DNA from: Planctomycetota bacterium
GTDB taxonomy: Bacteria; Planctomycetota; MHYJ01; WSZJ01; JACPWG01
DNA: 64,000 nt
NCBI GenBank assembly: GCA_016197205.1
Contig: JACPWG010000109.1
Span: forward strand, 1 to 64,000
Direction of reading: 5' to 3'
The notes under the pieces are model-generated. The model saw only the letters and a program-made list of their open reading frames with translations. It did not search any database and was not told the DNA's origin. Shown here one piece after another: positions 1 through 64,000 of the stretch; position 1 is the stretch's first letter; each line of letters begins with the position of its first letter. The position numbers and the translations under genes were made by a program.

Positions 1-313
1 GGCGGCCAAAATCAACAAGCCGAAGTGAAGCTAGAATCGATCTCTCCGTCCGTTGCCAGAGATGATCGCCGGTAGAGGACGGTGGACTCAGCGCCCGGCC
101 TCTGCGTCTCCGCGTCTCTGTGTAAAAGTCTCGCGTTCGACCCACACGGCCGGGCCGAATTTCAAATTGCAAAAAGTCAAATTTCAAATTTCGCCCGCGT
201 GTAGCTGGGACGCGGAGCCATGATCCAGCCATTTGCCGCCGTCGGTCGAGTTTAGCCTCAGTTCGGGTTGTTGTGACTTTTCCCCCTCCTCCGCCCCTTG
301 AGACCGAGTCGCA
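1..313. other. Gene-free leader with dispersed repeats
   Basis: No convincing gene lies here. Positions 99-123 carry, on the minus strand, the same roughly 25-bp motif (core ACAGAGACGCGGAG) found on the plus strand at 48806-48830. Positions 158-192 are an A/T-rich stretch of repeated ATTTCAAATT blocks, seen again near 15934-15975 and in short form before 57607. I see no clear promoter for the downstream gene. Confidence 0.6.
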
Positions 314-1777
314 ATGGACTGGCTGACCCGTCGCACGAGCGCCGCTTTCGCCACGCTCCGGCTCTGGTGGCGCACGGTGAACACCGACCTCTGGGAGGTC
401 GAGGTCCCGCCCGAGCGGAAGCTCCTCAACCTCCTCCTCGCCGTCGTCCGCTCCGTCGTCCTCCTCTTCGAAGGCTTCATCCGCGCCGAGGTCCAGACCC
501 GCGCGGCCGCCCTCACCTACAAGACCGTCTTCGCGATCGTCCCCTTCGTCGCCGTCGTGTTCGCCGTCCTCAAGTCCTTCGGCTCCCTCGACTCCACCAA
601 GAATCTCCTCATGGATTTCCTCAAGGATAACCTCGCCAAAGGCACGGGACAGAAGGTCGTCGACGCGATGACCGAGTCGATCGAGAACCTGCACAGCGGC
701 GCCGTCGGCGCGATCGGCTTCGCCGTCCTCGCCTGGACCGTCATTTCGCTCATGCGCGACATCGAGGAGTCGCTGGACCGCGTTTGGTTCCTGGAAGAGA
801 ACCGCCCGTTCGCGCGCCGCTTCACCATTTACTGGACCGCGCTCACGCTGGGGCCCATCCTCACGGCCGCCTCCGTCACGCTCACCGCCTTCTTCAATGA
901 CCGGTCGGTCGTGCGGCGGATCCTCGAGAACGAATGGATCTCCGGCGCCGTCTCCGTCCTCCTTCCCCTCTTCGTCGTCTGGGTCCTCTTCGCGTGCCTC
1001 TACAGTTTCGTCCCGAACACGAAGGTCAAGTGGGGGCCCGCTCTCCTCGCCGCCGCGATCTCCGGGACGGTCTGGGAATTCACGAAGTGGGCGTACCTCT
1101 GGTACAACACGCGCTTCGTGACCAACTACAAGATCTACGGGACGCTCGGGGCCATCCCCGTGCTCCTCCTCTGGATCTACGTGAGCTGGGTCATCGTCCT
1201 CACGGGCGCCCAGATTTCCTTCGCGGTGCAGAATCGGCGCGGGTTCAAGCGAAACGAGCGCGCGCCCCGCGTGAGCGCCCGCTTCCTCGAGGCCGCCGCG
1301 GCCAAGATCGCCTGCGCCGTGGCCGACGACTTCCTTGGCGGGAAGGGCCCGACCACCCCCGAGGCCCTCTCGGCCCGGCTCGACCTGCCCACGCGGCTCG
1401 TGGAGGAGGTCCTGCACCGCTTGCTCGCCGCGGAGCTGCTCGTGCGCGCCGGCGGGTCCGGCGAGGGCTTCTTCCCCGCGCGGGAACCCGGCTCGATCCC
1501 GCTGTCCGACGTGCTCGAATCGGTGCGGAGCTACGGCATCACGTTTCGCTTGACCGAAGACCTCGTGACGCGGCAGGTGGACCATGACCTCGCATTGGCC
1601 GACGATTCCTGGAAAGGCGTGACCGGGGGGATCAGCCTCCGCGACCTCGTCGAGCGCGCTCGCGGCGTCGCCCCGGGCGCCGGCGCGAGCACCGGCAAGG
1701 CCCCGGGCCCCGGTCCCGCGCCCGCCCCCGGTCCCGCCGGCGTTCCCCCGGCTTTCGACAAGGTGACCCTTGCCTGA
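314..1777 (+). CDS. YihY/BrkB-family inner-membrane protein with C-terminal winged-helix-like extension
   Basis: This 487-aa protein matches the YihY/BrkB (old name RNase BN) family of polytopic inner-membrane proteins, whose biochemical role is unsettled. The family core spans about residues 40-310: an amphipathic N-terminus, the AALTYKTVFAIVPF segment, and helices ending in the GTLGAIPVLLLWIYVSWVI signature. After it, residues about 325-380 look like a winged helix (ADDFLGG...LDLPTRLVEEVLHRLLAAELL), a tail many family members share. The last 40 residues are Pro/Ala/Gly-rich. ATG at 314 is the first good start. The stop overlaps the next start by 8 bp, so the two are probably translated together. 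Confidence 0.9.
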   Translation: MDWLTRRTSAAFATLRLWWRTVNTDLWEVEVPPERKLLNLLLAVVRSVVLLFEGFIRAEVQTRAAALTYKTVFAIVPFVAVVFAVLKSFGSLDSTKNLLMDFLKDNLAKGTGQKVVDAMTESIENLHSGAVGAIGFAVLAWTVISLMRDIEESLDRVWFLEENRPFARRFTIYWTALTLGPILTAASVTLTAFFNDRSVVRRILENEWISGAVSVLLPLFVVWVLFACLYSFVPNTKVKWGPALLAAAISGTVWEFTKWAYLWYNTRFVTNYKIYGTLGAIPVLLLWIYVSWVIVLTGAQISFAVQNRRGFKRNERAPRVSARFLEAAAAKIACAVADDFLGGKGPTTPEALSARLDLPTRLVEEVLHRLLAAELLVRAGGSGEGFFPAREPGSIPLSDVLESVRSYGITFRLTEDLVTRQVDHDLALADDSWKGVTGGISLRDLVERARGVAPGAGASTGKAPGPGPAPAPGPAGVPPAFDKVTLA

Positions 1778-2150
1778 CCCTGCCGCGGAAAACGCCCGCG
1801 TCGTCTTCGTCACGGCCGGCGATCCCGAGGTCGCGCGCTCCATGGCGCGCAGTCTCGTCGAGGAACGCTTCGCCGCGTGCGTCAACATCATCCCGAAAGT
1901 GGCGTCCGTGTACCGCTGGGAGGAAGGAGTCACCGAGGACGAAGAGCAGCTCCTCGTCATCAAGACCACGGCCGACCGGCTCGACGGCCTGATCGCCCGG
2001 GTCGTCCAGTTGCACACCTATGACGTCCCTGAAGTGATCGCGCTGCCGCTGGTCGCGGGTCATTCGCCCTACCTGGCATGGCTGACCGCCTCGGTCGTCC
2101 CGCTCCCCCCGGTCCTGCGACCCAGCGAACCCGAGGAGACGCCCGAATGA
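1770..2150 (+). CDS. cutA: CutA divalent-ion tolerance protein
   Basis: This 126-aa protein is a CutA1 homologue, a small trimeric ferredoxin-like-fold protein linked to copper and divalent-metal tolerance. Diagnostic features are VVFVTAGDPEVARSMAR near the N-terminus, the ERFAACVNIIP segment with its conserved Cys, SVYRWEEGV, the KTTADRLDGL helix and the HTYDVPEVIALPL strand. Length is normal apart from a short Pro/Glu tail. The start is TTG at 1770, inside the end of the YihY-like gene; no better in-frame start precedes the conserved region. The stop overlaps the next ATG (ATGA at 2147-2150), so this is the second gene of a coupled operon. Confidence 0.93.
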   Translation: MPDPAAENARVVFVTAGDPEVARSMARSLVEERFAACVNIIPKVASVYRWEEGVTEDEEQLLVIKTTADRLDGLIARVVQLHTYDVPEVIALPLVAGHSPYLAWLTASVVPLPPVLRPSEPEETPE

Positions 2151-2305
2151 GCCTGGAACCCAACCCGAGCCGCTTGCGCCGCCTCTTCCCGGTCCTCGAG
2201 TACGACCAGCCGTTCCTGATCACGATCTTCGTGACCGGGTGCGTGATCGTCTCGCTCGCGGTCCTCTACCTCGCCGTCTCGCTCAAGTGGATCTCCCTCG
2301 GATAG
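2147..2305 (+). CDS. Small single-span membrane protein (52 aa)
   Basis: A 52-aa reading frame starts at the ATG overlapping the cutA stop (ATGA) and ends 6 bp before the sensor-kinase start. It has a basic N-terminal half (SRLRRLFPVLEYDQ) and one hydrophobic helix of about 22 residues (residues 23-45). I do not recognise the family. Its coupled position between cutA and a histidine kinase suggests a membrane accessory or assembly partner of the kinase, but that is only context. A longer in-frame start exists at 2078, inside cutA; I prefer 2147 because of the overlap geometry. Confidence 0.6.
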   Translation: MSLEPNPSRLRRLFPVLEYDQPFLITIFVTGCVIVSLAVLYLAVSLKWISLG

Positions 2306-2311
2306 GCGCCC

Positions 2312-4300
2312 GTGAAGACCTACCGCGCCCACATCCCCACGCAGGGCTTCGACCTCAAGCTCCGCATCGTCCTCGCGGTCTTCGCCATCGTCCTGCCCGG
2401 CATGCTCATCATGGCCTTCCTCCACATCAGCAACATGCGGTCGGCCCTGGAGGACGTCCTGCGCGGCCGCGGCGACCTCATCGTGTCCAGCCTCGACAGC
2501 TTCATCTCCCGCGGCCAGGCCCTCGACGACCCCGAGCTGCTCCAGAACGAAATCAGCCGGCTCATCGTCGGCAAGCACGGCGTCTCCAACATACGGGTTT
2601 ATGCTTTCCGGCAGGGCGGCCTCGACTGCATCGCGACCCGCGATCGGCTCGTGAAGGTCGCCCCCGACCGCTTCGACTACCAGGCGGCCCAGCAGGACCG
2701 CTCGAACTGCCGGTCCCTCTACCGCGGGAGCGATCGGATCCTCGACATCGCCGCGCCGATCCATCGGGACCACGGCGTGGTCGGCTCCATCCGGATCGAG
2801 ATCCCCCTCCTCGACGCCGACGAGGTCGCGTCCGCGGCCTACGTCCAGTCCGTCCTCTCGGCCTTCCTCCTCATTCTCATCACCCTCACCCTCCTCTGGA
2901 TGTACATCCGCAAGGAGATCAACTCCCCCGTCGAACGGCTGGTCGAAGGCATGGGCCTCGCGAAGGCCGGCAACCTCGAGGCCCTCGTCGACATCGAGTC
3001 GAAGGACGAGTTCGGCTGGCTCGCCGAAAATTTCAATCAGATGCTCCGTCGCATCCGGGACGGAAACCGCGAGAACACGTCCCTCATGCAGCGGATCGGC
3101 AAGTTCAACGAGGAGCTGCGCGAGAAGATCGACGTGGCCACGCAGGAGCTCGCCCGGAAGAACGAAGAGCTGCTCCGCGCGAACGAAGACCTCTTCCGCG
3201 CGCAGCGGCGCCTGGGAGACGTCGAACGGCTCGCCTCGCTCGGGCAGTTCGCCTCCCAGATGGCGCACGAGCTGGGCACGCCGCTCAACAGCATCTCCGG
3301 TCACATCCAGATCCTCGCGTCCGACGAGGGCCTCGATGCGTCCGTCCACGCGCGGCTCAAGGTCATCGAGGGGCAGATGGACCGGCTCACGAGGATCATC
3401 CAGGAGGCGCTGAACAACATGCGCTTCCACGTGCCGAAGATCGAGATGGTCTCGGTCAACGCCATCCTCGAACGCCTCATCGCCTTCGCGTCGCCGGGCT
3501 TCTCCGGCCGGAAGGTCGAGCTGGCCGCGCGGCTGCATCCGGGCTGCCCGCCCTGCCCGGGCGACCCCGCGCAGCTCGAACAGGTCTTCCTGAACCTGAT
3601 CACGAACGCGCTCGACGCCATGCCGAACGGCGGGACCCTGGCCATCGAGACCCTGCCCGCGCTCGGCGACGCGCCGGTGGCGCCGGCCGCGGCCGAGCTC
3701 GCGCCCCATCCGACGCCGTCCGCGGCGGCGGCGCCCGCGGTCGCGGCGGGGCAGGTCACGGGGGCGGCTGCCGCCACCCCGGCGCTTGCGCTCCCACTCC
3801 CGACGCCCGCAATGACTCCCTCGGTCGCGGCCCCGCTGTCCATCCTATCGCACGAGCCCGCCGCTTCGCCGGCGCTCGCCTCCGTGCCGGCCGGCGCGCT
3901 CGCCGGCGCAGGGGTGTTCGCGGGCGAGGGCATGCCTGCGGTCCGCGTGAGCCGGTTCCGGACCCCCGCGCCCCAGCCTTTCGTTCCCGCGCCATCGGCC
4001 GCTCTGCCCGCGCCCGCGCCCGCCGCGCCTTCCCTCCCCGAGCCCGGGCCGGCTCCGGACGGCGTCCTCGTGCGCTTCCGCGACGTCGGCCACGGGATTT
4101 CGCGCGAGGACATGAAGCGGCTCTTCGAGCCCCTGTTTTCGACGAAGGGGATCGGCAAGGGCACGGGCCTCGGCCTCGCCATTTGCCAGCAGATCATCCG
4201 CGCGCACGGCGGCGCGATCCAGGTCGAGAGCGAGCTCGGCAAGGGAAGCGTCTTTTCCGTCCGCCTCCGCGTCTCCCCGAGCCGACCCCACGAGGTGTGA
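2312..4300 (+). CDS. HAMP-containing sensor histidine kinase with a long insert inside the ATPase domain
   Basis: This 662-aa membrane sensor kinase starts at GTG 2312. Order: TM helix (about 15-38), periplasmic sensor region (about 40-183), second TM (about 186-206), HAMP (about 207-262), coiled coil, then the dimerisation domain with the H-box around His319 (QMAHELGTPLNS). The catalytic domain has its N-box at Asn432 (NLITNALDAMP) and its G1 box at Asp591 (DVGHGIS), followed by the F box (LFEPLFSTK) and G2 (GKGTGLGLAI). About 135-140 Ala/Pro-rich residues sit between N and G1, where normal kinases have a short linker. The sigma54-type regulator at 4669 is the obvious partner. Confidence 0.93.
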   Translation: MKTYRAHIPTQGFDLKLRIVLAVFAIVLPGMLIMAFLHISNMRSALEDVLRGRGDLIVSSLDSFISRGQALDDPELLQNEISRLIVGKHGVSNIRVYAFRQGGLDCIATRDRLVKVAPDRFDYQAAQQDRSNCRSLYRGSDRILDIAAPIHRDHGVVGSIRIEIPLLDADEVASAAYVQSVLSAFLLILITLTLLWMYIRKEINSPVERLVEGMGLAKAGNLEALVDIESKDEFGWLAENFNQMLRRIRDGNRENTSLMQRIGKFNEELREKIDVATQELARKNEELLRANEDLFRAQRRLGDVERLASLGQFASQMAHELGTPLNSISGHIQILASDEGLDASVHARLKVIEGQMDRLTRIIQEALNNMRFHVPKIEMVSVNAILERLIAFASPGFSGRKVELAARLHPGCPPCPGDPAQLEQVFLNLITNALDAMPNGGTLAIETLPALGDAPVAPAAAELAPHPTPSAAAAPAVAAGQVTGAAAATPALALPLPTPAMTPSVAAPLSILSHEPAASPALASVPAGALAGAGVFAGEGMPAVRVSRFRTPAPQPFVPAPSAALPAPAPAAPSLPEPGPAPDGVLVRFRDVGHGISREDMKRLFEPLFSTKGIGKGTGLGLAICQQIIRAHGGAIQVESELGKGSVFSVRLRVSPSRPHEV

Positions 4301-4668
4301 ACGCACCGGCGGCCGTCAGGGCCCGCGCCCATGCAGGAGCAGCCGTTTGGACAGGGACGCAACGGCGAATTCGATCCCTCCGTCGGCCAGTCGCTCCGCC
4401 TGAAGGCGGAACTACGAACCGGGTCGCAGGACTTCGCGCCGGTTGCCCGCAATGGCCGAATTCCGGGCCCCGCGCGAACAGGCCATGGCGCTGCTTGTAG
4501 TTCCGCCTTCAGGCGGACCGTGTGGCGACCGGGGTTGACTTGCAAGTGCCCCATCCACATCGGTCCGGGATGGCGCGTGCTCTGAAGTCGTTCGAGCAGG
4601 GATCAACCCACGAGAAACACTGAGAACATACCGTAACGACACTGAGGGCCCACGAGGTAACCATCGGC
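4301..4668. other. Intergenic region with a perfect long inverted repeat
   Basis: A 368-bp gap separates the kinase from its likely response regulator. It holds a 20-bp perfect inverted repeat described separately. TTGACT at 4535-4540 is a plausible -35 hexamer, but no acceptable -10 lies 16-19 bp downstream, so I do not call a promoter. The regulator gene may be read from the kinase promoter. Confidence 0.5.
4396..4516. repeat. Inverted repeat pair, 20-bp perfect arms
   Basis: CCGCCTGAAGGCGGAACTAC at 4396-4415 is the exact reverse complement of 4497-4516, with 81 bp between. Each arm also contains a small palindrome (CCGCCT/AGGCGG). A close single copy lies at 6552-6571. This looks like a dispersed palindromic repeat of the REP or miniature-element type. 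The pair could form a long hairpin in the kinase-regulator mRNA. Confidence 0.8.
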
Positions 4669-6042
<1,374 letters not shown>

Positions 6043-6693
6043 GCGGGCGGGGGCGGCGGCGCAAATGCGCGCATCCGTGCCGAAGGACTCGCCCGTTTGA
6101 GGCCGCACGCGTCCTTGAGCGAAACAGCTCGATTGGGGCGCTGGGGCGGCCCCGGAGGCCGGGAAGGAGCCGAGTTTCTCGTGTCCCCCTTCGCCGGCCA
6201 CCCGCCCTTGGGGTGCAGGGCTTCCGCCCTGCACCGACGGGGCGACCCAGTTGAACATTCCCGAGCCCGTTGGGTGCGGAGGTGGCACCCCGAGAAGCCG
6301 GGGAGGAGCTTCTGACCATTCGTGCGCGAAGGCGGAAGCCCTGCGCCACAATGTGGACTCGACTCGCGGGGTCGAGCGAACAGGCCACCCGCGGCCGGCT
6401 CGCGTGCCGGCTTGCGCTCCGTAGCTCGCGACGAGCGAGCGAACGAGGGAGGCCCGCGCTTCCAGATTTCTGTCCGGACTTCGGCAACTGGGCCCTTGTC
6501 GCCCCATCACGCCCGTTCGGCTGCAGTAGGGGAAGGCCGACGCAGCCGTTCGCAGTTCCGCCTCCAGGCGGGGCGTCGGGCGGCATGGCCAGAGATCGCC
6601 GAGCATCCTTGGGAAAGCCGGTCGCATTTTCGTCAGCGGTCCTCCGGTTCCTTCCGCGTTGAATCACCCCCCGTCGCCGCCCGTCCAATGCCC
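6043..6693. other. Long repeat-filled gap between convergent genes
   Basis: No gene is supported in this 651-bp gap, where the regulator (plus) and the TPR-kinase (minus) converge. It holds a perfect hairpin at 6213-6234, a copy of the GCGAGCGAGCGAA-type repeat (R2) at about 6409-6490, and a copy of the GTTCCGCCT-type repeat at 6552-6571. Peptides predicted here in any frame are translations of repeats. Confidence 0.65.
6212..6235. terminator. Strong perfect hairpin, possible bidirectional transcription end
   Basis: GTGCAGGGC at 6213-6221 pairs perfectly with GCCCTGCAC at 6226-6234 across the 4-base loop TTCC; one more G-C pair extends it. It lies between two convergent genes, which suits a terminator, but no T-run follows on either strand. 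It may equally be a dispersed palindromic repeat. Confidence 0.35.
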
Positions 6694-9600
6694 TCATTTC
6701 CCTGCCTTCCCCTGCGCTGCCGCGTTCGCTTTGCGGAGAAGCGCCTCCACCTGACCGCGCAGCGGCCACCCGGCCGGGGCGATCTCCAGCGCGTTTCGAT
6801 AGTCCGCCGACGCGCCCGCGGCGTCCCCCGCCGCGAGCCGCGTCGTGCCTCGGCTCATCAGGGCGTTCACGTGGCGCGGGTTCAGGCGCAGCACTTGGTC
6901 GAAGTCCGCCAGCCCCGAAGCAAGCTCGCCGGCCTTCGCGCGCACGTTGCCGCGCGCGAACAACGATTCGGCCTGGCTCGGATCCAGGCGTAGCGCCTCG
7001 TTGAATTCCGCGATCGCACCCGCGGCGTCCCCCTTCATGTCCCGCGCAAGCCCCCGACTGTGCCGGGCCGCGACGTGCTGGGGGTCGAGCCGCACGGCCT
7101 GGTCGAAATCGGCCAGCCCTCCGTCCAGGTCCCCCTTCATCGCCTTGCAGATGCCTCGATTCACGATCGCGTTCACATGCCGCGGATCCAGGCGAAGGGC
7201 CTGTTCGCAGTCCGCGAGGGAGCCCGCGAGGTCGCCGCGATCCCGTCGCGCCATGGACCGTTCGTTGTAGTACACGGGGGAATCCGGCGCCAGCTTGATC
7301 GCCTCGTCGAAGTCCGCGATCGCCCCGGCCAGGTCTCCGCGAGAACGCCTCACGACGCCGCGCCCGTGCCGGACGACGGCGTTTTCGGGCTCCAGCTTCA
7401 TCGCCGCGTCGTAGTCACCGATGGCGCCCGCGGCGTCCCCGCCGGCAAAGCGAGCCGAGGCGCGATTGAGGAACGCCTGGACCATGGCGGGCTCCAGGCG
7501 CAGCACCTGGTCGTAGTCCGCGATCGCCCCGGCGCGATCGCCCGACTGCTTTTTGAGGAGCCCCCGGTTGAGATAGCCTTTCGGCTCCTTCGGGTCGAGC
7601 CGGATCGCCTGGTCGTAGTCCGCGATCGCTCCTTGACGATCGCCGTTCAGCCCACGTGCGTAGCCGCGTGCGAGCCACGCGTCGGCCCGGGCCGGCTCCT
7701 GCGCGATCAGCGCGTCGTAGTCCCGGATCGCCGCGGGCAGGTCGCCGGCATCGCGGTGGGTGTTGCCTCGGGCAAGCGCCGCTTCGTGTCCGAGGGGGGC
7801 CAGCCGCTCCGCCGCGTCGAGGTCCGCGAGCGCGGCAGCCGTGTCCCCCTTCTCCCGCTCCGCGCTGGAGCGCGCCACGAAGAGTAGCGGGTCCTTCGGC
7901 TCGAGCCGGATGGCCTCGCCCAGGTCCGCGATCGCGCCGTCCGCGTCCTTCGACTCCAGCCTCAGGATCCCACGGTTCCGGTATGCGTCCGCGGTAGGCT
8001 CCAGCTTGATCGCCTCGTCAAAGTCCTGGCGGGCCCCGGCCCGATCCCCCGTCCGCGTGCGAAGGGCCCCGCGATTCACGAAGGCCGCGCAATCGTTCGG
8101 GTCGAGGCGGATCGCCTCTTCGTAGTCCGACAGGGCGCCGGCGAGGTCGCCGCCGTCCTCGCGGTTCAGGCCCCGGTTGTTGTAGCCAAGGGCGAGTTTC
8201 GGATCGAGACGAATGGCCGCATCGAAGTCCCGAAAGGCCTCGGCCGGCTCCTTCCGGTCTTTCCGCACCGAGCCGCGGCCTAAATAGGCCCACGAGAAGC
8301 GCGGCGCGACCAGGATCGCCGCGTCGTAGTCCGCCAGCGCGCCGTCGAGCTCCCCCTTCTGGCGCTTCACCATGCCCCGGTGGGCCAAGGCGCGCGCAAA
8401 GCGCGGGCGCATGCGCAGCGCCGCCTCCAGCCAACGGTCGAGCTCCCCCGGGTCGTTCGTCGCCGAGGTGAGCGCCCACGCGCACTCCTCGTCGGTTGCC
8501 CGCTCGACGCCCTCCGCGAGGATGCGACGTCCCCGCTCCACCTCGCCGCGGGCAAGGGCCAGGAAGCCCTCCACCTGACGGCGGAGGGCTTCCTCCTCTT
8601 CCTGCGACCCGCGCCATTCGATGTCGCCGCCCGACTGCTCGAGCTCCGACGCCGCGAGCCGGCAGAACGCCTCCTGGGCCCGGCGCCCCTCGGCGCGCTT
8701 GCCGGTCCGCGAGAGGTACCGACTGTCGAAGGACCTCTCGATGAATACACGCGCAAGGGATCGGTGGGCGGCCTTCCCGTGCTCCGGCCCCAGCAGCTCC
8801 GCCGCATGGCGCAGGTCCTCCTCCGCCCCCGCGAGGTCGTAGGCCTGGATCCGGATGCGACCGCGCGACTCGTAGATCCACCCGTAGTCCGGCGCCCGCG
8901 CGAGCGCATCGTCGTAAAGTCGGAGCGCGGTCGCGAGCTTCTCGTGGTACCGCGCGATCGGGACGTCCGCCCGATAAAGTACGAGCTTCGCGTCCCGCCA
9001 GAGCCCTTCGGCCTTCACGAGGATCTGGTCCGCCTCGCCGTGACCCTCCGCCTTCTTTTTTTCGGCAGCGAGGGCGGCGGCGGCGCTCTTCACCTCCGCG
9101 TCCGCCCAGGCGAGGCCGGCGATTGCGACGGCGTCCGCGGGATCCAACTCGAGCACGCTCCGGTAGGCGTCGCGCGCGTCCGCCGCGCGGCCCGCCTTGC
9201 GCGCCGCCTCGCCGGCGACGACTCCCGCCTCGATGCGGCGCAGCCGGTCCGCCCGTGCGAACTGGGCATAGGCGAAAAAGGCCAGGCCGAGACCGATCGC
9301 CACCGCGGTCGGCCCGACGATCCAGCGGTGCTTCAGCGCCCGGCGTACAAGTCGGGCGGGCGCAGAAAGCGGACGCGCCGAGATCGGCTCCCCCTCCAGG
9401 AAGCGCCCGAGGTCCACAGCCAGGCTCTCCGCGCTCGCGTAGCGCCGCTTCGGGTCCTTCTCCAGGCAGGTCATGCAGATCGTTTCCAAATCGGACGGGA
9501 CGCGCCGGTCGGCCCTGCGCGTGCGGCCGACGCCCCGTCGTGCGATCCGGGAAGGGGGCTCCGGCTCTTTGTTCGCGATCGCCAGGAGGACGGCGAGGAA

Positions 9601-10548
9601 CCCTTCGCCTTCGAAAGGCGGCCGTCCGGCCAGATGCTCATACAGAAGGACACCGAGACTCCAGACGTCGCTCCGACCGGAGATCTCGCGCCCTTTGCCC
9701 GCGGCCTGCTCGGGCGACATGTATTGCGGCGTGCCCATGATCGCCCCGGAGACGGTCAGCCCGCGTCCCTCGGCGCCGGCGACTTCTTTCGCGAGGCCGA
9801 AGTCGCTCACGTAGGGCCGACCGGAGGCGTCGAGGAGGATGTTCCCAGGCTTCACGTCGCGATGGACGACTCCCGCGCAATGCGCGGCATGTAGCGCGAG
9901 CGCGGCCTCGCGGAGCACCTCGACCATGCGCCGCGTCGGCAGCTCGCGACGCGCGGCCTCGAGTGTTCGTCCCTCGATGAAGTCCATCGCGAGGAAGTGC
10001 CGCCCTCGGAATGACCCGGCCTCATGCACTTGGACGATGTTCGGGTGGCGGAGTCGGCCCGCGGCGCGTGCCTCGACCAGGAAGCGCTCGACCGCTTGGG
10101 GGGATTCCGCGGCCTCGGGGAGCAGCATTTTGAGCGCGACCGTCCGGCGCAGGTCGGTGTCCCACGCCTGGTAGACGACGCCCATGCCGCCGCGACCCAG
10201 CTCGCGAAGCAGGCGATAGCGCCCGAACGGCTCGCCGGCCGGACCCGGACCGGAAGCAGCGGCGGCGCCCGCGGCGGAAGGGAGAGGCGCGGCGGCTGCA
10301 TCCCCGGCGGGAAGGGTTGGGGCCGGCTCCGAGGGTCGGAGAGTGGAGGGCGGCCCGTGGCCGGCGCGGCCCGGGCCTGGCGGCGGACTCGGACGGGGCG
10401 GCTTGGAAATCGGCTCCGGCGCGTGAGTGCTGTCGTCGAAGGCGGGACGCACCCGGGCGTCGGGTCCGTTCCCACCCGAGGGTCGTACGGTGGATGCCGG
10501 CTCCGACGCGCGTTTCGCGGGCGGATCGCCGTCCGGTTGGGCGCCCAT
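6694..10548 (-). CDS. Membrane Ser/Thr protein kinase with 16 C-terminal TPR repeats
   Basis: This 1284-aa Hanks-type kinase starts at the ATG at 10546-10548, with GGAGGG a few bases upstream. A Pro/Ala-rich N-terminus of about 105 residues leads into the kinase domain (about 108-375): glycine loop LGRGGMGVVY, ATP-binding Lys140, catalytic HRDVKPGN with Asp231, DFG at 249-251 and the GTPQYMSPEQ activation segment. One TM helix follows (about 409-428), then a region with weaker repeats, then 16 contiguous 34-residue TPRs (about 720-1265), so the TPR array lies across the membrane from the kinase. TPRs usually bind proteins; the ligand is unknown. An in-frame extension to 11772 exists, but it overlaps the upstream gene and lacks domain support. 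It lies 218 bp after the prepilin-leader gene and is probably co-transcribed. Confidence 0.93.
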   Translation of the reverse strand: MGAQPDGDPPAKRASEPASTVRPSGGNGPDARVRPAFDDSTHAPEPISKPPRPSPPPGPGRAGHGPPSTLRPSEPAPTLPAGDAAAAPLPSAAGAAAASGPGPAGEPFGRYRLLRELGRGGMGVVYQAWDTDLRRTVALKMLLPEAAESPQAVERFLVEARAAGRLRHPNIVQVHEAGSFRGRHFLAMDFIEGRTLEAARRELPTRRMVEVLREAALALHAAHCAGVVHRDVKPGNILLDASGRPYVSDFGLAKEVAGAEGRGLTVSGAIMGTPQYMSPEQAAGKGREISGRSDVWSLGVLLYEHLAGRPPFEGEGFLAVLLAIANKEPEPPSRIARRGVGRTRRADRRVPSDLETICMTCLEKDPKRRYASAESLAVDLGRFLEGEPISARPLSAPARLVRRALKHRWIVGPTAVAIGLGLAFFAYAQFARADRLRRIEAGVVAGEAARKAGRAADARDAYRSVLELDPADAVAIAGLAWADAEVKSAAAALAAEKKKAEGHGEADQILVKAEGLWRDAKLVLYRADVPIARYHEKLATALRLYDDALARAPDYGWIYESRGRIRIQAYDLAGAEEDLRHAAELLGPEHGKAAHRSLARVFIERSFDSRYLSRTGKRAEGRRAQEAFCRLAASELEQSGGDIEWRGSQEEEEALRRQVEGFLALARGEVERGRRILAEGVERATDEECAWALTSATNDPGELDRWLEAALRMRPRFARALAHRGMVKRQKGELDGALADYDAAILVAPRFSWAYLGRGSVRKDRKEPAEAFRDFDAAIRLDPKLALGYNNRGLNREDGGDLAGALSDYEEAIRLDPNDCAAFVNRGALRTRTGDRAGARQDFDEAIKLEPTADAYRNRGILRLESKDADGAIADLGEAIRLEPKDPLLFVARSSAEREKGDTAAALADLDAAERLAPLGHEAALARGNTHRDAGDLPAAIRDYDALIAQEPARADAWLARGYARGLNGDRQGAIADYDQAIRLDPKEPKGYLNRGLLKKQSGDRAGAIADYDQVLRLEPAMVQAFLNRASARFAGGDAAGAIGDYDAAMKLEPENAVVRHGRGVVRRSRGDLAGAIADFDEAIKLAPDSPVYYNERSMARRDRGDLAGSLADCEQALRLDPRHVNAIVNRGICKAMKGDLDGGLADFDQAVRLDPQHVAARHSRGLARDMKGDAAGAIAEFNEALRLDPSQAESLFARGNVRAKAGELASGLADFDQVLRLNPRHVNALMSRGTTRLAAGDAAGASADYRNALEIAPAGWPLRGQVEALLRKANAAAQGKAGK

Positions 10549-10766
10549 GGTCCCTCCGCGAGAAACCTGCGGCGGCGCACCCCGGAAGTGGGCGCGCGGC
10601 TCGCAGCTATTCAACCGCGCGCGCCCGGCCGGGCGCAAGGAGTTTCCGCGAGCCGCCCGAGCGGGGGGCATGCCCCGTGGGAATTCGACGACGTGCGACT
10701 CGAAGCGCTCTTTCGCCGTCAGGTCGGCGCAGTCAGAGGTTCGGCGCTTCAGCCCCCACCGTCCAC

Positions 10767-12290
10767 CTACACCTCCAGATCCGCCCCGCACCCGGGGCAG
10801 CAGAGGCGGCTCGATCGCCAGCGCTCCTGCAGCAAGTGCGTCGGGAGGACCAGCACCTCGCCGCAGCGACCGCAGGTGCTTTGTGCCGGCAGGGGCGTGC
10901 CGCACGCCGTGCAGAACCGACCGGCCCCCTGCGCGCCGAGGCCGCATGCGGCGCAATGGCTCGCGAGGGCGACCGCCGGGCCATGCCCCTCGCGAAGCGG
11001 TACCGGCCCCTTCCGGCGCTCCTCCGCTTCGCGCTTCGCGCGCGCCGCCGCCTCCTCGGCGTGCGCCTTGCGCTGCACGGACCACCCCCGATACGTCATC
11101 GTCAGATACCCGAGGACGAGGACCGCGAACCCCAGAAAGAGATACGCCCGCCGCTCCGGAAGATAGACGGCCGCGGCCACCGTCCCGAGCGTGAGCGTGG
11201 CGAGCGGCAGGATGCGGGTCAGCGCGAAGCGCCACTCGGTGATCCGGGCCACGTGAACGGTGAAGAGCGGCAGGCCGAGCGCGACGGCGGCCACGGCGGC
11301 GGGCACCGGTCCGCGGTCGTACCCGACCACGGCGAAGATCGCAAAAAAAAGCGAGTAATTCAGCGCGAGGAGGAGGAAGTGACCGAGTCGGAAATCGTCG
11401 AGCCCTCCCGGCCGACGCGCTTCGTTCAGATACCAGAAGCCCCCGCCGAAGAGGAAGACGGCGACGCCCGCGAGCTGGCAGAGGAGGATGATCCGCCCGA
11501 GGGGACTCTCGGTGCCGGGCAGGTTGACCTGGATCGGCCGATTCGTCACCAACCGCGACGCGTTCCACGCCAGCCGTCGCTCCTCGATGGAAGTCGGTTG
11601 GAGCGAGTCGGCCGGCACCGCGCCGCCATGCGCGCCCTCCAATTCGATCTCGACATGGACCGAGCCCGACCGCTCCCCCGCCCCCACGAAGTACACGAAA
11701 GTCTCGCGCCCCTGGGCGCTGTATTCCACGACGACCGTGCGGCTCTCGCCGGGGGGAAGCTTCCCGCGCCATTCGATCCCGGTCGTCGCGTAGGTCGTCG
11801 CGCCGGCCTCCTCCACCCGCTCCGGCGTATCTCGGAACGCGAGCGAGACGTTGCGCGCCTCCGTCATGCCGGCCGGGAAGGGGAAACGCAGCAGCACTTG
11901 ATCCGCCTGCGGATCCACGTTGCGGATCACGAAGGTGCCCGCGAAGTCCGCCGTGTACCGCGTGAGCACCGAGTACTCCTCGATCACGTGCTCGGTGCGG
12001 AGATGGACACGGACGTCGGTCGACTCGACGCTGGGGGAACGAGCAGGCGGTTGCCCTTCCGCAACCAGGGCGATGGCGGTCGGCGGCGCCTGCGAGATGG
12101 GGGTCTCCGGCCTCACTCCGGCGCGTGCCTCCTGTCGCATTCGCGCGAGGATGGGCAGGACGATGGCCGAAAGGAAACCGATGATCGTGACGACGATCAT
12201 CAGTTCGATCAGTGTGAAGGCCGAGCGGGGAGAGCGGAGAGCGCAGCGCTCGGGGGCGATCTTCCAGGTTGGACGTGGCTGAAGCAACAT
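10767..12290 (-). CDS. Polytopic membrane protein with prepilin-type leader and C-terminal zinc ribbons
   Basis: This 507-aa protein starts at the ATG at 12288-12290. A basic leader ends in a class III (prepilin peptidase) site: Ala24 before Phe25 in SAFTLIELMIVV, with the conserved Glu at +5. A predicted extracytoplasmic beta-rich domain (about 90-260) follows, then about six TM helices (about 270-430). The C-terminus carries CxxC pairs of the zinc-ribbon type (CAACG, CTACG, CGRCG, CPGCG). The domain-plus-six-helix layout recalls CreD-like envelope proteins, but I am not sure of homology. A prepilin leader on a polytopic zinc-ribbon protein is unusual; only the leader motif ties it to pili. 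A promoter at 12391-12420 excludes the longer start at 12407. Confidence 0.75.
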   Translation of the reverse strand: MLLQPRPTWKIAPERCALRSPRSAFTLIELMIVVTIIGFLSAIVLPILARMRQEARAGVRPETPISQAPPTAIALVAEGQPPARSPSVESTDVRVHLRTEHVIEEYSVLTRYTADFAGTFVIRNVDPQADQVLLRFPFPAGMTEARNVSLAFRDTPERVEEAGATTYATTGIEWRGKLPPGESRTVVVEYSAQGRETFVYFVGAGERSGSVHVEIELEGAHGGAVPADSLQPTSIEERRLAWNASRLVTNRPIQVNLPGTESPLGRIILLCQLAGVAVFLFGGGFWYLNEARRPGGLDDFRLGHFLLLALNYSLFFAIFAVVGYDRGPVPAAVAAVALGLPLFTVHVARITEWRFALTRILPLATLTLGTVAAAVYLPERRAYLFLGFAVLVLGYLTMTYRGWSVQRKAHAEEAAARAKREAEERRKGPVPLREGHGPAVALASHCAACGLGAQGAGRFCTACGTPLPAQSTCGRCGEVLVLPTHLLQERWRSSRLCCPGCGADLEV

Positions 12291-12390
12291 GACTGCGCGG
12301 CTCACCCAGAGGTAGGCTCGGACGCGTCCCAGCTCACTCGCCCCCTCTCGGTCGCCAACGCCGTCCTCCTCGCCGTCGGCGTCTCCACGC

Positions 12391-12420
12391 ATTGTACGTC
12401 TCCACATGGAGCAGGGTCAA
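12391..12420 (-). promoter_or_regulatory. Sigma70-like promoter for the prepilin-leader/TPR-kinase operon
   Basis: Read leftward, -35 TTGACC (12420-12415) and -10 TACAAT (12396-12391) are separated by 18 bp. Both hexamers match five of six consensus bases. Transcription would begin near 12384, about 95 bases before the chosen start at 12290. Confidence 0.7.
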
Positions 12421-12723
12421 GGGCAGCCGCGGACCTGAAGAGCTTCGGGCTTGCGCGGAAAAACCGGGTAGGAGGTGCGCGGCGCGTTCCAGAGGACGCT
12501 ACGCCCCGGGGTCCCAGCGACCGGTGCCCGGGCCGCCGGCTTCCGCGCAACCAAAACCGCGCGGATTCAGTCCCAACGGATCCCGGGGGCGCCGCCCCCC
12601 ACCTTCGCTCGCTCGACGCGAGCTACGGCGAGCGGGCAGGTCCGCGCCCCCAGGCATCGGTCGATCCACGAAAGGGCGAGGGAATGCTTGCGCGGGCACT
12701 TGCTCCCGCGCGGGCCCTTTCTC

Positions 12724-12753
12724 TTGACTCACGGTCGGCAGTCGTCGTAATCT
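12724..12753 (+). promoter_or_regulatory. Sigma70-like promoter for tatA and the GGDEF gene
   Basis: TTGACT at 12724-12729 and TAATCT at 12748-12753 are separated by 18 bp, the spacing seen at most promoters in this window. The expected transcript start near 12760 leaves a leader of about 105 bases before the tatA ATG. Confidence 0.65.
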
Positions 12754-12864
12754 GACATGGTTCGGGACGGGCCGACAAGGCCCGGGCCCCTCCGGGCCTC
12801 GAGCCCCTTCGCCGCGGCGCCCGCCGACGCACCGCACCGCCATCGTCCTCCGGGAGCTTCGAAC

Positions 12865-13215
12865 ATGTTCGGGAACCTCGGGACGACGGAGATGCTCGTC
12901 ATCTTCGTCGTGGCCCTCCTCCTCTTCGGCAAGCGCCTGCCGGAAGTCGGCCGGTCCCTGGGGAAGGCTTTCGGCGAGTTCAAGCGCGGCCTCCGCGGCA
13001 TCGAGGACGAGCTGAAGGGGGAGATCTTCTCCGACGCTCCCGGCCGCCCCGGCCCGGCCGCCCCGCCCTCCCCCGTGCCCCCATTCCCCCCCTTCCCCGC
13101 CCCGCCGCCCGCCACCGCGAAACCGGCTGCCCCCGTGCCCGCCCCGGCGCCTCCGCCCGCGACGCCCGCGACGCCCGCCGCGCCACCCGGCCCGCGCGAG
13201 GAGGTCCGGTCGTGA
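12865..13215 (+). CDS. tatA: Twin-arginine translocase subunit TatA/TatB family
   Basis: This 116-aa protein has the TatA layout: a short N-terminus with the FGNLG motif, a TM helix (about 8-22, TEMLVIFVVALLLFG), the hinge GKRLPEVGRSLGKA and an amphipathic helix. TatA forms the pore of the twin-arginine export system for folded proteins. The rest (from about residue 58) is almost entirely Pro/Ala, longer and less charged than usual. ATG 12865 has GGGAG upstream; a longer in-frame start at 12757 adds a sequence untypical of TatA. Its TGA overlaps the next start (GTGA). No tatC is present, so TatA must work with subunits encoded elsewhere. TatA and TatB are hard to separate by sequence. Confidence 0.92.
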   Translation: MFGNLGTTEMLVIFVVALLLFGKRLPEVGRSLGKAFGEFKRGLRGIEDELKGEIFSDAPGRPGPAAPPSPVPPFPPFPAPPPATAKPAAPVPAPAPPPATPATPAAPPGPREEVRS

Positions 13216-15668
13216 GGAGAGACCTCCTGGAGCGCGTGTTCCGCACCTGCGCCGACCTGAAGGAGGGGGAAACCCTCGTCATCGTCACGGACGGCAAGCG
13301 CGAGTCGATCGCTTCGCTCTTCCGCGACGTCGCGGTCGGGATGGGCGTCGAGACCTCGCTCATCGCGCAGTACAGCCGCTCCCAGAAAGAGGAGGCCCTC
13401 GGCGGCTACGTCGAGGAAGCCCTGGGCGCCGCCGACCTCGGTCTCCTGGTCACGAATCCCTGGCTCGCCCGCATCGCGGCGCAGCAGCTCCGCCTGAAGC
13501 GTCGTCGCGTCCGCCTCCTCCACGTGGCCACGACCACCCGCGAGGGGCTCGAGTACCTCGTCGACGTCGACTACGCGGACCTCGAACAGCGCGCGCAGCG
13601 CGTTTGCGAAGGGATCCAGGCCGGCTCCACCCTGCGTTTCACGACCGCTTACGGCACGGAACTCCAGGTCCAGGTCGCCGGCCCGCCGCTCGTGGACATC
13701 GGCCTCGCCACGAAGCCGGGGAGCTACGCGACGCTCCCCGCGGGCGAGCTCCTCTTCGAGCCCGTGCCCGGTACGGCGACGGGCTGCCTGGTCGTCGACG
13801 GGAGCATGTCCGGCCTGGGGCCGATCGAGCGCCCCATCCGGATCAAGATCGAGAAGGGCGTCGCGGTGGACGTCGAGCCCGCGGACCTCCGACACCTGCT
13901 CGACCCGTCCCGGCGCGACTCTCTCCTCATTACCCAGCTCGGCCTCGGTCTCAATCCGCGCGCCCGCGTGACCGGCTCCGGGATCGAGGACCGGCGCGCC
14001 CCCGGCGCCCTCCACGTGACGCTCGCCGCCTCCGTCGGCCCGCGCTCCGGTCGCGCCTCGGTCGCCCCGCTCCTCGCGATCACGAACGCCCCGCAGGTGT
14101 TCCTCGGCGACCGGGAGCTCTCCCGTGACCTCGCGGCCCCTCCGGCACCCAAGGAGGCCGCGGGCGAGGCCGCGCCGGAACCGGTGGACCTGCGCGCGTT
14201 CGCCGCCGGCGCCGGCGACACCCACCGGCTCCATTTCGACACCGCCCACGACGCCCAGTACCTCGTCGACCTCGCGACGCAGACCTTCCTCCTCGTCAAT
14301 CCCGCCTTCGAGGCCCTCACCGGCTTCTCCCGCGACGAGCTGCTCTTCGGTACCGTGAAGGCGCCCGACCTCATCGCCCCGGAGAGCCAGGAGACCTACG
14401 CCCGCAAGCGCGAGAACCGCAAGGAGCTCGCCGCCGAACGCTACGTCATCCGCCTCCGTACCAAGGCCGGCGAAAAAAAACCGGTCGAAGCGAGCGTGCA
14501 ACGCGTCCTCGTCAACGGCCGTACCCTCGTCGTCGGCTCCCTCCGCGACATCACGGAGCAGGAGCGGCGCGAGAAGCTCCAGAAGGAGAAGCTGTACGAG
14601 CTGGCCATGAACGGCAGCCGCATCATGGCCCTCGCCGAAAAGATCAAGAACGTCCCTCCCCTCGCCCACGACCTCCTGCACGCCATGGACGAGCGCGACA
14701 TCCTGGAAAAGGCGGGGGAGCGCATGACCGACCGGCGGAAGCTCGCCTTCCTCGAGGTCAACATCTACCTCGTGAAGGACGATGCCCTCGTCCTCTCCTA
14801 TACCTCGGCCCGCAGGCCTTCCCGCCGCTACGACATGAAGAAGGACAACAAGTTCGTCCGCATCGTCCGCGGGGAACTCGAGCCGGTCTACGATGAGACC
14901 GAGGTCGTCCTCCCGCTGACCACCGGCCGCGACCTGACGACCGGACGCGAGAGACCCCTCGGGCTGCTCCAGGTCAACGTGGACCAGAAGGAGCGCGCGC
15001 TCATCGCCGGCAACGAGCCGGCCTTGAAGGGCTACCAGGACGTCATCCGCACCCTCGCCGACATGCTCGGCATCATCATCGACAACGCCCGCCTCTACGA
15101 GACGGTCCGGATGCAGTCGGTCACCGACCAGCTCACGAAGGTCTTCAACCGGCGCTATTTCGACCGGAAGCTCATGGACGAGTTGAAGCGCGCCTTGCGG
15201 TACGGCCGCGACCTTTCCCTCGTGCTCATCGACGTGGACCACTTCAAGGAAATCAACGACACGTACGGGCACAAGCAGGGGGACATCGTCCTCTCCGAAG
15301 TGGCCGACCTCTTTCGAAAGCAGAGCCGCGAAGTCGACGTCGTCTGCCGCTACGGCGGCGACGAGTTCGTCCTCCTGCTCCCGGAAACCAGCCTGGAACA
15401 GGCCGTGATCAAGGCCGAGAACCTGCGGAAGGGGCTGGGTGCCCACGCGTTCACGAGCGTGGTGGAAAAGCTCTCCCACCTGCGGCTGAGCCTCTCCGTC
15501 GGCGTGAGCGCGGTGAGCCCCGAGGTCAAGAACGAGGATGAGCTGATGCGCTCCTCGGACGAGGCCCTCTACGAGGCCAAGCGCTCCGGCCGGGACCGCG
15601 TCTGCGTCTGGAACGCGAAGGGCATCCGGTGCGTGACGCCGACGCCGGGGACCGACGGAAAGAGTTGA
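13212..15668 (+). CDS. M29-aminopeptidase-like / PAS / GAF-like / GGDEF diguanylate cyclase fusion
   Basis: This 818-aa protein begins with GTG overlapping the tatA stop. Residues 1 to about 310 resemble M29-type aminopeptidases (aminopeptidase T/S): an ADLKEGETLVIVTD start, the LPAGELLFEPV strand and a LNPRARVTGSGIEDRR segment. A PAS domain follows (about 341-455), then a GAF-like domain (about 480-625) and a GGDEF domain. The active site GGDEF is intact at 715-719, with a canonical inhibitory site RxxD at 706-709 exactly five residues before it. It should make cyclic di-GMP with product feedback. The peptidase-like part lacks several residues expected for catalysis (QLG instead of ELG; no HxDG-like motif), so it more likely senses a ligand than cleaves peptides. 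Confidence 0.85.
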   Translation: MRRDLLERVFRTCADLKEGETLVIVTDGKRESIASLFRDVAVGMGVETSLIAQYSRSQKEEALGGYVEEALGAADLGLLVTNPWLARIAAQQLRLKRRRVRLLHVATTTREGLEYLVDVDYADLEQRAQRVCEGIQAGSTLRFTTAYGTELQVQVAGPPLVDIGLATKPGSYATLPAGELLFEPVPGTATGCLVVDGSMSGLGPIERPIRIKIEKGVAVDVEPADLRHLLDPSRRDSLLITQLGLGLNPRARVTGSGIEDRRAPGALHVTLAASVGPRSGRASVAPLLAITNAPQVFLGDRELSRDLAAPPAPKEAAGEAAPEPVDLRAFAAGAGDTHRLHFDTAHDAQYLVDLATQTFLLVNPAFEALTGFSRDELLFGTVKAPDLIAPESQETYARKRENRKELAAERYVIRLRTKAGEKKPVEASVQRVLVNGRTLVVGSLRDITEQERREKLQKEKLYELAMNGSRIMALAEKIKNVPPLAHDLLHAMDERDILEKAGERMTDRRKLAFLEVNIYLVKDDALVLSYTSARRPSRRYDMKKDNKFVRIVRGELEPVYDETEVVLPLTTGRDLTTGRERPLGLLQVNVDQKERALIAGNEPALKGYQDVIRTLADMLGIIIDNARLYETVRMQSVTDQLTKVFNRRYFDRKLMDELKRALRYGRDLSLVLIDVDHFKEINDTYGHKQGDIVLSEVADLFRKQSREVDVVCRYGGDEFVLLLPETSLEQAVIKAENLRKGLGAHAFTSVVEKLSHLRLSLSVGVSAVSPEVKNEDELMRSSDEALYEAKRSGRDRVCVWNAKGIRCVTPTPGTDGKS

Positions 15669-15946
15669 GAGCGGAACCGCGACCGTGAGGGAGCGGTCTC
15701 CGGGTGTTCGACGTTTCCCTCGGATTCTGTCCCGCCTGTGAGCCGCGAAGTTGGGTCCCTATCGTTCGACTTCTTGAAGGCCTTTCGCGATTCTGGAAGC
15801 CGTGCGCTCCGCCCACGGGGGAACGAGCCACCGAACTCGCCGAAGACACCGAACGGCCTGTCGTGAATTTCGGCGTCTTCGGTCTGTTCGGTGGCTGTTT
15901 CCTGCACTCGTGGTTTCGGGCCGGCGCCCGAGTTGGAATTTGAAAT
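15669..15946. repeat. Repeat cluster: R1 hairpin and inverted R8 pair
   Basis: Positions 15673-15700 carry repeat R1, whose core GACCGTGAGGGAGCGGTC can fold (GACCG/CGGTC). Positions about 15823-15896 form an imperfect inverted repeat, with roughly 28-bp arms built on AGCCACCGAAC and GCCGAAGAC blocks; a related single arm lies near 40705-40740. An A/T-rich ATTTGAAATTTGC block follows at 15934-15975. No gene is supported. Confidence 0.7.
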
Positions 15947-17050
15947 TTGCAATTTTGCAATTTGCATTTTGAAATCGTCGTCGGTGCCGCGACCGTCCGC
16001 CGGGCCGCCGCCCGCCGGGCCGCCCGCCCGGCCGCCCGCCCGGCCGCCTCCCCCCCGACCGCCGGCCGCCCGACCGCCGTCCGTCCGGTCGCGTGCGACT
16101 CCTGCCTGCGACCTGCCCCTCGCGGCACCGACCCTCCGCTCCGGCCTGTCCTTTCCCTCGCGTTGGCCCTCGCCCTGCTCCTTCTCTCCGCCGTCCCCCG
16201 CCCCGCATCGGCCGATCTCGTCCTCGACCGCACTCTCCGCGAAAAAGTCACAAGGCCGCTGGGCGAGGTGACGGTGCGCACGCGTCGCGAGCGGGTGTCG
16301 CTCGCCGCCGATCGCGTGCGGCTCGAGGACCTCCAGAGCGGCGAGTATCTCATCTTCCGCCTGGACAAGGGGCTGTTCTGGAGGGTCGACGCCAACGCTC
16401 GGACGGTCGCGGAAGTGACTTTTGACGAGTTGCGTCGCCTCGAGACCGCCTTTCGCGGGGAGCTGCGAGAGGTCCTGGCCCGCCTCGACCCGGCCAGCGA
16501 CGAGGCGAGACGCGCCGCGGCGCTCCTCGCCGCGCTCGAGGCCGCTGCGGCGCCGGGCCCGGAAACGAGCGCGGCGGAGGACGGGAGGCGGGAAGCCATC
16601 GCCGGGGAGACGGCGGGGCATCTCGTCCTCACTGCCGGCGGTCGGAGCGTGTTCGAGGGCTGGCTGGTCCCAGCCCCGGCAGAGGGACCGGTGCTGTACC
16701 GCGTCCTCGGCGCCGTGCAGGCCGTCCCGGGATCGCTTGCGCGCGCCCTGGAGGGGCTGGGGCGGATCCCCCTCCGGTCCTCGTACAGCTTCGTCCTGTT
16801 CCGAGACCGATTGGAGGTCGACGAGGAGGTGACGCGCGTGGAGCGGGGGGAGGTCCCCGCCGCGGAGTTCGAGCCCCCCGCGGGCTTCCGCTCGGTGCCG
16901 CTACGTGGCTACCTGCCGCTGGAGGCGGCGCGGGAAGTCCCCCGGGGGGGCGTGGCGGACGACGGCAAGGGGGAGGACGGGCGGCCGGAGGCGAGTCCCA
17001 CGGACAAGCCGCCGAAACCGCGGGAAGGACGGGGGGACCGGCACGACTAG
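15947..17050 (+). CDS. Exported protein of unknown function
   Basis: The longest frame gives 367 aa from TTG 15947, but that start sits in an A/T-rich dispersed repeat. The first 60 residues are a low-complexity Arg/Ala/Pro run (GC-only DNA at about 16000-16070), so the true start is uncertain. A signal peptide is clear: hydrophobic stretch LSLALALALLLLSAV, then cleavage after ASA, leaving a mature N-terminus DLVLDRTLREK. The mature part looks beta-rich (GEYLIFRLDKGLFWRVD) with a helical middle, and the C-terminus is charged and Pro-rich. I do not recognise the family; the reported-variable look recalls DUF4412-type exported proteins, weakly. It ends inside a 19-bp direct repeat before the nusA leader. 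Confidence 0.6.
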   Translation: MQFCNLHFEIVVGAATVRRAAARRAARPAARPAASPPTAGRPTAVRPVACDSCLRPAPRGTDPPLRPVLSLALALALLLLSAVPRPASADLVLDRTLREKVTRPLGEVTVRTRRERVSLAADRVRLEDLQSGEYLIFRLDKGLFWRVDANARTVAEVTFDELRRLETAFRGELREVLARLDPASDEARRAAALLAALEAAAAPGPETSAAEDGRREAIAGETAGHLVLTAGGRSVFEGWLVPAPAEGPVLYRVLGAVQAVPGSLARALEGLGRIPLRSSYSFVLFRDRLEVDEEVTRVERGEVPAAEFEPPAGFRSVPLRGYLPLEAAREVPRGGVADDGKGEDGRPEASPTDKPPKPREGRGDRHD

Positions 17051-17235
17051 CGGCCCGTTGACGAACTTCGGCCAAAGTCGTCAACTCTGTCACGGCGGGT
17101 CGTACGCCGTGCGGACGTTCGCGCGGGCCGGCCTGCGCTCCCTAGCTCGCGGCGAGCGAGCGAAGGAGGGAGGCCCGCGCCCCCAGGCATCGTGTCTGGA
17201 CTTCCGCAACAGGCCACTAGCGGCCCGTTGACGAA
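17047..17235. repeat. R2 element flanked by 19-bp direct repeats
   Basis: CTAGCGGCCCGTTGACGAA occurs at 17047-17065 and again, identical, at 17217-17235. Between them, at about 17124-17213, is a copy of R2, including GAGCGAGCGAAGGAGGGAGG and CGCGCCCCCAGGCATCG. A related inverted end (CTTCGTCAACGAGTCACTAG, 22819-22838) closes another R2 copy at 22747-22838. This suggests a non-autonomous unit with conserved ends. The first repeat includes the TAG stop of the exported protein. Confidence 0.7.
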
Positions 17236-17297
17236 GTGCACGCGCCGGCCGCTTGCGCGATCCGGCCAGGACCGTGCAGGGACGCACATCTTTCTGC

Positions 17298-17326
17298 TTG
17301 ACTCCCCTCGCGGCCCGACGTACACT
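17298..17326 (+). promoter_or_regulatory. Sigma70-like promoter of the nusA operon
   Basis: TTGACT at 17298-17303, a 17-bp spacer and TACACT at 17321-17326 give a good sigma70-type promoter. Transcription should begin near 17333, leaving a leader of about 195 nt before the nusA ATG. Confidence 0.7.
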
Positions 17327-17374
17327 ACGGGTCTACCCCCAGGTCCCTGCGACTCTACCATTTGACGCTCGGCC

Positions 17375-17467
17375 TGGATCCCCGCCCGCCTGGGGGTGCA
17401 AGGCGGCGGGATCCGGAAGGTGTTCGGCTGGAACTCTTTCGGTGGGCAGTGACCCACGTTTTTTTTT
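17375..17467 (+). promoter_or_regulatory. nusA leader hairpins with terminator-like T-run (attenuator candidate)
   Basis: In the nusA leader, GGATCCCCGCCCGCCT (17376-17391) can pair with AGGCGGCGGGATCC (17401-17414), needing only two bulged C bases. Downstream, GTGGG (17442-17446) pairs with CCCAC (17453-17457) around a six-base loop, and nine T residues follow at 17459-17467, the layout of an intrinsic terminator 62 bp before the ATG. The sequence then re-enters a palindrome (GCCCGCGGGC, 17468-17477). E. coli nusA is known to be autoregulated at its operon leader, so attenuation is plausible here; that is inference. Confidence 0.5.
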
Positions 17468-17529
17468 GCCCGCGGGCAAGGGGCCGGCCCCACCCTCCGG
17501 CCCTGGAACGCGAGGCAGGGAAGACGACC

Positions 17530-18912
17530 ATGAACGGCGAGCTCCTCCGGATCGTCGATGCGATCCATCGCGACAAGGCGATCGACAAGGAGACCATCCT
17601 CGAAGGCATCGAGCAGGCCCTCACGGCGGCCGCGCGGAAGCGCTACGACCTGTCGGAGACCGCGCTCGTGAAGATCGACCGGAAAACCGGAAGCATCGTC
17701 ACCGAGGGCACGGAGCAGGAGATCGACCCCACGGAGCTGGGCCGCATCGCCGCCCAGACGGCCAAGCAGGTCATTCTCCAGAAGATCCGCGAGGCCGAGA
17801 AAACGGCCATCGTCTCGGACTTCGAGGCCAAGAAAAAAGACATCCTCACCGGGACGGTGCTCCGGTTCGAAGGCCCCAACATGATCATCTCCGCCGGAAA
17901 GGTGGAAGCCCTCCTCCCCAAGAGCGAGCAGGTGCCCGGCGAGTCCTACAAGGTGGGCGACCGGATCCGGGTCCTCGTGCACGAGGTGCGCAAGAAGGGG
18001 CCCAAAGTCGTGGTCGTCATCTCGCGGGCCCAGGGGGACTTCGTCCGGAAGCTCTTCGAGCTGGAGGTCCCCGAGATCGCCGAGAAGATCGTCGAGATCA
18101 AGGCGATCGCCCGCGAGGCGGGCCATCGCACGAAGATCGCCGTGCATTCGAACAACGCCAAGGTGGACAGCGTCGGGGCCTGCGTCGGCGTGCGCGGCGC
18201 GCGCATCCGCAACGTGGTCGAGGAGATCAACGGCGAGAAGGTGGACATCATCCGCTGGGGCGAGGCCCCGGACGGATTCATTCGAAACGCCCTGAAGCCC
18301 GCCGAGGTCGAAGGGATCTCGCTCGACGAAGGCAACCGGCGCGCGCGCGTGCAGGTCGCGAGGGAGCAGCTCTCCCTGGCGATCGGGCGAGGAGGGCAAA
18401 ACGTCCGGCTGGCCTCCCGGCTGACCCACTGGGACATCGACATCATGGCCCCGGAGGAGGAGCCCAAGCCGGCGGCCGACCCCGCCTCCCCCGCCGAAAC
18501 CAAGGCCGGCGAAGCCGGCGACGTCGTCCCCGCCACGCCGACGGACGGCGCCGCGGTCGCGACTCCCGGCGCCCTTGCCGAAGGCGCGGCGCCCTCCCCC
18601 TCGACGGCGGACGCCCCTGCCGTGGACGCCGCCGCGGGCCACCCTGCGACTCCGGCCGTCGACACGGCCACCCCCGCTAGCGGGGCCGCCGGGCCGCCGG
18701 CCGAGTCCGGCACGCCGACCCCCGCGAGCGCCCCGGAGGCGGAGGCTCCGCGCGAGCCTGCCCCCGCCGCCGCCCCGCCGATTCCGGCGGACGCCCCTTC
18801 GTCGACATCCCCCCAGGCGGACCCGCGGGAGGCCGCCGGAAACCCCCAGGGATCACCCCTTGCCTCCCCGATGTCCAGCCATCCTGATTCGCCAGCGGAG
18901 AAGACGGAATGA
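17530..18912 (+). CDS. nusA: Transcription termination/antitermination factor NusA
   Basis: This 460-aa protein has the NusA domain order: N-terminal RNA-polymerase-binding domain (1-125, IDKETILEGIEQALTAAARK), S1 domain (about 130-200), KH1 (about 225-285, with GVRGARIRNVVEEINGEKVD) and KH2 (about 298-350, QLSLAIGRGGQNVRLASRLT). It modulates pausing, termination and antitermination. The last 110-150 residues are a Pro/Ala/Thr-rich tail in place of the acidic repeats of gamma-proteobacterial NusA. ATG 17530 matches the family N-terminus. Its stop overlaps the infB start (ATGA). No rimP or ylxR neighbour is present. Confidence 0.97.
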   Translation: MNGELLRIVDAIHRDKAIDKETILEGIEQALTAAARKRYDLSETALVKIDRKTGSIVTEGTEQEIDPTELGRIAAQTAKQVILQKIREAEKTAIVSDFEAKKKDILTGTVLRFEGPNMIISAGKVEALLPKSEQVPGESYKVGDRIRVLVHEVRKKGPKVVVVISRAQGDFVRKLFELEVPEIAEKIVEIKAIAREAGHRTKIAVHSNNAKVDSVGACVGVRGARIRNVVEEINGEKVDIIRWGEAPDGFIRNALKPAEVEGISLDEGNRRARVQVAREQLSLAIGRGGQNVRLASRLTHWDIDIMAPEEEPKPAADPASPAETKAGEAGDVVPATPTDGAAVATPGALAEGAAPSPSTADAPAVDAAAGHPATPAVDTATPASGAAGPPAESGTPTPASAPEAEAPREPAPAAAPPIPADAPSSTSPQADPREAAGNPQGSPLASPMSSHPDSPAEKTE

Positions 18913-21686
18913 AACCGAGGGCCTACGAGATCGCGAAAGAGCTGGGGATGTCCCCCAAGGACCTCATCGACCGGGCCAAGGAGCACGGGATTGCCATCAA
19001 GAGCAACCTGAGCGCGCTGGAGTCCGATGTCGTCGCCCAGATTCGAACCGTCTTCGGCCCTGGTGGGGCGGGCGCCAAGCACACGTCCCCGCCGGCCGCA
19101 AAGCCCGCCGCGCCGCCCCCCGCCGCGGTTGCTCCCGCAGCCCCGGCCGCGCACGCGCCTCACGCGACGCCGCACGCCGCGCCGCATGCGCCGGCCACAC
19201 CCGCGTCGCATGCGACCGCGCACGCCGCGACGCATGCGCCGGCCACGCCCGCGTCGCATGCGACCGCGCACGCCGCGACGCATGCGCCGGCCACGCCCGC
19301 GTCCCATGGGACCGCGCACGCCGCGACGCACACGGGCAAGGCCGCGCCTGCGCACAAAGACAAGCCCGAAGCCCGGCCCGCCGCGACCCCCACGGGCGCG
19401 CACCACGGAGCCGCCCCGGCGGCCCACGCGGCGCCGGCGACGACGACCGGTCATGCCGCGACCCCGGGCGCGACCGGCACGCCCGCAGCGGCGGCGCGTC
19501 CGGCCTCCGGCGCTGGGGCAGCCGCCTCGACCCCCGCGGGCGCCGCCTCCGCGCCGCGCACGGGAACAGGGGCCGCTTCGCAAGCCGCCCCCGGCGGCGC
19601 CCAGGCCGCCCCCCCGGCCCCGCGCGGGGCCGTCGTCATCCCGGCCCAGCATCACCCCGTGGCGAGCGCCCCGGCAGCCGCAGCCTCGCAGATCACCGAC
19701 GCGCGCTTCGCGGATCCCGAGACCACCCAGCACCGGGTGCTGCGGCCCCAAGAGGTCGAACGCATCATCAAGGACACGTCGCAGGACGCCCGGCCCCGTC
19801 ATCGCGCGGGCTACTCGGGACCCAACCGTCCGGGCCGTTACCCCCAGCGGCGGGACATGCGGCGCCCCGCCCGGTCCGGGCCCCCCGCGCCCCGTCCGCT
19901 CCTCTCCCCCACGGACAAGCGGGTCGAGATCACCGTGCCGATCAGCGTGAAGGACTTCGCGCAGGCGATGGCGATCAAGGCGAACGTCGTCATCCAAAAG
20001 CTCATGGCCGGCGGCACGATGGCGACCATGAACGACCCCATCGCCGAAGAGGCGATCGAGCTGATCGCGCTGGAACTCGGTCGCGAGATCTCGATCAAGA
20101 AGGCCTACAGCGCCGAGGCCGAGGTGATCCAGCGCCAGGAAAAGCTCGAGGACAAGCCCGAGGACCTCATCCCCCGCGCCCCCGTGGTCACCATCATGGG
20201 GCACGTCGACCATGGCAAGACCTCCCTGCTCGACCGCATCCGCAGCGCCAACGTCGCCGCGGGCGAGGCCGGCGGGATCACGCAGCACATCGGCGCCTAC
20301 CGGATCCTGACGAAGGACGGCAAGCCCGTCGTCTTCCTCGACACCCCCGGCCACGAGGCCTTCACGAAGATGCGCGCCCGCGGCGCGAACGTCACAGACC
20401 TGGCCGTCCTCGTCGTCGCCGCGGACGACGGCGTGATGCCGCAGACCGAGGAGGCCATGAACCACGCGAAGGCCGCCGGCGCGCGCATCGTCGTCGCGAT
20501 GAACAAGATCGACAAGCCCACGGCCAAGGCCGAGCACGTGAAACGCCAGCTCGCCCAGCTCGGGCTGATGTCCGAGGAATGGGGGGGGAACACCACGATC
20601 TGCGAGGTGAGCGCGCTCACGGGGGTCGGAGTCGACCACCTGCTGGAGATGCTCGTCCTCGAGGCCGAGTTGCTGGAGCTCCGCGCCAACCCGAAGCGGC
20701 CCGCCAGCGGCGTGGTCATCGAGGCGAAGCTGAGCGAAGGCAAGGGCGTGCTCGCGCACGTCCTGGTCCAGAACGGGACCCTGCGCCGCGGGGACGTCCT
20801 GCTCTGCGGTCGCGCCTTCGGCAAGGTCCGGGCCATGTTCGACGACAAGGGCAGCCCCGTCGAAGAGGCCGGGCCCTCCTCGCCCGTCGAGATCACCGGC
20901 CTCTCCGCCATGCCCGACGCCGGCGACCGGTTCCTCGTCACCAAGGACCTCTCGATGGCCCGTGAAGTCGCGGTCGGCCGCGAGCGCAAGACCCGCGAGA
21001 CCGCGCTGCTCGAGCGGAAGCACGTCACGCTCGAAAACCTCTTCACGCACATCGACCAGGGCAAGGCCAAGGAGCTGCGCGTCGTCCTCAAGTGCGACGT
21101 CAAGGGCTCTTCGGAAGTGCTCATGCAGTCGCTGAAGAACATCGGCACCGCGGAGGTCACCGTACGGCTGATCCACTCGGCCATCGGCGGCATCAACGAG
21201 TCCGACGTGCTCCTGGCCGACGCCTCGGACGCCATCATCATCGGCTTCAACGTCCTGCTCGAGGAGCGCGCCCGCGCCCTCTCCCAGGAAAAGGGCGTGG
21301 ACGTACGGCTCTACGACGTCATCTACAAGATCATCGAGGACGTCACCGCCGCGTCCGAGGGCCTGCTGGAGCCCGAGCGGGTCGAGGTGGTCACCGGCCA
21401 CGCCGTCGTGAAGGAGATTTTCCGGATCACGCGCATCGGGAACGTCGCCGGCTGCATGGTGTCGGACGGCAAGGTCGAGCGTTCGAATCAAGTCCGGCTC
21501 AAGCGCGGCGCCGAAGTCCTGTGGGAGGGGAAGCTCGCCTCCCTGAAGCGCGTGAAGGACGACGTGCGCGAGGTTCTCGAGGGCTTCGAGTGCGGCATCA
21601 AGCTGGACGGGCACGACGACATCCGCAAGGGGGACGTCATCGAAACGTACGCCGTCCAGACGGTCGCGCGGAAGCTCACGCGCTAG
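18909..21686 (+). CDS. infB: Translation initiation factor IF-2
   Basis: This 925-aa protein starts at the ATG overlapping nusA. An IF2_N domain opens it ([19 protein letters not shown]). A roughly 350-residue Ala/Pro/His-rich linker follows, including a 48-bp tandem repeat, then a second IF2_N-like segment (about 340-395). The G domain has G1 GHVDHGKT at 431-438, DTPGHEAF and NKID. Domains II, III and the C-terminal fMet-tRNA-binding domain follow to GDVIETY near the end. IF-2 places initiator tRNA on the 30S ribosome and promotes subunit joining. The linker makes it longer than the roughly 740-890 aa typical of many bacteria. Confidence 0.98.
19173..19331 (+). repeat. 48-bp in-frame tandem repeat in infB
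   Basis: Three complete 48-bp units begin at 19173, 19221 and 19269, with a partial fourth at 19317. Each encodes 16 residues on the pattern [16 protein letters not shown], giving about three His per unit. The copies differ at only a few bases, so the expansion is recent or kept homogeneous. Confidence 0.9.
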
Positions 21687-21980
21687 GCGGCGGGGGGGCT
21701 TCTCGAAGACCGGCGTCGAGAGAAGGATCAAGCCTCAAGCCTCAATTTTCGGAAAAAGTCCAAGGCTCAATGCTCAAGGACCAGTGCCCTCGAGTCCTCG
21801 CGCGGGTAGCCGCGACCAGCTTCGGGCGCGAGGACACGAGCGTCGCACGCGGGTCCGAGCCGGGTTGCGGTGCCGCGGTTCTTGCGCCTTGAAGCTTGGG
21901 CCTTGTTTGATCCTTGAGACTTGAGACTCTGGCCGCCGGCCGGCCGTCTTCTCCCCTCCCGATTCTCGAGTCCGCCCTCC
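21687..21980. repeat. R5 inverted repeat unit between infB and ylxP
   Basis: A left arm at about 21726-21790 (CTCAAGCCTCAATTTT, then CTCAATGCTCAAGG) is mirrored imperfectly at about 21888-21945 (TTGATCCTTGAGACTTGAGA). Similar arms flank the gap at 37282-37695. The unit separates two genes normally tightly linked in the nusA-infB-ylxP-rbfA operon. I see no promoter. Confidence 0.65.
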
Positions 21981-22262
21981 GTGATCGTCGGCACGCTCTA
22001 CGTCACCACCGTCCTCCGGGAGTCCCACTCCCTCAAGGACAAGCGCCGGATCCTCAGCTCGTTCAAGGAGCAGGTCCGGAACAGGTTCAACGTTTCGATC
22101 GCCGAGCTGGAGGACCAGGACCTCTGGCAGCGCGCGGTCTTCGGCGTCGCCGTCGTCTCCGGCAGCGGCCGCCAGGCCAATTCCGAGCTTGACCAGGTGG
22201 TGAACTTCCTGCGGACTTTCCGCAACATCGAGCTCGTCGACTACGAAATCGAGATCCTCTGA
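21981..22262 (+). CDS. ylxP: DUF503/YlxP family protein
   Basis: This 93-aa protein matches the DUF503 (YlxP) family in length and motifs: VIVGTLYVTTVLRESHSLKDKRRIL at the start and FNVSIAELEDQDLWQRAVFGVAVVS in the middle. In Firmicutes and many other bacteria ylxP sits between infB and rbfA, exactly as here. A role in ribosome assembly is presumed from that context and remains poorly defined. GTG 21981 gives the family-typical N-terminus; longer in-frame starts run into repeat sequence. rbfA begins 2 bp after its stop. Confidence 0.9.
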   Translation: MIVGTLYVTTVLRESHSLKDKRRILSSFKEQVRNRFNVSIAELEDQDLWQRAVFGVAVVSGSGRQANSELDQVVNFLRTFRNIELVDYEIEIL

Positions 22263-22264
22263 AG

Positions 22265-22717
22265 ATGTCGCGTCGCCAGGAAAAGATCGCCCGCGAGCTC
22301 CAGCGCGCCCTCGCGCAGATCATTCCCTACGAGCTGACCGACCCGCGGATCCAGCATGTCACGATCACGCGCGTCGAGGCCACCGCCGACCTCCGGACCG
22401 CGAAGGTTTTCTTTTCGGTCCTCGGCGGGGAGAAGGAGAGCCGGCGCGTGATCTGGGGCCTGATCCACGCGAAGCGCTTCATCCAGGCCGCGGTAGGCCG
22501 CCGGGTCAAGCTCCGGATCCTCCCGCAACTGACGTTCGTGTACGATGATTCGATCGCGGGTTCGATCCGGATCATCCGCCTCGTCGAGTCCCTGGTAAAA
22601 AAGCCGGACGCGGCCGAAGCCGAAGGCGGGGAACCGCACGCCGATACGGCGAACGTGGAGCCGAAGGCGAAAGTGGACGCAACGGTGGACGAGACGGAGG
22701 TGGCGGAGGAGGAGTAG
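22265..22717 (+). CDS. rbfA: 30S ribosome-binding factor RbfA
   Basis: This 150-aa protein is RbfA, the KH-fold cold-shock factor that binds the 30S subunit during 16S rRNA 5'-end maturation. Diagnostic parts are RRQEKIARELQRALAQII, the DPRIQHVTITRVEATADLR strand with its Ala-x-Asp kink, VFFSVLGG and the LKILPQLTF-like segment (here LRILPQLTFVYDDS). The C-terminal 35 residues are an acidic tail. It closes the nusA operon; a repeat-rich gap follows. Confidence 0.96.
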   Translation: MSRRQEKIARELQRALAQIIPYELTDPRIQHVTITRVEATADLRTAKVFFSVLGGEKESRRVIWGLIHAKRFIQAAVGRRVKLRILPQLTFVYDDSIAGSIRIIRLVESLVKKPDAAEAEGGEPHADTANVEPKAKVDATVDETEVAEEE

Positions 22718-23012
22718 TACCGGCCCGTGGACACCGTCCACACACGCTTCCTGGGGGCGCGGGCCTCCTGCCCGCGCAGCGCGGCCCCGAGGCCCGCGCC
22801 CCCAGGCATCGTACTGGACTTCGTCAACGAGTCACTAGGTCCGGAGGCAGCACCCGTCCCCCCTCTGCGCTCGCCGCGGCGAGGTTCGTGGCGCAGGCCC
22901 TGCAGCCCGCCGGTCGGGAACAGGGGGATCGCGGACCCGCGACGCACGCGCTCGACACGCGGGTGCTGCGGGACGATCGTGTACCCGACGGTTCGAGGAG
23001 CAGGCGGGCCGG
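22718..23012. repeat. R2-type repeat with inverted end
   Basis: Positions 22747-22838 hold another R2 copy: GGGCCTCCTGCCCGCG, then CGCGCCCCCAGGCATCG, then CTTCGTCAACGAGTCACTAG, which is an inverted relative of the 19-bp repeat at 17047. The remaining 170 bp before the next gene show no recognisable promoter. Confidence 0.6.
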
Positions 23013-26000
23013 ATGCAGTGCGCGCTTTGCGGAAGCCGAGTCCGTCCCGAGCACGCCTTCTGTCCGGCGTGCGGGCTTGAGCTGGACTCCCGGAAACACC
23101 GGGAGATCCGCGACATTCGGGAGCTCCTGGGGAACCTGCGCTCGGGCCGGCGCTCGGGAGCTTTTTCCGACGAGTTGCTCGAGCGGATCGGCGACGTCTG
23201 CCTCGTGCGAGAAAGGGAGCTGGTCGACTCCCTGCGTCGCGTGTCCGAAAGCGGGCCGGCGGCGTCGGCCGCCCCCGCGCCTGAGGCTCCGTCCGCCCCG
23301 GCAGTCCCACCAACTCCGCTGCCGACCGCACCGCTTCTCGAAGGCGTCGCGCCGGCCACGCAACCGCAGCCGAAGCCTCCGCCGGGAACCAGGCTCTCGC
23401 CCGCGCCGCCGGCGTCCACCACACTACGACCCGTCGTTGCGTCCCCCCCGGCGCCGGCCCCCTCGACGGCCGAAGACGTCATTCCCGTCGCGGAGCTGGT
23501 AGCTGAGCCCTCGGCCGCGACGCCGCCGGCTCCGGCCCCGCCGCCCCAGGCCCCGCCAACGGCACCCGCACCCGCACCCGTACCGCCCCGCGCGCAGCCG
23601 ACCTTTCCGGGCGGGATCCGCGCGGAAGAGGGCGAACGCCTGTCGCCGCGCGAACGGGCTCGGCGGCTCGCGATGGACAGGCTGCGCGAGGAGGACGCCG
23701 AACGACGCGCAGCGGCGCCCACCGCTCCCGGGTCCACGCCCCCCGCGGCGGAGTCGGCCGCGAGCGCAGCGCCGCCCGACCTCCAGCCGGCGCGGGCTCT
23801 TCCCTCGCCACCCGCGTCGCCCGCGCAGGCGGAACCTGCGGTGTTGCCCACGCCCACGCCTCCACCGCCGACGGTCCCCGCGCCGTCACCCGCGCAGGCG
23901 GCGGCCCCCTGGGCGGCGGCGCCCCCGGCACCCGGGCCCGCCGCGCCTCCCTCGCGCTCCTTCCGGGACTGGGTTGCCGGCCTCTGGACCCAGGTCAACA
24001 TCCAGTGGCTGCTCTACCTCGGCCTCACGATCTTCCTCCTCGCCGGCGGCGTCGTAGTGCGGAGCCAGTGGACGAGCTATACGCCGCTGGTCAAGACTCT
24101 CGTGCTTGCCGGCGCGACAGGCCTCACTTTTCTTTTCGGGTGCGGCCTCCGCTTCCGCCTCGGGCTCCCGCGCACGGGGACCGCCTTCATTGTCCTCGCG
24201 TCCCTCCTCGTCGGTTTCGATGCCTTCGCCGCCTTCTCGTTCGCGGAGGAAGGGACGATCTCCTGGCAGCTCCTGGGCGCGGTCACCTCGGTCGCCTGCG
24301 GCGCGCTCTACCTGGGACTGCGCCGCTGGCTCGACGAGGAGGTGTTCGCCTACCTCGCCGCCCTGGCCGGCGCGGTCGCGACCGGCTTCCTCCTGCTCCG
24401 GGCCGGCGGACGGCCGGCGCACCTCGGCGGGGCCACGTCCGTCCTCTTCGGCGCCTACCTCCTGGCGAGCTACTTCGCGGCGCGCGCTCCTGACCGCCTC
24501 GCGCCCCTCAAACCCTACGGCCGCGCGCTCGCATGGATCGGCGGGCTCGGCCTCGGGCTGTGCGTCACCGGGGTCCCGTTCTCGCTCTTCGTCCTCGGGA
24601 ACCTGGACCCGGCCGCCGACTTCCCGGCCCTCGCGTTTCCCCTCGCGCTCGGCTCCTGCGTCGTGCGCGTGGCGGGACTCGAGCGACGGCGCGCCTGGTA
24701 CTTCCTCGGGTCCGCGGCCTTCGAGACCGGGCTCCTCCTCCTCGCCCTCGCCCGCTTCGGCCTGCCCGAGGAGCGATGGAGCGGCTGGTGCATGGCCGCG
24801 GGGGTGCTCGCGTGGAGCGCCCCTTTCCTCGTGCGCTCGGGAGAGTGGACGGAATGGACGCGGGCCTACCATGCCGCAGGGCAGGTCCTGGGGACCTGCG
24901 CGCTCGTCGCGTCGCTCGGGCTCTGGGCCGTGCGACAGTCTCCCGCCTCGCTCGAAGACCTGATGTTCACGGTCTGCTGGCCCGGGGGGATCTCGGGCGC
25001 GCTGCTCTTCAAGCGCAGGGAGCGGGAGCTCGCCGCGGCCACACTCGCGACCCTCGCCGTCGAATACGTCCTCTGTCTGCTGCGCGTACCCGTCGACTTC
25101 CCCTGGTGGCCCGTCGCGCTCGCCCCGCTCCACCTCGCGGCGGGTAGCGCCTTTCTTTTCGCGAACGCGGACCGGTGGGCGTGGGCGCGGGGACCGCTCG
25201 GAGCGCTGGCGCACGCGTCGGCTGCCCTGGCGACCGGGGCGCTCGTTCTTTTCCTGCCGCGGATCTACGGCGAGGCGCCCGGCGCCGGGGCCGGTGCGTC
25301 CGCGGCCCTCGCGGCCTATTGCGCGCTCTACGCCACGTCCGGGAGCAGCCGCACGTGGGCCTTTCTGCTCTTCCAGGCCCTGAGCGCCGCGGCCCTCTTC
25401 GTCCTGCGCCGGGCGGGCGTGCCGTGGGTGGAGTACGGCCCATGGCTGACCGGACTGGCCATCGGCTACCTGGTGCTCGGCGGGCGAAAGGGCATGGCGG
25501 TGTTCGCGCGCCCGGCCGCGTTGTCGGGCGCCCTGCTGGCCACGCTGTCCCTCGGCCTCGCCGCGTATCAGGTGATCACCCTACCTCCCGCCGGCTTCGG
25601 CCCGCCGGCGCTGGTGGTGGCGATGGTGGGCGGCTACTGGCTCGCGCTCGCCTTCCTGCAGGAGGGACCTGTCCACGGAGGGATCGGCGCGGTCCTGACC
25701 GCGACGGCGTACGTGCTGGCGTTCGTGCTCCGCCCGGGCTTGGGCGCGGCGGAGGGCGCAAGCGCGGCGGTCCCGCTCCTTGTCGCCGAGTGGGGGCTCG
25801 GCCTCGCGCTCCGCCGCCGCTTCCCCGCGCCGGCCCGCGCGCTCCTCGGCTTGGCGGCACTCGTGGCCGCCGCCTGCACGGGCATCCTCGCCGCGTCCGA
25901 GTGGCAGGCGTGGGTGGGCGAGGAGTGGCTCACGGCCGCCCCCGCCTGGACGTGCCTTGTCCTCTGTGGCGTGGCGGTCCTCGGACTCTCCGGCTTCTTG

Positions 26001-29000
26001 TCGGCGTCGACGCCTCGAGTCGCCGAAGAAAAGAGTCCGGCCCCGGACGCCTGGGCGCCGGTGCGACGGTCCTGCCTCTGGGCCTGTCTGGGGGTTCTGC
26101 CCGGCATCGCAAGCGCGTGGCTCGAAGCCGGGAGTGCGACGGCCCAGGAGACCGCACTCGGAGCGGCCGCACTCGGGGCGGTGTACTTGGCCGCAGCCCG
26201 CCGCTCCTTCACGTGGCTGTACGGCCCCGGTACCGCGCTCGGCTACCTGCTGGCCACGCTCTGCCTTTTCCTCTCCGCGGGCGTGGCGATCGCGGACCCC
26301 GGGGCCGGGCTGCGACCGTGCGTGCAAGGGACGACGCTCTTGGGCGGGCTTTTCCTCGTGCTGGCCCTGGTCGAGGGCTGGGGCGGGCGAACGATCGTTC
26401 GCTCCTACCACGCGTGGTCGTCCGCGGCGCTCCTGGTCGCCGCGTATGAATTGGCGCTGCACTCCGGTGGAAGAATCGAGGTGTGGAACGAAGCCGCGCT
26501 CGCGGTCCCGGCCGCGCTGGGTCTCTCGTTCCTCGCATGCGGGGCGCGGCGCTGGGCCGGTGCGGAGGTCGCCCTGCCCTTCCAGTGGGCCGCCGAGGGG
26601 ACCGCCGCGGCGTCGGCGGGAGTGGTCCTGCTGGCTCTCCGCCTCCTCCTCGAAGAGCAGCCGGCCGCCGGCGGGGCCGCGGCAGCGCTGCTCTCGGCCT
26701 ACTACGGGCTCTCACTGACCTACGCACCGCATCCGGTTCGGGGGGGACTCTTCTTCCTGGCGACGGTGATCGCGGGACTGTTCGGCGCCGCGGGCCACGG
26801 GGTCGGGTGGCGAGAGGCCGTCGTGCCCGCCTCGCTCGGGCTCTTTCTGCTGCCCGCTCTCGCCGCGACGCTCGAGCGACAGCCGCTCGTGCGCGCGGTG
26901 GCAGCCGAAACCCCGTCGCAGGGCCTCCCGCCGCTCCGGGCCGCGCTCGCGGCGGGCGCCATGGGCGTCGGCCACCTCGCGGCCACGGCATGCCTGGTCG
27001 GGCTCCTGACGCGGGCGCACTTCTACTACGAGCAGGCGCCGGCGGCCGGCGCGGCGGGCTGGGTGGGGCTCTCCGGCTTCTGCGCCGCGTGGGGCGTCGG
27101 GGCGACCCGCTCGCGGGGCGCTTTCCTCGCGCTCCTCTCCTTCGCCGTGGCGTGGGTGCACGTGCTGTCCCGGTTCGGGGTGAGCTGGGAGCGCTCCGGC
27201 GCCCCCCTCATTCTGCTGTCGGTCGCGTATCTCTCCGTCGCTCGCCGCTCCTGGCGTCTCCTCGCGTCTCCGGCGCAGGTCGCAGGCTATCTGGTGGCCG
27301 CGGTCGCGCTCACGATCACGGCCGTCACCTACGTCACGTTTCCCGACCACAACCTCGACTCGGCGCTCGCCGTGACCGGTACGCTGGCGGTCGGGGCGGG
27401 CTGGATGGCGCTGTCGTGGGGGGGCGGCTTCCACGCCTGGGCTTCGATGTTGTCGCTCGCCGCGTTCGCGCTCCTCGGGTTGCAGCGCATGGGCGTGCCC
27501 GCCGCCGAATGGCCGCCGGACCTGACGCTCTTGGCGATGGGTTTCGGCGGGCTCGGGCTCTGGCTGTCCGGTCGGACGGAAGCTGCGTCCGCATGGCCGG
27601 CGTTCTCGGTGGCAGGGGTCTTCGGAGGCGGCAGCCTCGTCCTCCTCACTTCGGAGCTGTCGATCCTCTTCCGCGAGCGAACCGGGGACGGGACGAAGGC
27701 CTTCCTCCTGCTCGCGCTGCTGCTCGGCGCCGGTTCGTGGGTGACGCGACGGGCCCGGGTGGCCTTCGCGGGCTTCCTTGCGGCCGCGGCCACCGTCGTC
27801 TTTGCCCTCCGGTGGAGCGGCGTGGACGGCTTCGACCTCGGTCCATACCTGGCCGGGCTGTCGCTGCTCGGCGTGGCGGCACGCGGGCGACGCGATCGCA
27901 TCCGTGTCGTGCCCGCGGCGGCGGGCGTGGAGGACGCCGCCGCCCCCTCCGTGCTCGGCGCGCCGGGCCCGCGGGTGGGCTACGCGTGGCGGGTGTTCGA
28001 GGCCCTGGGCTGGGCCTCCCAGGTCGTCGCGTGGGCGTCGCTCGTGCCGCTCGCCGGGGCGCTCGGGGAAGGCCACCACCCGCTGCTCGCGCCGTTCGTC
28101 CTGGTCGCCGGCGTCCTGGGGCTGCGCGCGGGAGTCGCCTCGGCGTTGTATGGAGAATGGCTCGACGGGGCGCTCTGTCCCCTGTGGTGGGGACTGGGCT
28201 GGATCGCGTGGTTACGAGCGGAGCGTGTCGGGGTGCACGACGGTGCGGCACTTCTCGCCTGGCTCGCGGTCGCGTTCTCGGGGCTTTCGTGGGCGACGCA
28301 GCGACTCGACCTGCGTCGCTCCTGGCGGGGAACGGTTGCGAACGGGCGCGTGACCTGGTCGCGGCTGGCGAGCTTCCCCGTCCCCGCCCTCGCGGGCGGG
28401 TTCGCGACGGAGGCGGGGCTGTTGGCTGCCGGCGTTTGGGCGCTCTTGGCCTGGGGGGCGCCTGAGCTGCTCGGGTCCGACCCTCCGTTCACTCCGGCGG
28501 CGAAAGCCTTCGCCCTCCTCGCCTTGGCGCACGGCGCGGGCGCCTTTCGAACGCGCGCGGTCCGCGGGGCCTGGCTCTCTCTCGCGGCGGCCACGCTTTG
28601 CGGCAGCCTGGTGCTGGCCGACCTCGGCGTGTCGTGGCCCTACGAGTCGCTCTACCTCGTGCTCCTGGCCATCGCCTTTTTGGCGGCCGCGGTCGCGTTG
28701 CGGCGCGGGTCGGCTTCCGGCGGGGAAGCGCGGCTTGAACCGGTCGGCCTCTTCCTCCCGCCGGCGGGCGCGCTCGCGCTGGCCGCGGCGGCAATCGGGA
28801 TGGCGGGCGTTGCGGCGGACGCGGCGGCGCGTCCCGCGCTCTGCACCTGGCTGCCGGGACTGTACGCGGTTTTCTTCGCCCTGCTCGCCCGACTGCCCGC
28901 GTACGCGAGCGCGCTCCGCCTCTGCCTGCCCTTCGTGGGGCTCTCGTATTTCGCCTTCGGCCTCTACCATGGCGTCCCGGCCGACGCCTACGGTATTTAC

Positions 29001-30413
29001 CTGATCTGCTACGGCGCCACGTGCGCGGTCCTCGGTTGGGCCTTCGCACGCCGTTCCGACGGCCTGCGCGAAGGGGGCTACGGCACCGGCGTCGCCGCGA
29101 CGGTGCTCGGCCTCGCGCTCGCCTTCCTGGTCCCCGACCAGCCGCTGTCGGGGACCGGCGCCGAACGGAGCGCGCTCGCATGCGGGCTTGCGGCGGCGCT
29201 CTTCGGCGCGATTTCGTTCCAGGGGCGGGCCCCGGCATGGGCCGGCCCGGGCTGGACTTCGGCGGCCGGCGCGTGCCTGCTCGACGCGGCGTACGTCCTC
29301 TTTCTGAAGGCGCATGCGCGCGGGTCGGAGTGGGGCGGGCTGGTCGTGCTCGCCTTCTCGGCGGCGCTGTCCACGGCATCCACTCTGCTCGGGCGAAAAG
29401 GCTTCCAGGCGCAGGCGGACTCGGTCGCGAGCGTCTCGCTGCTGAATTCGCTGGTGGCGGTCGGCGCCGCGTGGACGCACCCCGGCCCGCGCACGTGGAC
29501 GCTCGTCGGCTGCTCCGGGCTCTACGCGGTCACGGCCTTGCAGTCGCGGCCGGACCTCTTCCTGCAGCTCGCCGGCATCGCCTTCGCCGCGGCCGGCTGG
29601 TCCTGCCTCGACGCCGCGCGGGCGACCGCCGACCAGTTCCGCGAAGGACTGCTCGTCGTGAGCTTCGCGGAGGTGGTGGCGGGCGGCGTGCTCGCGCGCG
29701 TCCGCGCGAGCGGCTTCCCGGGTATCTTCGCGCTTGGGATGTTGCTCCTGGCGGGCGTCCTCGGCTCGACGGCGCTCGATCTCGAGGGCCTGCTCGCGGG
29801 CCCGCCGGGAGTGACGGTCACACTCGGCCTCGAAGGGGCGGCGATTCTGCTGGCCGCGGGCGTGCTGCGGGGGGGCGGAGCGTACTACTACGGGAGCCTG
29901 GCGCTGCTGCTCGCGTCGTATGAGCTTTCGATCTATCGCGCCCGGTTCGAGCAGGTGGAATACTACACGATCCCGCTGGGCGCGATGGCGCTCCTCTGGG
30001 GGCCGCTGGTCGGACGGCGGCATGGGTGGAGCGTGCGCGGCGCACGCGCGATCGACGTCTTCGGCCTGCTCGTGGTCGCGGGCCCTTCCCTCGCGCTCTC
30101 GCTCGACCCGGCGCAGCGCGTGAGCGCGTGGGCCGCGCTCGGGTCGGGGATCGGGCTGGTGTTCGCCGGGATGGCAGGCCGGTCGCTCGTGCTGCTGCTC
30201 GGGGGCACCGCGGCGGTGCTCGCGGAGTCGGTCATTCAAGGAGTGCAGATGGTGCGCTTCCCCGAGCTGGGACGCGCGGGCCTGTGGATGGCGGTGGGAG
30301 GAGGGCTGATGCTGCTTGGCGTGCTCTTCGAAGTGCTCCGCAACCAGGCGACGCGTGCGCGCGTCGCGCGGATCCGGGAGTGGGCGGTGGACTACTTCAA
30401 GGAATGGAGGTAG
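23013..30413 (+). CDS. Giant (2466-aa) zinc-ribbon polytopic membrane protein
   Basis: This is the largest gene here. Residues 3-20 form a zinc ribbon (CALC ... CPAC), followed by a charged helical segment (about 25-75) and a roughly 240-residue Pro/Ala linker. From about residue 315 almost to the end it is continuous hydrophobic helices, roughly 60-75 by eye, with short polar loops. The first helices (QWLLYLGLTIFLLAGGVVV ... SYTPLVKTLVLAG) resemble DUF2157/DUF2339-type membrane proteins, usually far shorter; family assignment is tentative. No transporter, enzyme or transferase motif stands out. It ends 6 bp before a membrane Ser/Thr kinase that also has zinc ribbons, so the two probably act together. 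ATG 23013 immediately precedes the zinc ribbon. Confidence 0.8.
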   Translation: MQCALCGSRVRPEHAFCPACGLELDSRKHREIRDIRELLGNLRSGRRSGAFSDELLERIGDVCLVRERELVDSLRRVSESGPAASAAPAPEAPSAPAVPPTPLPTAPLLEGVAPATQPQPKPPPGTRLSPAPPASTTLRPVVASPPAPAPSTAEDVIPVAELVAEPSAATPPAPAPPPQAPPTAPAPAPVPPRAQPTFPGGIRAEEGERLSPRERARRLAMDRLREEDAERRAAAPTAPGSTPPAAESAASAAPPDLQPARALPSPPASPAQAEPAVLPTPTPPPPTVPAPSPAQAAAPWAAAPPAPGPAAPPSRSFRDWVAGLWTQVNIQWLLYLGLTIFLLAGGVVVRSQWTSYTPLVKTLVLAGATGLTFLFGCGLRFRLGLPRTGTAFIVLASLLVGFDAFAAFSFAEEGTISWQLLGAVTSVACGALYLGLRRWLDEEVFAYLAALAGAVATGFLLLRAGGRPAHLGGATSVLFGAYLLASYFAARAPDRLAPLKPYGRALAWIGGLGLGLCVTGVPFSLFVLGNLDPAADFPALAFPLALGSCVVRVAGLERRRAWYFLGSAAFETGLLLLALARFGLPEERWSGWCMAAGVLAWSAPFLVRSGEWTEWTRAYHAAGQVLGTCALVASLGLWAVRQSPASLEDLMFTVCWPGGISGALLFKRRERELAAATLATLAVEYVLCLLRVPVDFPWWPVALAPLHLAAGSAFLFANADRWAWARGPLGALAHASAALATGALVLFLPRIYGEAPGAGAGASAALAAYCALYATSGSSRTWAFLLFQALSAAALFVLRRAGVPWVEYGPWLTGLAIGYLVLGGRKGMAVFARPAALSGALLATLSLGLAAYQVITLPPAGFGPPALVVAMVGGYWLALAFLQEGPVHGGIGAVLTATAYVLAFVLRPGLGAAEGASAAVPLLVAEWGLGLALRRRFPAPARALLGLAALVAAACTGILAASEWQAWVGEEWLTAAPAWTCLVLCGVAVLGLSGFLSASTPRVAEEKSPAPDAWAPVRRSCLWACLGVLPGIASAWLEAGSATAQETALGAAALGAVYLAAARRSFTWLYGPGTALGYLLATLCLFLSAGVAIADPGAGLRPCVQGTTLLGGLFLVLALVEGWGGRTIVRSYHAWSSAALLVAAYELALHSGGRIEVWNEAALAVPAALGLSFLACGARRWAGAEVALPFQWAAEGTAAASAGVVLLALRLLLEEQPAAGGAAAALLSAYYGLSLTYAPHPVRGGLFFLATVIAGLFGAAGHGVGWREAVVPASLGLFLLPALAATLERQPLVRAVAAETPSQGLPPLRAALAAGAMGVGHLAATACLVGLLTRAHFYYEQAPAAGAAGWVGLSGFCAAWGVGATRSRGAFLALLSFAVAWVHVLSRFGVSWERSGAPLILLSVAYLSVARRSWRLLASPAQVAGYLVAAVALTITAVTYVTFPDHNLDSALAVTGTLAVGAGWMALSWGGGFHAWASMLSLAAFALLGLQRMGVPAAEWPPDLTLLAMGFGGLGLWLSGRTEAASAWPAFSVAGVFGGGSLVLLTSELSILFRERTGDGTKAFLLLALLLGAGSWVTRRARVAFAGFLAAAATVVFALRWSGVDGFDLGPYLAGLSLLGVAARGRRDRIRVVPAAAGVEDAAAPSVLGAPGPRVGYAWRVFEALGWASQVVAWASLVPLAGALGEGHHPLLAPFVLVAGVLGLRAGVASALYGEWLDGALCPLWWGLGWIAWLRAERVGVHDGAALLAWLAVAFSGLSWATQRLDLRRSWRGTVANGRVTWSRLASFPVPALAGGFATEAGLLAAGVWALLAWGAPELLGSDPPFTPAAKAFALLALAHGAGAFRTRAVRGAWLSLAAATLCGSLVLADLGVSWPYESLYLVLLAIAFLAAAVALRRGSASGGEARLEPVGLFLPPAGALALAAAAIGMAGVAADAAARPALCTWLPGLYAVFFALLARLPAYASALRLCLPFVGLSYFAFGLYHGVPADAYGIYLICYGATCAVLGWAFARRSDGLREGGYGTGVAATVLGLALAFLVPDQPLSGTGAERSALACGLAAALFGAISFQGRAPAWAGPGWTSAAGACLLDAAYVLFLKAHARGSEWGGLVVLAFSAALSTASTLLGRKGFQAQADSVASVSLLNSLVAVGAAWTHPGPRTWTLVGCSGLYAVTALQSRPDLFLQLAGIAFAAAGWSCLDAARATADQFREGLLVVSFAEVVAGGVLARVRASGFPGIFALGMLLLAGVLGSTALDLEGLLAGPPGVTVTLGLEGAAILLAAGVLRGGGAYYYGSLALLLASYELSIYRARFEQVEYYTIPLGAMALLWGPLVGRRHGWSVRGARAIDVFGLLVVAGPSLALSLDPAQRVSAWAALGSGIGLVFAGMAGRSLVLLLGGTAAVLAESVIQGVQMVRFPELGRAGLWMAVGGGLMLLGVLFEVLRNQATRARVARIREWAVDYFKEWR

Positions 30414-30419
30414 CGACAA

Positions 30420-31874
30420 ATGGCCGGCAAACGACCGGAGGCGGGGATGCGCCTGGGCCAATACGTGCTTGACCGGAAACTCGGCGCAGGCGGGTTCGCC
30501 GAAGTATGGCGCGCCGTGCACGCGGAGATCCCGGGAAAGGTCGCGGCCGTGAAGGTCCCGACCTCGGACGAATACGTGCGGCAGCTTCGCGGCGAAGCGG
30601 CGCTGGAGCATCGGCTGGAGCATCCACGAATCGTGCGCACGCTCGACCTGGACACGCGGCACGAGCCGCCGTACTTCGTGATGGAGTACGTGGAGGGCGA
30701 AAGCCTGCGGGACCGGCTGCGACGGGCGGGAAAACTTTCCTGGCGCGAGGCGGCGCGGATCGGGGACCAGGTCCTGGACGCGCTCGCGTACGCGCACGGA
30801 CAGGGGGTGTTGCACCGGGACGTAAAGCCGGAAAACCTGCTCGTGGCGGCGGCGGGGGCCGGCGAGGGGAAGGGGACGGGCGTGGGCGACGTGAAGGTGA
30901 CGGACTTCGGGCTCGGGCGCGCGCACGCGGGGGCGACGCTGTCGGTGCAGAAGAGCTTGGTGGAGCTGTCGGGTCCGGTGGCGGCGGAGGTCGCAGGGAC
31001 CTGGGGGTACATGTCGCCGGAACAGGCCGCGGGGGGCGAGGGGGACGCGCGCTCGGACTTGTATGCGGTAGGCGTGACGATGTACGAGCTGGCGCGCGGC
31101 GCTGCGAAGGTGCTGCGTTTTCCGATGACGGACGCGCCGGCGGCCTTTTCCCGGGTCGTGGAGCGGGCGACGGAGGAGGACCCTGTGCGTCGGTACGCGG
31201 ACGCGAACGAGATGCGGCGCGCGCTCGTGGCGGCGCTGGAGGCGCGGCCGGCGGAAGGCGAGGCCGGGGCCGGGGCCGGGGCCGCAGGCGCGGGCGCCGG
31301 GGCGGCGGCGGCTCACGCCCAAGCGACCCCGTGCACGTGCGGTCACGTACCGGCGGCGGAGGCGCTCTTTTGCGAGCGGTGCGGGCGGAACCTGGGGGAA
31401 TGGGCGTGCGTTCGTTGCGGGAAGGGGAACCCCGCCTGGGTGGAGAAATGCTGGAACTGCGGCCGGCCGCAGGCCGCGGGGAGGCCGGGGAACGTGGCGG
31501 GCGGAGACGCGCGCGGCGGTCGCCCTGCGGAAGCGGCGGCAGCGACGCCGGCCGACAGCCCGACGCCGAGACTGGCGGCGCCGCCGAAACCGCCGCCCGC
31601 GTGCGAACGGTGTTCGGCCCCGCTCGCCGCAGGTGCCGAAGACTGCGCCCTCTGCGGCTGGGCGTCGCCCGGACGTGGGGTCAGCCTCGACCTTCCGACG
31701 GGGATCCCGCCGCTCGCGTACGCGCTCCTGGCAGGCTCGCTCGTACTGCTCTTCCTTGGGGTGCGCGGGTCGATGCTGTGGCAGGTCCCCGGCGCGGCGG
31801 CCTTCGCGGTCGCGGTGTGGTTGGCGTTCCGGCGCGGGCCGGCGATTGGCGGCACAAGCGGGCCGCGCACGTAG
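30420..31874 (+). CDS. Ser/Thr protein kinase with zinc ribbons and C-terminal membrane anchor
   Basis: This 484-aa protein begins 6 bp after the giant membrane protein. The Hanks-type kinase domain covers about 14-285: glycine loop LGAGGFAEVW, Lys45, HRDVKPEN with Asp134, DFG at 162-164 and the GTWGYMSPEQ segment. An Ala/Gly repeat linker (about 290-305) leads to several CxxC motifs (CTCG, CERCG, CVRCG, CWNCG, CERCS, CALCG), i.e. about three zinc ribbons, and then two TM helices (about 430-475). The tail VPGAAAFAVAVW is encoded by DNA repeated at 33011-33082. The operon layout suggests it senses or phosphorylates the cytoplasmic part of the giant neighbour; substrates are unknown. Confidence 0.92.
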   Translation: MAGKRPEAGMRLGQYVLDRKLGAGGFAEVWRAVHAEIPGKVAAVKVPTSDEYVRQLRGEAALEHRLEHPRIVRTLDLDTRHEPPYFVMEYVEGESLRDRLRRAGKLSWREAARIGDQVLDALAYAHGQGVLHRDVKPENLLVAAAGAGEGKGTGVGDVKVTDFGLGRAHAGATLSVQKSLVELSGPVAAEVAGTWGYMSPEQAAGGEGDARSDLYAVGVTMYELARGAAKVLRFPMTDAPAAFSRVVERATEEDPVRRYADANEMRRALVAALEARPAEGEAGAGAGAAGAGAGAAAAHAQATPCTCGHVPAAEALFCERCGRNLGEWACVRCGKGNPAWVEKCWNCGRPQAAGRPGNVAGGDARGGRPAEAAAATPADSPTPRLAAPPKPPPACERCSAPLAAGAEDCALCGWASPGRGVSLDLPTGIPPLAYALLAGSLVLLFLGVRGSMLWQVPGAAAFAVAVWLAFRRGPAIGGTSGPRT

Positions 31875-32113
31875 GGGCGCAATTTCTCCAACGCACGGGC
31901 CGGTGCGGCTGAACGCACACGCCTCCGGCCGGTCGAGCAGGACGCCGTCCGCCTCGATGCGGGGGTGGGAGGGGTTGGCCGTTTGCCGGCGGCGGCGCTT
32001 GATCGGGTGTTCGGCGGCATGGTAGGATGCTAGGGTGGCAGCAGGGGATGGCCGTGCCCGATCGCTGGGCGGACCAGCCGACCCTGCGTAGATCCACACA
32101 AAACGGGGGACGT
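31875..32113. other. Short gap with a promoter
   Basis: Apart from the promoter at 31999-32028 I see nothing recognisable in these 239 bp. Confidence 0.5.
31999..32028 (+). promoter_or_regulatory. Sigma70-like promoter for the coiled-coil nuclease-like gene
   Basis: TTGATC (31999-32004), an 18-bp spacer and TAGGAT (32023-32028) form a plausible promoter. Transcription would start near 32035, which rules out an in-frame ATG at 32027 and supports the one at 32114 (or 32048). Confidence 0.55.
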
Positions 32114-32986
32114 ATGCCGCTCGATCCCGACACCCTGGCCTACATCGACAACGCGATCGACAGGCGCCTGACGGAGGTCCGCGTCCAGCGGTCCGAATTC
32201 GACGCGCTGGTAACCACCGTCCGCGAGCTGGCCAACGCCGTGTCCGAACTCCAAGTTGCCGTGGCGAACCTGGAGAAGCGGATGGAGGAGGGCTTTGCCC
32301 GCGTCTGGGAGGCGATCCAGGCACTCTCGGAGGCCCAGCGCCGCACGGAAGAGCGGCTGGAGAACGGCCTGAAGGCAATGCAGGAGGCCATCGTCAGGCT
32401 GGAGAAGGGGCAAGAGAAGATGCAGGCCACCATCGAGAAGATGCAGGCCACCATCGAGGCGATGCAGGCCGCCATCGAAAGGCTCGACCGAGGGTACGAG
32501 GCGAATCAGCAGACCATCGCGCGCTTGGACCGAGGGTACGAGGAGTTGCGACAGGTGGTCCTGCGGCTGGACCGGGGGCAGGATGCGCTACGCAAGGAGG
32601 TCGGCGCTCTCTCCGAGAACTTCGGGTGGGGCCTCGAAGAGATGGGCCGCGCGGTCATCGCCCACTACCTCCTCCACGAGCACGGTATTCGGGTCGAGGG
32701 GCTGGACAACACCCACTTCGCAGTCGATGGGGAGGAGGTGGAGATCGACCTCTTCGGCCGCGGACGGAAGGACGTCGAGGAGGTCGCGGTGCTCGCTGAG
32801 GTAAAGGCGCGCTTCTATCCCCGTGAACTGGCGGCCTTCGAGCGAAACACCGAGCGGATCATGGCCGGGCTGGGCTGCCGTGCGATCCGAATCCTCTTCG
32901 GGATGCGGTTGCATCCGGAGGTGAAGCGCCGGGCGAAGGAAGCCGGGATCGTGCTCATTCCATGGGACTACCAGTACAAGCTGTGA
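32114..32986 (+). CDS. Coiled-coil protein with C-terminal PD-(D/E)XK nuclease-like domain
   Basis: This 290-aa protein starts at ATG 32114, with GGGGGA close upstream. Residues about 20-165 form a long coiled coil containing near-identical 7-residue units (EKMQATI, EKMQATI, EAMQAAI; 21-bp DNA repeats at 32414-32476) and three RLDRGYE-type units. Residues about 175-290 look like a PD-(D/E)XK fold: Glu177 in the first helix, Asp212 (VEIDLFGR), then Glu229-Val-Lys231 (LAEVKARF). Such coiled-coil/PD-(D/E)XK proteins (DUF3782-like) occur in many copies in cyanobacteria and planctomycetes. They are presumed DNA-acting, possibly mobile-element derived, and untested. Its neighbour is a Uma2 fragment of the same fold. 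Confidence 0.8.
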   Translation: MPLDPDTLAYIDNAIDRRLTEVRVQRSEFDALVTTVRELANAVSELQVAVANLEKRMEEGFARVWEAIQALSEAQRRTEERLENGLKAMQEAIVRLEKGQEKMQATIEKMQATIEAMQAAIERLDRGYEANQQTIARLDRGYEELRQVVLRLDRGQDALRKEVGALSENFGWGLEEMGRAVIAHYLLHEHGIRVEGLDNTHFAVDGEEVEIDLFGRGRKDVEEVAVLAEVKARFYPRELAAFERNTERIMAGLGCRAIRILFGMRLHPEVKRRAKEAGIVLIPWDYQYKL

Positions 32987-33010
32987 AGGGCGCGGCCTTG
33001 GGGGCAGGGA

Positions 33011-33082
33011 GTGCGCGGGTCGCTTCTCCGGCAGGTCCCCGGCGCGGCGGCCTTCGCGGTCGCGGTCTGGCCGGCGTTTCGG
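33011..33082 (+). repeat. Duplicate of the 3' part of the zinc-ribbon kinase gene
   Basis: Positions 33011-33082 match 31761-31832 at about 64 of 72 bases, including the shared GTCCCCGGCGCGGCGGCC block. In the kinase this codes for its last TM helix. Here it runs directly into a truncated Uma2 gene on the other strand. Either it is a duplicated gene end, or a repeat unit inserted at both places. Confidence 0.8.
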
Positions 33083-33217
33083 AACGTCGACCACGGTGAT
33101 GACCCCCCGGCTCAGTTCGTAGAGATGTCCGGTCTCCCCCTCGGCTCGATCGAATTCGTCGAGACTCATCGCCCGTCCGTGGTCAGCGGGTCCGATCCGA
33201 TGGGCGGTCGTCGGCAT
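33083..33217 (-). pseudogene. Truncated Uma2-family endonuclease (N-terminal fragment)
   Basis: From the ATG at 33215-33217 the minus strand encodes about 45 residues typical of a Uma2 (DUF820) N-terminus: GPADHGRAMSLDEFDRAEGE, then HLYELSRGVITVVDVPK. Uma2 proteins are PD-(D/E)XK-fold proteins abundant in cyanobacteria and planctomycetes. The frame then enters the reversed kinase-end copy and loses all similarity. The catalytic part, which would need another 130 or so residues, is absent, so this is a dead fragment. Confidence 0.7.
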
Positions 33218-33543
33218 GGGACACTCCAGCGTGACGAAAAACAAAACGAAAGAGGGAGGAGGGCGTCGAGCATCCTGGAAGCCCACCTCTCTTGGGGGAG
33301 AGGACGTCACCGGAGAAGTGGACTCTACGGACCGAGGGAAAAAGAATCCAGTCGGAGACCGCGCCCGGCCTCTACGGCCGGAGCAAGGGGCGGGGGCCTG
33401 AACTATCGAGAACCGACTGGAGGGTGAACCTCGGGGGCAGGACTGAGCAGGGCGTTGCGTGAGCACGCCGCGGGACCGCTCGCTCACGCGCGCGGTTCGG
33501 TTCTGCCCGGTTGTCGGGCGCGGCTCGCGCGGCTACACCCTCC

Positions 33544-34755
33544 CTATTTCGCCTCCCCCCCGCCGCCTTTGCGCTTGGCCTCCGCCGCCTTCGCCTCCTC
33601 GTCCGCTTTCTTTTTTTCGTCGGCCTCCTGCGCCTTCAGCTCGTCCTCGATCCGCTTCCGGTTCGAGGCCCACCAGGCCAGCCAGGATTTCTGGTCGCGC
33701 GCGTGGAAGTTCTGGCCGGTCACTTTCTGGAGCACTTGCTGCGCCTTCGCGGCGGCGGTGCCGTCGCCGTTGGCGAGCGCGTCGAGCATCATGGGAATGA
33801 CGCAGTTGCCCATCGCGACCAGCGCCTCGACGGCCTGGTCCTGCAGGCCGCAACCCATGTTCGCCGAGTCGATGTTCTTGCGAAGGGCCAGGAGCGCCGT
33901 CCGGTCGCGGCTCGGGCACTCCTTCAGGAACGCGATGAGGAACGCCCGACTGTCCAGATAGGTGAACTGTCCGCAGTCGAGCGCCAGGAGCTTCGAGGCC
34001 ACGACGAGGATCGCGGGGCCGCGCATCGCCTTCATCGCCTCGCGCGCCCGGTCGGAGGCGGGGCCGTACTTGCCGAACCAGATCGTCGCGAGCAGTTCGG
34101 CGGCCTCCTTCGTGCGCGCGGCCTGACACACCGGCGGGGCGGCGGCAAGGATCGCCGCGGAGGGGGAGGGGCGCACGACCTTGGCCAGCTCCGCGACGGC
34201 CCGCATCGGGTCGAGCTTGAGCAGAGCCCCCCGGGCGGCGGCGGAGACGGGTTCGGTGGGCGCGGCCTGGAGGATCCGGACCACGTCGGGGGCCATTTCG
34301 TCGAACTTCCCCGCCCCGACCTCGCCGAGCGCCGCGATTTTGGTCTCCTCGTTCGAACTGCGGAGTCCGTCCCGCACTTGATTCGCCTTGCCCATCCGCG
34401 TCTCGGGCGGCTTCGCGGGCGAAGGACCCGGGGCGGGGCCGGGCGCGGCGCCGGGTGCGGCTGCCGCGCCCGCACCGGGAGCGGGGGCCGGGGCAGGTTC
34501 CGCCTGCTTCGCGGTGCCGTCACCGCCCTCCCCGTCCGCGGGCGTGCCCGCGACTTGCAGCTCCGCAATCTCTTTCTTGTCGACCAGGACCAGGCCGTCC
34601 TTCGTCTTGACCTCGAGTTGGAGGCCCTTATCCGTGAGCTTGCCTTCGAGTCGACGCCCGTCCTTCAGGAGGATCACGTCGGCCCAAGCCGGCGCGCCGG
34701 CGAGTAGCAAGGCGACGGCACAGGCGCAAACGCGGGCAGGGGTCAGTTCAGGCAT
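33544..34755 (-). CDS. Exported HEAT-repeat-like protein
   Basis: This 403-aa protein starts at the ATG at 34753-34755. A signal peptide (ACAVALLLAGAPAWA, cleaved before DVILLKDG) is followed by a small beta domain (LLKDGRRLEGKLTDKG ... VDKKEIAELQV) common in exported planctomycete proteins, then a Pro/Ala/Gly linker (about 85-125). A helical-repeat region (about 130-350) follows, with units such as AALGEVGAGKFDEMAPDVVRIL and QAVEALVAMGNCVIPMMLDAL, typical of HEAT-like repeats. The C-terminus is a Lys/Glu/Ala-rich helix. Such proteins are scaffolds in the envelope; the partner is unknown. A 6-bp-stem hairpin (34760-34774) lies just before the ATG. Confidence 0.75.
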   Translation of the reverse strand: MPELTPARVCACAVALLLAGAPAWADVILLKDGRRLEGKLTDKGLQLEVKTKDGLVLVDKKEIAELQVAGTPADGEGGDGTAKQAEPAPAPAPGAGAAAAPGAAPGPAPGPSPAKPPETRMGKANQVRDGLRSSNEETKIAALGEVGAGKFDEMAPDVVRILQAAPTEPVSAAARGALLKLDPMRAVAELAKVVRPSPSAAILAAAPPVCQAARTKEAAELLATIWFGKYGPASDRAREAMKAMRGPAILVVASKLLALDCGQFTYLDSRAFLIAFLKECPSRDRTALLALRKNIDSANMGCGLQDQAVEALVAMGNCVIPMMLDALANGDGTAAAKAQQVLQKVTGQNFHARDQKSWLAWWASNRKRIEDELKAQEADEKKKADEEAKAAEAKRKGGGGEAK

Positions 34756-35016
34756 GGCGAGTCGATCCTCGACTGGAAGTACCGGGCCCGGGCTCGACGG
34801 CACGCGCCCCCAGGGCCCACGCAGAAAAAAGCTCCTGCACCCCGCGAAGCTTTCGCACACCGGCGGAGGAGAGGTGTGCTCACAACTCAAGCCGTGGCGA
34901 CCGTTCGCGCGGGCCGGCCTGCGCTCCGTAGCTCGCGGCGAGCGAGCGAAGGAGGGAGGCCCGCGCCCCCAGGAGCCGCTAGGACTGAGCCGGCGCAATG
35001 ATCTTGGAGCGGGTCC
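34756..35016. repeat. Gap with an R2 copy
   Basis: Positions about 34905-34973 carry an R2 copy on the plus strand (GCTCGCGGCGAGCGAGCGAA, then GAGGGAGGCCCGCGCCCCC), nearly identical over about 60 bp to 17124-17190. Nothing else is recognised. Confidence 0.7.
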
Positions 35017-35676
35017 CTAGCCGCCGCGTGGAGGCTTGTAGAGCCCCGCGGCATTGACGCCGAGCATCCCGGACTCAAAAGAGCGACGATCCATCCTGCT
35101 CAGCGCGGAGATCAGCTTCGGCGACAGCAACGGGAAGTGCCGCGCCGAGTCCAGCCGGCGGGCGATCTCCTCCATGGCCTCATCCCGCTCCGGCCAGTCC
35201 AGGCGGTCGAACCCGCGCAGGTCGACCGGGGCGGAATACGAGCGCAGGGTCTTCTCCCCCTCGAGGTTGTAGTAGTCCTCGAAATAGGACAGGGCCAATT
35301 CCCGTAGCGTCCGGAAGACCGGCTCGCGGAAGCGAAGCCCGACGAAGTTGGACTTCGCGATCGCGCCGAAGCGGCCGTGCCGCGTGAAGAGCGCGAGGAT
35401 GTGGTCGTCGTCGCGGACGGCGCGGAGGTCGACGAGAAGAGGCGGGTGGCCGAGGCGCCGGAGCGCGGCGGCGGCGAAGACGGCGCCGTCGAAGCAATGG
35501 GCGACGCGATCGCGCAGGACGCTGCGGGGACAACGGTAGACGGGGTCGGCGCTGTACGGGACGGAATCCAAAAAGGCCTGGATGCGCGCGGGGCTGTCGA
35601 GGCGCGCGGACGCGCCGTTGGGGCCGCCCGTCCCGACGCGCCCGTCCGTCCGCGAACTTGTTCCCTTCGGCTTCAC
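35017..35676 (-). CDS. Transglutaminase-like cysteine-protease-fold protein coupled to cheW
   Basis: This 219-aa protein starts at a GTG overlapping the cheW stop (GTGA), so it is translationally coupled to the chemosensory operon. The conserved core has Cys61 (RVAHCFDGAVFAAAALR), His92 (RDDDHILALF) and a following KSNF strand, the Cys-His order of transglutaminase-like folds; the third catalytic residue is not obvious. The C-terminal half (LRELALSYFEDYYNLEGEKTLRSYS) is well conserved in a family of uncharacterised bacterial proteins of similar length. No signal peptide is seen, so it should be cytoplasmic. An enzymatic role on chemoreceptors or other proteins is speculation. Confidence 0.7.
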   Translation of the reverse strand: MKPKGTSSRTDGRVGTGGPNGASARLDSPARIQAFLDSVPYSADPVYRCPRSVLRDRVAHCFDGAVFAAAALRRLGHPPLLVDLRAVRDDDHILALFTRHGRFGAIAKSNFVGLRFREPVFRTLRELALSYFEDYYNLEGEKTLRSYSAPVDLRGFDRLDWPERDEAMEEIARRLDSARHFPLLSPKLISALSRMDRRSFESGMLGVNAAGLYKPPRGG

Positions 35677-36176
35677 GCGTCCTTCCCCCCGACCGTGCCG
35701 GCGAGTTGCGACTTCTCCTCCCGGCTAAGCACCCGGTGAAGATCCAGGAGAATGATGAGCTGTCCTCCGACCTCGACGACCCCTTCGAGATACTCGGCGT
35801 CCATGCCCTGGATGTGGCGCGGGGCGGGCTGGATGCGGGAGAAGGGGATCTTGGTGAGCAGGTCGACGCGGTCCACGAGGAAACCGACGCTGCCGGGCTC
35901 CAGGCCCACGACGATGATGCGGACCTTGGACACGTCCTCGGCCTGCGGGAGGAGGAAGCGTTTCCGCATGGAGAGGATCGGGATGATGCGGCCGCGGAGG
36001 TTGATCATCCCCTCGAGGAAGCCCGGGGCGCGGGGGAGGGAGCTCAAGCTCACCGGGAGGATGATCTCCTCGACGGACTTGACGTTCACGCCGAACTTCA
36101 TGTCGGCCACGTGGAAGGTGACGAGTTGGACGATGGGGTCCCCTTCCGGGGCGGGGCTGTCGAAACCGGTATTCAC
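35673..36176 (-). CDS. cheW: CheW-like chemosensory adaptor (downstream copy)
   Basis: This 167-aa adaptor starts with GTG overlapping the cheB stop (GTGA). The CheW fold is evident: VQLVTFHVADMKFGVNVKSV, the LPRAPGFLEGMINLRGRIIPIL core motif, SVGFLVDRVDLLTKI, and LEGVVEVGGQLIILLDLHRVL near the end. CheW couples receptors to CheA in a cytoplasmic-membrane array. A longer in-frame reading into cheB is just a second frame. The stop overlaps the start of the transglutaminase-like gene. Confidence 0.95.
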   Translation of the reverse strand: MNTGFDSPAPEGDPIVQLVTFHVADMKFGVNVKSVEEIILPVSLSSLPRAPGFLEGMINLRGRIIPILSMRKRFLLPQAEDVSKVRIIVVGLEPGSVGFLVDRVDLLTKIPFSRIQPAPRHIQGMDAEYLEGVVEVGGQLIILLDLHRVLSREEKSQLAGTVGGKDA

Positions 36177-37222
36177 CGTAGGCTTTTCTCCAAGGACTTG
36201 AGCTGGGCGAGAATCTCGTCCGCGATCGCGTCGAGGGGGCGCACGCAGTCGATGGTCCCGAGTTCGATCGCGGCCTTCGGCATGCCGAAGATGAGCGAGC
36301 TGGACTCGTCCTGGGCGATGGTGCGGCCGCCGGCATCCTTGATCTGGCGCATGCCGAGCACGCCGTCCTTCCCCATGCCGGTGAGGATCACCCCGACCGT
36401 GTTGCGGCCGAAGTGTTTCGCGACCGAGAGGAAAGTGCGGTCGATGCTGGGGACGAACCGCGCCCCGGGTTCGGGCTCCACCATGTGGACGAGACCCGAG
36501 GGGGAGATTTCCATGTGGTGGCCGCCGGGCGCCATGAGGGCGAGGCCGGGGGAAATGGTCTCGTTCTCTCGGGCCTCCTTGACGGTGATCGCGCACAACT
36601 GGTTCAGACGATCGGCAAGCGCCCCGGTGAATTTCGGGGGCATGTGCTGGACGACGACGATGCAGGCGCCGAGCCCCTTGGGGAGCTTCGGCAGCACCTG
36701 CTGGAGGGCGGAGGGTCCGCCCAGGGAGACGCCGATCGCCACGATGAAGACGTTTTTGCGAAACCGGGGGCGCTGGGCGCGGCCCCGACCCCGCACGGCC
36801 CCCGCGCGGGAGCCGCGCACCTGGCTCGCCAGCGCGAGCTGGATCTTTTCGAGGAACACTTCCTTGTTCGGGAGGACGCCGTTCTCGGGGGAGTAGGTGT
36901 AGCGATCGACGAAGTCCACCGCTCCTTCCGCAAGGGCGTCGATGACCGGCTCGGGCCCGGTCTTGGAGATGTCGGTGAAGAGGAGGATCGGGGTCGGGGT
37001 GTGGCGCATGATGCCGCCGACGGCCTGCTTCACCTCGTAGCTTGCGCCTTCGAGTCCGACCAGCAGCAGATCGGGCCGCAGCTCGCGGACCACGCGGTCC
37101 GCCTGCGAAGGCTCCACCGCGGCCGGGAGCAGCTCATACTCGTCGCGGTACTTGAGCACCATGATCAAGTACTCGGCGAGCGGCGGCGGGATGTTGCTCA
37201 GGAGGATTTTGTACGTCTTCAT
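36173..37222 (-). CDS. cheB: CheB-type methylesterase with a degenerate receiver domain
   Basis: This 349-aa protein removes methyl groups from (or deamidates) chemoreceptor glutamates. The catalytic domain (about 155-345) keeps the triad region: Ser166 in GVSLGGPS, His193 in VQHMPPKFTGALADRL, and the Asp in LTGMGKDG. The N-terminal receiver is recognisable in length and fold, but the acidic pocket is gone (ILLSNIPP where VDDS is usual) and the phospho-acceptor position is glycine (LLLVGLEGAS, about residue 56). Control by CheA phosphorylation in the usual way is therefore unlikely. The linker is basic (RGRGRAQRPRFRK). It sits between cheA and cheW on the minus strand. Confidence 0.93.
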   Translation of the reverse strand: MKTYKILLSNIPPPLAEYLIMVLKYRDEYELLPAAVEPSQADRVVRELRPDLLLVGLEGASYEVKQAVGGIMRHTPTPILLFTDISKTGPEPVIDALAEGAVDFVDRYTYSPENGVLPNKEVFLEKIQLALASQVRGSRAGAVRGRGRAQRPRFRKNVFIVAIGVSLGGPSALQQVLPKLPKGLGACIVVVQHMPPKFTGALADRLNQLCAITVKEARENETISPGLALMAPGGHHMEISPSGLVHMVEPEPGARFVPSIDRTFLSVAKHFGRNTVGVILTGMGKDGVLGMRQIKDAGGRTIAQDESSSLIFGMPKAAIELGTIDCVRPLDAIADEILAQLKSLEKSLR

Positions 37223-37699
37223 GCGCGACAGACCTGATGCGCGAGGAGAGTCGTCGGGGGCGCGGGGCAGGCGGCGGCGGACGAAGTCTCAATGCTCAAT
37301 GCTCAAGCCTCAATCCATGCGCAAGCCTCAATTCTCAAGTTCGGCTCTCCGAGGCCTCGGCACGCCCCTCGAGAGTGCACGATCCCGATCGGTAGGGCTT
37401 CAATCCTCAGTACCGCCCCACAGAATTGGGTGACCCATTTCCTCGGCGATTTCGGCCGCCTGCTTCGTTGCGCTCGCTCGACGTAGTTCTCCGCTACTAC
37501 GCCTCGCTCGCGCGCCTCGCGGGCGGCCGAACTTGCCTTCGGCTATTGGTCACCGACTTCCGTGGAGCGGTACTCCGCTCAGCTCGGCGGTCGGCTGGGA
37601 AGTTCGAGAGACGGGGCGCCGATCGGGAGTGTGAACCGCCTCCGGAAGGTCGGAGGCGCGGGCCGCCGGAATTGAGAATTGAGGCTTGAGCATTCGTGG
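37223..37699. repeat. R5 inverted unit enclosing a large hairpin repeat
   Basis: The cheA-cheB gap is flanked by R5 arms: CTCAATGCTCAAGCCTCAAT at about 37293-37312 with a second AAGCCTCAATTCTCAA at 37324-37339, and the inverted copy ATTGAGAATTGAGGCTTGAG at 37672-37691. Inside, about 37427-37560 forms an imperfect hairpin with arms of roughly 60 bp (TTCGGCCGCCTGCTTCGTTG opposite GCGGGCGGCCGAA; TGGGTGACCCA opposite TGGTCACC). The layout is that of a miniature non-autonomous element. No gene is supported. Confidence 0.7.
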
Positions 37700-40489
37700 T
37701 CACCCTCCCGTCCGGCCGCGGACGTTGTTCCGCACGACCTGCAGGAGGGTCTCCTTGTCGAAAGGCTTGGTGAGGTAGTCGTCCGCGCCGGCGTCGAAGC
37801 CGCGGATCTTGTCCATCTTTTCGCCCTTCGTGGTGACCATGATGATCGGGACGCTGCGATACTCGGGGAGGCGGCGCAGGTTGCGGGTCAGCTCGTACCC
37901 GTCCATGCGGGGCATCATGATGTCGGTCGATACGAGATCGAAGACTTCGCGCTGCGCGGTCTCGAGGCCGGCCTGGCCGTCCGGCGCCTCCACGACGCGA
38001 TAGCCGGCGGAGAGGAGATACTCCCGCATCTTCATCCGGATCGAGCGCGTGTCCTCGACCAGCAGGATGGAAACGGCCTTCGGGGCTTCCGGCGCCGCGG
38101 AAACCTCCTTCTGCAGCTCCCGGGCGCGCGCGAGGAACTGGCCGGGGATGGCGGCGCTGGTGGACTCGATCAGCTCCTGCGGATCGAGGATCAGGATCAC
38201 GCGGCCGTTGCCCAGGATGGTGGAGCCGAGGGCGAAGCGGACCTTGTTCAGGATGGCGCCCAGGGACTTGATGACGATGGCCTGTTTGTCGAGCATCCGA
38301 TCCACGACGAGGCAGGCGCGCTTGTCGCCGGAGCCGAGGACGAGGCACGGCAGCAGCTCCTGCTCCTCCCACGAAGTGCCTTCGAGGCCGAGGACCTCGT
38401 CGAGGCGGAGGATCGGGATGGTCTGTCCGTGCAGGGAAATCATTTCCCGCGTCCCGATCCGGCGGATGTCGGTGGGCCGGATCGTCAGCATCTCCTGGAT
38501 CGACGTCAGGGGCACCGCGTAGAGCTCGTTGTTCTTGGTGACCAGGATCACGTCGATGATGGCCAGCGTGAGCGGCAGCCGGACCTGGAAGAGCGTCCCC
38601 CAGCCCGGCGTGGACTCGACCGTGATCGAGCCCTTCATGTTGGCCACCGACTGCTTGACCACGTCGAGGCCGACGCCGCGACCGGACATGTCGGTGATCT
38701 CGCGCGCCGTCGAGAACCCGGGAAAAAAAATGAGATCCATGACCTGGCCGTCGGTGAGGTGGGCGACCTCCGCCTCCGTGAAAAAACCCTTCTGCACGGC
38801 CGAAACCCGGAGCAGGGCCGGGTCGATCCCCCGGCCGTCGTCGGCGACCTCGATGTAGATCTGGCTGCCCTTGTGGTAGGCGCGCAGCGTCAGGCTCCCC
38901 TCTTCCGGCTTCCCGAGCTCGGCGCGCGCCTGCGGGCCCTCGATGCCGTGGTCGATCGCGTTCCGGATGATGTGCATGAGCGGCTCGCCGATCTGCTCGA
39001 CGAGCATCTTGTCCAGCTCGGTCCCCTCCCCCGCCATGCTGAGATTGACCTTCTTGCCGAGGCCACGGGAGATCTCGCGCACCATGCGAGGGAATTTATT
39101 GAAGACCTGCGCGACCGGGACCATCCGGATCTTCATCACGTTTTCCTGGAGGTCGTTGGTGAGCAAGCCGAGCTGGTCGGTCGACTCCAGGATCTCCTTG
39201 AGCAGCTCGTCGTAGACGCGCTCGATGCGGTCCAGTTCGTCGACCAGGACGTCCAGCGAAGAGCGGCGCCCCTCCGCGCCGTCGTCCCCGCGCTTCTGGT
39301 AGGAGGCGACCAGCGCGCCGAAGCCCTCGCGGACCGAGTCCAGACGGCGGGGCTGCTGGGCTTCCAGGGAGGCCTGCCAAAGCAGCCGGTCCATGTCCAC
39401 GGTCAGCGAGCGGAGGAACTCGGCGATCGGACGGGTTTGAAGCGCGCCGCGCAGCCGGCGGCGGCAACGCCTGAACTCGCTCCCCAGGCTGCGCAGGTTC
39501 GCGAGGTGCTGCTCGAACCGGATGTTGCCGATGACGAGCTCGCCGACGAGATCCATGACCTTGTCGAGCTTGGACAGGCCGACGCGCAGGCCCTGGTCCG
39601 GCGCGGCGCCCCGGCCCGAGGAGTCGCCCGCATCGGCGGTCGTCGCGGCGACCTGCGGAGGCGGGGGGCCGCGACGGGCACCTTGCGCGGCGGCAGCGAG
39701 CGCCTCGGGCACTTCTACCGCACGCGGTTCGGCGGGGGGTTCGGGCGCCGGTGAAGGATGCGACGCGGGCGCGGGCCCGACCGGCGGAAGCGAGAGGGGG
39801 TGCGGCGGCGCGGCCGCCGCGGCGCTCGCCGCGGGCCTGGGAAACGCGACGCCGTGGGCGGGGGCGGGGGCGGAAACGTACGGGGGGACGGGGCCGGCAA
39901 CGGGCACCCCCGGCAGCGCCGCGGCGACCGGCGCAGCGAACGACGTGGCCGCCGACGACGCGGGAGGCGCGGGCCCGGCCGGCGCGTGGGCCGGCAAGGG
40001 AGCACGCTTCGGCGGGGCATGGGGCTGGCGCGGGAGCGGGGCGGGTCCGGCCATCCGCTGGACGACCAGCTTCTCGAGAATCGGCGTGATGTCCGCGGTG
40101 ATGGGGCGCAGGTCAGTGAGACTCGGGAGGATGTTCGACCGCACGACGTCCGTGGCCTCGAGCAGCACGTCGATGAGGTCGGACGTGGCCTGTCGCTGTC
40201 CCTGCCGGATCGATTCCAGGAGATTTTCCATCTCCCGGGCGATGAGGTTGAGCTTGTCGATGACGATGACCTTCGACAGCCCTTTCAGGTTATGGGCCGC
40301 GCGGAACAGGCTGTCGATGGTCTCGCGGTCGGGCGACTTTTCCAGCTTGAGGAGGTGCCGCGCGAGGTGATCGAGATTCTCTTCGCACTCCTGGATGACG
40401 GTGGACAGCAGCTCCTGGTACTCGCCAGGGTCCCACGACTCGGGCTCGCGCGCTTTCCGTTTCGTTTCGTCGTCCAGGATGTCGGCCAC
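37700..40489 (-). CDS. cheA: CheA-type histidine kinase with C-terminal receiver (CheA-REC hybrid)
   Basis: This 929-aa hybrid kinase starts near the cheR side. An Hpt domain (about 20-125) carries phospho-acceptor His66 (FRAAHNLKGLS). A Pro/Ala/Gly linker (about 150-290) with no clear CheY/CheB-binding P2 domain follows, then dimerisation (about 300-430), HATPase (about 440-600; EPLMHIIRNAIDHG, DDGRGID, GRGVGLDVVK), a CheW-like domain (about 610-780) and a receiver (about 805-925) with Asp856 (VSTDIMMPRMDG). A fused receiver and absent P2 match FrzE-type kinases that phosphorylate their own receiver. An A8 run sits inside the gene at 38723-38730. Confidence 0.96.
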   Translation of the reverse strand: MADILDDETKRKAREPESWDPGEYQELLSTVIQECEENLDHLARHLLKLEKSPDRETIDSLFRAAHNLKGLSKVIVIDKLNLIAREMENLLESIRQGQRQATSDLIDVLLEATDVVRSNILPSLTDLRPITADITPILEKLVVQRMAGPAPLPRQPHAPPKRAPLPAHAPAGPAPPASSAATSFAAPVAAALPGVPVAGPVPPYVSAPAPAHGVAFPRPAASAAAAAPPHPLSLPPVGPAPASHPSPAPEPPAEPRAVEVPEALAAAAQGARRGPPPPQVAATTADAGDSSGRGAAPDQGLRVGLSKLDKVMDLVGELVIGNIRFEQHLANLRSLGSEFRRCRRRLRGALQTRPIAEFLRSLTVDMDRLLWQASLEAQQPRRLDSVREGFGALVASYQKRGDDGAEGRRSSLDVLVDELDRIERVYDELLKEILESTDQLGLLTNDLQENVMKIRMVPVAQVFNKFPRMVREISRGLGKKVNLSMAGEGTELDKMLVEQIGEPLMHIIRNAIDHGIEGPQARAELGKPEEGSLTLRAYHKGSQIYIEVADDGRGIDPALLRVSAVQKGFFTEAEVAHLTDGQVMDLIFFPGFSTAREITDMSGRGVGLDVVKQSVANMKGSITVESTPGWGTLFQVRLPLTLAIIDVILVTKNNELYAVPLTSIQEMLTIRPTDIRRIGTREMISLHGQTIPILRLDEVLGLEGTSWEEQELLPCLVLGSGDKRACLVVDRMLDKQAIVIKSLGAILNKVRFALGSTILGNGRVILILDPQELIESTSAAIPGQFLARARELQKEVSAAPEAPKAVSILLVEDTRSIRMKMREYLLSAGYRVVEAPDGQAGLETAQREVFDLVSTDIMMPRMDGYELTRNLRRLPEYRSVPIIMVTTKGEKMDKIRGFDAGADDYLTKPFDKETLLQVVRNNVRGRTGG

Positions 40490-40973
40490 GGTGCGAATCC
40501 TCCGGGGGCTGTCCGGCTCGCGCGAGAGCGCCTACTTGCGACGGTTTGTGCCGGGGTCGAACGCCACGGGAACCACAGATTTCACGGATTCCACGGGATT
40601 ACCCAGGGCAGCCGCCGGCCGCAACCAAACTACGACGGAACCACAGATTTCACAGATTTCACAGATTACACAGATTACCCAGAGCAGCCGATGGCCGCAA
40701 CCAAAGGGACGAGCCACCGAAAACGCCGAAAGACGAAACTCTTCCGAATCGATGGGCGCAGCCGATCCGAACCGCGACCGTGAGGGAGCGGTCTCAGCGT
40801 GTCCTTCGGATCCCTCGGGTTCAGTCCCGCCCGCGATCGACGAAGAACCGCGAATTACGCCAACTTCGCGAATTCTCTGCTGGGAATTCGTCGCCCCAAA
40901 AACAAGCTTTTCGGCGATTGTGTCACAGATTACGCATCCGTCGTCGCTGGGCCGCGGCGCCGCCGCGCCGGGG
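40490..40973. repeat. Repeat-filled gap between cheR and cheA
   Basis: Two direct copies of a unit beginning ACCACAGATTTCAC and ending GGCCGCAACCAAA lie at about 40569-40630 and 40643-40702 (R6); the second has extra internal ATTTCACAG/ATTACACAG duplications. Positions 40708-40740 hold an R8 arm and 40768-40795 an R1 copy. No gene or promoter is seen, so cheA probably depends on transcription from the start of the operon. Confidence 0.7.
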
Positions 40974-42566
40974 CTACCGCCGATCCGCAGCCGTGCCGCC
41001 GCGCTCCCGGACGAGGGTGGCCCGCGCCTCGGTCTCGGTCCGGCAAACGACGAAGATGCCCGCATATTGAGGTTTTTCGAGCCAGCGCCGGACGGACGGG
41101 TTGGCGGAAACGAGCCGAACGCGACCGCCGACGGCCTCGGCCTCGGTCACGACGCGATGGATCAGCGCGGTCCCCCCGGCATCGAGATAGGTCACGCCGT
41201 CCAGGTTGACGATGACCTGCCGGGGCCCTTCCTGGATCACACGGAGGAGTCCGACGGTCAAGGGACTCTCCGCGTTCGCGGACGCCTCGGCGTCGAACAC
41301 GCCCTCCAACGAGACCACATGGATGTCGTCGCGCCTGCGGGCGGGCTCAGCGGTCGAGGGCGGCGGCTGGGCGCGGGGCGCGGCCGCTCCCGGCGTCGGC
41401 GACGGCGCCCCCGCGGAGGCCCCTTCCTGCAGGCGCACGGCCGCGGTCGTCGGTGCGGGGGTCGGCGCCGCGACGGCCCGGCGCGTGCTTCCGGAGGCCC
41501 GGACGGAGGCCACGCCCGCCGCCGCGAGCCCGGGGCCGGAGGCGGAGGTCACCGGCGCGACCGCGACCCCCGAGACGGGGGCGGGCACGGCCGCCGAGAC
41601 GGACGCCGGGGCCGGCACGGGCGTCGGGGGCCCCGCCGCGGCCCCCCCCATCCCCTCGACGCTCTTCCGCAGGAGATCGAGGACGAGCGTGGTGCGCTTG
41701 CCGCGCACGGCGCCGGGACCGCCGCGTCGCTCCAGCCAACGGTACGCGAAGCTGCCGTCGTGCCAGATGGTTTCGAAGAGGTTGGGGAAGTCCCGCAGCG
41801 TCTCGGAGTGGCCGAGGAAGAGGTACCCGGGCCGGCGAAGGGCGGCGTGGAACCCGTTCACGATCTTCTCACGGTCCTTCGCATCGAAATAGATGAGGAC
41901 GTTTCGGCAGAAGATCGCATCGAGCTCGCCCGGGTAGCCGCCCTCCATGAGGTTGTGCTGCTGGAACTTGACCAGGGCCTTGACCGCGTCCGAGACGATG
42001 GGCACTCCGTCGACCTCGACGAAGTACTTGGACAAGTAGCCGGGGGGGACATGCTTGAGCATGCGTTCGCTGAAGCGGCCGACCCTCGCCTCGTCGAGGG
42101 ACTTGGAGCTGATGTCGGTCGCGAGCACCTCGAAGGTCCAACCGCACCCGGGCGGGAGGGCCTCGCAGAGATCGAGCGCAAGGGAATAGGGCTCCGCCCC
42201 ATTGGCGCAGCCCGCCGACCAGATCCGGAACTTGCACCCGCTCGGTCCGCGTCCTTCGCGGAGGGCCTCCGGCACCACCCGCTCGCGCAGGAGCCGAAAG
42301 TGGCCCCCGTGGCGGAAAAAAAAAGTTTCCTGGACGACCAGGGACTCGATGAAGCGCAGGAATTCCGCGCCCGCGCCCGCGCCCAGGATCAGGCGCTCGA
42401 TGTACTCGCCGACGTTCGTAAGCCCGAGTTCCTCGAAGCGCTCGGCGAGCCGCATTTCGACGAAGTTCTGCCGGTTGGCCGGGAGCTCCAGCCCGCTCCG
42501 GCTGTGGACCAGCCTGGAGATGCGTTCGAACTCGGGGGGCGTGAGCGATACCTTCGGGCGGGACAT
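40974..42566 (-). CDS. cheR: CheR methyltransferase fused to a C-terminal STAS domain
   Basis: This 530-aa protein has an N-terminal CheR part (about 5-280): the helical RISRLVHSRSGLELPANRQ domain, the QETFFFRHGGHF motif, the SAM-binding WSAGCANGAEPYSLAL, and FCRNVLIYFDAKDRE. It methylates receptor glutamates with S-adenosylmethionine. A roughly 140-residue Pro/Ala linker leads to a STAS domain (about 425-525; VVSLEGVFDAE, VIVNLDGVTYLDAGGTALI). In anti-sigma antagonists the motif after Asp has a phospho-serine; here the sequence is Asp462-Ala463-Gly-Gly, so that serine is missing. A CheR-STAS fusion is not a standard chemotaxis architecture. An A9 run (42316-42324) encodes the Phe triplet of the QETFFF motif. 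Confidence 0.93.
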   Translation of the reverse strand: MSRPKVSLTPPEFERISRLVHSRSGLELPANRQNFVEMRLAERFEELGLTNVGEYIERLILGAGAGAEFLRFIESLVVQETFFFRHGGHFRLLRERVVPEALREGRGPSGCKFRIWSAGCANGAEPYSLALDLCEALPPGCGWTFEVLATDISSKSLDEARVGRFSERMLKHVPPGYLSKYFVEVDGVPIVSDAVKALVKFQQHNLMEGGYPGELDAIFCRNVLIYFDAKDREKIVNGFHAALRRPGYLFLGHSETLRDFPNLFETIWHDGSFAYRWLERRGGPGAVRGKRTTLVLDLLRKSVEGMGGAAAGPPTPVPAPASVSAAVPAPVSGVAVAPVTSASGPGLAAAGVASVRASGSTRRAVAAPTPAPTTAAVRLQEGASAGAPSPTPGAAAPRAQPPPSTAEPARRRDDIHVVSLEGVFDAEASANAESPLTVGLLRVIQEGPRQVIVNLDGVTYLDAGGTALIHRVVTEAEAVGGRVRLVSANPSVRRWLEKPQYAGIFVVCRTETEARATLVRERGGTAADRR

Positions 42567-42573
42567 GGCGAGG

Positions 42574-44346
42574 CTACTTCAATTCCTTCCGTTCCACCTT
42601 GAACTTCTTCGCCAACTCCTCGAGCTTGAGGGCGAGGTCGCGCAATTCATTCCCCTGGGCGACCGCCTCTTCCGTCGCGGAAACGGTCTCCTTGGCGATG
42701 CCCAGGATCTCGGCGATGATGCGGCTGATCTCGTCCGAGGCCTTTGCCTGCTCCTGGACCGAGGACGCGGTTTCCTGCACGACATCCACGATCTCGAGGA
42801 AGTTCCGGCCCGCGTCGTTCACGAGCCCGGCGCCGGTTTCGACCTCGGCGGTCCCCAGCTCCATGGAATGGACCGACTCGTCCGTCTTCTCCCGGATGGC
42901 GGAAATGAGGTCCTCGATCTCCTTCGCGGAGCGCGACACGCGGTCGGCCAGCTTGGAGACCTCGTCGGCCACGACCGCAAAGCCCTTGCCGTGCTCGCCG
43001 GCGCGCGCCGCCTCGATCGCGGCGTTCAACGCCAGCAGGGAGGTCTGGTCGGAGATCTGCGTGATGACGCCGACGATCTTGCCGATCTCCTTCGAAGACC
43101 GGCCGAGTTCCTTGATCTTGTCGGAGGTCTCCTCGACCGTGCGGCGGATCCGGCTCATGTGGTCCACGACCTTGTTGACCGACTCGCCGCCGCGGCGCGC
43201 GGTCTCGGCGGCCTTGCGGGCGTTCCCCGCGACCTGCTGGATGCTCGCCGACAGCTCCGTCACGGCGGAGGAGGTGTCCTCGATGTGCTTGGCCTGGTTC
43301 CGCGCGCCCTGGGAGATCTCCTCGCTCGCCGCCAGGAGCTCGGACGACGAGGAACCGACCTGGAGACTCGCCTCCTGCAGCTTCTGCACCAGCTCGGCGA
43401 GCCGGGTGATCATGTGGTTGAAGACCTGCGCGAGGCGCCCGATTTCGTCGTTTGCCATGGTGCGCGCCCGGCGGGTGAGGTCCCAGTCGCGATCGACCTC
43501 CGCCACCGTCCCTTCGAGTTCCTTGAGCGGGAAGGCGATCCACTTGCCGACCCCCACGGTGAGCACCAGGGCGACGAGGATGATGAGGCTCGCGTACTTG
43601 AGGCTGCTGTTCTTCACCTCGAGCAGGTCGCTCTGCATCTCCGCCTGGATCCGGGTCCATTCCTGTTGCGTCTCGGGATCGAGCACCGTGTTGAGCATCG
43701 CGTCGGAGGCACGCCGGGTGGACAGGCCGAGGAGCAGGCTCCCGAGGCGCGGCGGATTTCCGTTCGCCGGGGCCGGGCCGAACACCGGGCGGGCGACCAG
43801 GATGAACTCGTCGCGCGCCTGCTTGGAAAAGAAGCGGATCGGCGACGGCGTGACACTGGGACGCAAGAGCAGCGTCTCGGAAAGGGTCGCGAGCTTCGCG
43901 CGCGCCTCGGCAGGCACGTCCTCCCAGAGTTTCGCGGACTCCGGTCCGATGGGCGCCGCCTGGATGCCCCCCTCGGACACCGCGAGCAGGAGCATGCCGT
44001 CGATGAATTCCCGGGTGAGACGCGCACGCGCATCCTGCAGGACCTGAGGATACCTGCTCCCATCCATGAGCGAGGCCGGGTCGGCGTAGGCGTCGAGCAC
44101 GCGCACCCCTTGCGCGCCGAGCGTTTCGAGCGCCTGGTTGTAGGCGGCTCGGTTGAGGGCGACCTTCAGGATGCGGTCGAAGGCCTGCTGCTGGTCCTGC
44201 ACGATCTCCTCGGTGCGCCCCAGCGCGTAAGAGCGCCAGAAGAAGGTCACGGAGGCGACGCAGATCAGGACCAGGATGATGAATTTCCAGATGAGCCCGA
44301 CCTGGGCCCGGTGAACTCCCATGGGGATCCCCTTCGCTTCGTCCAT
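42574..44346 (-). CDS. Methyl-accepting chemotaxis protein
   Basis: This 590-aa receptor has TM1 (about 18-38), a periplasmic sensing region of about 195 residues, TM2 (about 236-255), HAMP (about 256-310) and a long cytoplasmic coiled coil. The signalling tip is conserved ([33 protein letters not shown]), flanked by Glu/Gln-rich helices where methylation would occur. The periplasmic region contains [13 protein letters not shown] and [17 protein letters not shown] segments; no known ligand domain is evident. Its C-terminus, ending KVERKELK, lacks a CheR-docking pentapeptide. It lies 7 bp upstream of cheR and is the only receptor in the window. Confidence 0.97.
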
Positions 44347-44398
44347 GGATGCTCCTCAAATCAATCGTGACGGGGGTCCGCTGCGGGTGGGACGTGCG

Positions 44399-44845
44399 TC
44401 AGGCCAAGGCGTCGGTGTACAGGATCTTCTCGATGTCCAGCAGGGGAATCGGGCTCGACCCGAGCTGGACGATCCCGGTGAGGTACGCATCCCCCGGTCC
44501 GGTCGCGCTGGGGGTGGGCTCGACCCTTCGGGCATCGAATACGTGCGTGCCCAGGATCCGGTCCACGAAGAGCCCCGCATTCCGTTCCCGCGCACGGACG
44601 ACCAGGATCCGCGTCTGCTTCCCGATGAGGGTCTTCCCCAGTCCCATGAGGTGGGCGAGGTCGAGCACGGCCACGATGTGGCCGCGGAGGTTCATGATGC
44701 CGGCGACAAAGGGCGGGGTCTGGAATACCCGCGTCAGCGGCAGGACCGGGACGATCTCATCCACGCCTGCGACGCCGATGGCGAAGTCCTGGCCCGCCAA
44801 CGCGAAGTGAAGGAGGTTCAGGTGGGTCGGGAGCGTGGTTTCCAC
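44399..44845 (-). CDS. cheW: CheW-like chemosensory adaptor (first gene of the operon)
   Basis: This 148-aa adaptor shows the CheW core: LNLLHFALAGQDFAIGVAGVDEIVPVLPL, TPPFVAGIMNLRGHIVAVLDL, NAGLFVDRILGT and LTGIVQLGSSPIPLLDIEKIL. It is the promoter-proximal gene, about 75 bases downstream of a consensus promoter's predicted start. It and the later CheW are clearly diverged, which suggests distinct partners (receptor versus kinase, or competing adaptors as proposed for FrzA/FrzB). Confidence 0.95.
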   Translation of the reverse strand: METTLPTHLNLLHFALAGQDFAIGVAGVDEIVPVLPLTRVFQTPPFVAGIMNLRGHIVAVLDLAHLMGLGKTLIGKQTRILVVRARERNAGLFVDRILGTHVFDARRVEPTPSATGPGDAYLTGIVQLGSSPIPLLDIEKILYTDALA

Positions 44846-44927
44846 CGGATCCCCGCAGCTCGGAGCGAGAAGACCTGCCGGTCGGCGCCGAGCTTGACCG
44901 CATCGGCGCTAACCCCTGAGAGCCATT

Positions 44928-44957
44928 ATTATAGCACGCGCGGAGAGAGAGTGTCAA
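44928..44957 (-). promoter_or_regulatory. Perfect-consensus sigma70 promoter of the chemosensory operon
   Basis: Read leftward, TTGACA (44957-44952) and TATAAT (44933-44928) are both exact consensus hexamers, 18 bp apart. Transcription should begin near 44920 and read cheW, the receptor and cheR, and possibly the whole operon. Confidence 0.85.
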
Positions 44958-45027
44958 CCCAGACGCCCCTCCTTTCGACGGCTCTCCGCTCGCCCGGCGT
45001 CCCGCCGAGGCCCTCGGGCGGCAGCCG

Positions 45028-45057
45028 TTGACGGCGCGGCCTCCCCGCTGGTATGAT
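45028..45057 (+). promoter_or_regulatory. Sigma70-like promoter of the helicase-HEPN operon
   Basis: TTGACG (45028-45033) and TATGAT (45052-45057) are separated by 18 bp. The predicted start near 45064 leaves a leader of about 150 bases that contains the hairpin at 45132-45169. Confidence 0.75.
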
Positions 45058-45216
45058 AGGGGATCGTGCGGGTGAGCCGAGGGACGGTCGATCTCCTGGC
45101 GACGGCTTCCACACCCGAGCGACGACGGCACCGCAGCTTTCACGGATTCACGACGATTTCACAGCTGCGCAAGCCGTGTCATCCCGTAGAAACGGCTTCG
45201 TAGCCCTGGAGGATGC

Positions 45217-46206
45217 ATGCCTCGCCATCGACGCCCAGCAGCGGGTCTCGCCGGCCTTTGGGCGCTCGCCTTCGCGGCGGTCGGGCTTGCACAGGAACCG
45301 CCGGACCCGCTCGCCGGGATCCAAAAGGGGATGCGAGTGGAAATCCGCACCACCACGAACGAGGTCTTCCGCGGCGAGGTGAAGTGGGTGAGCGGGGACC
45401 GCGTGAAAATCGACATCACCTACGAGAACAAGTCGCTCGCGGGGACGCTGACCTTCCAGCGGTCGCAGCTCCGCGCGGTGCTCGCGCTGCAAAGCCTCTC
45501 CGACCGGGAAAAGGAACGCATCCTCCGGGAGCGCGAGGAAACCCGCGCGCGCGACCTCGAGGAGGCCGAGGCGCTCCGCCGGGACGCGGAGGCCCGCAAG
45601 GAGGCGGCCGCGGAAGAGGAGCCGCCCGCGGCCGGCGACGCCGGCGCAGCGAAGGGCGGAAAAATGGAAACGCGCGCGGACCGGGAGAAGCGCCACCGCG
45701 AAGAGCTGCTTCAGAAGTTCCCGCCGTCCGCCGGCTGGAGCGATGCCCGCTATGCGGAGCTGATGAACCGGGACCTGCGCGACCTGGACGCCGACGAAAA
45801 GGAATTCCGCGCCTCGTACAGCGAGTGGGCGCAGGCGAAGAAGGAAGGGGAGCGCGAAGAACGGCGGCGCCTGCTCGAGGCGTATCCCGTGGAGAAGGGC
45901 TGGGGGCCGGAGAAGTACGACGCCCTGAGGCTGCAGGACACGCGTTTCAAGAAGCACGGCGCGCCCCGCGAGCCGTCCGTGGACCCGGTGACCGGCCGGA
46001 AGAGGGCCGGTCAGAACGACACGGTCCCGCCCCTCTCGGCGGACGAGCGGCGGTTCGTGGACCGGTTCGACGACTGGAAGGTCGCGCTCTCGGAGGCGAC
46101 GCAGGACGCCGAGGACCGGCTGGCCGAGCAAGAGGCGAAAAAAAGAGAGGCGTCCGGGCCGCCGGGGGGCGCGGAGCAGCGGGAACCATCGCCATCGAAA
46201 CGCTGA
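45217..46206 (+). CDS. Exported coiled-coil protein of unknown function
   Basis: This 329-aa protein has a signal peptide (LAGLWALAFAAVGLA, cleaved near QEPP), then a short beta domain (IQKGMRVEIRTTTNEVFRGEVKWVSGDRVKIDI) resembling an Sm-like or SH3-like barrel. A long, highly charged helical region rich in Glu, Arg and Lys follows (about 95-230), containing two degenerate units with FPPSAGWSDARYAELM and YPVEKGWGPEKYDALR. I do not recognise the family. It is the first gene of an operon with an RNA helicase; its TGA overlaps the helicase's apparent CTG start. An exported protein ahead of a cytoplasmic helicase is an odd pairing. Confidence 0.75.
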   Translation: MPRHRRPAAGLAGLWALAFAAVGLAQEPPDPLAGIQKGMRVEIRTTTNEVFRGEVKWVSGDRVKIDITYENKSLAGTLTFQRSQLRAVLALQSLSDREKERILREREETRARDLEEAEALRRDAEARKEAAAEEEPPAAGDAGAAKGGKMETRADREKRHREELLQKFPPSAGWSDARYAELMNRDLRDLDADEKEFRASYSEWAQAKKEGEREERRRLLEAYPVEKGWGPEKYDALRLQDTRFKKHGAPREPSVDPVTGRKRAGQNDTVPPLSADERRFVDRFDDWKVALSEATQDAEDRLAEQEAKKREASGPPGGAEQREPSPSKR

Positions 46207-48227
46207 CCTACAAAGGGCTCGTACTCGACCCGTTCCAGGCGGAGGCGATCCGGGAAATCGATGCCGGGTCCTCGGTCCTCGTGTCGGCGCCGACGGGGGC
46301 CGGGAAGACGCTCATCGCCGAGTACGCCCTGGAGAAGGCGGTCGCGGAGGGGCGCCGCATCATCTACACCGCCCCCATCAAGGCCCTCTCCAACCAGAAA
46401 TTCCGGGACTTCTCGGCCCAGTACGGCGACCGGATCGGGATCGTCACCGGAGACGTGACGCTGAATCCCGACGCGTCCGCCGTCATCATGACCACCGAGA
46501 TCTTCCGCAACACCATCTTCGACGACCCCGAGCGGCTCGCGGACGTCGGGTACGTCATCTTCGACGAAGTCCACTTCCTGGACGACCCCGAGCGCGGGAC
46601 GGTGTGGGAAGAGAGCATCATCTTCGCGCCGGAGCACATCCGCATCCTGGCGCTCTCCGCGACCGTCCCGAACCTGGAGCGCTTCGCCGGCTGGATCCGC
46701 GAGACCCGCAGCGGCCGGCTCGCCGTGATCGCCGAAATGGGGCGGCCGGTCCCCTTGCGCCACCAGCTCTTCATCCAGGGCTTCGGCATCGGGATGCTCA
46801 AGGACCTCCGCCGCCTCGACGAGGAGATCAAGCAGGGGAAGCATCGGCGCTGGGAGACCTGGAACGACCTGCTCCGCCGCGACCGCGTCCAGGAGGACCT
46901 GCTCACCGAACGCGGACAGTTCCAGTGGCGCACGCACCTCCTCGACCACCTCCACGCGCAGGACCAGTTCCCCTGCCTCTACTTCATCTTCAATCGCCGC
47001 GAGTGCGAGGCGCGCGCGGCCGAGAGCAAGGAGCGCGAGCTGCTTCAGCCGGAGGAGCGGCGCCGGGTCGAGGCGCTCTTCGCCGAGCTGTGCGAGCGGT
47101 TCGACGTGAAAGGGGAGCCGTCGGTGCGCACGCTGCACGACCTGGCCTGCCGCGGCATCGCCTACCACCACGCGGGGATGCTGCCCACGCACAAGGAAAT
47201 CGTCGAGCGCCTCTTCACGAGCGGCCTGATCAAGCTGCTCTTCGCGACCGAGACCTTCGCCCTCGGGATCAACATGCCCGCCCGCACGGTCGTCTTCGAC
47301 ACGCTCCACAAATTCGACGGCGTCAAGCGCAGCTACTTGAAGGCCCGCGAATACCAGCAGATGGCCGGGCGCGCGGGCCGCCGCGGCATCGACGAGGTCG
47401 GGTTCGTCTACAGCAACGTGGAGTGGCCCTTCGCGCGATTCGAGAGCGTCGAGAACGTCATCGCGGGCGACAACGAGGAGATCCGGAGCCAGTTCAGCCT
47501 CGGCTACGCCACGTTGCTGGGGCTGTGGCGGCGGCTTGGGAAGGACCTCTACGAGGCCTGCGAGCGGAGCTTTTCGAACTACGAACACCGGCAGCGCGGC
47601 CGAGGGCGCGGCCGCCAGGAGGGGAGCGGGTACGCGGACATGGTCGACCAGGTGCGGCGACGGCTGGCCCTCCTGCGCGACCTCAAATACATCGACGGCC
47701 CGGACCTGACCGAGCGCGGCGACCTCGCCGCCCAGATCTACGGCTGGGAGCTCCAGGTGACCGAGCTCTTCGCGGCGGGCCTCTTCGACCGGCTCAGCGA
47801 GGACCAGTTGAACGTCGTCATGGCCTCGCTCGTTTTCGAGGCGAAGAAGTCGTGCATCTATCGACGGCTCGAGCGGGACGTGTTGGGTTCGGTGAAAGGG
47901 AAGGTGTACCGCCTCGTCGACGGCATCCGCACCCGCGAGAAAATGCTCGGCGTGCGGGTCCTGACGCGCGAGGCGGATTTCAAGCTCTCGGCCGCGGTGT
48001 GGGCCTGGAGCCGAGGGGAGGACTTCGCCGACCTCGACCGGTACACGAGCGCCTCGGACGGGGACCTCGTGCGGACCTTCCGGCAGATCGCCCAGTTGGA
48101 ACGGCAACTGTTGCGGGCGCTGCCGGCCCACGACCGGCTGGCGCAAAAGCTGAAGCACGCGGTGGAGCGCATCTCGCGCGACGAGGTGGACGCGGAACGA
48201 CTGCTGCGATGGGGTGAGGAAACGTGA
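46203..48227 (+). CDS. Ski2/Mtr4-like DExH-box helicase, apparent CTG start
   Basis: This protein (674 aa from 46203) is a superfamily 2 Ski2-like helicase. Motifs: Q-motif-like LDPFQAEAIREI, I VSAPTGAGKT, Ia APIKALSNQK, II DEVHFLDD, III LSATVPN, a beta-hairpin region, V FALGINMPARTVVF and VI QMAGRAGRRG. A C-terminal helical domain follows without the arch insertion of Mtr4. It should unwind RNA (or DNA) using ATP. No ATG, GTG or TTG lies in frame between the upstream stop and motif I. CTG 46203 overlaps the previous TGA (CTGA) in the manner of the GTGA couplings elsewhere here, and yields a family-typical N-terminus. Its own stop overlaps the next GTG. Confidence 0.88.
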   Translation: MTYKGLVLDPFQAEAIREIDAGSSVLVSAPTGAGKTLIAEYALEKAVAEGRRIIYTAPIKALSNQKFRDFSAQYGDRIGIVTGDVTLNPDASAVIMTTEIFRNTIFDDPERLADVGYVIFDEVHFLDDPERGTVWEESIIFAPEHIRILALSATVPNLERFAGWIRETRSGRLAVIAEMGRPVPLRHQLFIQGFGIGMLKDLRRLDEEIKQGKHRRWETWNDLLRRDRVQEDLLTERGQFQWRTHLLDHLHAQDQFPCLYFIFNRRECEARAAESKERELLQPEERRRVEALFAELCERFDVKGEPSVRTLHDLACRGIAYHHAGMLPTHKEIVERLFTSGLIKLLFATETFALGINMPARTVVFDTLHKFDGVKRSYLKAREYQQMAGRAGRRGIDEVGFVYSNVEWPFARFESVENVIAGDNEEIRSQFSLGYATLLGLWRRLGKDLYEACERSFSNYEHRQRGRGRGRQEGSGYADMVDQVRRRLALLRDLKYIDGPDLTERGDLAAQIYGWELQVTELFAAGLFDRLSEDQLNVVMASLVFEAKKSCIYRRLERDVLGSVKGKVYRLVDGIRTREKMLGVRVLTREADFKLSAAVWAWSRGEDFADLDRYTSASDGDLVRTFRQIAQLERQLLRALPAHDRLAQKLKHAVERISRDEVDAERLLRWGEET

Positions 48228-48667
48228 GCGACAACGGCAAGAAAGAAGTGAAGATCGACGTCCGCTTCGACTGGAGGGACTTTCTCCGGCGGGCGGGGAC
48301 CGACATCCAGTACGCCCGGATCGGCTTCGGCAAGGGCTATCGGCTGCACGCGAGCCTGCTGTGCCAACGGGCGGTGGAAAAGTCGCTAAAGGCGATCCTG
48401 CTCAAGCGGGGGGTGTCGTTCGCGCTGACGCACTCCCTGATGGCCGTCTTTCCCCTCTGCGTGGCGGAGGAACCCGAGGTGGAGCGGTTCCGGGCGCGGT
48501 GCGAGGCGCTGGACGCGGTGAAGCCCGCGAACCCGCCGCAACCCCCGGGCAAAGGCAAGCCGCCCGCGGCCGAGGGCCCGCCGGAACCGACGCGGGAAGA
48601 AGTGGAGGGCGCGCTGGGCCTGGCGGCCGAGCTGCTGGAATGGGTGAGGGCGCGGCTGGGGAGCTGA
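48224..48667 (+). CDS. HEPN-domain protein coupled to the helicase
   Basis: This 147-aa protein starts with GTG overlapping the helicase stop (GTGA). Its N-terminal 70 residues fit a HEPN domain: an Asp-containing first helix (FDWRDFLRRAGTDIQYAR), then the CQRAVEKSLKAILLKRG helix and THSLMAVF. HEPN proteins include RNases and antitoxin-linked toxins; the RNase motif Rx4-6H is not clearly present, so catalysis is uncertain. A Pro-rich insert (about 105-125) precedes the last helix. Most such proteins pair with a nucleotidyltransferase; here the partner is a helicase. Confidence 0.8.
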   Translation: MSDNGKKEVKIDVRFDWRDFLRRAGTDIQYARIGFGKGYRLHASLLCQRAVEKSLKAILLKRGVSFALTHSLMAVFPLCVAEEPEVERFRARCEALDAVKPANPPQPPGKGKPPAAEGPPEPTREEVEGALGLAAELLEWVRARLGS

Positions 48668-49097
48668 GGGCCGGCGGCACGGAACCGCGACCGTGAGGGA
48701 GCGGTCTCGGCGTGTCCTTCCGGGACCTGGTGCTCTGTCTCGCTCGAGGGCACGAAGACTCGAGAGAAGCGTGAAGCTGCTGGAACGGCTGAAAGGGTCG
48801 ACGAAACACAGAGACGCGGAGGCGCAGAGGAAGGTCGAGGGATTGAACAGCCTCCGCGAGTCCGCAGGGAGCGGCAGCGTTCTCCGTCCTGGAGGCGCTC
48901 TTGCGTGGGACCGGGCCGGCTTGGGTCACGGACGGTCAGCGGCTCGCGGTGCTGCCGGGGACCGTCGCGGCGCCCGAGGTCCTCCCGCGCGGCTTCGTGC
49001 CGGCCGGGCTCGTCGCGAGCGGGCGGGACCCCGGAACCTGGGCGACGCCCGATCGGCTCGAGCACCAGCGACTCTTGTTCGGCACGTGCACGAGCCG
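48668..49097. repeat. Convergent gap with R1 and R7 copies
   Basis: R1 lies at 48681-48708 and R7 (core ACAGAGACGCGGAG) at 48806-48830. The gap lies between convergent genes. No gene and no clear intrinsic terminator is visible. Confidence 0.7.
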
Positions 49098-50342
49098 CTA
49101 CGCGTCGATCGTGCAGTCTCCCTTCGGGACCGAGAGGCACGTCAGCACGGTCCCCTTGTCGCACTTGAACGACGGCGACTTTCCGTACTCCACTTCGCCC
49201 CCCTGGATCGCCACGGCGCACTCGCCGCAGTTGCCGGCGCGGCAGCCGCAGTTCAGCTTCAGACCGTTCGCCTCGCCGAAATCCAGGATGCAGGTTTCCT
49301 TCCCGCTCCACTCGATCGTCTTCCCGGACTTCGCGAAGGTCACCTTGCCGGTGCCCTTCGGCGCCCCGGAGGCGGCTTCCTTCTTCTTGACCGTCGCCGG
49401 ACCGAAGGCCTCGAAGTGCACGTTTTCATCCGGCACGCCCCACTTTTGGAGGCCCGTCACGAGCGACTCCATGAAGGGCGGCGGACCGCAGAGGTAGTAA
49501 TCGTAGTTGCTCGAGGGGAGCAGCTTCCGCAACAGGTCCACGGTGACGCGGCTCGCGTGCTGATAGTCGCGCCCCTGCGCGTCCTTCGCCGGATCCGGCT
49601 GGCTGTAGCAGATGTTCAGCTTGACGTTCGGGTTCGCGGCGGCCACCGTCTCGATGTGCTTCTTCTGCGCGTGTTCCGTGCCGTTCTTCATCCCATAGAA
49701 GAACCACGTCTCCAGCTTCATCCCGCGCTTCGTGATCTCGTTCAGCATCGACAGGACCGGCGTAAGCCCGATCCCGCCGCCGAGCAGCACGACCGGCCGG
49801 TCCTTGTTCATGTCCAGGAAGAAGTCCCCGCCGGGCGCGCGGACGTCCAGGATGTCTCCCTGCTTCAAGACGTCATGAAAGAAGCAGGAGGAGAGCCCCG
49901 GGGCCCGCTTGATCGTGACCCGGTAGTAATCCGGACGGGGGGCGTCGGAGAGGGAGTAGCAGCGCATGACCGGCTTCGGCTGGCCGGGGATGTTCAGGCG
50001 AAACGTGAGGAACTGCCCGGGCTTGAACTCGGGCAGGGGCTTGTTGTCGTGCGGCACGAGATAGAAGGAACAGAGGTCCTTCGTCTCCGGAATCTTCTTC
50101 CCGATCTTGAATTTTCGGAAGCCGGCCCAGCCCTCCTCGGGCTTCTCCGCTTCGGCCCGCTTGAGCTTCGCCTGCTCGACGCGCGCGTGCCACTGCTCCA
50201 TCGCACGGCGGTGCGCGGACCCCGCGCCCATCGCGCTCCGCCAGGTGGTGATCAGGTTCACCGCGATCGTGTACAGAACCGCGATGACGACGACGAGCCC
50301 CACGATCTCCAGGGGGCCGAAAGCTCCGACGCTTCCCGGCAT
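49098..50342 (-). CDS. Membrane-anchored FAD/NAD(P)H oxidoreductase with C-terminal 2Fe-2S ferredoxin domain
   Basis: This 414-aa protein starts at the ATG at 50340-50342. One TM helix (about 8-30) is followed by a ferredoxin-reductase module: FAD-binding MRCYSLSDAP (RxYS-type) and NAD(P)-binding VVLLGGGIGLTPVLSML. The C-terminal plant-type 2Fe-2S domain has Cys367-x4-Cys372-x2-Cys375 and Cys402. It should pass electrons from NAD(P)H through FAD to the iron-sulfur cluster at the membrane. NqrF has the same parts in the order TM-2Fe2S-FAD/NAD; here the ferredoxin is last, as in many bacterial mono-oxygenase reductases. No nqr genes are nearby, so the electron acceptor is unknown. Confidence 0.88.
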   Translation of the reverse strand: MPGSVGAFGPLEIVGLVVVIAVLYTIAVNLITTWRSAMGAGSAHRRAMEQWHARVEQAKLKRAEAEKPEEGWAGFRKFKIGKKIPETKDLCSFYLVPHDNKPLPEFKPGQFLTFRLNIPGQPKPVMRCYSLSDAPRPDYYRVTIKRAPGLSSCFFHDVLKQGDILDVRAPGGDFFLDMNKDRPVVLLGGGIGLTPVLSMLNEITKRGMKLETWFFYGMKNGTEHAQKKHIETVAAANPNVKLNICYSQPDPAKDAQGRDYQHASRVTVDLLRKLLPSSNYDYYLCGPPPFMESLVTGLQKWGVPDENVHFEAFGPATVKKKEAASGAPKGTGKVTFAKSGKTIEWSGKETCILDFGEANGLKLNCGCRAGNCGECAVAIQGGEVEYGKSPSFKCDKGTVLTCLSVPKGDCTIDA

Positions 50343-50699
50343 GCGGCGTACCTCAAAAAAACAAAACGCGCGGCGGCGAGCCGCGCCGCGAAGTTCCCAA
50401 CAGCGAACCCGGTATCGGCGCGTCATTCTAGCCCCCTCTCCCCCGCTTCGTCAAGATTCTGTCCGCCGAAACGCTAGAAAATTCCGGCTGCTGCTGGTAG
50501 AATGCAGGCTCTTCGCCACCGGCAACGGCCCCCCCTTCGCCAAACATTTTTGGGGCGTTGCCGTAGACTGAGCAGCCACCGGCCTCCGCCCGACTCCGCC
50601 GGGGTCGTCGCGGACCTCGTCATGCTCGGCGGCGCTTGCCCGTCGGCCGCGGCTTGCCCGCGCCGTTTTTCCTCTCCCTGACCCCCCGGACTCCTCCCC
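50343..50699. other. Divergent promoter gap
   Basis: It holds the leftward promoter at 50425-50454. For the rightward GspL-like gene a -10-like TAGAAT (50498-50503) exists, with only a poor -35 (TAGAAA, 17 bp upstream). Nothing else is recognised. Confidence 0.55.
50425..50454 (-). promoter_or_regulatory. Sigma70-like promoter of the oxidoreductase gene
   Basis: Read leftward, TTGACG (50454-50449) and TAGAAT (50430-50425) are separated by 18 bp. Transcription would start near 50418, about 75 bases before the ATG. Confidence 0.75.
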
Positions 50700-52241
50700 A
50701 TGCCATCGGCCGTCGGCCTTGAAATCTCGGATGGGTGGCTTCGCGCCCTCGAACTGGACGGGCATGAGCGCAAGCAGCGCATCCGCCGCTTCGTGGAAGT
50801 GCCGATCGAAGGCGGAGCGAAATCCGAAGAGGGGCTCGGCCGCGCGCTGGCCACCGTCTTCCGCGAAGAGCGCTTCCCGCGCGGCAACGTGGTCGTCTCC
50901 CTCGACGTCTCCCAGTCGATCCTCCGCGATCTCACCGTACCCTTCGTCGGCGACGACCAGATCCGGAAGACCCTCAAGTTCAATCTCGAGGCCTACGTCC
51001 ACAGCCACGAGGTCGAGGGGCTCGTCGTCGACTACTACACCGTCGAGCAGACGGAAAAGAGCACGCAGCTCGTCGTCGCGGGGTTCCCGAAGGCCATCCT
51101 CACGAGCACGCTGGAGGCCTTGACGCGGGTCAAGGTCGACCCCGTGGCCGTCGACCTCGACCTCTTCGCCCTCTTCAATTCCGCTTCCGCGTGCGGGCTC
51201 ATCGGCGACCAGATCAACGCCCTCCTCCTCGACTTCGGCCCGCGCTTCACCAAGCTCATCTCCTTCGAAAACGGCGCCCTCCGCGCCGCCCGCTTCCTGC
51301 GCCTGTCCATGAACGGCAACCCCGACGCCGCCGTCGGCTCGCTCACTCGCGAAATCAACCGCTTCCTCCTCGCACGCCCCATCCACGAGCCCGTCGTCTC
51401 CATCTACCTCACCGGGGACTGCGACGACGAGCGCTTCCAGAGCTTTTCGGAAGGGCTGAAGCGCGATCTCGGTTTCGAAGTGGTCAGCCTCGATGCGCGC
51501 GCGCGGCTGGAGCACAAGCTCGACGACGAGACGGCCTGCCGGTTCGCCGCGCACGGCGGCGTCACCCTCGGCCTCGCCCTCAAAGGCCTCGGCGTCGACA
51601 ACGTGGGCGTCGATTTCCGCCAGGAGGAGTTCGTCTACCAGCGCCGTTTCGACGCCGTCAAGAAGAGCCTCCTCCTGTGCCTCCTCATGCTCGCCATCCT
51701 CCTCGGGCAGGTCGCCCTCTACTATCGCAACCTGCACGCCCTGTTCGGGCGCAACCTCGGCGAAGTCCTCGACGAGGAGTTGGACCAGGCCCAGGCCGTC
51801 CTCTCCGAGAATTTCCCCGAGGAAAAGGTCGAGAAGCTCGACCTGGCCGCCCTGCCCCTGGCCGAGAAGCAAAAAAAGGCGCGAGAGTTCTTCCAGCGGG
51901 TCGACGCGGCCAAGCGGCGGCTCGAGGAGAGCAGCGGCAAGGGGGAGAATCCGCTCCCCGTCTCCGCGCTCGAGTACTGGCGGGAGATGACCAGCCGCCT
52001 CCCCACGCAGTTCGGCTTCTTCACGCTCAACTACCTGCGCGTCGACCTCGGTCGCGACCGGATCTCCTTCCACGGCAAAATGGACGATCGGGGGCTGGCC
52101 GACAAGATCGTCAAGCAGCTCAACGAATTCGAAGGCTTCAAGGCGACCATCTCCCAGAAGGGGCTCGTGCTCGACGCCAAGGACGGGAAGTACCTGTACG
52201 AGATCGACGTCGAGGTCAAGAAGGCCGAACCGCCGAAGTAG
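50700..52241 (+). CDS. GspL/PilM-like secretion or pilus assembly protein
   Basis: This 513-aa protein resembles the PilM/GspL class, inner-membrane platform components of type IV pili or type II secretion. Residues 1 to about 310 form an actin-like domain (VGLEISDGWLRALELDG, VVVSLDVSQSILRDLTVPF, ALLLDFGPRFTKLISFENG, YLTGDCDDE). One TM helix (about 321-341) precedes a periplasmic region of about 170 residues with coiled coil and a ferredoxin-like end, as in GspL or a PilM-PilN fusion. ATG 50700 matches the family start. It forms a pair with the PilO/GspM-like gene downstream; no ATPase, PilC/GspF or secretin gene is nearby. Confidence 0.85.
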   Translation: MPSAVGLEISDGWLRALELDGHERKQRIRRFVEVPIEGGAKSEEGLGRALATVFREERFPRGNVVVSLDVSQSILRDLTVPFVGDDQIRKTLKFNLEAYVHSHEVEGLVVDYYTVEQTEKSTQLVVAGFPKAILTSTLEALTRVKVDPVAVDLDLFALFNSASACGLIGDQINALLLDFGPRFTKLISFENGALRAARFLRLSMNGNPDAAVGSLTREINRFLLARPIHEPVVSIYLTGDCDDERFQSFSEGLKRDLGFEVVSLDARARLEHKLDDETACRFAAHGGVTLGLALKGLGVDNVGVDFRQEEFVYQRRFDAVKKSLLLCLLMLAILLGQVALYYRNLHALFGRNLGEVLDEELDQAQAVLSENFPEEKVEKLDLAALPLAEKQKKAREFFQRVDAAKRRLEESSGKGENPLPVSALEYWREMTSRLPTQFGFFTLNYLRVDLGRDRISFHGKMDDRGLADKIVKQLNEFEGFKATISQKGLVLDAKDGKYLYEIDVEVKKAEPPK

Positions 52242-52379
52242 TCTCGCCTCGCCGAGTTCCTTTCCGTAGCGGCAAGGACTGCAGCGGGAGGAGGGACGAC
52301 CCTCCGTAACTCGCGCGGAGGCGCGAGTGCGGGAAGCCGGGGCACTTGTTTGCGGCTCGGCCGCGTTGGGACGAGAGAC

Positions 52380-52910
52380 ATGCACGATCGATTCCGGTTC
52401 GAGCGACGGCGCCGGGGCGCGGTGGACGGGTGGCTCCTCGCCATCGTCGCCATGCTCCTCGGCGTGGCCGCGCTGGGCGTCTGGATCTGGCTGCAACGCG
52501 CCGAGCTGGAGCGGCTCCGGACGGCGGACCTCAAGCGCGGCGAGAAAGAGGCGCAGGAACTGATGCGCGTCAAGAAGCAGATCGCCGCGATCCGGCGCAA
52601 CTCCCCCGTCTCCCAGGGCGGCGCCGACGCCAAGGTGACCGTGCTCACGCTCCTGGACCGGGAGGCCCAGAAGTTCGGCTTCAAGCCCCAGAACATCGCC
52701 CCGCTTACGCCCGGCCCGCCGCGGCAGGGCTTCACGGAGCACGGCTACAAAGTCCAGCTCAAGGACGCCACGCGCGAGGGGATCGCGAAGTACGTCTTCA
52801 ACATCGAGAACCAGGATCCCTTCCTCAAGGCCAAGGACATCGAGCTGACGATGGACGAATTCCACAAGGTCAAGGAGGCCTCCTTGACGTTCGTCCTCTA
52901 CACGCACTGA
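52380..52910 (+). CDS. PilO/GspM-like inner-membrane protein
   Basis: This 176-aa protein has a short basic cytoplasmic tail, one TM helix (about 18-38, LLAIVAMLLGVAALGVWIWL), a coiled coil (about 39-70) and a periplasmic beta-alpha domain, the size and topology of GspM or PilO. Sequence similarity alone is weak; the assignment rests mainly on position 138 bp after the GspL/PilM-like gene. Such proteins pair with GspL/PilN through ferredoxin-like periplasmic domains. ATG 52380 gives a normal N-terminus. Confidence 0.65.
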   Translation: MHDRFRFERRRRGAVDGWLLAIVAMLLGVAALGVWIWLQRAELERLRTADLKRGEKEAQELMRVKKQIAAIRRNSPVSQGGADAKVTVLTLLDREAQKFGFKPQNIAPLTPGPPRQGFTEHGYKVQLKDATREGIAKYVFNIENQDPFLKAKDIELTMDEFHKVKEASLTFVLYTH

Positions 52911-52915
52911 CCGGC

Positions 52916-54934
52916 ATGCCCCCTCGCCGCAGCCCAGGCACGCCGCCCGCGCCCTCGACCCCGCCGCCGCCCCCCCCGCCGCCGCCGCGCCCCGCGGGCC
53001 CGGCCCCCCGGAGGCGGCTCCGGCTCCTGCTCGCCGCCCTCCTCGGCCTTCCTCTCCTTGCCCTCGGCTGCGAAGGTTGGCGCTATCGGGAGCTGGCCGG
53101 GGCCGAGCTCGCCGCCGCCGTCCCCGCGCGCGCCGTCGCCGCGGTACGCGTGCGCGACCTCGCCCGCGCCTGGCCCGCCCTCCGCCGCTCCCCGCTCGCG
53201 GCCTTCGTGCGCGCCCGGCTGGACGAGGCGCGCGCGGAGGGGGCGCCGGTCCCGCGCTGCCTGAGTCGGCTGCTCGACCCGGCGGCGCCCGAGGACGAAC
53301 CGGTCGAGGGGGTGAGCGCGCTCACGCTGGGCCGTTGCCTGGAAGCGGTCGGGACCGACGTCGTGGCGGCGGCAGTGGCGAGACCGGCCGGAGCGGGCCG
53401 CGTGCGCGGTGGATCGGGATCGGGATCGGAGGGCGAGGACGGCCCGTCGTGGTGCGCCGTGACGCGGCTATCGTTCCTCTCCTTCGCGGCAGCGGACCTC
53501 GGGAGCGGCATTTTCGGAGAGGCGGCGCAGGAAGGAGGCGGCGTGCGGCTCCGGCTGGGGGCACGCGAGCTGACCGCGCTCGTCGCCGGCGGGGTCGTGG
53601 TCGTCGCGGACAGCGCGGCCCTCGCGGCGGAGGTGCTCGGCAGGCTGCGCAGCGGCGCCGCGACGGGCGAAGGGCGCGAGCTGAGCTTCGGCGGGTCCGA
53701 GCTGGTGCGCGGCTGGATCGACCTGGGCGCGGCAGGCGGCCCGACCGGGACGGTCGCGCGGGCGCTGGACGCGATCCCGGTGCGCGAACTCTTTCCGTGC
53801 TTGCCCTTGTCGCGGCTCGAGCGGGTGGCCTGGCAGGCGGAGGCGAACGAAGGGGCGTGGAGCCTGGATGCGGCCTTGACCCTCGGGCCGGGCGGCGCGG
53901 GGACGCGAGTCATGCCGGTGCACGAGGAGGACGCCGGCCGGCCGGGCGCGGCGGGGCTTTTCCCGGCACGAACCGCGTGGCTGGGCCTTTCCCGGATGCC
54001 CGCGTCGGAGGGTTGGAAGGCGCTTCGCGGGTGCGTGCGCGATCGCGACCGTCCGGGCTTGACTCCGGCGGGGGACGTGCTCCGTGCCGCGTACGCCGAG
54101 CTGGAACCGATCCTCGACAAGCTGGAGGCCGAGGGGATCGCCGCGAAGCTCGTGGCCGCGCTTGGACCGGAGGCCGCGCTCGGCGTTTGGCCTGGCGGCA
54201 CGGGCGCGAGCACGGGCACGGGCGCGAGCGGGCCCGCCGGGCTCGCCGTGACGCTGGAGGCGCGCGACCCGGTCGCCCTCTCGGCGGCGGTCGAGGCGGC
54301 GGTCGCGTGCCTGGGGGGAAGAGGAGAGGCCGGGATCGCGTTCGATCGGCGGGACTGCGGCGGCACGCCGGTCCATGTGTTGCGCGGCGGGTTCGCGCGG
54401 AACGAAGAGTCCCTTTCGCCGACGATCGGCGTGGCGCGCGGACACTTGCTGCTGGCCACCTCCTACGAAGCCATGAGGACGCTGATCGCCGCGGGCGGTT
54501 CGGCGGGCGCGCGCGAAGCGGCGACGCTTGCGACCTCGACGCGCTACCGGGAGGCGGCCGACCGGGTCTGCGACACGGGCACGGTCTTCGACTATGCGGA
54601 CGTGGAGGCTGCGCGCGCCCTGGCGCGGCAGTTGGCGGGACCGCTCGCCGGCTTCCTGAGCGATCGGATCGACCGGCGTGAACTGCGGGCCCGGCTGGAG
54701 GCCCAGGAGCGTGCGCGCGCGCGGACCGACGGCAGGCCGGCCGACGAAGCCGCGCTGCAAGACGGGCTGGATCGCGCGGTCCTCGCCGAAGTCGCCGCGG
54801 CCGAGGCCCGGTCGCGGTCTGAGATCGAGCGCTGGTCCGAACGCTTTCGCCCTCTCGACCGGCTTGCGCTCTCGCTCCTGCCGGACCCGCGCGGGCCGGC
54901 GCTGCACCTGGTCGTGCTCGGGCAGCGGGAGTGA
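52916..54934 (+). CDS. Putative lipoprotein of unknown function
   Basis: This 672-aa protein starts at ATG 52916, five bases after the GspM-like stop. A proline-rich N-terminus (nine consecutive Pro) precedes a basic and hydrophobic signal with a possible lipobox ending LALGC (Cys52; Ala at -3 is not ideal). The mature protein looks alpha/beta, with repeats of a VPARAVAAVRVRDLARAW-type motif resembling DUF3352-like exported proteins that report on per-subunit values; I am not certain of the family. It contains a GSGSGSE linker encoded by GGATCG repeats near 53409-53430. Its place after the GspL/GspM-like pair hints at an envelope role. Confidence 0.6.
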   Translation: MPPRRSPGTPPAPSTPPPPPPPPPRPAGPAPRRRLRLLLAALLGLPLLALGCEGWRYRELAGAELAAAVPARAVAAVRVRDLARAWPALRRSPLAAFVRARLDEARAEGAPVPRCLSRLLDPAAPEDEPVEGVSALTLGRCLEAVGTDVVAAAVARPAGAGRVRGGSGSGSEGEDGPSWCAVTRLSFLSFAAADLGSGIFGEAAQEGGGVRLRLGARELTALVAGGVVVVADSAALAAEVLGRLRSGAATGEGRELSFGGSELVRGWIDLGAAGGPTGTVARALDAIPVRELFPCLPLSRLERVAWQAEANEGAWSLDAALTLGPGGAGTRVMPVHEEDAGRPGAAGLFPARTAWLGLSRMPASEGWKALRGCVRDRDRPGLTPAGDVLRAAYAELEPILDKLEAEGIAAKLVAALGPEAALGVWPGGTGASTGTGASGPAGLAVTLEARDPVALSAAVEAAVACLGGRGEAGIAFDRRDCGGTPVHVLRGGFARNEESLSPTIGVARGHLLLATSYEAMRTLIAAGGSAGAREAATLATSTRYREAADRVCDTGTVFDYADVEAARALARQLAGPLAGFLSDRIDRRELRARLEAQERARARTDGRPADEAALQDGLDRAVLAEVAAAEARSRSEIERWSERFRPLDRLALSLLPDPRGPALHLVVLGQRE

Positions 54935-55305
54935 GCCCCCGAACTGCCGCCCCACGGAACCGCGACCGTCAGGGAGCGGTCTCGAGGCGTTCTCCTACGC
55001 CCCCGCGTTCGACCTCGCTCATTACGTGCCGGCGAACCGATGGACCACGCCACTCGAAGCTCTGTACCGGCGGGTCGCAGAAATTCGTCTTGTTTTTCGA
55101 CCCTTTCCGTTCCGGCCGAACCCCATCGAAACCACCGGAGTGGTGGCGGGGCCCAACCCGAGCGAGTCGATGCAGGCGCCGGGACCGTTTCCTCACGGTC
55201 GCGGTTCGGTTTGGCGGCGCTCCTCGATTCGCCGTTGTCCCGTCCTTCGCGTCTTCGACTTCGCTTTCAAGTTCGCGCCGTCCCTCGCTTCGGCTGCGTC
55301 CCAGC
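54935..55305. repeat. Gap bounded by opposing R1 copies
   Basis: R1 is present in plus orientation at 54956-54983 and in minus orientation at about 55183-55208, so the two could pair over some 20 bp and enclose about 200 bp. I see no gene or promoter. Confidence 0.7.
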
Positions 55306-57591
55306 ATGACACTCCCGCGCTTCGCCGAAATCGCCCTGCCGCTCCCCCTCCCTCGGCCGCTGCACTATCGCGTCCCGGAAGGCCTCGCCCCCCGGATCAC
55401 CGTCGGGCACCGCGTCTGGGTCCCCTTCCGGAACGGCCGCCTCATCGGCTACTGCGTGGGCTTTGTCCCGTTCCCGGAGATCGCCGCGGACCGGGTGAAG
55501 GACATCGAGAGCCTGCTCGAGGACGAGCCGATCCTCGAGGGGCGCCTCCTGGAGCTGACGCGCTGGATCGCGGAGTACTACTTCTGCTCCTGGGGCGAGG
55601 CCATCGAGGCCGTGCTGCCGCCCGCGGTCCGCAAGGCGCGCCCGCGTCGGACGATCACGTTCGTGAAACTCCTCCAGTCCGCCGACGAGGTCCGCGCGCG
55701 GCTCGCCGAAGGACCCGACGTGAAGCCCGCGGGCGACCGCATCCTGCGCTATCTGCTGGAGGCCGCCGAGGACGTCCCGCTTGCCGAAGCGATGGGCCGG
55801 CTCGACGTCACCGCCTCCCCCTTCCACACCCTCGCCCGTCGCGGCGTCGTGGCCCTCGAGCGACGCGAGGTCGAGTCCGACCCGTACAAGGACGTGCCGA
55901 TCCGGCCGCACCCGCCCCACGCGCTCACCGCGGACCAGGAGACGGCCCTGGCCGCGGTCCTCTCCGCGCTCGACTGCCCCGCCTTCCGCGTGTTCCTGCT
56001 TTTCGGCGTGACCGGCAGCGGAAAGACCGAAGTCTACCTGCAGGCGATCGCCCGTGTCGTGGCCGGCGGCGCGCAGGCCATCGTCCTCGTCCCGGAGATC
56101 GCGCTCACCCCGCAGACCGTGGCGCGCTTCCGCGCGCGCTTCGAGCGGGTCGCGGTGCTGCACAGCCACCTCACCGAGGCGGAGCGCGGGGACGAGTGGC
56201 GGCGGATCCGGCGCGGCGAGGCCCAGGTCGTCATCGGCGCGCGCTCCGCGGTCTTCGCGCCGTGCAAGCGCCTGGGCCTCATCGTGGTCGACGAGGAGCA
56301 CGAACCGAGCTTCAAGCAGGAAAACACGCCCCGCTACCACGCCCGCGACGTCGCCGTGATGCGCGGAAAGCTCGAGAACGCCCCGGTCCTCCTGGGGTCC
56401 GCGACCCCCGCGCTGGAGTCGTACCAGAACGCGCTGTCCGGCAAGTACGCCCTGCTCTCGCTCCCGCGGCGGGTCGAGGACCGGCCGCTCCCGCCCGTCG
56501 AGGTCGTGGACCTCGCCCGCGAGATGCACGAGCGCCGCACCGTGCCGCTCCTTTCGCACACCCTGGAGGTGTACGCGCGCGAGGCCCTCGCCCGCGAAGA
56601 GCAGGTCATTTTTTTTCTGAACCGGCGCGGCTTCGCGACGCTCATGACCTGCCCGAGCTGCCACTACGTGCACCGCTGCGGCCGCTGCTCGGTGGCCATG
56701 ACGTTTCACAAGCGCTCCGCGATCGCCCTCTGCCACTACTGCGGCGCGGAAACGCGACCGCCCACGACGTGTCCGGATTGCCACTCCAAGGGCCTGCAGT
56801 TCCTGGGCGTCGGGACCGAGAAGATCGAGGAGGAGCTGAAGCGCGCGTTCGCCGGGACCGAGGTCGCGCGGATGGACAGCGACACGATGCGCTCGCGGAA
56901 GTCCTACGACCGCGTCCTCGGCGGCCTCCTGACCGGCGACCTCGATTTCGTCGTCGGGACCCAAATGGTCGCGAAAGGGCTGGACTTTCCGAACGTGACG
57001 CTGGTGGGCGTGATCGCGGGGGACGCGGCCCTCTTCCTGAAGGACTTCCGGGCCGCGGAGCGGACGTTCCAGCTCGTGACGCAGGTCGCGGGCCGTGCGG
57101 GTCGCGGGCCGCGCGGCGGGCGGGTCGTGGTGCAGGCCTTCAACCCGACGCACTTCTCCCTGCGGCGAGCGGTCGAGCACGACTACGAGGGCTTCGCGCG
57201 GGAAGAACTGGAGCACAGGCGCGAAATGGGGTATCCTCCTTTCGGCCGGCTGGCGCGTGTGCTCGTCCTGGCCAAGGACGAAGGCCGCGGTCGGCGCGCC
57301 GCCGAGGAACTGGGCGTCGCCCTGCGGAGCGCGGTGGTGGCGGCCGCCGTCGTCCCGGCGCCCGCGGCGGGCGCGGCGGGCGCGGCGCCCTCCCCGGTTC
57401 CGCGCGTCGAGGTGCTGGGGCCGGCGCCCTGCCCGATCGCGAAAATAAAGGACCGACTCCGCTGGCACTTGCTCCTCAAGGCGCCGACGCCCGCCGCGCT
57501 CGGCCGGGTCCTCGGTGCCGCGCGCGCCGACCTGCGTTCGCGCGGCAGCGTGGACGTCGTTGTGGACGTGGATCCGGTGTCGCTTCTGTGA
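55306..57591 (+). CDS. priA: Primosomal protein N' (replication restart helicase PriA)
   Basis: This 761-aa protein is PriA, which reloads the replisome at stalled forks. An N-terminal DNA-binding domain (about 1-110, IALPLPLPRPLHYRVPEG) precedes a superfamily 2 helicase core with Walker A GVTGSGKTEV, motif II DEEH, GSATPALES and GRAGRG. Two zinc sites (CPSC, CGRC, CHYC, CPDC) lie between motifs IV and V near residues 450-505. ATG 55306 fits the family start, and the length is typical. A T8 run at 56609-56616 lies in the coding sequence. The ABC ATPase begins 15 bp after its stop. Confidence 0.97.
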   Translation: MTLPRFAEIALPLPLPRPLHYRVPEGLAPRITVGHRVWVPFRNGRLIGYCVGFVPFPEIAADRVKDIESLLEDEPILEGRLLELTRWIAEYYFCSWGEAIEAVLPPAVRKARPRRTITFVKLLQSADEVRARLAEGPDVKPAGDRILRYLLEAAEDVPLAEAMGRLDVTASPFHTLARRGVVALERREVESDPYKDVPIRPHPPHALTADQETALAAVLSALDCPAFRVFLLFGVTGSGKTEVYLQAIARVVAGGAQAIVLVPEIALTPQTVARFRARFERVAVLHSHLTEAERGDEWRRIRRGEAQVVIGARSAVFAPCKRLGLIVVDEEHEPSFKQENTPRYHARDVAVMRGKLENAPVLLGSATPALESYQNALSGKYALLSLPRRVEDRPLPPVEVVDLAREMHERRTVPLLSHTLEVYAREALAREEQVIFFLNRRGFATLMTCPSCHYVHRCGRCSVAMTFHKRSAIALCHYCGAETRPPTTCPDCHSKGLQFLGVGTEKIEEELKRAFAGTEVARMDSDTMRSRKSYDRVLGGLLTGDLDFVVGTQMVAKGLDFPNVTLVGVIAGDAALFLKDFRAAERTFQLVTQVAGRAGRGPRGGRVVVQAFNPTHFSLRRAVEHDYEGFAREELEHRREMGYPPFGRLARVLVLAKDEGRGRRAAEELGVALRSAVVAAAVVPAPAAGAAGAAPSPVPRVEVLGPAPCPIAKIKDRLRWHLLLKAPTPAALGRVLGAARADLRSRGSVDVVVDVDPVSLL

Positions 57592-57606
57592 TTTGAGATT
57601 TGCAGA

Positions 57607-58338
57607 ATGGAACTCGTCGTCGACGGCCTCGTGCGTCGCTTCGGCGCCGTGACGGCGGTGGACCGCGTGAGCTTCACGGTCCGCCCCGGCGAAGTCGTGG
57701 GCCTGCTCGGACCGAACGGCGCGGGCAAGACCACGACACTCCGCATGATCGCGGGCATCCTCCCGCCGAGCGAAGGGGTCATCCGGATCGGCGGGCTGGA
57801 CATCCGGGAACGGCCGCTGGAGGTGAAGGCCCGGATCGGCTTCCTGTCCGGCGATACCCAGCTTTACCGCCGCTTGACGCCCCGTGAGCTGCTTTTTTAT
57901 TTCGGCCGGCTGTACCAGATGGAGGAGGCGCGTCTCGCGCGCCGCGTCGAACAGCTCGTCCGCGAGCTGGAGATCACCCCCTTCGCGTCCCAACAGGCGG
58001 GCACGCTCTCCGCCGGGCAGAAGCAACGGACGAACATCGCGCGGGCGTTTCTGCACGAGCCGGATCTGCTGGTGCTGGACGAACCGACCTCCGCCCTGGA
58101 CGTGGTGAGCGGGCGCTTCATCGTCGAGGCGATCCGGCGCGAGAAGGCGGCAGGTCGGGGCATCCTCTTCTCGACGCACATCATGGGGGAGGCCGAGTAC
58201 CTCTGCGACCGGATCGTCCTCATGCACCAGGGGCGCGCGGTGGACGCCGGCACGCTGCCGGAGCTGCTCGAGCGCTCGCGCTGCAAGAACCTCACGGACG
58301 CCTTCCTCCAGCACATCGGCAACCCTCGGCCGGAGTGA
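57607..58338 (+). CDS. ABC transporter ATP-binding protein (NatA-like)
   Basis: This 243-aa ATPase has Walker A GPNGAGKTT (about 38-46), a Q-loop, signature LSAGQKQR, Walker B LLVLDEPTSALD and a switch His in FSTHIMGEAE. It is closest in style to the NatA group of ABC-2 exporters and powers the permease encoded 6 bp downstream. The substrate is unknown; NatAB in Bacillus exports sodium, but here the permease is fused to a protease-like domain, so that role should not be assumed. Confidence 0.95.
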   Translation: MELVVDGLVRRFGAVTAVDRVSFTVRPGEVVGLLGPNGAGKTTTLRMIAGILPPSEGVIRIGGLDIRERPLEVKARIGFLSGDTQLYRRLTPRELLFYFGRLYQMEEARLARRVEQLVRELEITPFASQQAGTLSAGQKQRTNIARAFLHEPDLLVLDEPTSALDVVSGRFIVEAIRREKAAGRGILFSTHIMGEAEYLCDRIVLMHQGRAVDAGTLPELLERSRCKNLTDAFLQHIGNPRPE

Positions 58339-58344
58339 TTCCGC

Positions 58345-60534
58345 ATGCGCCTCTCGATCGTCCGCGCGATCTACCGGAAGGAAATCACCGAGACGCTCCG
58401 CGACTGGCGGACGCTCCTCATGATGGTGGGGCTGCCGGTCATCCTCTATCCGTTGCTCATCATCGGCGCGAGCCGGATCAAGGAAATGCAGACCGAAGCG
58501 ATGGAGGCGCACGGTTCGGTCGTGTCGGTGTGGGGCGACCTGCCGGAGGCGTTGCGCAAGCGGCTGACCAAGGAGGGGGTGCTCGCCTGCGAGGCGTGGC
58601 GCGGGGTGCCGGACGAGCTGCGGCGAGACCTCGAGTCGGGCGCGCAGTCGGTCCCGTGGCCCGAACCGGAGGCCGACAAAAAAAAGATGGACGAGGCCAC
58701 CGCGGGCGCGAAGCCGGCGGGCCCCGCCGCTCCGCCATCCGCGCCGGCGGCCGAGGAGCCGCCGCCGCCCCCCCATCCGGTCCTGGAGGCCGCGCGCATG
58801 GCGATCTCCGCCCGCGAGGTCGATGCGATCGTGGCGCCGCTCCGCACGTTCAAAGCAGACATGGAGGAGGACCGCCTGGGCCGGCTGATCATCTACTATG
58901 ACTCCGTGCGGCCCGAATCTCGCCAGGCCGCCGACCGCGCCCAGGACGAGCTGCTCGCCTACCGGGAGGACGTGCGCAAGGAGCGCGAGCGGGCCCACGG
59001 CCTCGCCGAGGGATTCACGCGCGGGCTCGATCTCGCCTCCGAGGACGTGGCCCCGCCCGCGCGCGTCTCCGGCAAGCTCCTGGGCACGAGCGTCGCCTTC
59101 CTCCTGATCTTCATGTCCCTCCTCGGCGGCCTCTACCCCTCGGTCGATCTCACGGCCGGCGAGAAAGAGCGCGGCACGATGGAGACGCTCCTCTGCGCGC
59201 CGCTCCGCTCCACGGAAATCATCGTGGGGAAATTCCTGACCGTCTGGACCCTCTCGATGGCGGCCGGCGCCGCGAACCTCGTGAGCATCGCGATCACCCT
59301 CCTCCGGGTCCTGCCCGGGTCCGCACTGCAGGCGCTCACTCCTTCCCCGTCCGCGTTTCTTCTGATCTTCCTCCTCTACGCCCCGGTGAGTTTCATCACC
59401 TCCGCCTGCTTCCTCGCGGTCGGCGTTTTCGCGAAGGACTTCAAGGACGGCCAGAACCTGATCACCCCGGTCTACATGGTCTTCGCCATGCCGGCGAGCC
59501 TCGTGTTGCTGCCGGGCATCGAGCTGGGCCCCTGGACCGCCTTCGTCCCGGTCCTCAACATCTCGCTCCTCATCAAGGCCCTCCTGGTCGGCGAGGCGCG
59601 CGCGGACTTCGTCTTCCTGACCCTTCTCTCCTCCGTGGCCTACGGCGCGCTCGCGGTGCTCCTCGCCGCGCGGCTCTTCGAACGGGAGCAGGTCCTGCTC
59701 GGCGGCCGGGAGTCGCTCCGGGCGACGCTGGGCCTGGAGCGGCGGCGCGGCGCGCTCCCCTCGCCGGTCTTCTCCTTCGTCGTGGGGGCGGTGATGCTCG
59801 TCGTGCTCTTCTACGGCAGCCTCTCGCTCGAACGCTTCGGCGTGGTCGCCGCGATCCTGGGCACGCAGTACGGGCTCATCCTCCTCCCGACGCTCGTTTG
59901 CGTGCTCGGCTTCGGCTTCCCGCTCCGGCGAACGCTCTCGCTCCGCCTCCCGACCGCCCGCGGCCTCGCAGCCGCGGTCGTGCTCGGCCTCTCGGCCTGG
60001 GCCTTCGCCGCGGGGGTGCTCGTCCGGCTCGTGCCGCCCCCGGAGTCCTTCACCCGCGAAATGGCGAAGCTCTTCCTCGACGGCGACTCGCTCTCCCTCC
60101 CGACGCTGTGGTTCGTCCTCGCGCTGAGCCCCGCGCTCTGCGAAGAAGCGCTTTTTCGCGGCCTCGTGCTGTCAGGCCTGCGCTCGCTCGGGAAGTGGCC
60201 CGCGCTTCTACTCACCGCCGCCTTCTTCGGCGTCTTTCACGCCTCGCTCTACCGGCTGCTCCCCACGGCCTTTCTCGGCGTCCTGCTCGGCTACCTGGTC
60301 TGGCGGACCGGGTCGCTCCTCTGCGGGATCGTCGCGCACGCGCTCAACAACGGCCTCCTCGCCACGCTGAGCCGCGCGGCCACGCTCGGCGGCGCGCTCG
60401 GGGTGTCGGACGGGAAACCGCTCCCCTGGCACTGGACCGCGTTGGGCACCGCGGTGATGGTGGGCGGGCTCGTGCTGCTGCGGCAAGTTCCCGAGCCGGT
60501 GGAAGAACGCCTGGGGGCCGGTCGAGAGACATGA
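58345..60534 (+). CDS. ABC-2 permease fused to a CPBP intramembrane protease domain
   Basis: This 729-aa membrane protein begins with a NatB-like ABC-2 permease: an N-terminal TM, a large extracytoplasmic region (about 45-240, with an Ala/Pro/Lys insert near 110-150), then six TMs with the TAGEKERGTMETLLCAPL motif (about 270-290). From about residue 520 it continues into a CPBP (Abi/CAAX-protease-like) domain: CEEALFRG (Glu-Glu plus Arg), FHAS and HALNN, all present as needed for a metalloprotease of this family. Cleavage of an exported peptide coupled to transport is an appealing guess. An A8 run lies at 58678-58685. Confidence 0.9.
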   Translation: MRLSIVRAIYRKEITETLRDWRTLLMMVGLPVILYPLLIIGASRIKEMQTEAMEAHGSVVSVWGDLPEALRKRLTKEGVLACEAWRGVPDELRRDLESGAQSVPWPEPEADKKKMDEATAGAKPAGPAAPPSAPAAEEPPPPPHPVLEAARMAISAREVDAIVAPLRTFKADMEEDRLGRLIIYYDSVRPESRQAADRAQDELLAYREDVRKERERAHGLAEGFTRGLDLASEDVAPPARVSGKLLGTSVAFLLIFMSLLGGLYPSVDLTAGEKERGTMETLLCAPLRSTEIIVGKFLTVWTLSMAAGAANLVSIAITLLRVLPGSALQALTPSPSAFLLIFLLYAPVSFITSACFLAVGVFAKDFKDGQNLITPVYMVFAMPASLVLLPGIELGPWTAFVPVLNISLLIKALLVGEARADFVFLTLLSSVAYGALAVLLAARLFEREQVLLGGRESLRATLGLERRRGALPSPVFSFVVGAVMLVVLFYGSLSLERFGVVAAILGTQYGLILLPTLVCVLGFGFPLRRTLSLRLPTARGLAAAVVLGLSAWAFAAGVLVRLVPPPESFTREMAKLFLDGDSLSLPTLWFVLALSPALCEEALFRGLVLSGLRSLGKWPALLLTAAFFGVFHASLYRLLPTAFLGVLLGYLVWRTGSLLCGIVAHALNNGLLATLSRAATLGGALGVSDGKPLPWHWTALGTAVMVGGLVLLRQVPEPVEERLGAGRET

Positions 60535-60792
60535 CGGCATCTTGGCGTGCTCTCACGCGACCCAAGGCTCATCCATCGACGTTGGAGTGGAGTACTCCGA
60601 GGGGAAGCGGGATCGAAGCCCAGGAGGACGAAGGACGCGCCAAGACCGCTCCCTCACGGTCGCGGTTCCGTGTACCGACAGGCACGGTCGCGCCGTAGTC
60701 GCTCGACGAACGCCTCGCGTGCACACCCGCGTCCCCAGGTTCATCCACCAACCGTCCGTTGGATTTGCGGCCCCCCACCCACCGCGGCACCC
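60535..60792. repeat. Convergent gap with a minus-strand R1 copy
   Basis: R1 in minus orientation lies at 60643-60670. No gene is supported in this 258-bp gap between convergent genes. Confidence 0.7.
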
Positions 60793-62955
60793 TCACCGCC
60801 GCCGCGGCCGCAGCTCCGGCTGGGCCGCCGCATTGGCGGCGCGCTGGGTCGTGAACCCCTGCACGAGGTTGTACGCGATCGCCTCGATCGCCCGCCGCGC
60901 GAGGGCTCGAATGTACGGCACCTCGCCGAAGGGTTGCAGTTCTTCCGAAAGCACCAGCCAGGTGCGCGCCGCCAGGCGGTTCACCGGCTCCCCCGCCCGA
61001 CCCGCCCACGCCTCCGTCTCCAGGTTCGCCGCCATCCGCTCGATCAGCAGCTCCCGCTCCAGCGAGGCGACGTCGCGCAGGAAGACGTCGATGAGCTCGG
61101 TCGTGATCTTCGGGTGCCGGTGGGACCGCCGCGCGGCTGCGCCCGCCTTGCCGGCGCCGGGGAAGTGGGCGCGCACGAACGCATACGCCTCGTCGCTCGA
61201 GAACCAGTGCTGGCCCCAGTTTTCGTCCTTGCCCAACGACGCGGAGTCCGCGGCAAGCTCCGGGTCGCGAAGCAGGAGCTCGAGGGCATAGGCGCCCACG
61301 TTCGGCCGACGCGGGCGGACCGGGATCGGCTCCGGCCCGAGGAAGGGCCTGTACAGCAGCAGCCGGCCGGGGGGCGAGGTCTCGGTTTTGGCGTGCAGGG
61401 CGAGCGCCGCGCCGAGCAGGTCGCGCGCGGTCGGGACCGCGAGCGCCGCATACACGACGCCCTTGACGCCGCGCATGTCCTCTTCGAGGTTCGCGGCCCC
61501 TTTGAAGAGGCACCAGGCGTCCCGGATGCCGTCGCTCTCGTTCAGGATCAGAAGCAGGGCGTCCAGCTCGCCTTCGGTGGTGCGGTAGAAGAGGGTCAGG
61601 CTGCGCGACCCCGCGCCGTCGACGCTGCTCACCAAGCCGTGGCTGTAGGTGGGCGTGGGCGGCGCGCAGGGAGCCACGCCCGAGGCGCCCAGCTCCTCCG
61701 CCAACGACCGCGCGCCGTCGCCGAACTCGCCCAACGCGGGCCACGCCCCGAGCTCGGAGAGGTACCACGCCGCGCGCGGCGTCCCCAGCTCCGCGACGCA
61801 GGTCAGGGCCTTCCCCGCGTCCTCCTCGAGCAAACGGTGCTCCGTGGCGATCGCCGCCGCCGTGGAGAGGTGGACCGCCGCCGCGTCCGGATTGTGCCGG
61901 GCGAGGCCGAGGCCGAAACCGAACGCCGTGCGGAACGCTTCGACCGTCGGGACCGCGGGCGGTTCGATCCCGAGGATCCCGGACTCGCGCAGCGCCTGCT
62001 CCACGCTCTCCATGTCCGCCGACATTTCCGCGAGGAAGGCCGCGTTTCGCCGCTCGGCGGTCGCGGCGAAATCGCCGAAGCACGCCTCGTATTCCGCCTG
62101 CGGCAACTCGACGCCGCACGCCTCGAGGAACGGTCCCAGCACGTACTTCCGATCGTCCTCGACGGCGGGATCCTTCAAGGCCGCCCGCAGGATCGGCACG
62201 GCGTCGCTGGCGACGCGCTCCCGTCGGACCTCGGAAAACTCGGGGGCCTTGCAGGCGATGAATAGCAGGATCTGCGCGTTGTTGCGGATGAGCGCGTCCG
62301 CTTCGTAGGCCGTCATGGAGGCGAGGGCCGCGCCCGCGTCCGGCGCTTCCTGGAGCAGGCGTTCCAGGAATTCACCGGGCGGGCGCTCCGCGTTCCGGGG
62401 CAGGCTGAGTTCGCGGACACGCTTTCGCATCCATTCCAGGTCCCGGGGCGCCCCGCCTGAGGCCCCGGCGGGCAGCGCCGCCGAAGCTGCGCCCGCGACC
62501 GCGAGCGCGGGGCCCTTCTCCATCGCGGAGCGGCGAGGGTTGGCCCCCCGCGACTTCGGCCGGGTCCGACCCCCTGGCCCCGTGACGGACTGCTTCGCCA
62601 GCCGATAGTGCCGCTCCAGGCGGCTGACGTAGGCAGGGTCGCCCAGGCGGTCCGCCACGAACGGAAACAGCGCCTCCGCCTCCGGGCTCTGCTCCGCGAC
62701 GGGATCGAGGTCGGGACCCGGGTCGCGTCCCTGCCGGTCGAAGCCGTACGTCACCGAGGCGAGTACCCGTCCCGGTCTCGAACGCGCGCGGACCTGGAGC
62801 ATGACCCGCCTGCAGTCGCAGTTCGGGTCCATGCAGTACAGTTCGGTGAGCGCATATTCGTCGGCCGGCAGGGACGGGTGCTTGCCGAGCTTGAAGGTCA
62901 GGCACTCGCGCAAGGCGAGGTCGGGCTGCACTTGCAGGAAAGGGACGTAGGGCAC
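60793..62955 (-). CDS. Large protein of unknown function with a cysteine-rich N-terminal motif
   Basis: This 720-aa protein starts at GTG 62955, with GAGGAG upstream. The N-terminal 130 residues have YCMDPNCDCRR (Cys41, Cys46, Cys48) and could bind a metal; similar stretches occur in a number of uncharacterised bacterial proteins. A low-complexity linker (about 130-175) is followed by about 500 residues of mostly alpha-helical sequence with no recognised motif. Helix-rich segments suggest a scaffold, and there is no signal peptide or TM. A longer or shifted N-terminus cannot be excluded: another frame begins MSRRRAERLSVPSFFDDVEE just upstream (start near 63022), overlapping this start. Confidence 0.65.
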   Translation of the reverse strand: MPYVPFLQVQPDLALRECLTFKLGKHPSLPADEYALTELYCMDPNCDCRRVMLQVRARSRPGRVLASVTYGFDRQGRDPGPDLDPVAEQSPEAEALFPFVADRLGDPAYVSRLERHYRLAKQSVTGPGGRTRPKSRGANPRRSAMEKGPALAVAGAASAALPAGASGGAPRDLEWMRKRVRELSLPRNAERPPGEFLERLLQEAPDAGAALASMTAYEADALIRNNAQILLFIACKAPEFSEVRRERVASDAVPILRAALKDPAVEDDRKYVLGPFLEACGVELPQAEYEACFGDFAATAERRNAAFLAEMSADMESVEQALRESGILGIEPPAVPTVEAFRTAFGFGLGLARHNPDAAAVHLSTAAAIATEHRLLEEDAGKALTCVAELGTPRAAWYLSELGAWPALGEFGDGARSLAEELGASGVAPCAPPTPTYSHGLVSSVDGAGSRSLTLFYRTTEGELDALLLILNESDGIRDAWCLFKGAANLEEDMRGVKGVVYAALAVPTARDLLGAALALHAKTETSPPGRLLLYRPFLGPEPIPVRPRRPNVGAYALELLLRDPELAADSASLGKDENWGQHWFSSDEAYAFVRAHFPGAGKAGAAARRSHRHPKITTELIDVFLRDVASLERELLIERMAANLETEAWAGRAGEPVNRLAARTWLVLSEELQPFGEVPYIRALARRAIEAIAYNLVQGFTTQRAANAAAQPELRPRRR

Positions 62956-63059
62956 GAATTCGCTCCTCGACGTCGTCGAAAAAGGAGGGCACGCTCAGCC
63001 GCTCGGCGCGTCGTCGACTCATCGCGCTCCTGTCCGAGGGGGGCGCGCGCCATCCATTC

Positions 63060-63089
63060 ATTGTAGGGCAGGGTGGCGAACGCACACAA
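63060..63089 (-). promoter_or_regulatory. Possible promoter of the unknown minus-strand gene
   Basis: Read leftward, TTGTGT (63089-63084) and TACAAT (63065-63060) are 18 bp apart. The -10 is good and the -35 is weak. Confidence 0.4.
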
Positions 63090-63131
63090 GCAGAAAGTGG
63101 CGCGGCCCCGGCGACGCCCGATGCATTCCGC

Positions 63132-63160
63132 TTGAATGCCGTCTCGCGCGGCGGTATCGT
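63132..63160 (+). promoter_or_regulatory. Weak possible promoter of the PqaA-like gene
   Basis: TTGAAT (63132-63137), a 17-bp spacer and TATCGT (63155-63160) match four of six consensus bases each; support is modest. Confidence 0.3.
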
Positions 63161-63231
63161 GTCGCCCCTCCGCCTCCCCCCGGCCGCGACCCGAGCACGC
63201 GGCGACGTCCCCTTCACGAGGAGCCACGCCC

Positions 63232-64000
63232 ATGGATCGCCCCGCCTCCCGACGTCGCCCGGCCGCGCTGCAGGGCCCGGCCGCCCGCCGCTTCCAACTC
63301 TCGCCGCTCCTTCTCCTCCTCGTGGTCGCCGCCGGCGGGAGCGCACGCGCCCAGGACCTCCCCGCCTACCTCGGCAAGCCGGACGACAGCTTCGCGTGGG
63401 AGGTCGCGACGGAGTACGCCGTCCCCGGCGCGCAGGTCACGGTCCTCCACCTGACCTCGCAGACCTGGCAGGGCATCCCCTGGAAGCACTGGCTGAGCGT
63501 GATCCGCCCGGCGAAGGTCGTGCACGCCGGCCATGCCCTCCTCTTCGTGACGGGCGGCAGCGTGAAAAAAGACGCGCCGACCGGGCCGAGCGGCGAGGTG
63601 CAGGCGCTCGCGGACATCGCGGGGCGCGTGGGCGCCGTCGTCGCCGTCCTGGGACAGGTCCCGAACCAGCCCCTCTTCGGCGGCCTCAAGGAGGACGGCC
63701 TCATTTCGCACACGTTCCTGCGGTTCCTCGAGACCGGGGACGACTCCTGGCCGTGCCTGCTGCCCATGACGAAAAGCACGGTCCGCGCCATGGACGCGGT
63801 GCAGGCCTTCGCCGCGCAAAAGCTGGAGCAGCGGATCGAGAAGTTCTTCGTGACCGGCGCCTCGAAGCGGGGCTGGACGACCTGGCTCACCGCCGCGGTC
63901 GACGCCCGTGTCGAAGGGATCGCCCCGATGGTGATCGACACGCTCAACATGGCGAAGCAGATGCCGCTGCAGGTCGCGACGTTCGGCGGCTATTCGGAGC
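63232..64000 (+). CDS. PhoPQ-activated pathogenicity-related (PqaA-like) exported protein, 3' truncated by window end
   Basis: The frame runs open from ATG 63232 (GAGGAG about 8 bp upstream) to the window end, giving the first 256 residues. A long signal sequence (basic start, SPLLLLLVVAAGG, cleavage near ARA-Q) leads into the family's DLPAYLGKPDDSFAWEV start and WKHWLSVIRP segment. The nucleophile elbow GASKRGWTTWL carries a predicted catalytic Ser211. This family (PF10142-type) has an alpha/beta-hydrolase-like fold and is frequent in planctomycetes; its role outside Salmonella PqaA, named for PhoPQ control, is unknown. The His/Asp of the triad would lie beyond the window. Confidence 0.85.
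   Translation, partial: MDRPASRRRPAALQGPAARRFQLSPLLLLLVVAAGGSARAQDLPAYLGKPDDSFAWEVATEYAVPGAQVTVLHLTSQTWQGIPWKHWLSVIRPAKVVHAGHALLFVTGGSVKKDAPTGPSGEVQALADIAGRVGAVVAVLGQVPNQPLFGGLKEDGLISHTFLRFLETGDDSWPCLLPMTKSTVRAMDAVQAFAAQKLEQRIEKFFVTGASKRGWTTWLTAAVDARVEGIAPMVIDTLNMAKQMPLQVATFGGYSE

Follow-up and report, generated by a model that had tools for sequence, protein, structure and literature searches.

Planctomycetes encode very many Ser/Thr kinases, for which few inputs are known. In the phage-shock (PSP) and Lia envelope-stress systems, the LiaI-LiaF-TM domain, which includes DUF2157, is described as a sensory transmembrane (TM) domain of PSP, and band-7 proteins are listed among the PSP partners (PMC11237479). 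For the proteins called SCO7613_CTERM (NF047321), the only phenotype in the literature is that of SCO7613 in Streptomyces, the deletion of which reduces PHA storage (PMC8313934). The labels SCO7613_CTERM and DUF2157 (PF09925) are by themselves uninformative. Here we describe a locus from Planctomycetota within a 64,000-nucleotide stretch of DNA (the window), in which a gene for a giant membrane protein is followed by a Ser/Thr kinase gene. Its analysis gives the family an architecture, namely tandem four-helix repeats in variable number, and a set of consistent partners: PspA, band-7 proteins and Ser/Thr kinases. The pair was initially put forward as a candidate for something undescribed; the giant is a variant, unusual in size, of a known but uncharacterized family with long members common in the phylum, and is more likely to belong to a membrane-sensing system than to be an entirely new machine.

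Architecture of the giant and its coding frame

The features of the locus, all on the plus strand, are as follows, with the basis of each assignment in brackets.

23013..30413, + strand: giant SCO7613_CTERM/DUF2157-type membrane protein, 2466 aa, P0001 (ORF call, relatives' alignments)
23019..23072, + strand: N-terminal zinc ribbon of the giant, C3xxC6...C17xxC20, aa 3-20 (motif, alignment)
23238..23957, + strand: Pro/Ala-rich linker of the giant, aa ~76-315 (sequence)
23964..24285, + strand: DUF2157-like first TM module of the giant, aa ~318-424 (profile-profile comparison, relatives)
24288..29835, + strand: array of ~115-aa predicted four-helix repeats of the giant, aa ~426-2274 (self-comparison, HMM, AlphaFold)
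29883..30410, + strand: SCO7613_CTERM-like C-terminal module (C-module) of the giant, aa 2291-2466 (profiles, BLASTP)
30406..30412, + strand: GGAGG Shine-Dalgarno-like site for the kinase, within the giant's final codons (sequence)
30420..31874, + strand: Ser/Thr protein kinase, 484 aa, P0002, kinase domain aa 15-280 (Pfam, motifs)

The uninterrupted 7.4-kb frame holds up as a coding sequence. Its length alone proves little, because chance readily produces long frames in DNA of 74% GC; a spurious antisense ORF of 1388 aa (28212-32378) overlaps the giant's DNA. That the gene is real follows from its G+C by codon position (0.75/0.59/0.88), its existing relatives and a conserved C-module that ends at the last codon, and is further supported by the Shine-Dalgarno-like site of the kinase within its final codons. 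The N-terminal CxxC...CxxC ribbon and the Pro/Ala linker are also as first described, the linker extending to about residue 316. Many hydrophobic helices are indeed present, although the initial estimate of 60-75 becomes 53-73 here, depending on the threshold.

The giant's ribbon and basic C-tail are probably cytoplasmic, because the ribbon is not preceded by an apparent signal peptide and Arg/Lys residues number 72 in even loops versus 37 in odd loops, a distribution that fits an N-in topology. In the kinase, the ribbons separate the kinase domain from the TM helices and would therefore be cytoplasmic too.

Family membership and relatives

Direct profile searches place the giant poorly. Pfam and NCBIfam scans returned weak ribbon matches only, and the giant matched neither the SCO7613_CTERM model nor, at E<=1, DUF2157 (gathering cut-off 32.4 bits). 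Its assignment comes through relatives. When residues 320-799 of the giant were searched against 99 relative genomes, a paralog was recovered in the giant's own genome (L013), together with relatives in genomes G009 (L014) and G079 (L015). The giant aligns to L014 and L013 at both ends (BLASTP, 4e-14/3e-13 and 3e-11/4e-28), with alignable regions at the ribbon and next helix (aa 1-75), the first TM module and the C-module. L014 exceeds the NF047321 cut-off of 45 bits (51.4 bits), with L013 just under it (42.6 bits). Both carry DUF2157 in their first TM module, L014 scoring 34.8 bits when the neighboring match in the frame is included. The first TM module matched DUF2157 with a profile-profile probability of 90.5% (reversed control 0.1%), and the C-modules of five subgroups matched one another at 95.6-97.7% (reversed controls <=0.6%). 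In all of these subgroups, the C-module sits at the very C-terminus or within 8 residues of it, and in the giant it ends at the last residue. Together, these sequence comparisons argue strongly that the giant is an outsized member of the SCO7613_CTERM family with a DUF2157-like first TM module. It is termed DUF2157-like only, because the giant itself has no direct Pfam match; the initial assignment to a DUF2157/DUF2339 type thus stands for DUF2157, via relatives, and falls for DUF2339, which no scan detected.

The giant shares with SCO7613_CTERM proteins an exactly C-terminal C-module and many TM helices, but lies below the detection of the model and adds an N-terminal ribbon and ~18 repeat units. 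Similarly, its first TM module aligns with DUF2157, whereas strong-match frames in the search are mostly 335-671 aa long and the giant's module opens a 2,140-aa array. With the C-module profile, the family was found in 55 of 392 planctomycete genomes. Forty members with 900 aa or more were compared: 23 reach 1,500 aa and 10 reach 2,000 aa, the window's giant being the longest. With the giant as the only query, a scan of 84,980 genomes found no relative; the sole match of an alignment scan was JACPRB010000018.1, from a Planctomycetota groundwater metagenome-assembled genome, which encodes a protein identical to that of the G009 relative and so appears to be the G009 contig.

The adjacent kinase and the partners of relatives

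The kinase gene begins 6 bp after the giant's stop codon, and because its GGAGG sits inside the giant's last codons, co-translation of the two genes is very likely. The kinase passes as Hanks-type (Pkinase PF00069, E 4.4e-39; HRDVKPEN, DFGLG and a Gly-rich loop) and carries three Cys4 zinc ribbons (aa 305-321, 330-347 and 395-412) followed by two C-terminal TM segments (aa 428-470), in agreement with the initial annotation.

The best explanation of the locus, held tentatively and somewhat short of probable, is that the giant serves as a membrane scaffold or as a sensor of the state of the envelope, and that at this locus it is coupled to the kinase. Architecture, repeats, family, neighbors and fusions are directly established; that the giant senses, recruits and controls a kinase is what we infer. 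The array would read the physical condition of the cytoplasmic membrane, whereupon the giant would recruit or control a cytosolic effector: probably PspA in some relatives, a band-7 protein in others, and in yet others a kinase domain carried by the membrane protein itself. In the window, the effector would be the translationally coupled Ser/Thr kinase under the giant's control, positioned next to the giant in the membrane by its own ribbons and two TM helices. The reduced PHA storage of the SCO7613 deletion counts against an envelope-stress role.

It is possible, though not the reading we prefer, that the giant, though it belongs to the family, has a membrane function of its own and that the kinase is a chance neighbor in a kinase-rich genome. 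Searched with the kinase at E<=1e-10, this 9.1-Mb genome gives at least 152 matches, a very large kinase set; the pair alone is therefore weak evidence, and the chance of finding a kinase beside a given gene is estimated at a few per cent. Moreover, an adjacent same-strand kinase is absent at the own-genome paralog, at the nearest relative L014 and at ~40 other loci. Among the loci examined, only the window has a kinase immediately adjacent, and no relative was found that shares both the giant's length and the kinase neighbor. The conserved two-gene complex proposed at first is therefore not supported by the neighborhood check, and the specific giant-kinase pairing is an unproven candidate. 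Against mere coincidence are the tight linkage, with a 6-bp gap and overlapping translation signals, the ribbons and TM helices common to both proteins, and the existence of kinase-DUF2157 fusions, including one in the same genome. Kinases elsewhere around L071, L077, L078, L083, L015, L063 and L089 are distant or convergent and were set aside.

The fusions are single-chain Ser/Thr kinase-DUF2157-multi-TM proteins, which a search by the membrane part recovered from 24 genomes and 15 genera, with a query built from two fusions and thus favoring fusions. An N-terminal kinase lies in the same frame in 22 of the 24 DUF2157-plus-TM proteins, and the other two frames begin at a sequence edge. They include proteins of the giant's own genome (G000:C153, L113) and of the genome of L014 (G009:C37, L114), as well as L117-L140. 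Like the window pair, the fusions (L107, L106 and 20 others) combine a kinase with a DUF2157-type membrane part; in contrast to the separate genes of the window, they form one chain, mostly of 690-890 aa, without the giant array. In place of a conserved two-gene complex, a general kinase/DUF2157 partnership is supported, independently, by at least 22 fusions.

Other relatives have other neighbors. A pspA gene lies directly 3' of the family member in eight loci from seven genera (L015, L049, L051-L055, L067), where the members are ~1,220 aa long, and a band-7/SPFH gene lies directly 5' of the long membrane gene in four loci (L063, L071, L078, L083). These neighbors, together with the fusions, favor the scaffold or sensor reading; against it, both subgroups lack the ribbon by a strict pattern and are only remote kin of the giant. 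DUF2157-type TM domains with PspA and band-7 partners recall the PSP and Lia systems (PMC11237479), but no window ORF matched PspA, the PspA genes of this genome are on other contigs, no Toastrack domain was seen, and membership is not claimed. In four loci of one genus of the same order (L087-L090), a giant-type gene is clustered with FHA-CAP proteins, in some with a GDSL hydrolase, and in L089 also with a VWA protein and a kinase. Being confined to one genus, the FHA-CAP genes were rejected as partners.

The repeat array and the surroundings of the locus

Internal repeats, which had been suggested as a check, are present as ~115-aa units. The giant's self-alignment scores 52.5, versus at most 24.5 for shuffles preserving the hydrophobic pattern and 30.9 for the reversed sequence, and the offsets fall mostly near multiples of 115-120 residues. 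An HMM seeded with three copies found seven matches, four beyond the seed, whereas shuffles gave 3-4 (none extra in nine of ten, one extra in the tenth). Clear units start near aa 426, 544, 659, 762, 1013, 1223, 1349, 1456, 1563, 1832 and 2056; the rest are degenerate. The stretch from residue 426 to the end accommodates ~18 units, whereas L013 and L014 have ~9-11. These counts are approximate, because weak units are counted by register and because the iterated HMM gives circular E-values, so that evidence is taken from its seed round and the matching shuffles alone. Assembly artefact was rejected as the source of the array, because aligned units are only 15-32% identical to the reference unit. 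An AlphaFold model of one unit, from 24 aligned copies, predicts four helices (2-17, 23-43, 48-66 and 75-99; pLDDT 73.5) and matches no fold in the PDB; a two-unit segment (pLDDT 54) was too poor for use.

The extra length may reflect a neutral gain of repeats that adds no function beyond that of the 1,200-1,400-aa relatives, an explanation compatible with the other readings but somewhat unlikely. The conserved ends around a variable middle, the roughly doubled unit number and several degenerate middle units favor it; against it, long members are found again and again across many genera, their frames open and their codon bias normal. Conversely, the scaffold or sensor reading can be extended, speculatively and with low likelihood, to a distinct class of Planctomycetota membrane-state sensors, in which giant tandem four-helix arrays would act on effectors that can stand in for one another (PspA, a band-7 protein, or a Ser/Thr kinase that is either fused or adjacent) and the length of the array would tune the response. 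A membrane-array input would make some planctomycete Ser/Thr kinases testable. That the giant transports or flips lipids or polymers, with flux regulated by the kinase, is improbable: the very large polytopic array and the PHA phenotype of the Streptomyces namesake (PMC8313934) would suit it, but the giant resembles no Pfam or NCBIfam transporter family, has no PDB match in sequence or fold, belongs to a family whose repeat number varies about twofold, which is unusual for a conserved permeation path, and has relatives whose PspA and band-7 neighbors are not transport genes.

Upstream of the giant, on the same strand, lie nusA, infB and rbfA. Consensus scans of 22600-32200 detected neither a sigma-70-type promoter nor an excess of terminator-like sites. 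A palindrome at 22750-22808, between rbfA and the giant gene, has the core GGGGGCGCGGGCCTCCTGCCCGC, which occurs at <=1 mismatch in 226 genome copies (110 on the plus and 116 on the minus strand; reversed control 0); it is a member of a dispersed repeat family. Farther along the window, the minus strand at 35676-40489 carries a chemosensory cluster with CheW, CheB and a CheA with a response regulator domain.
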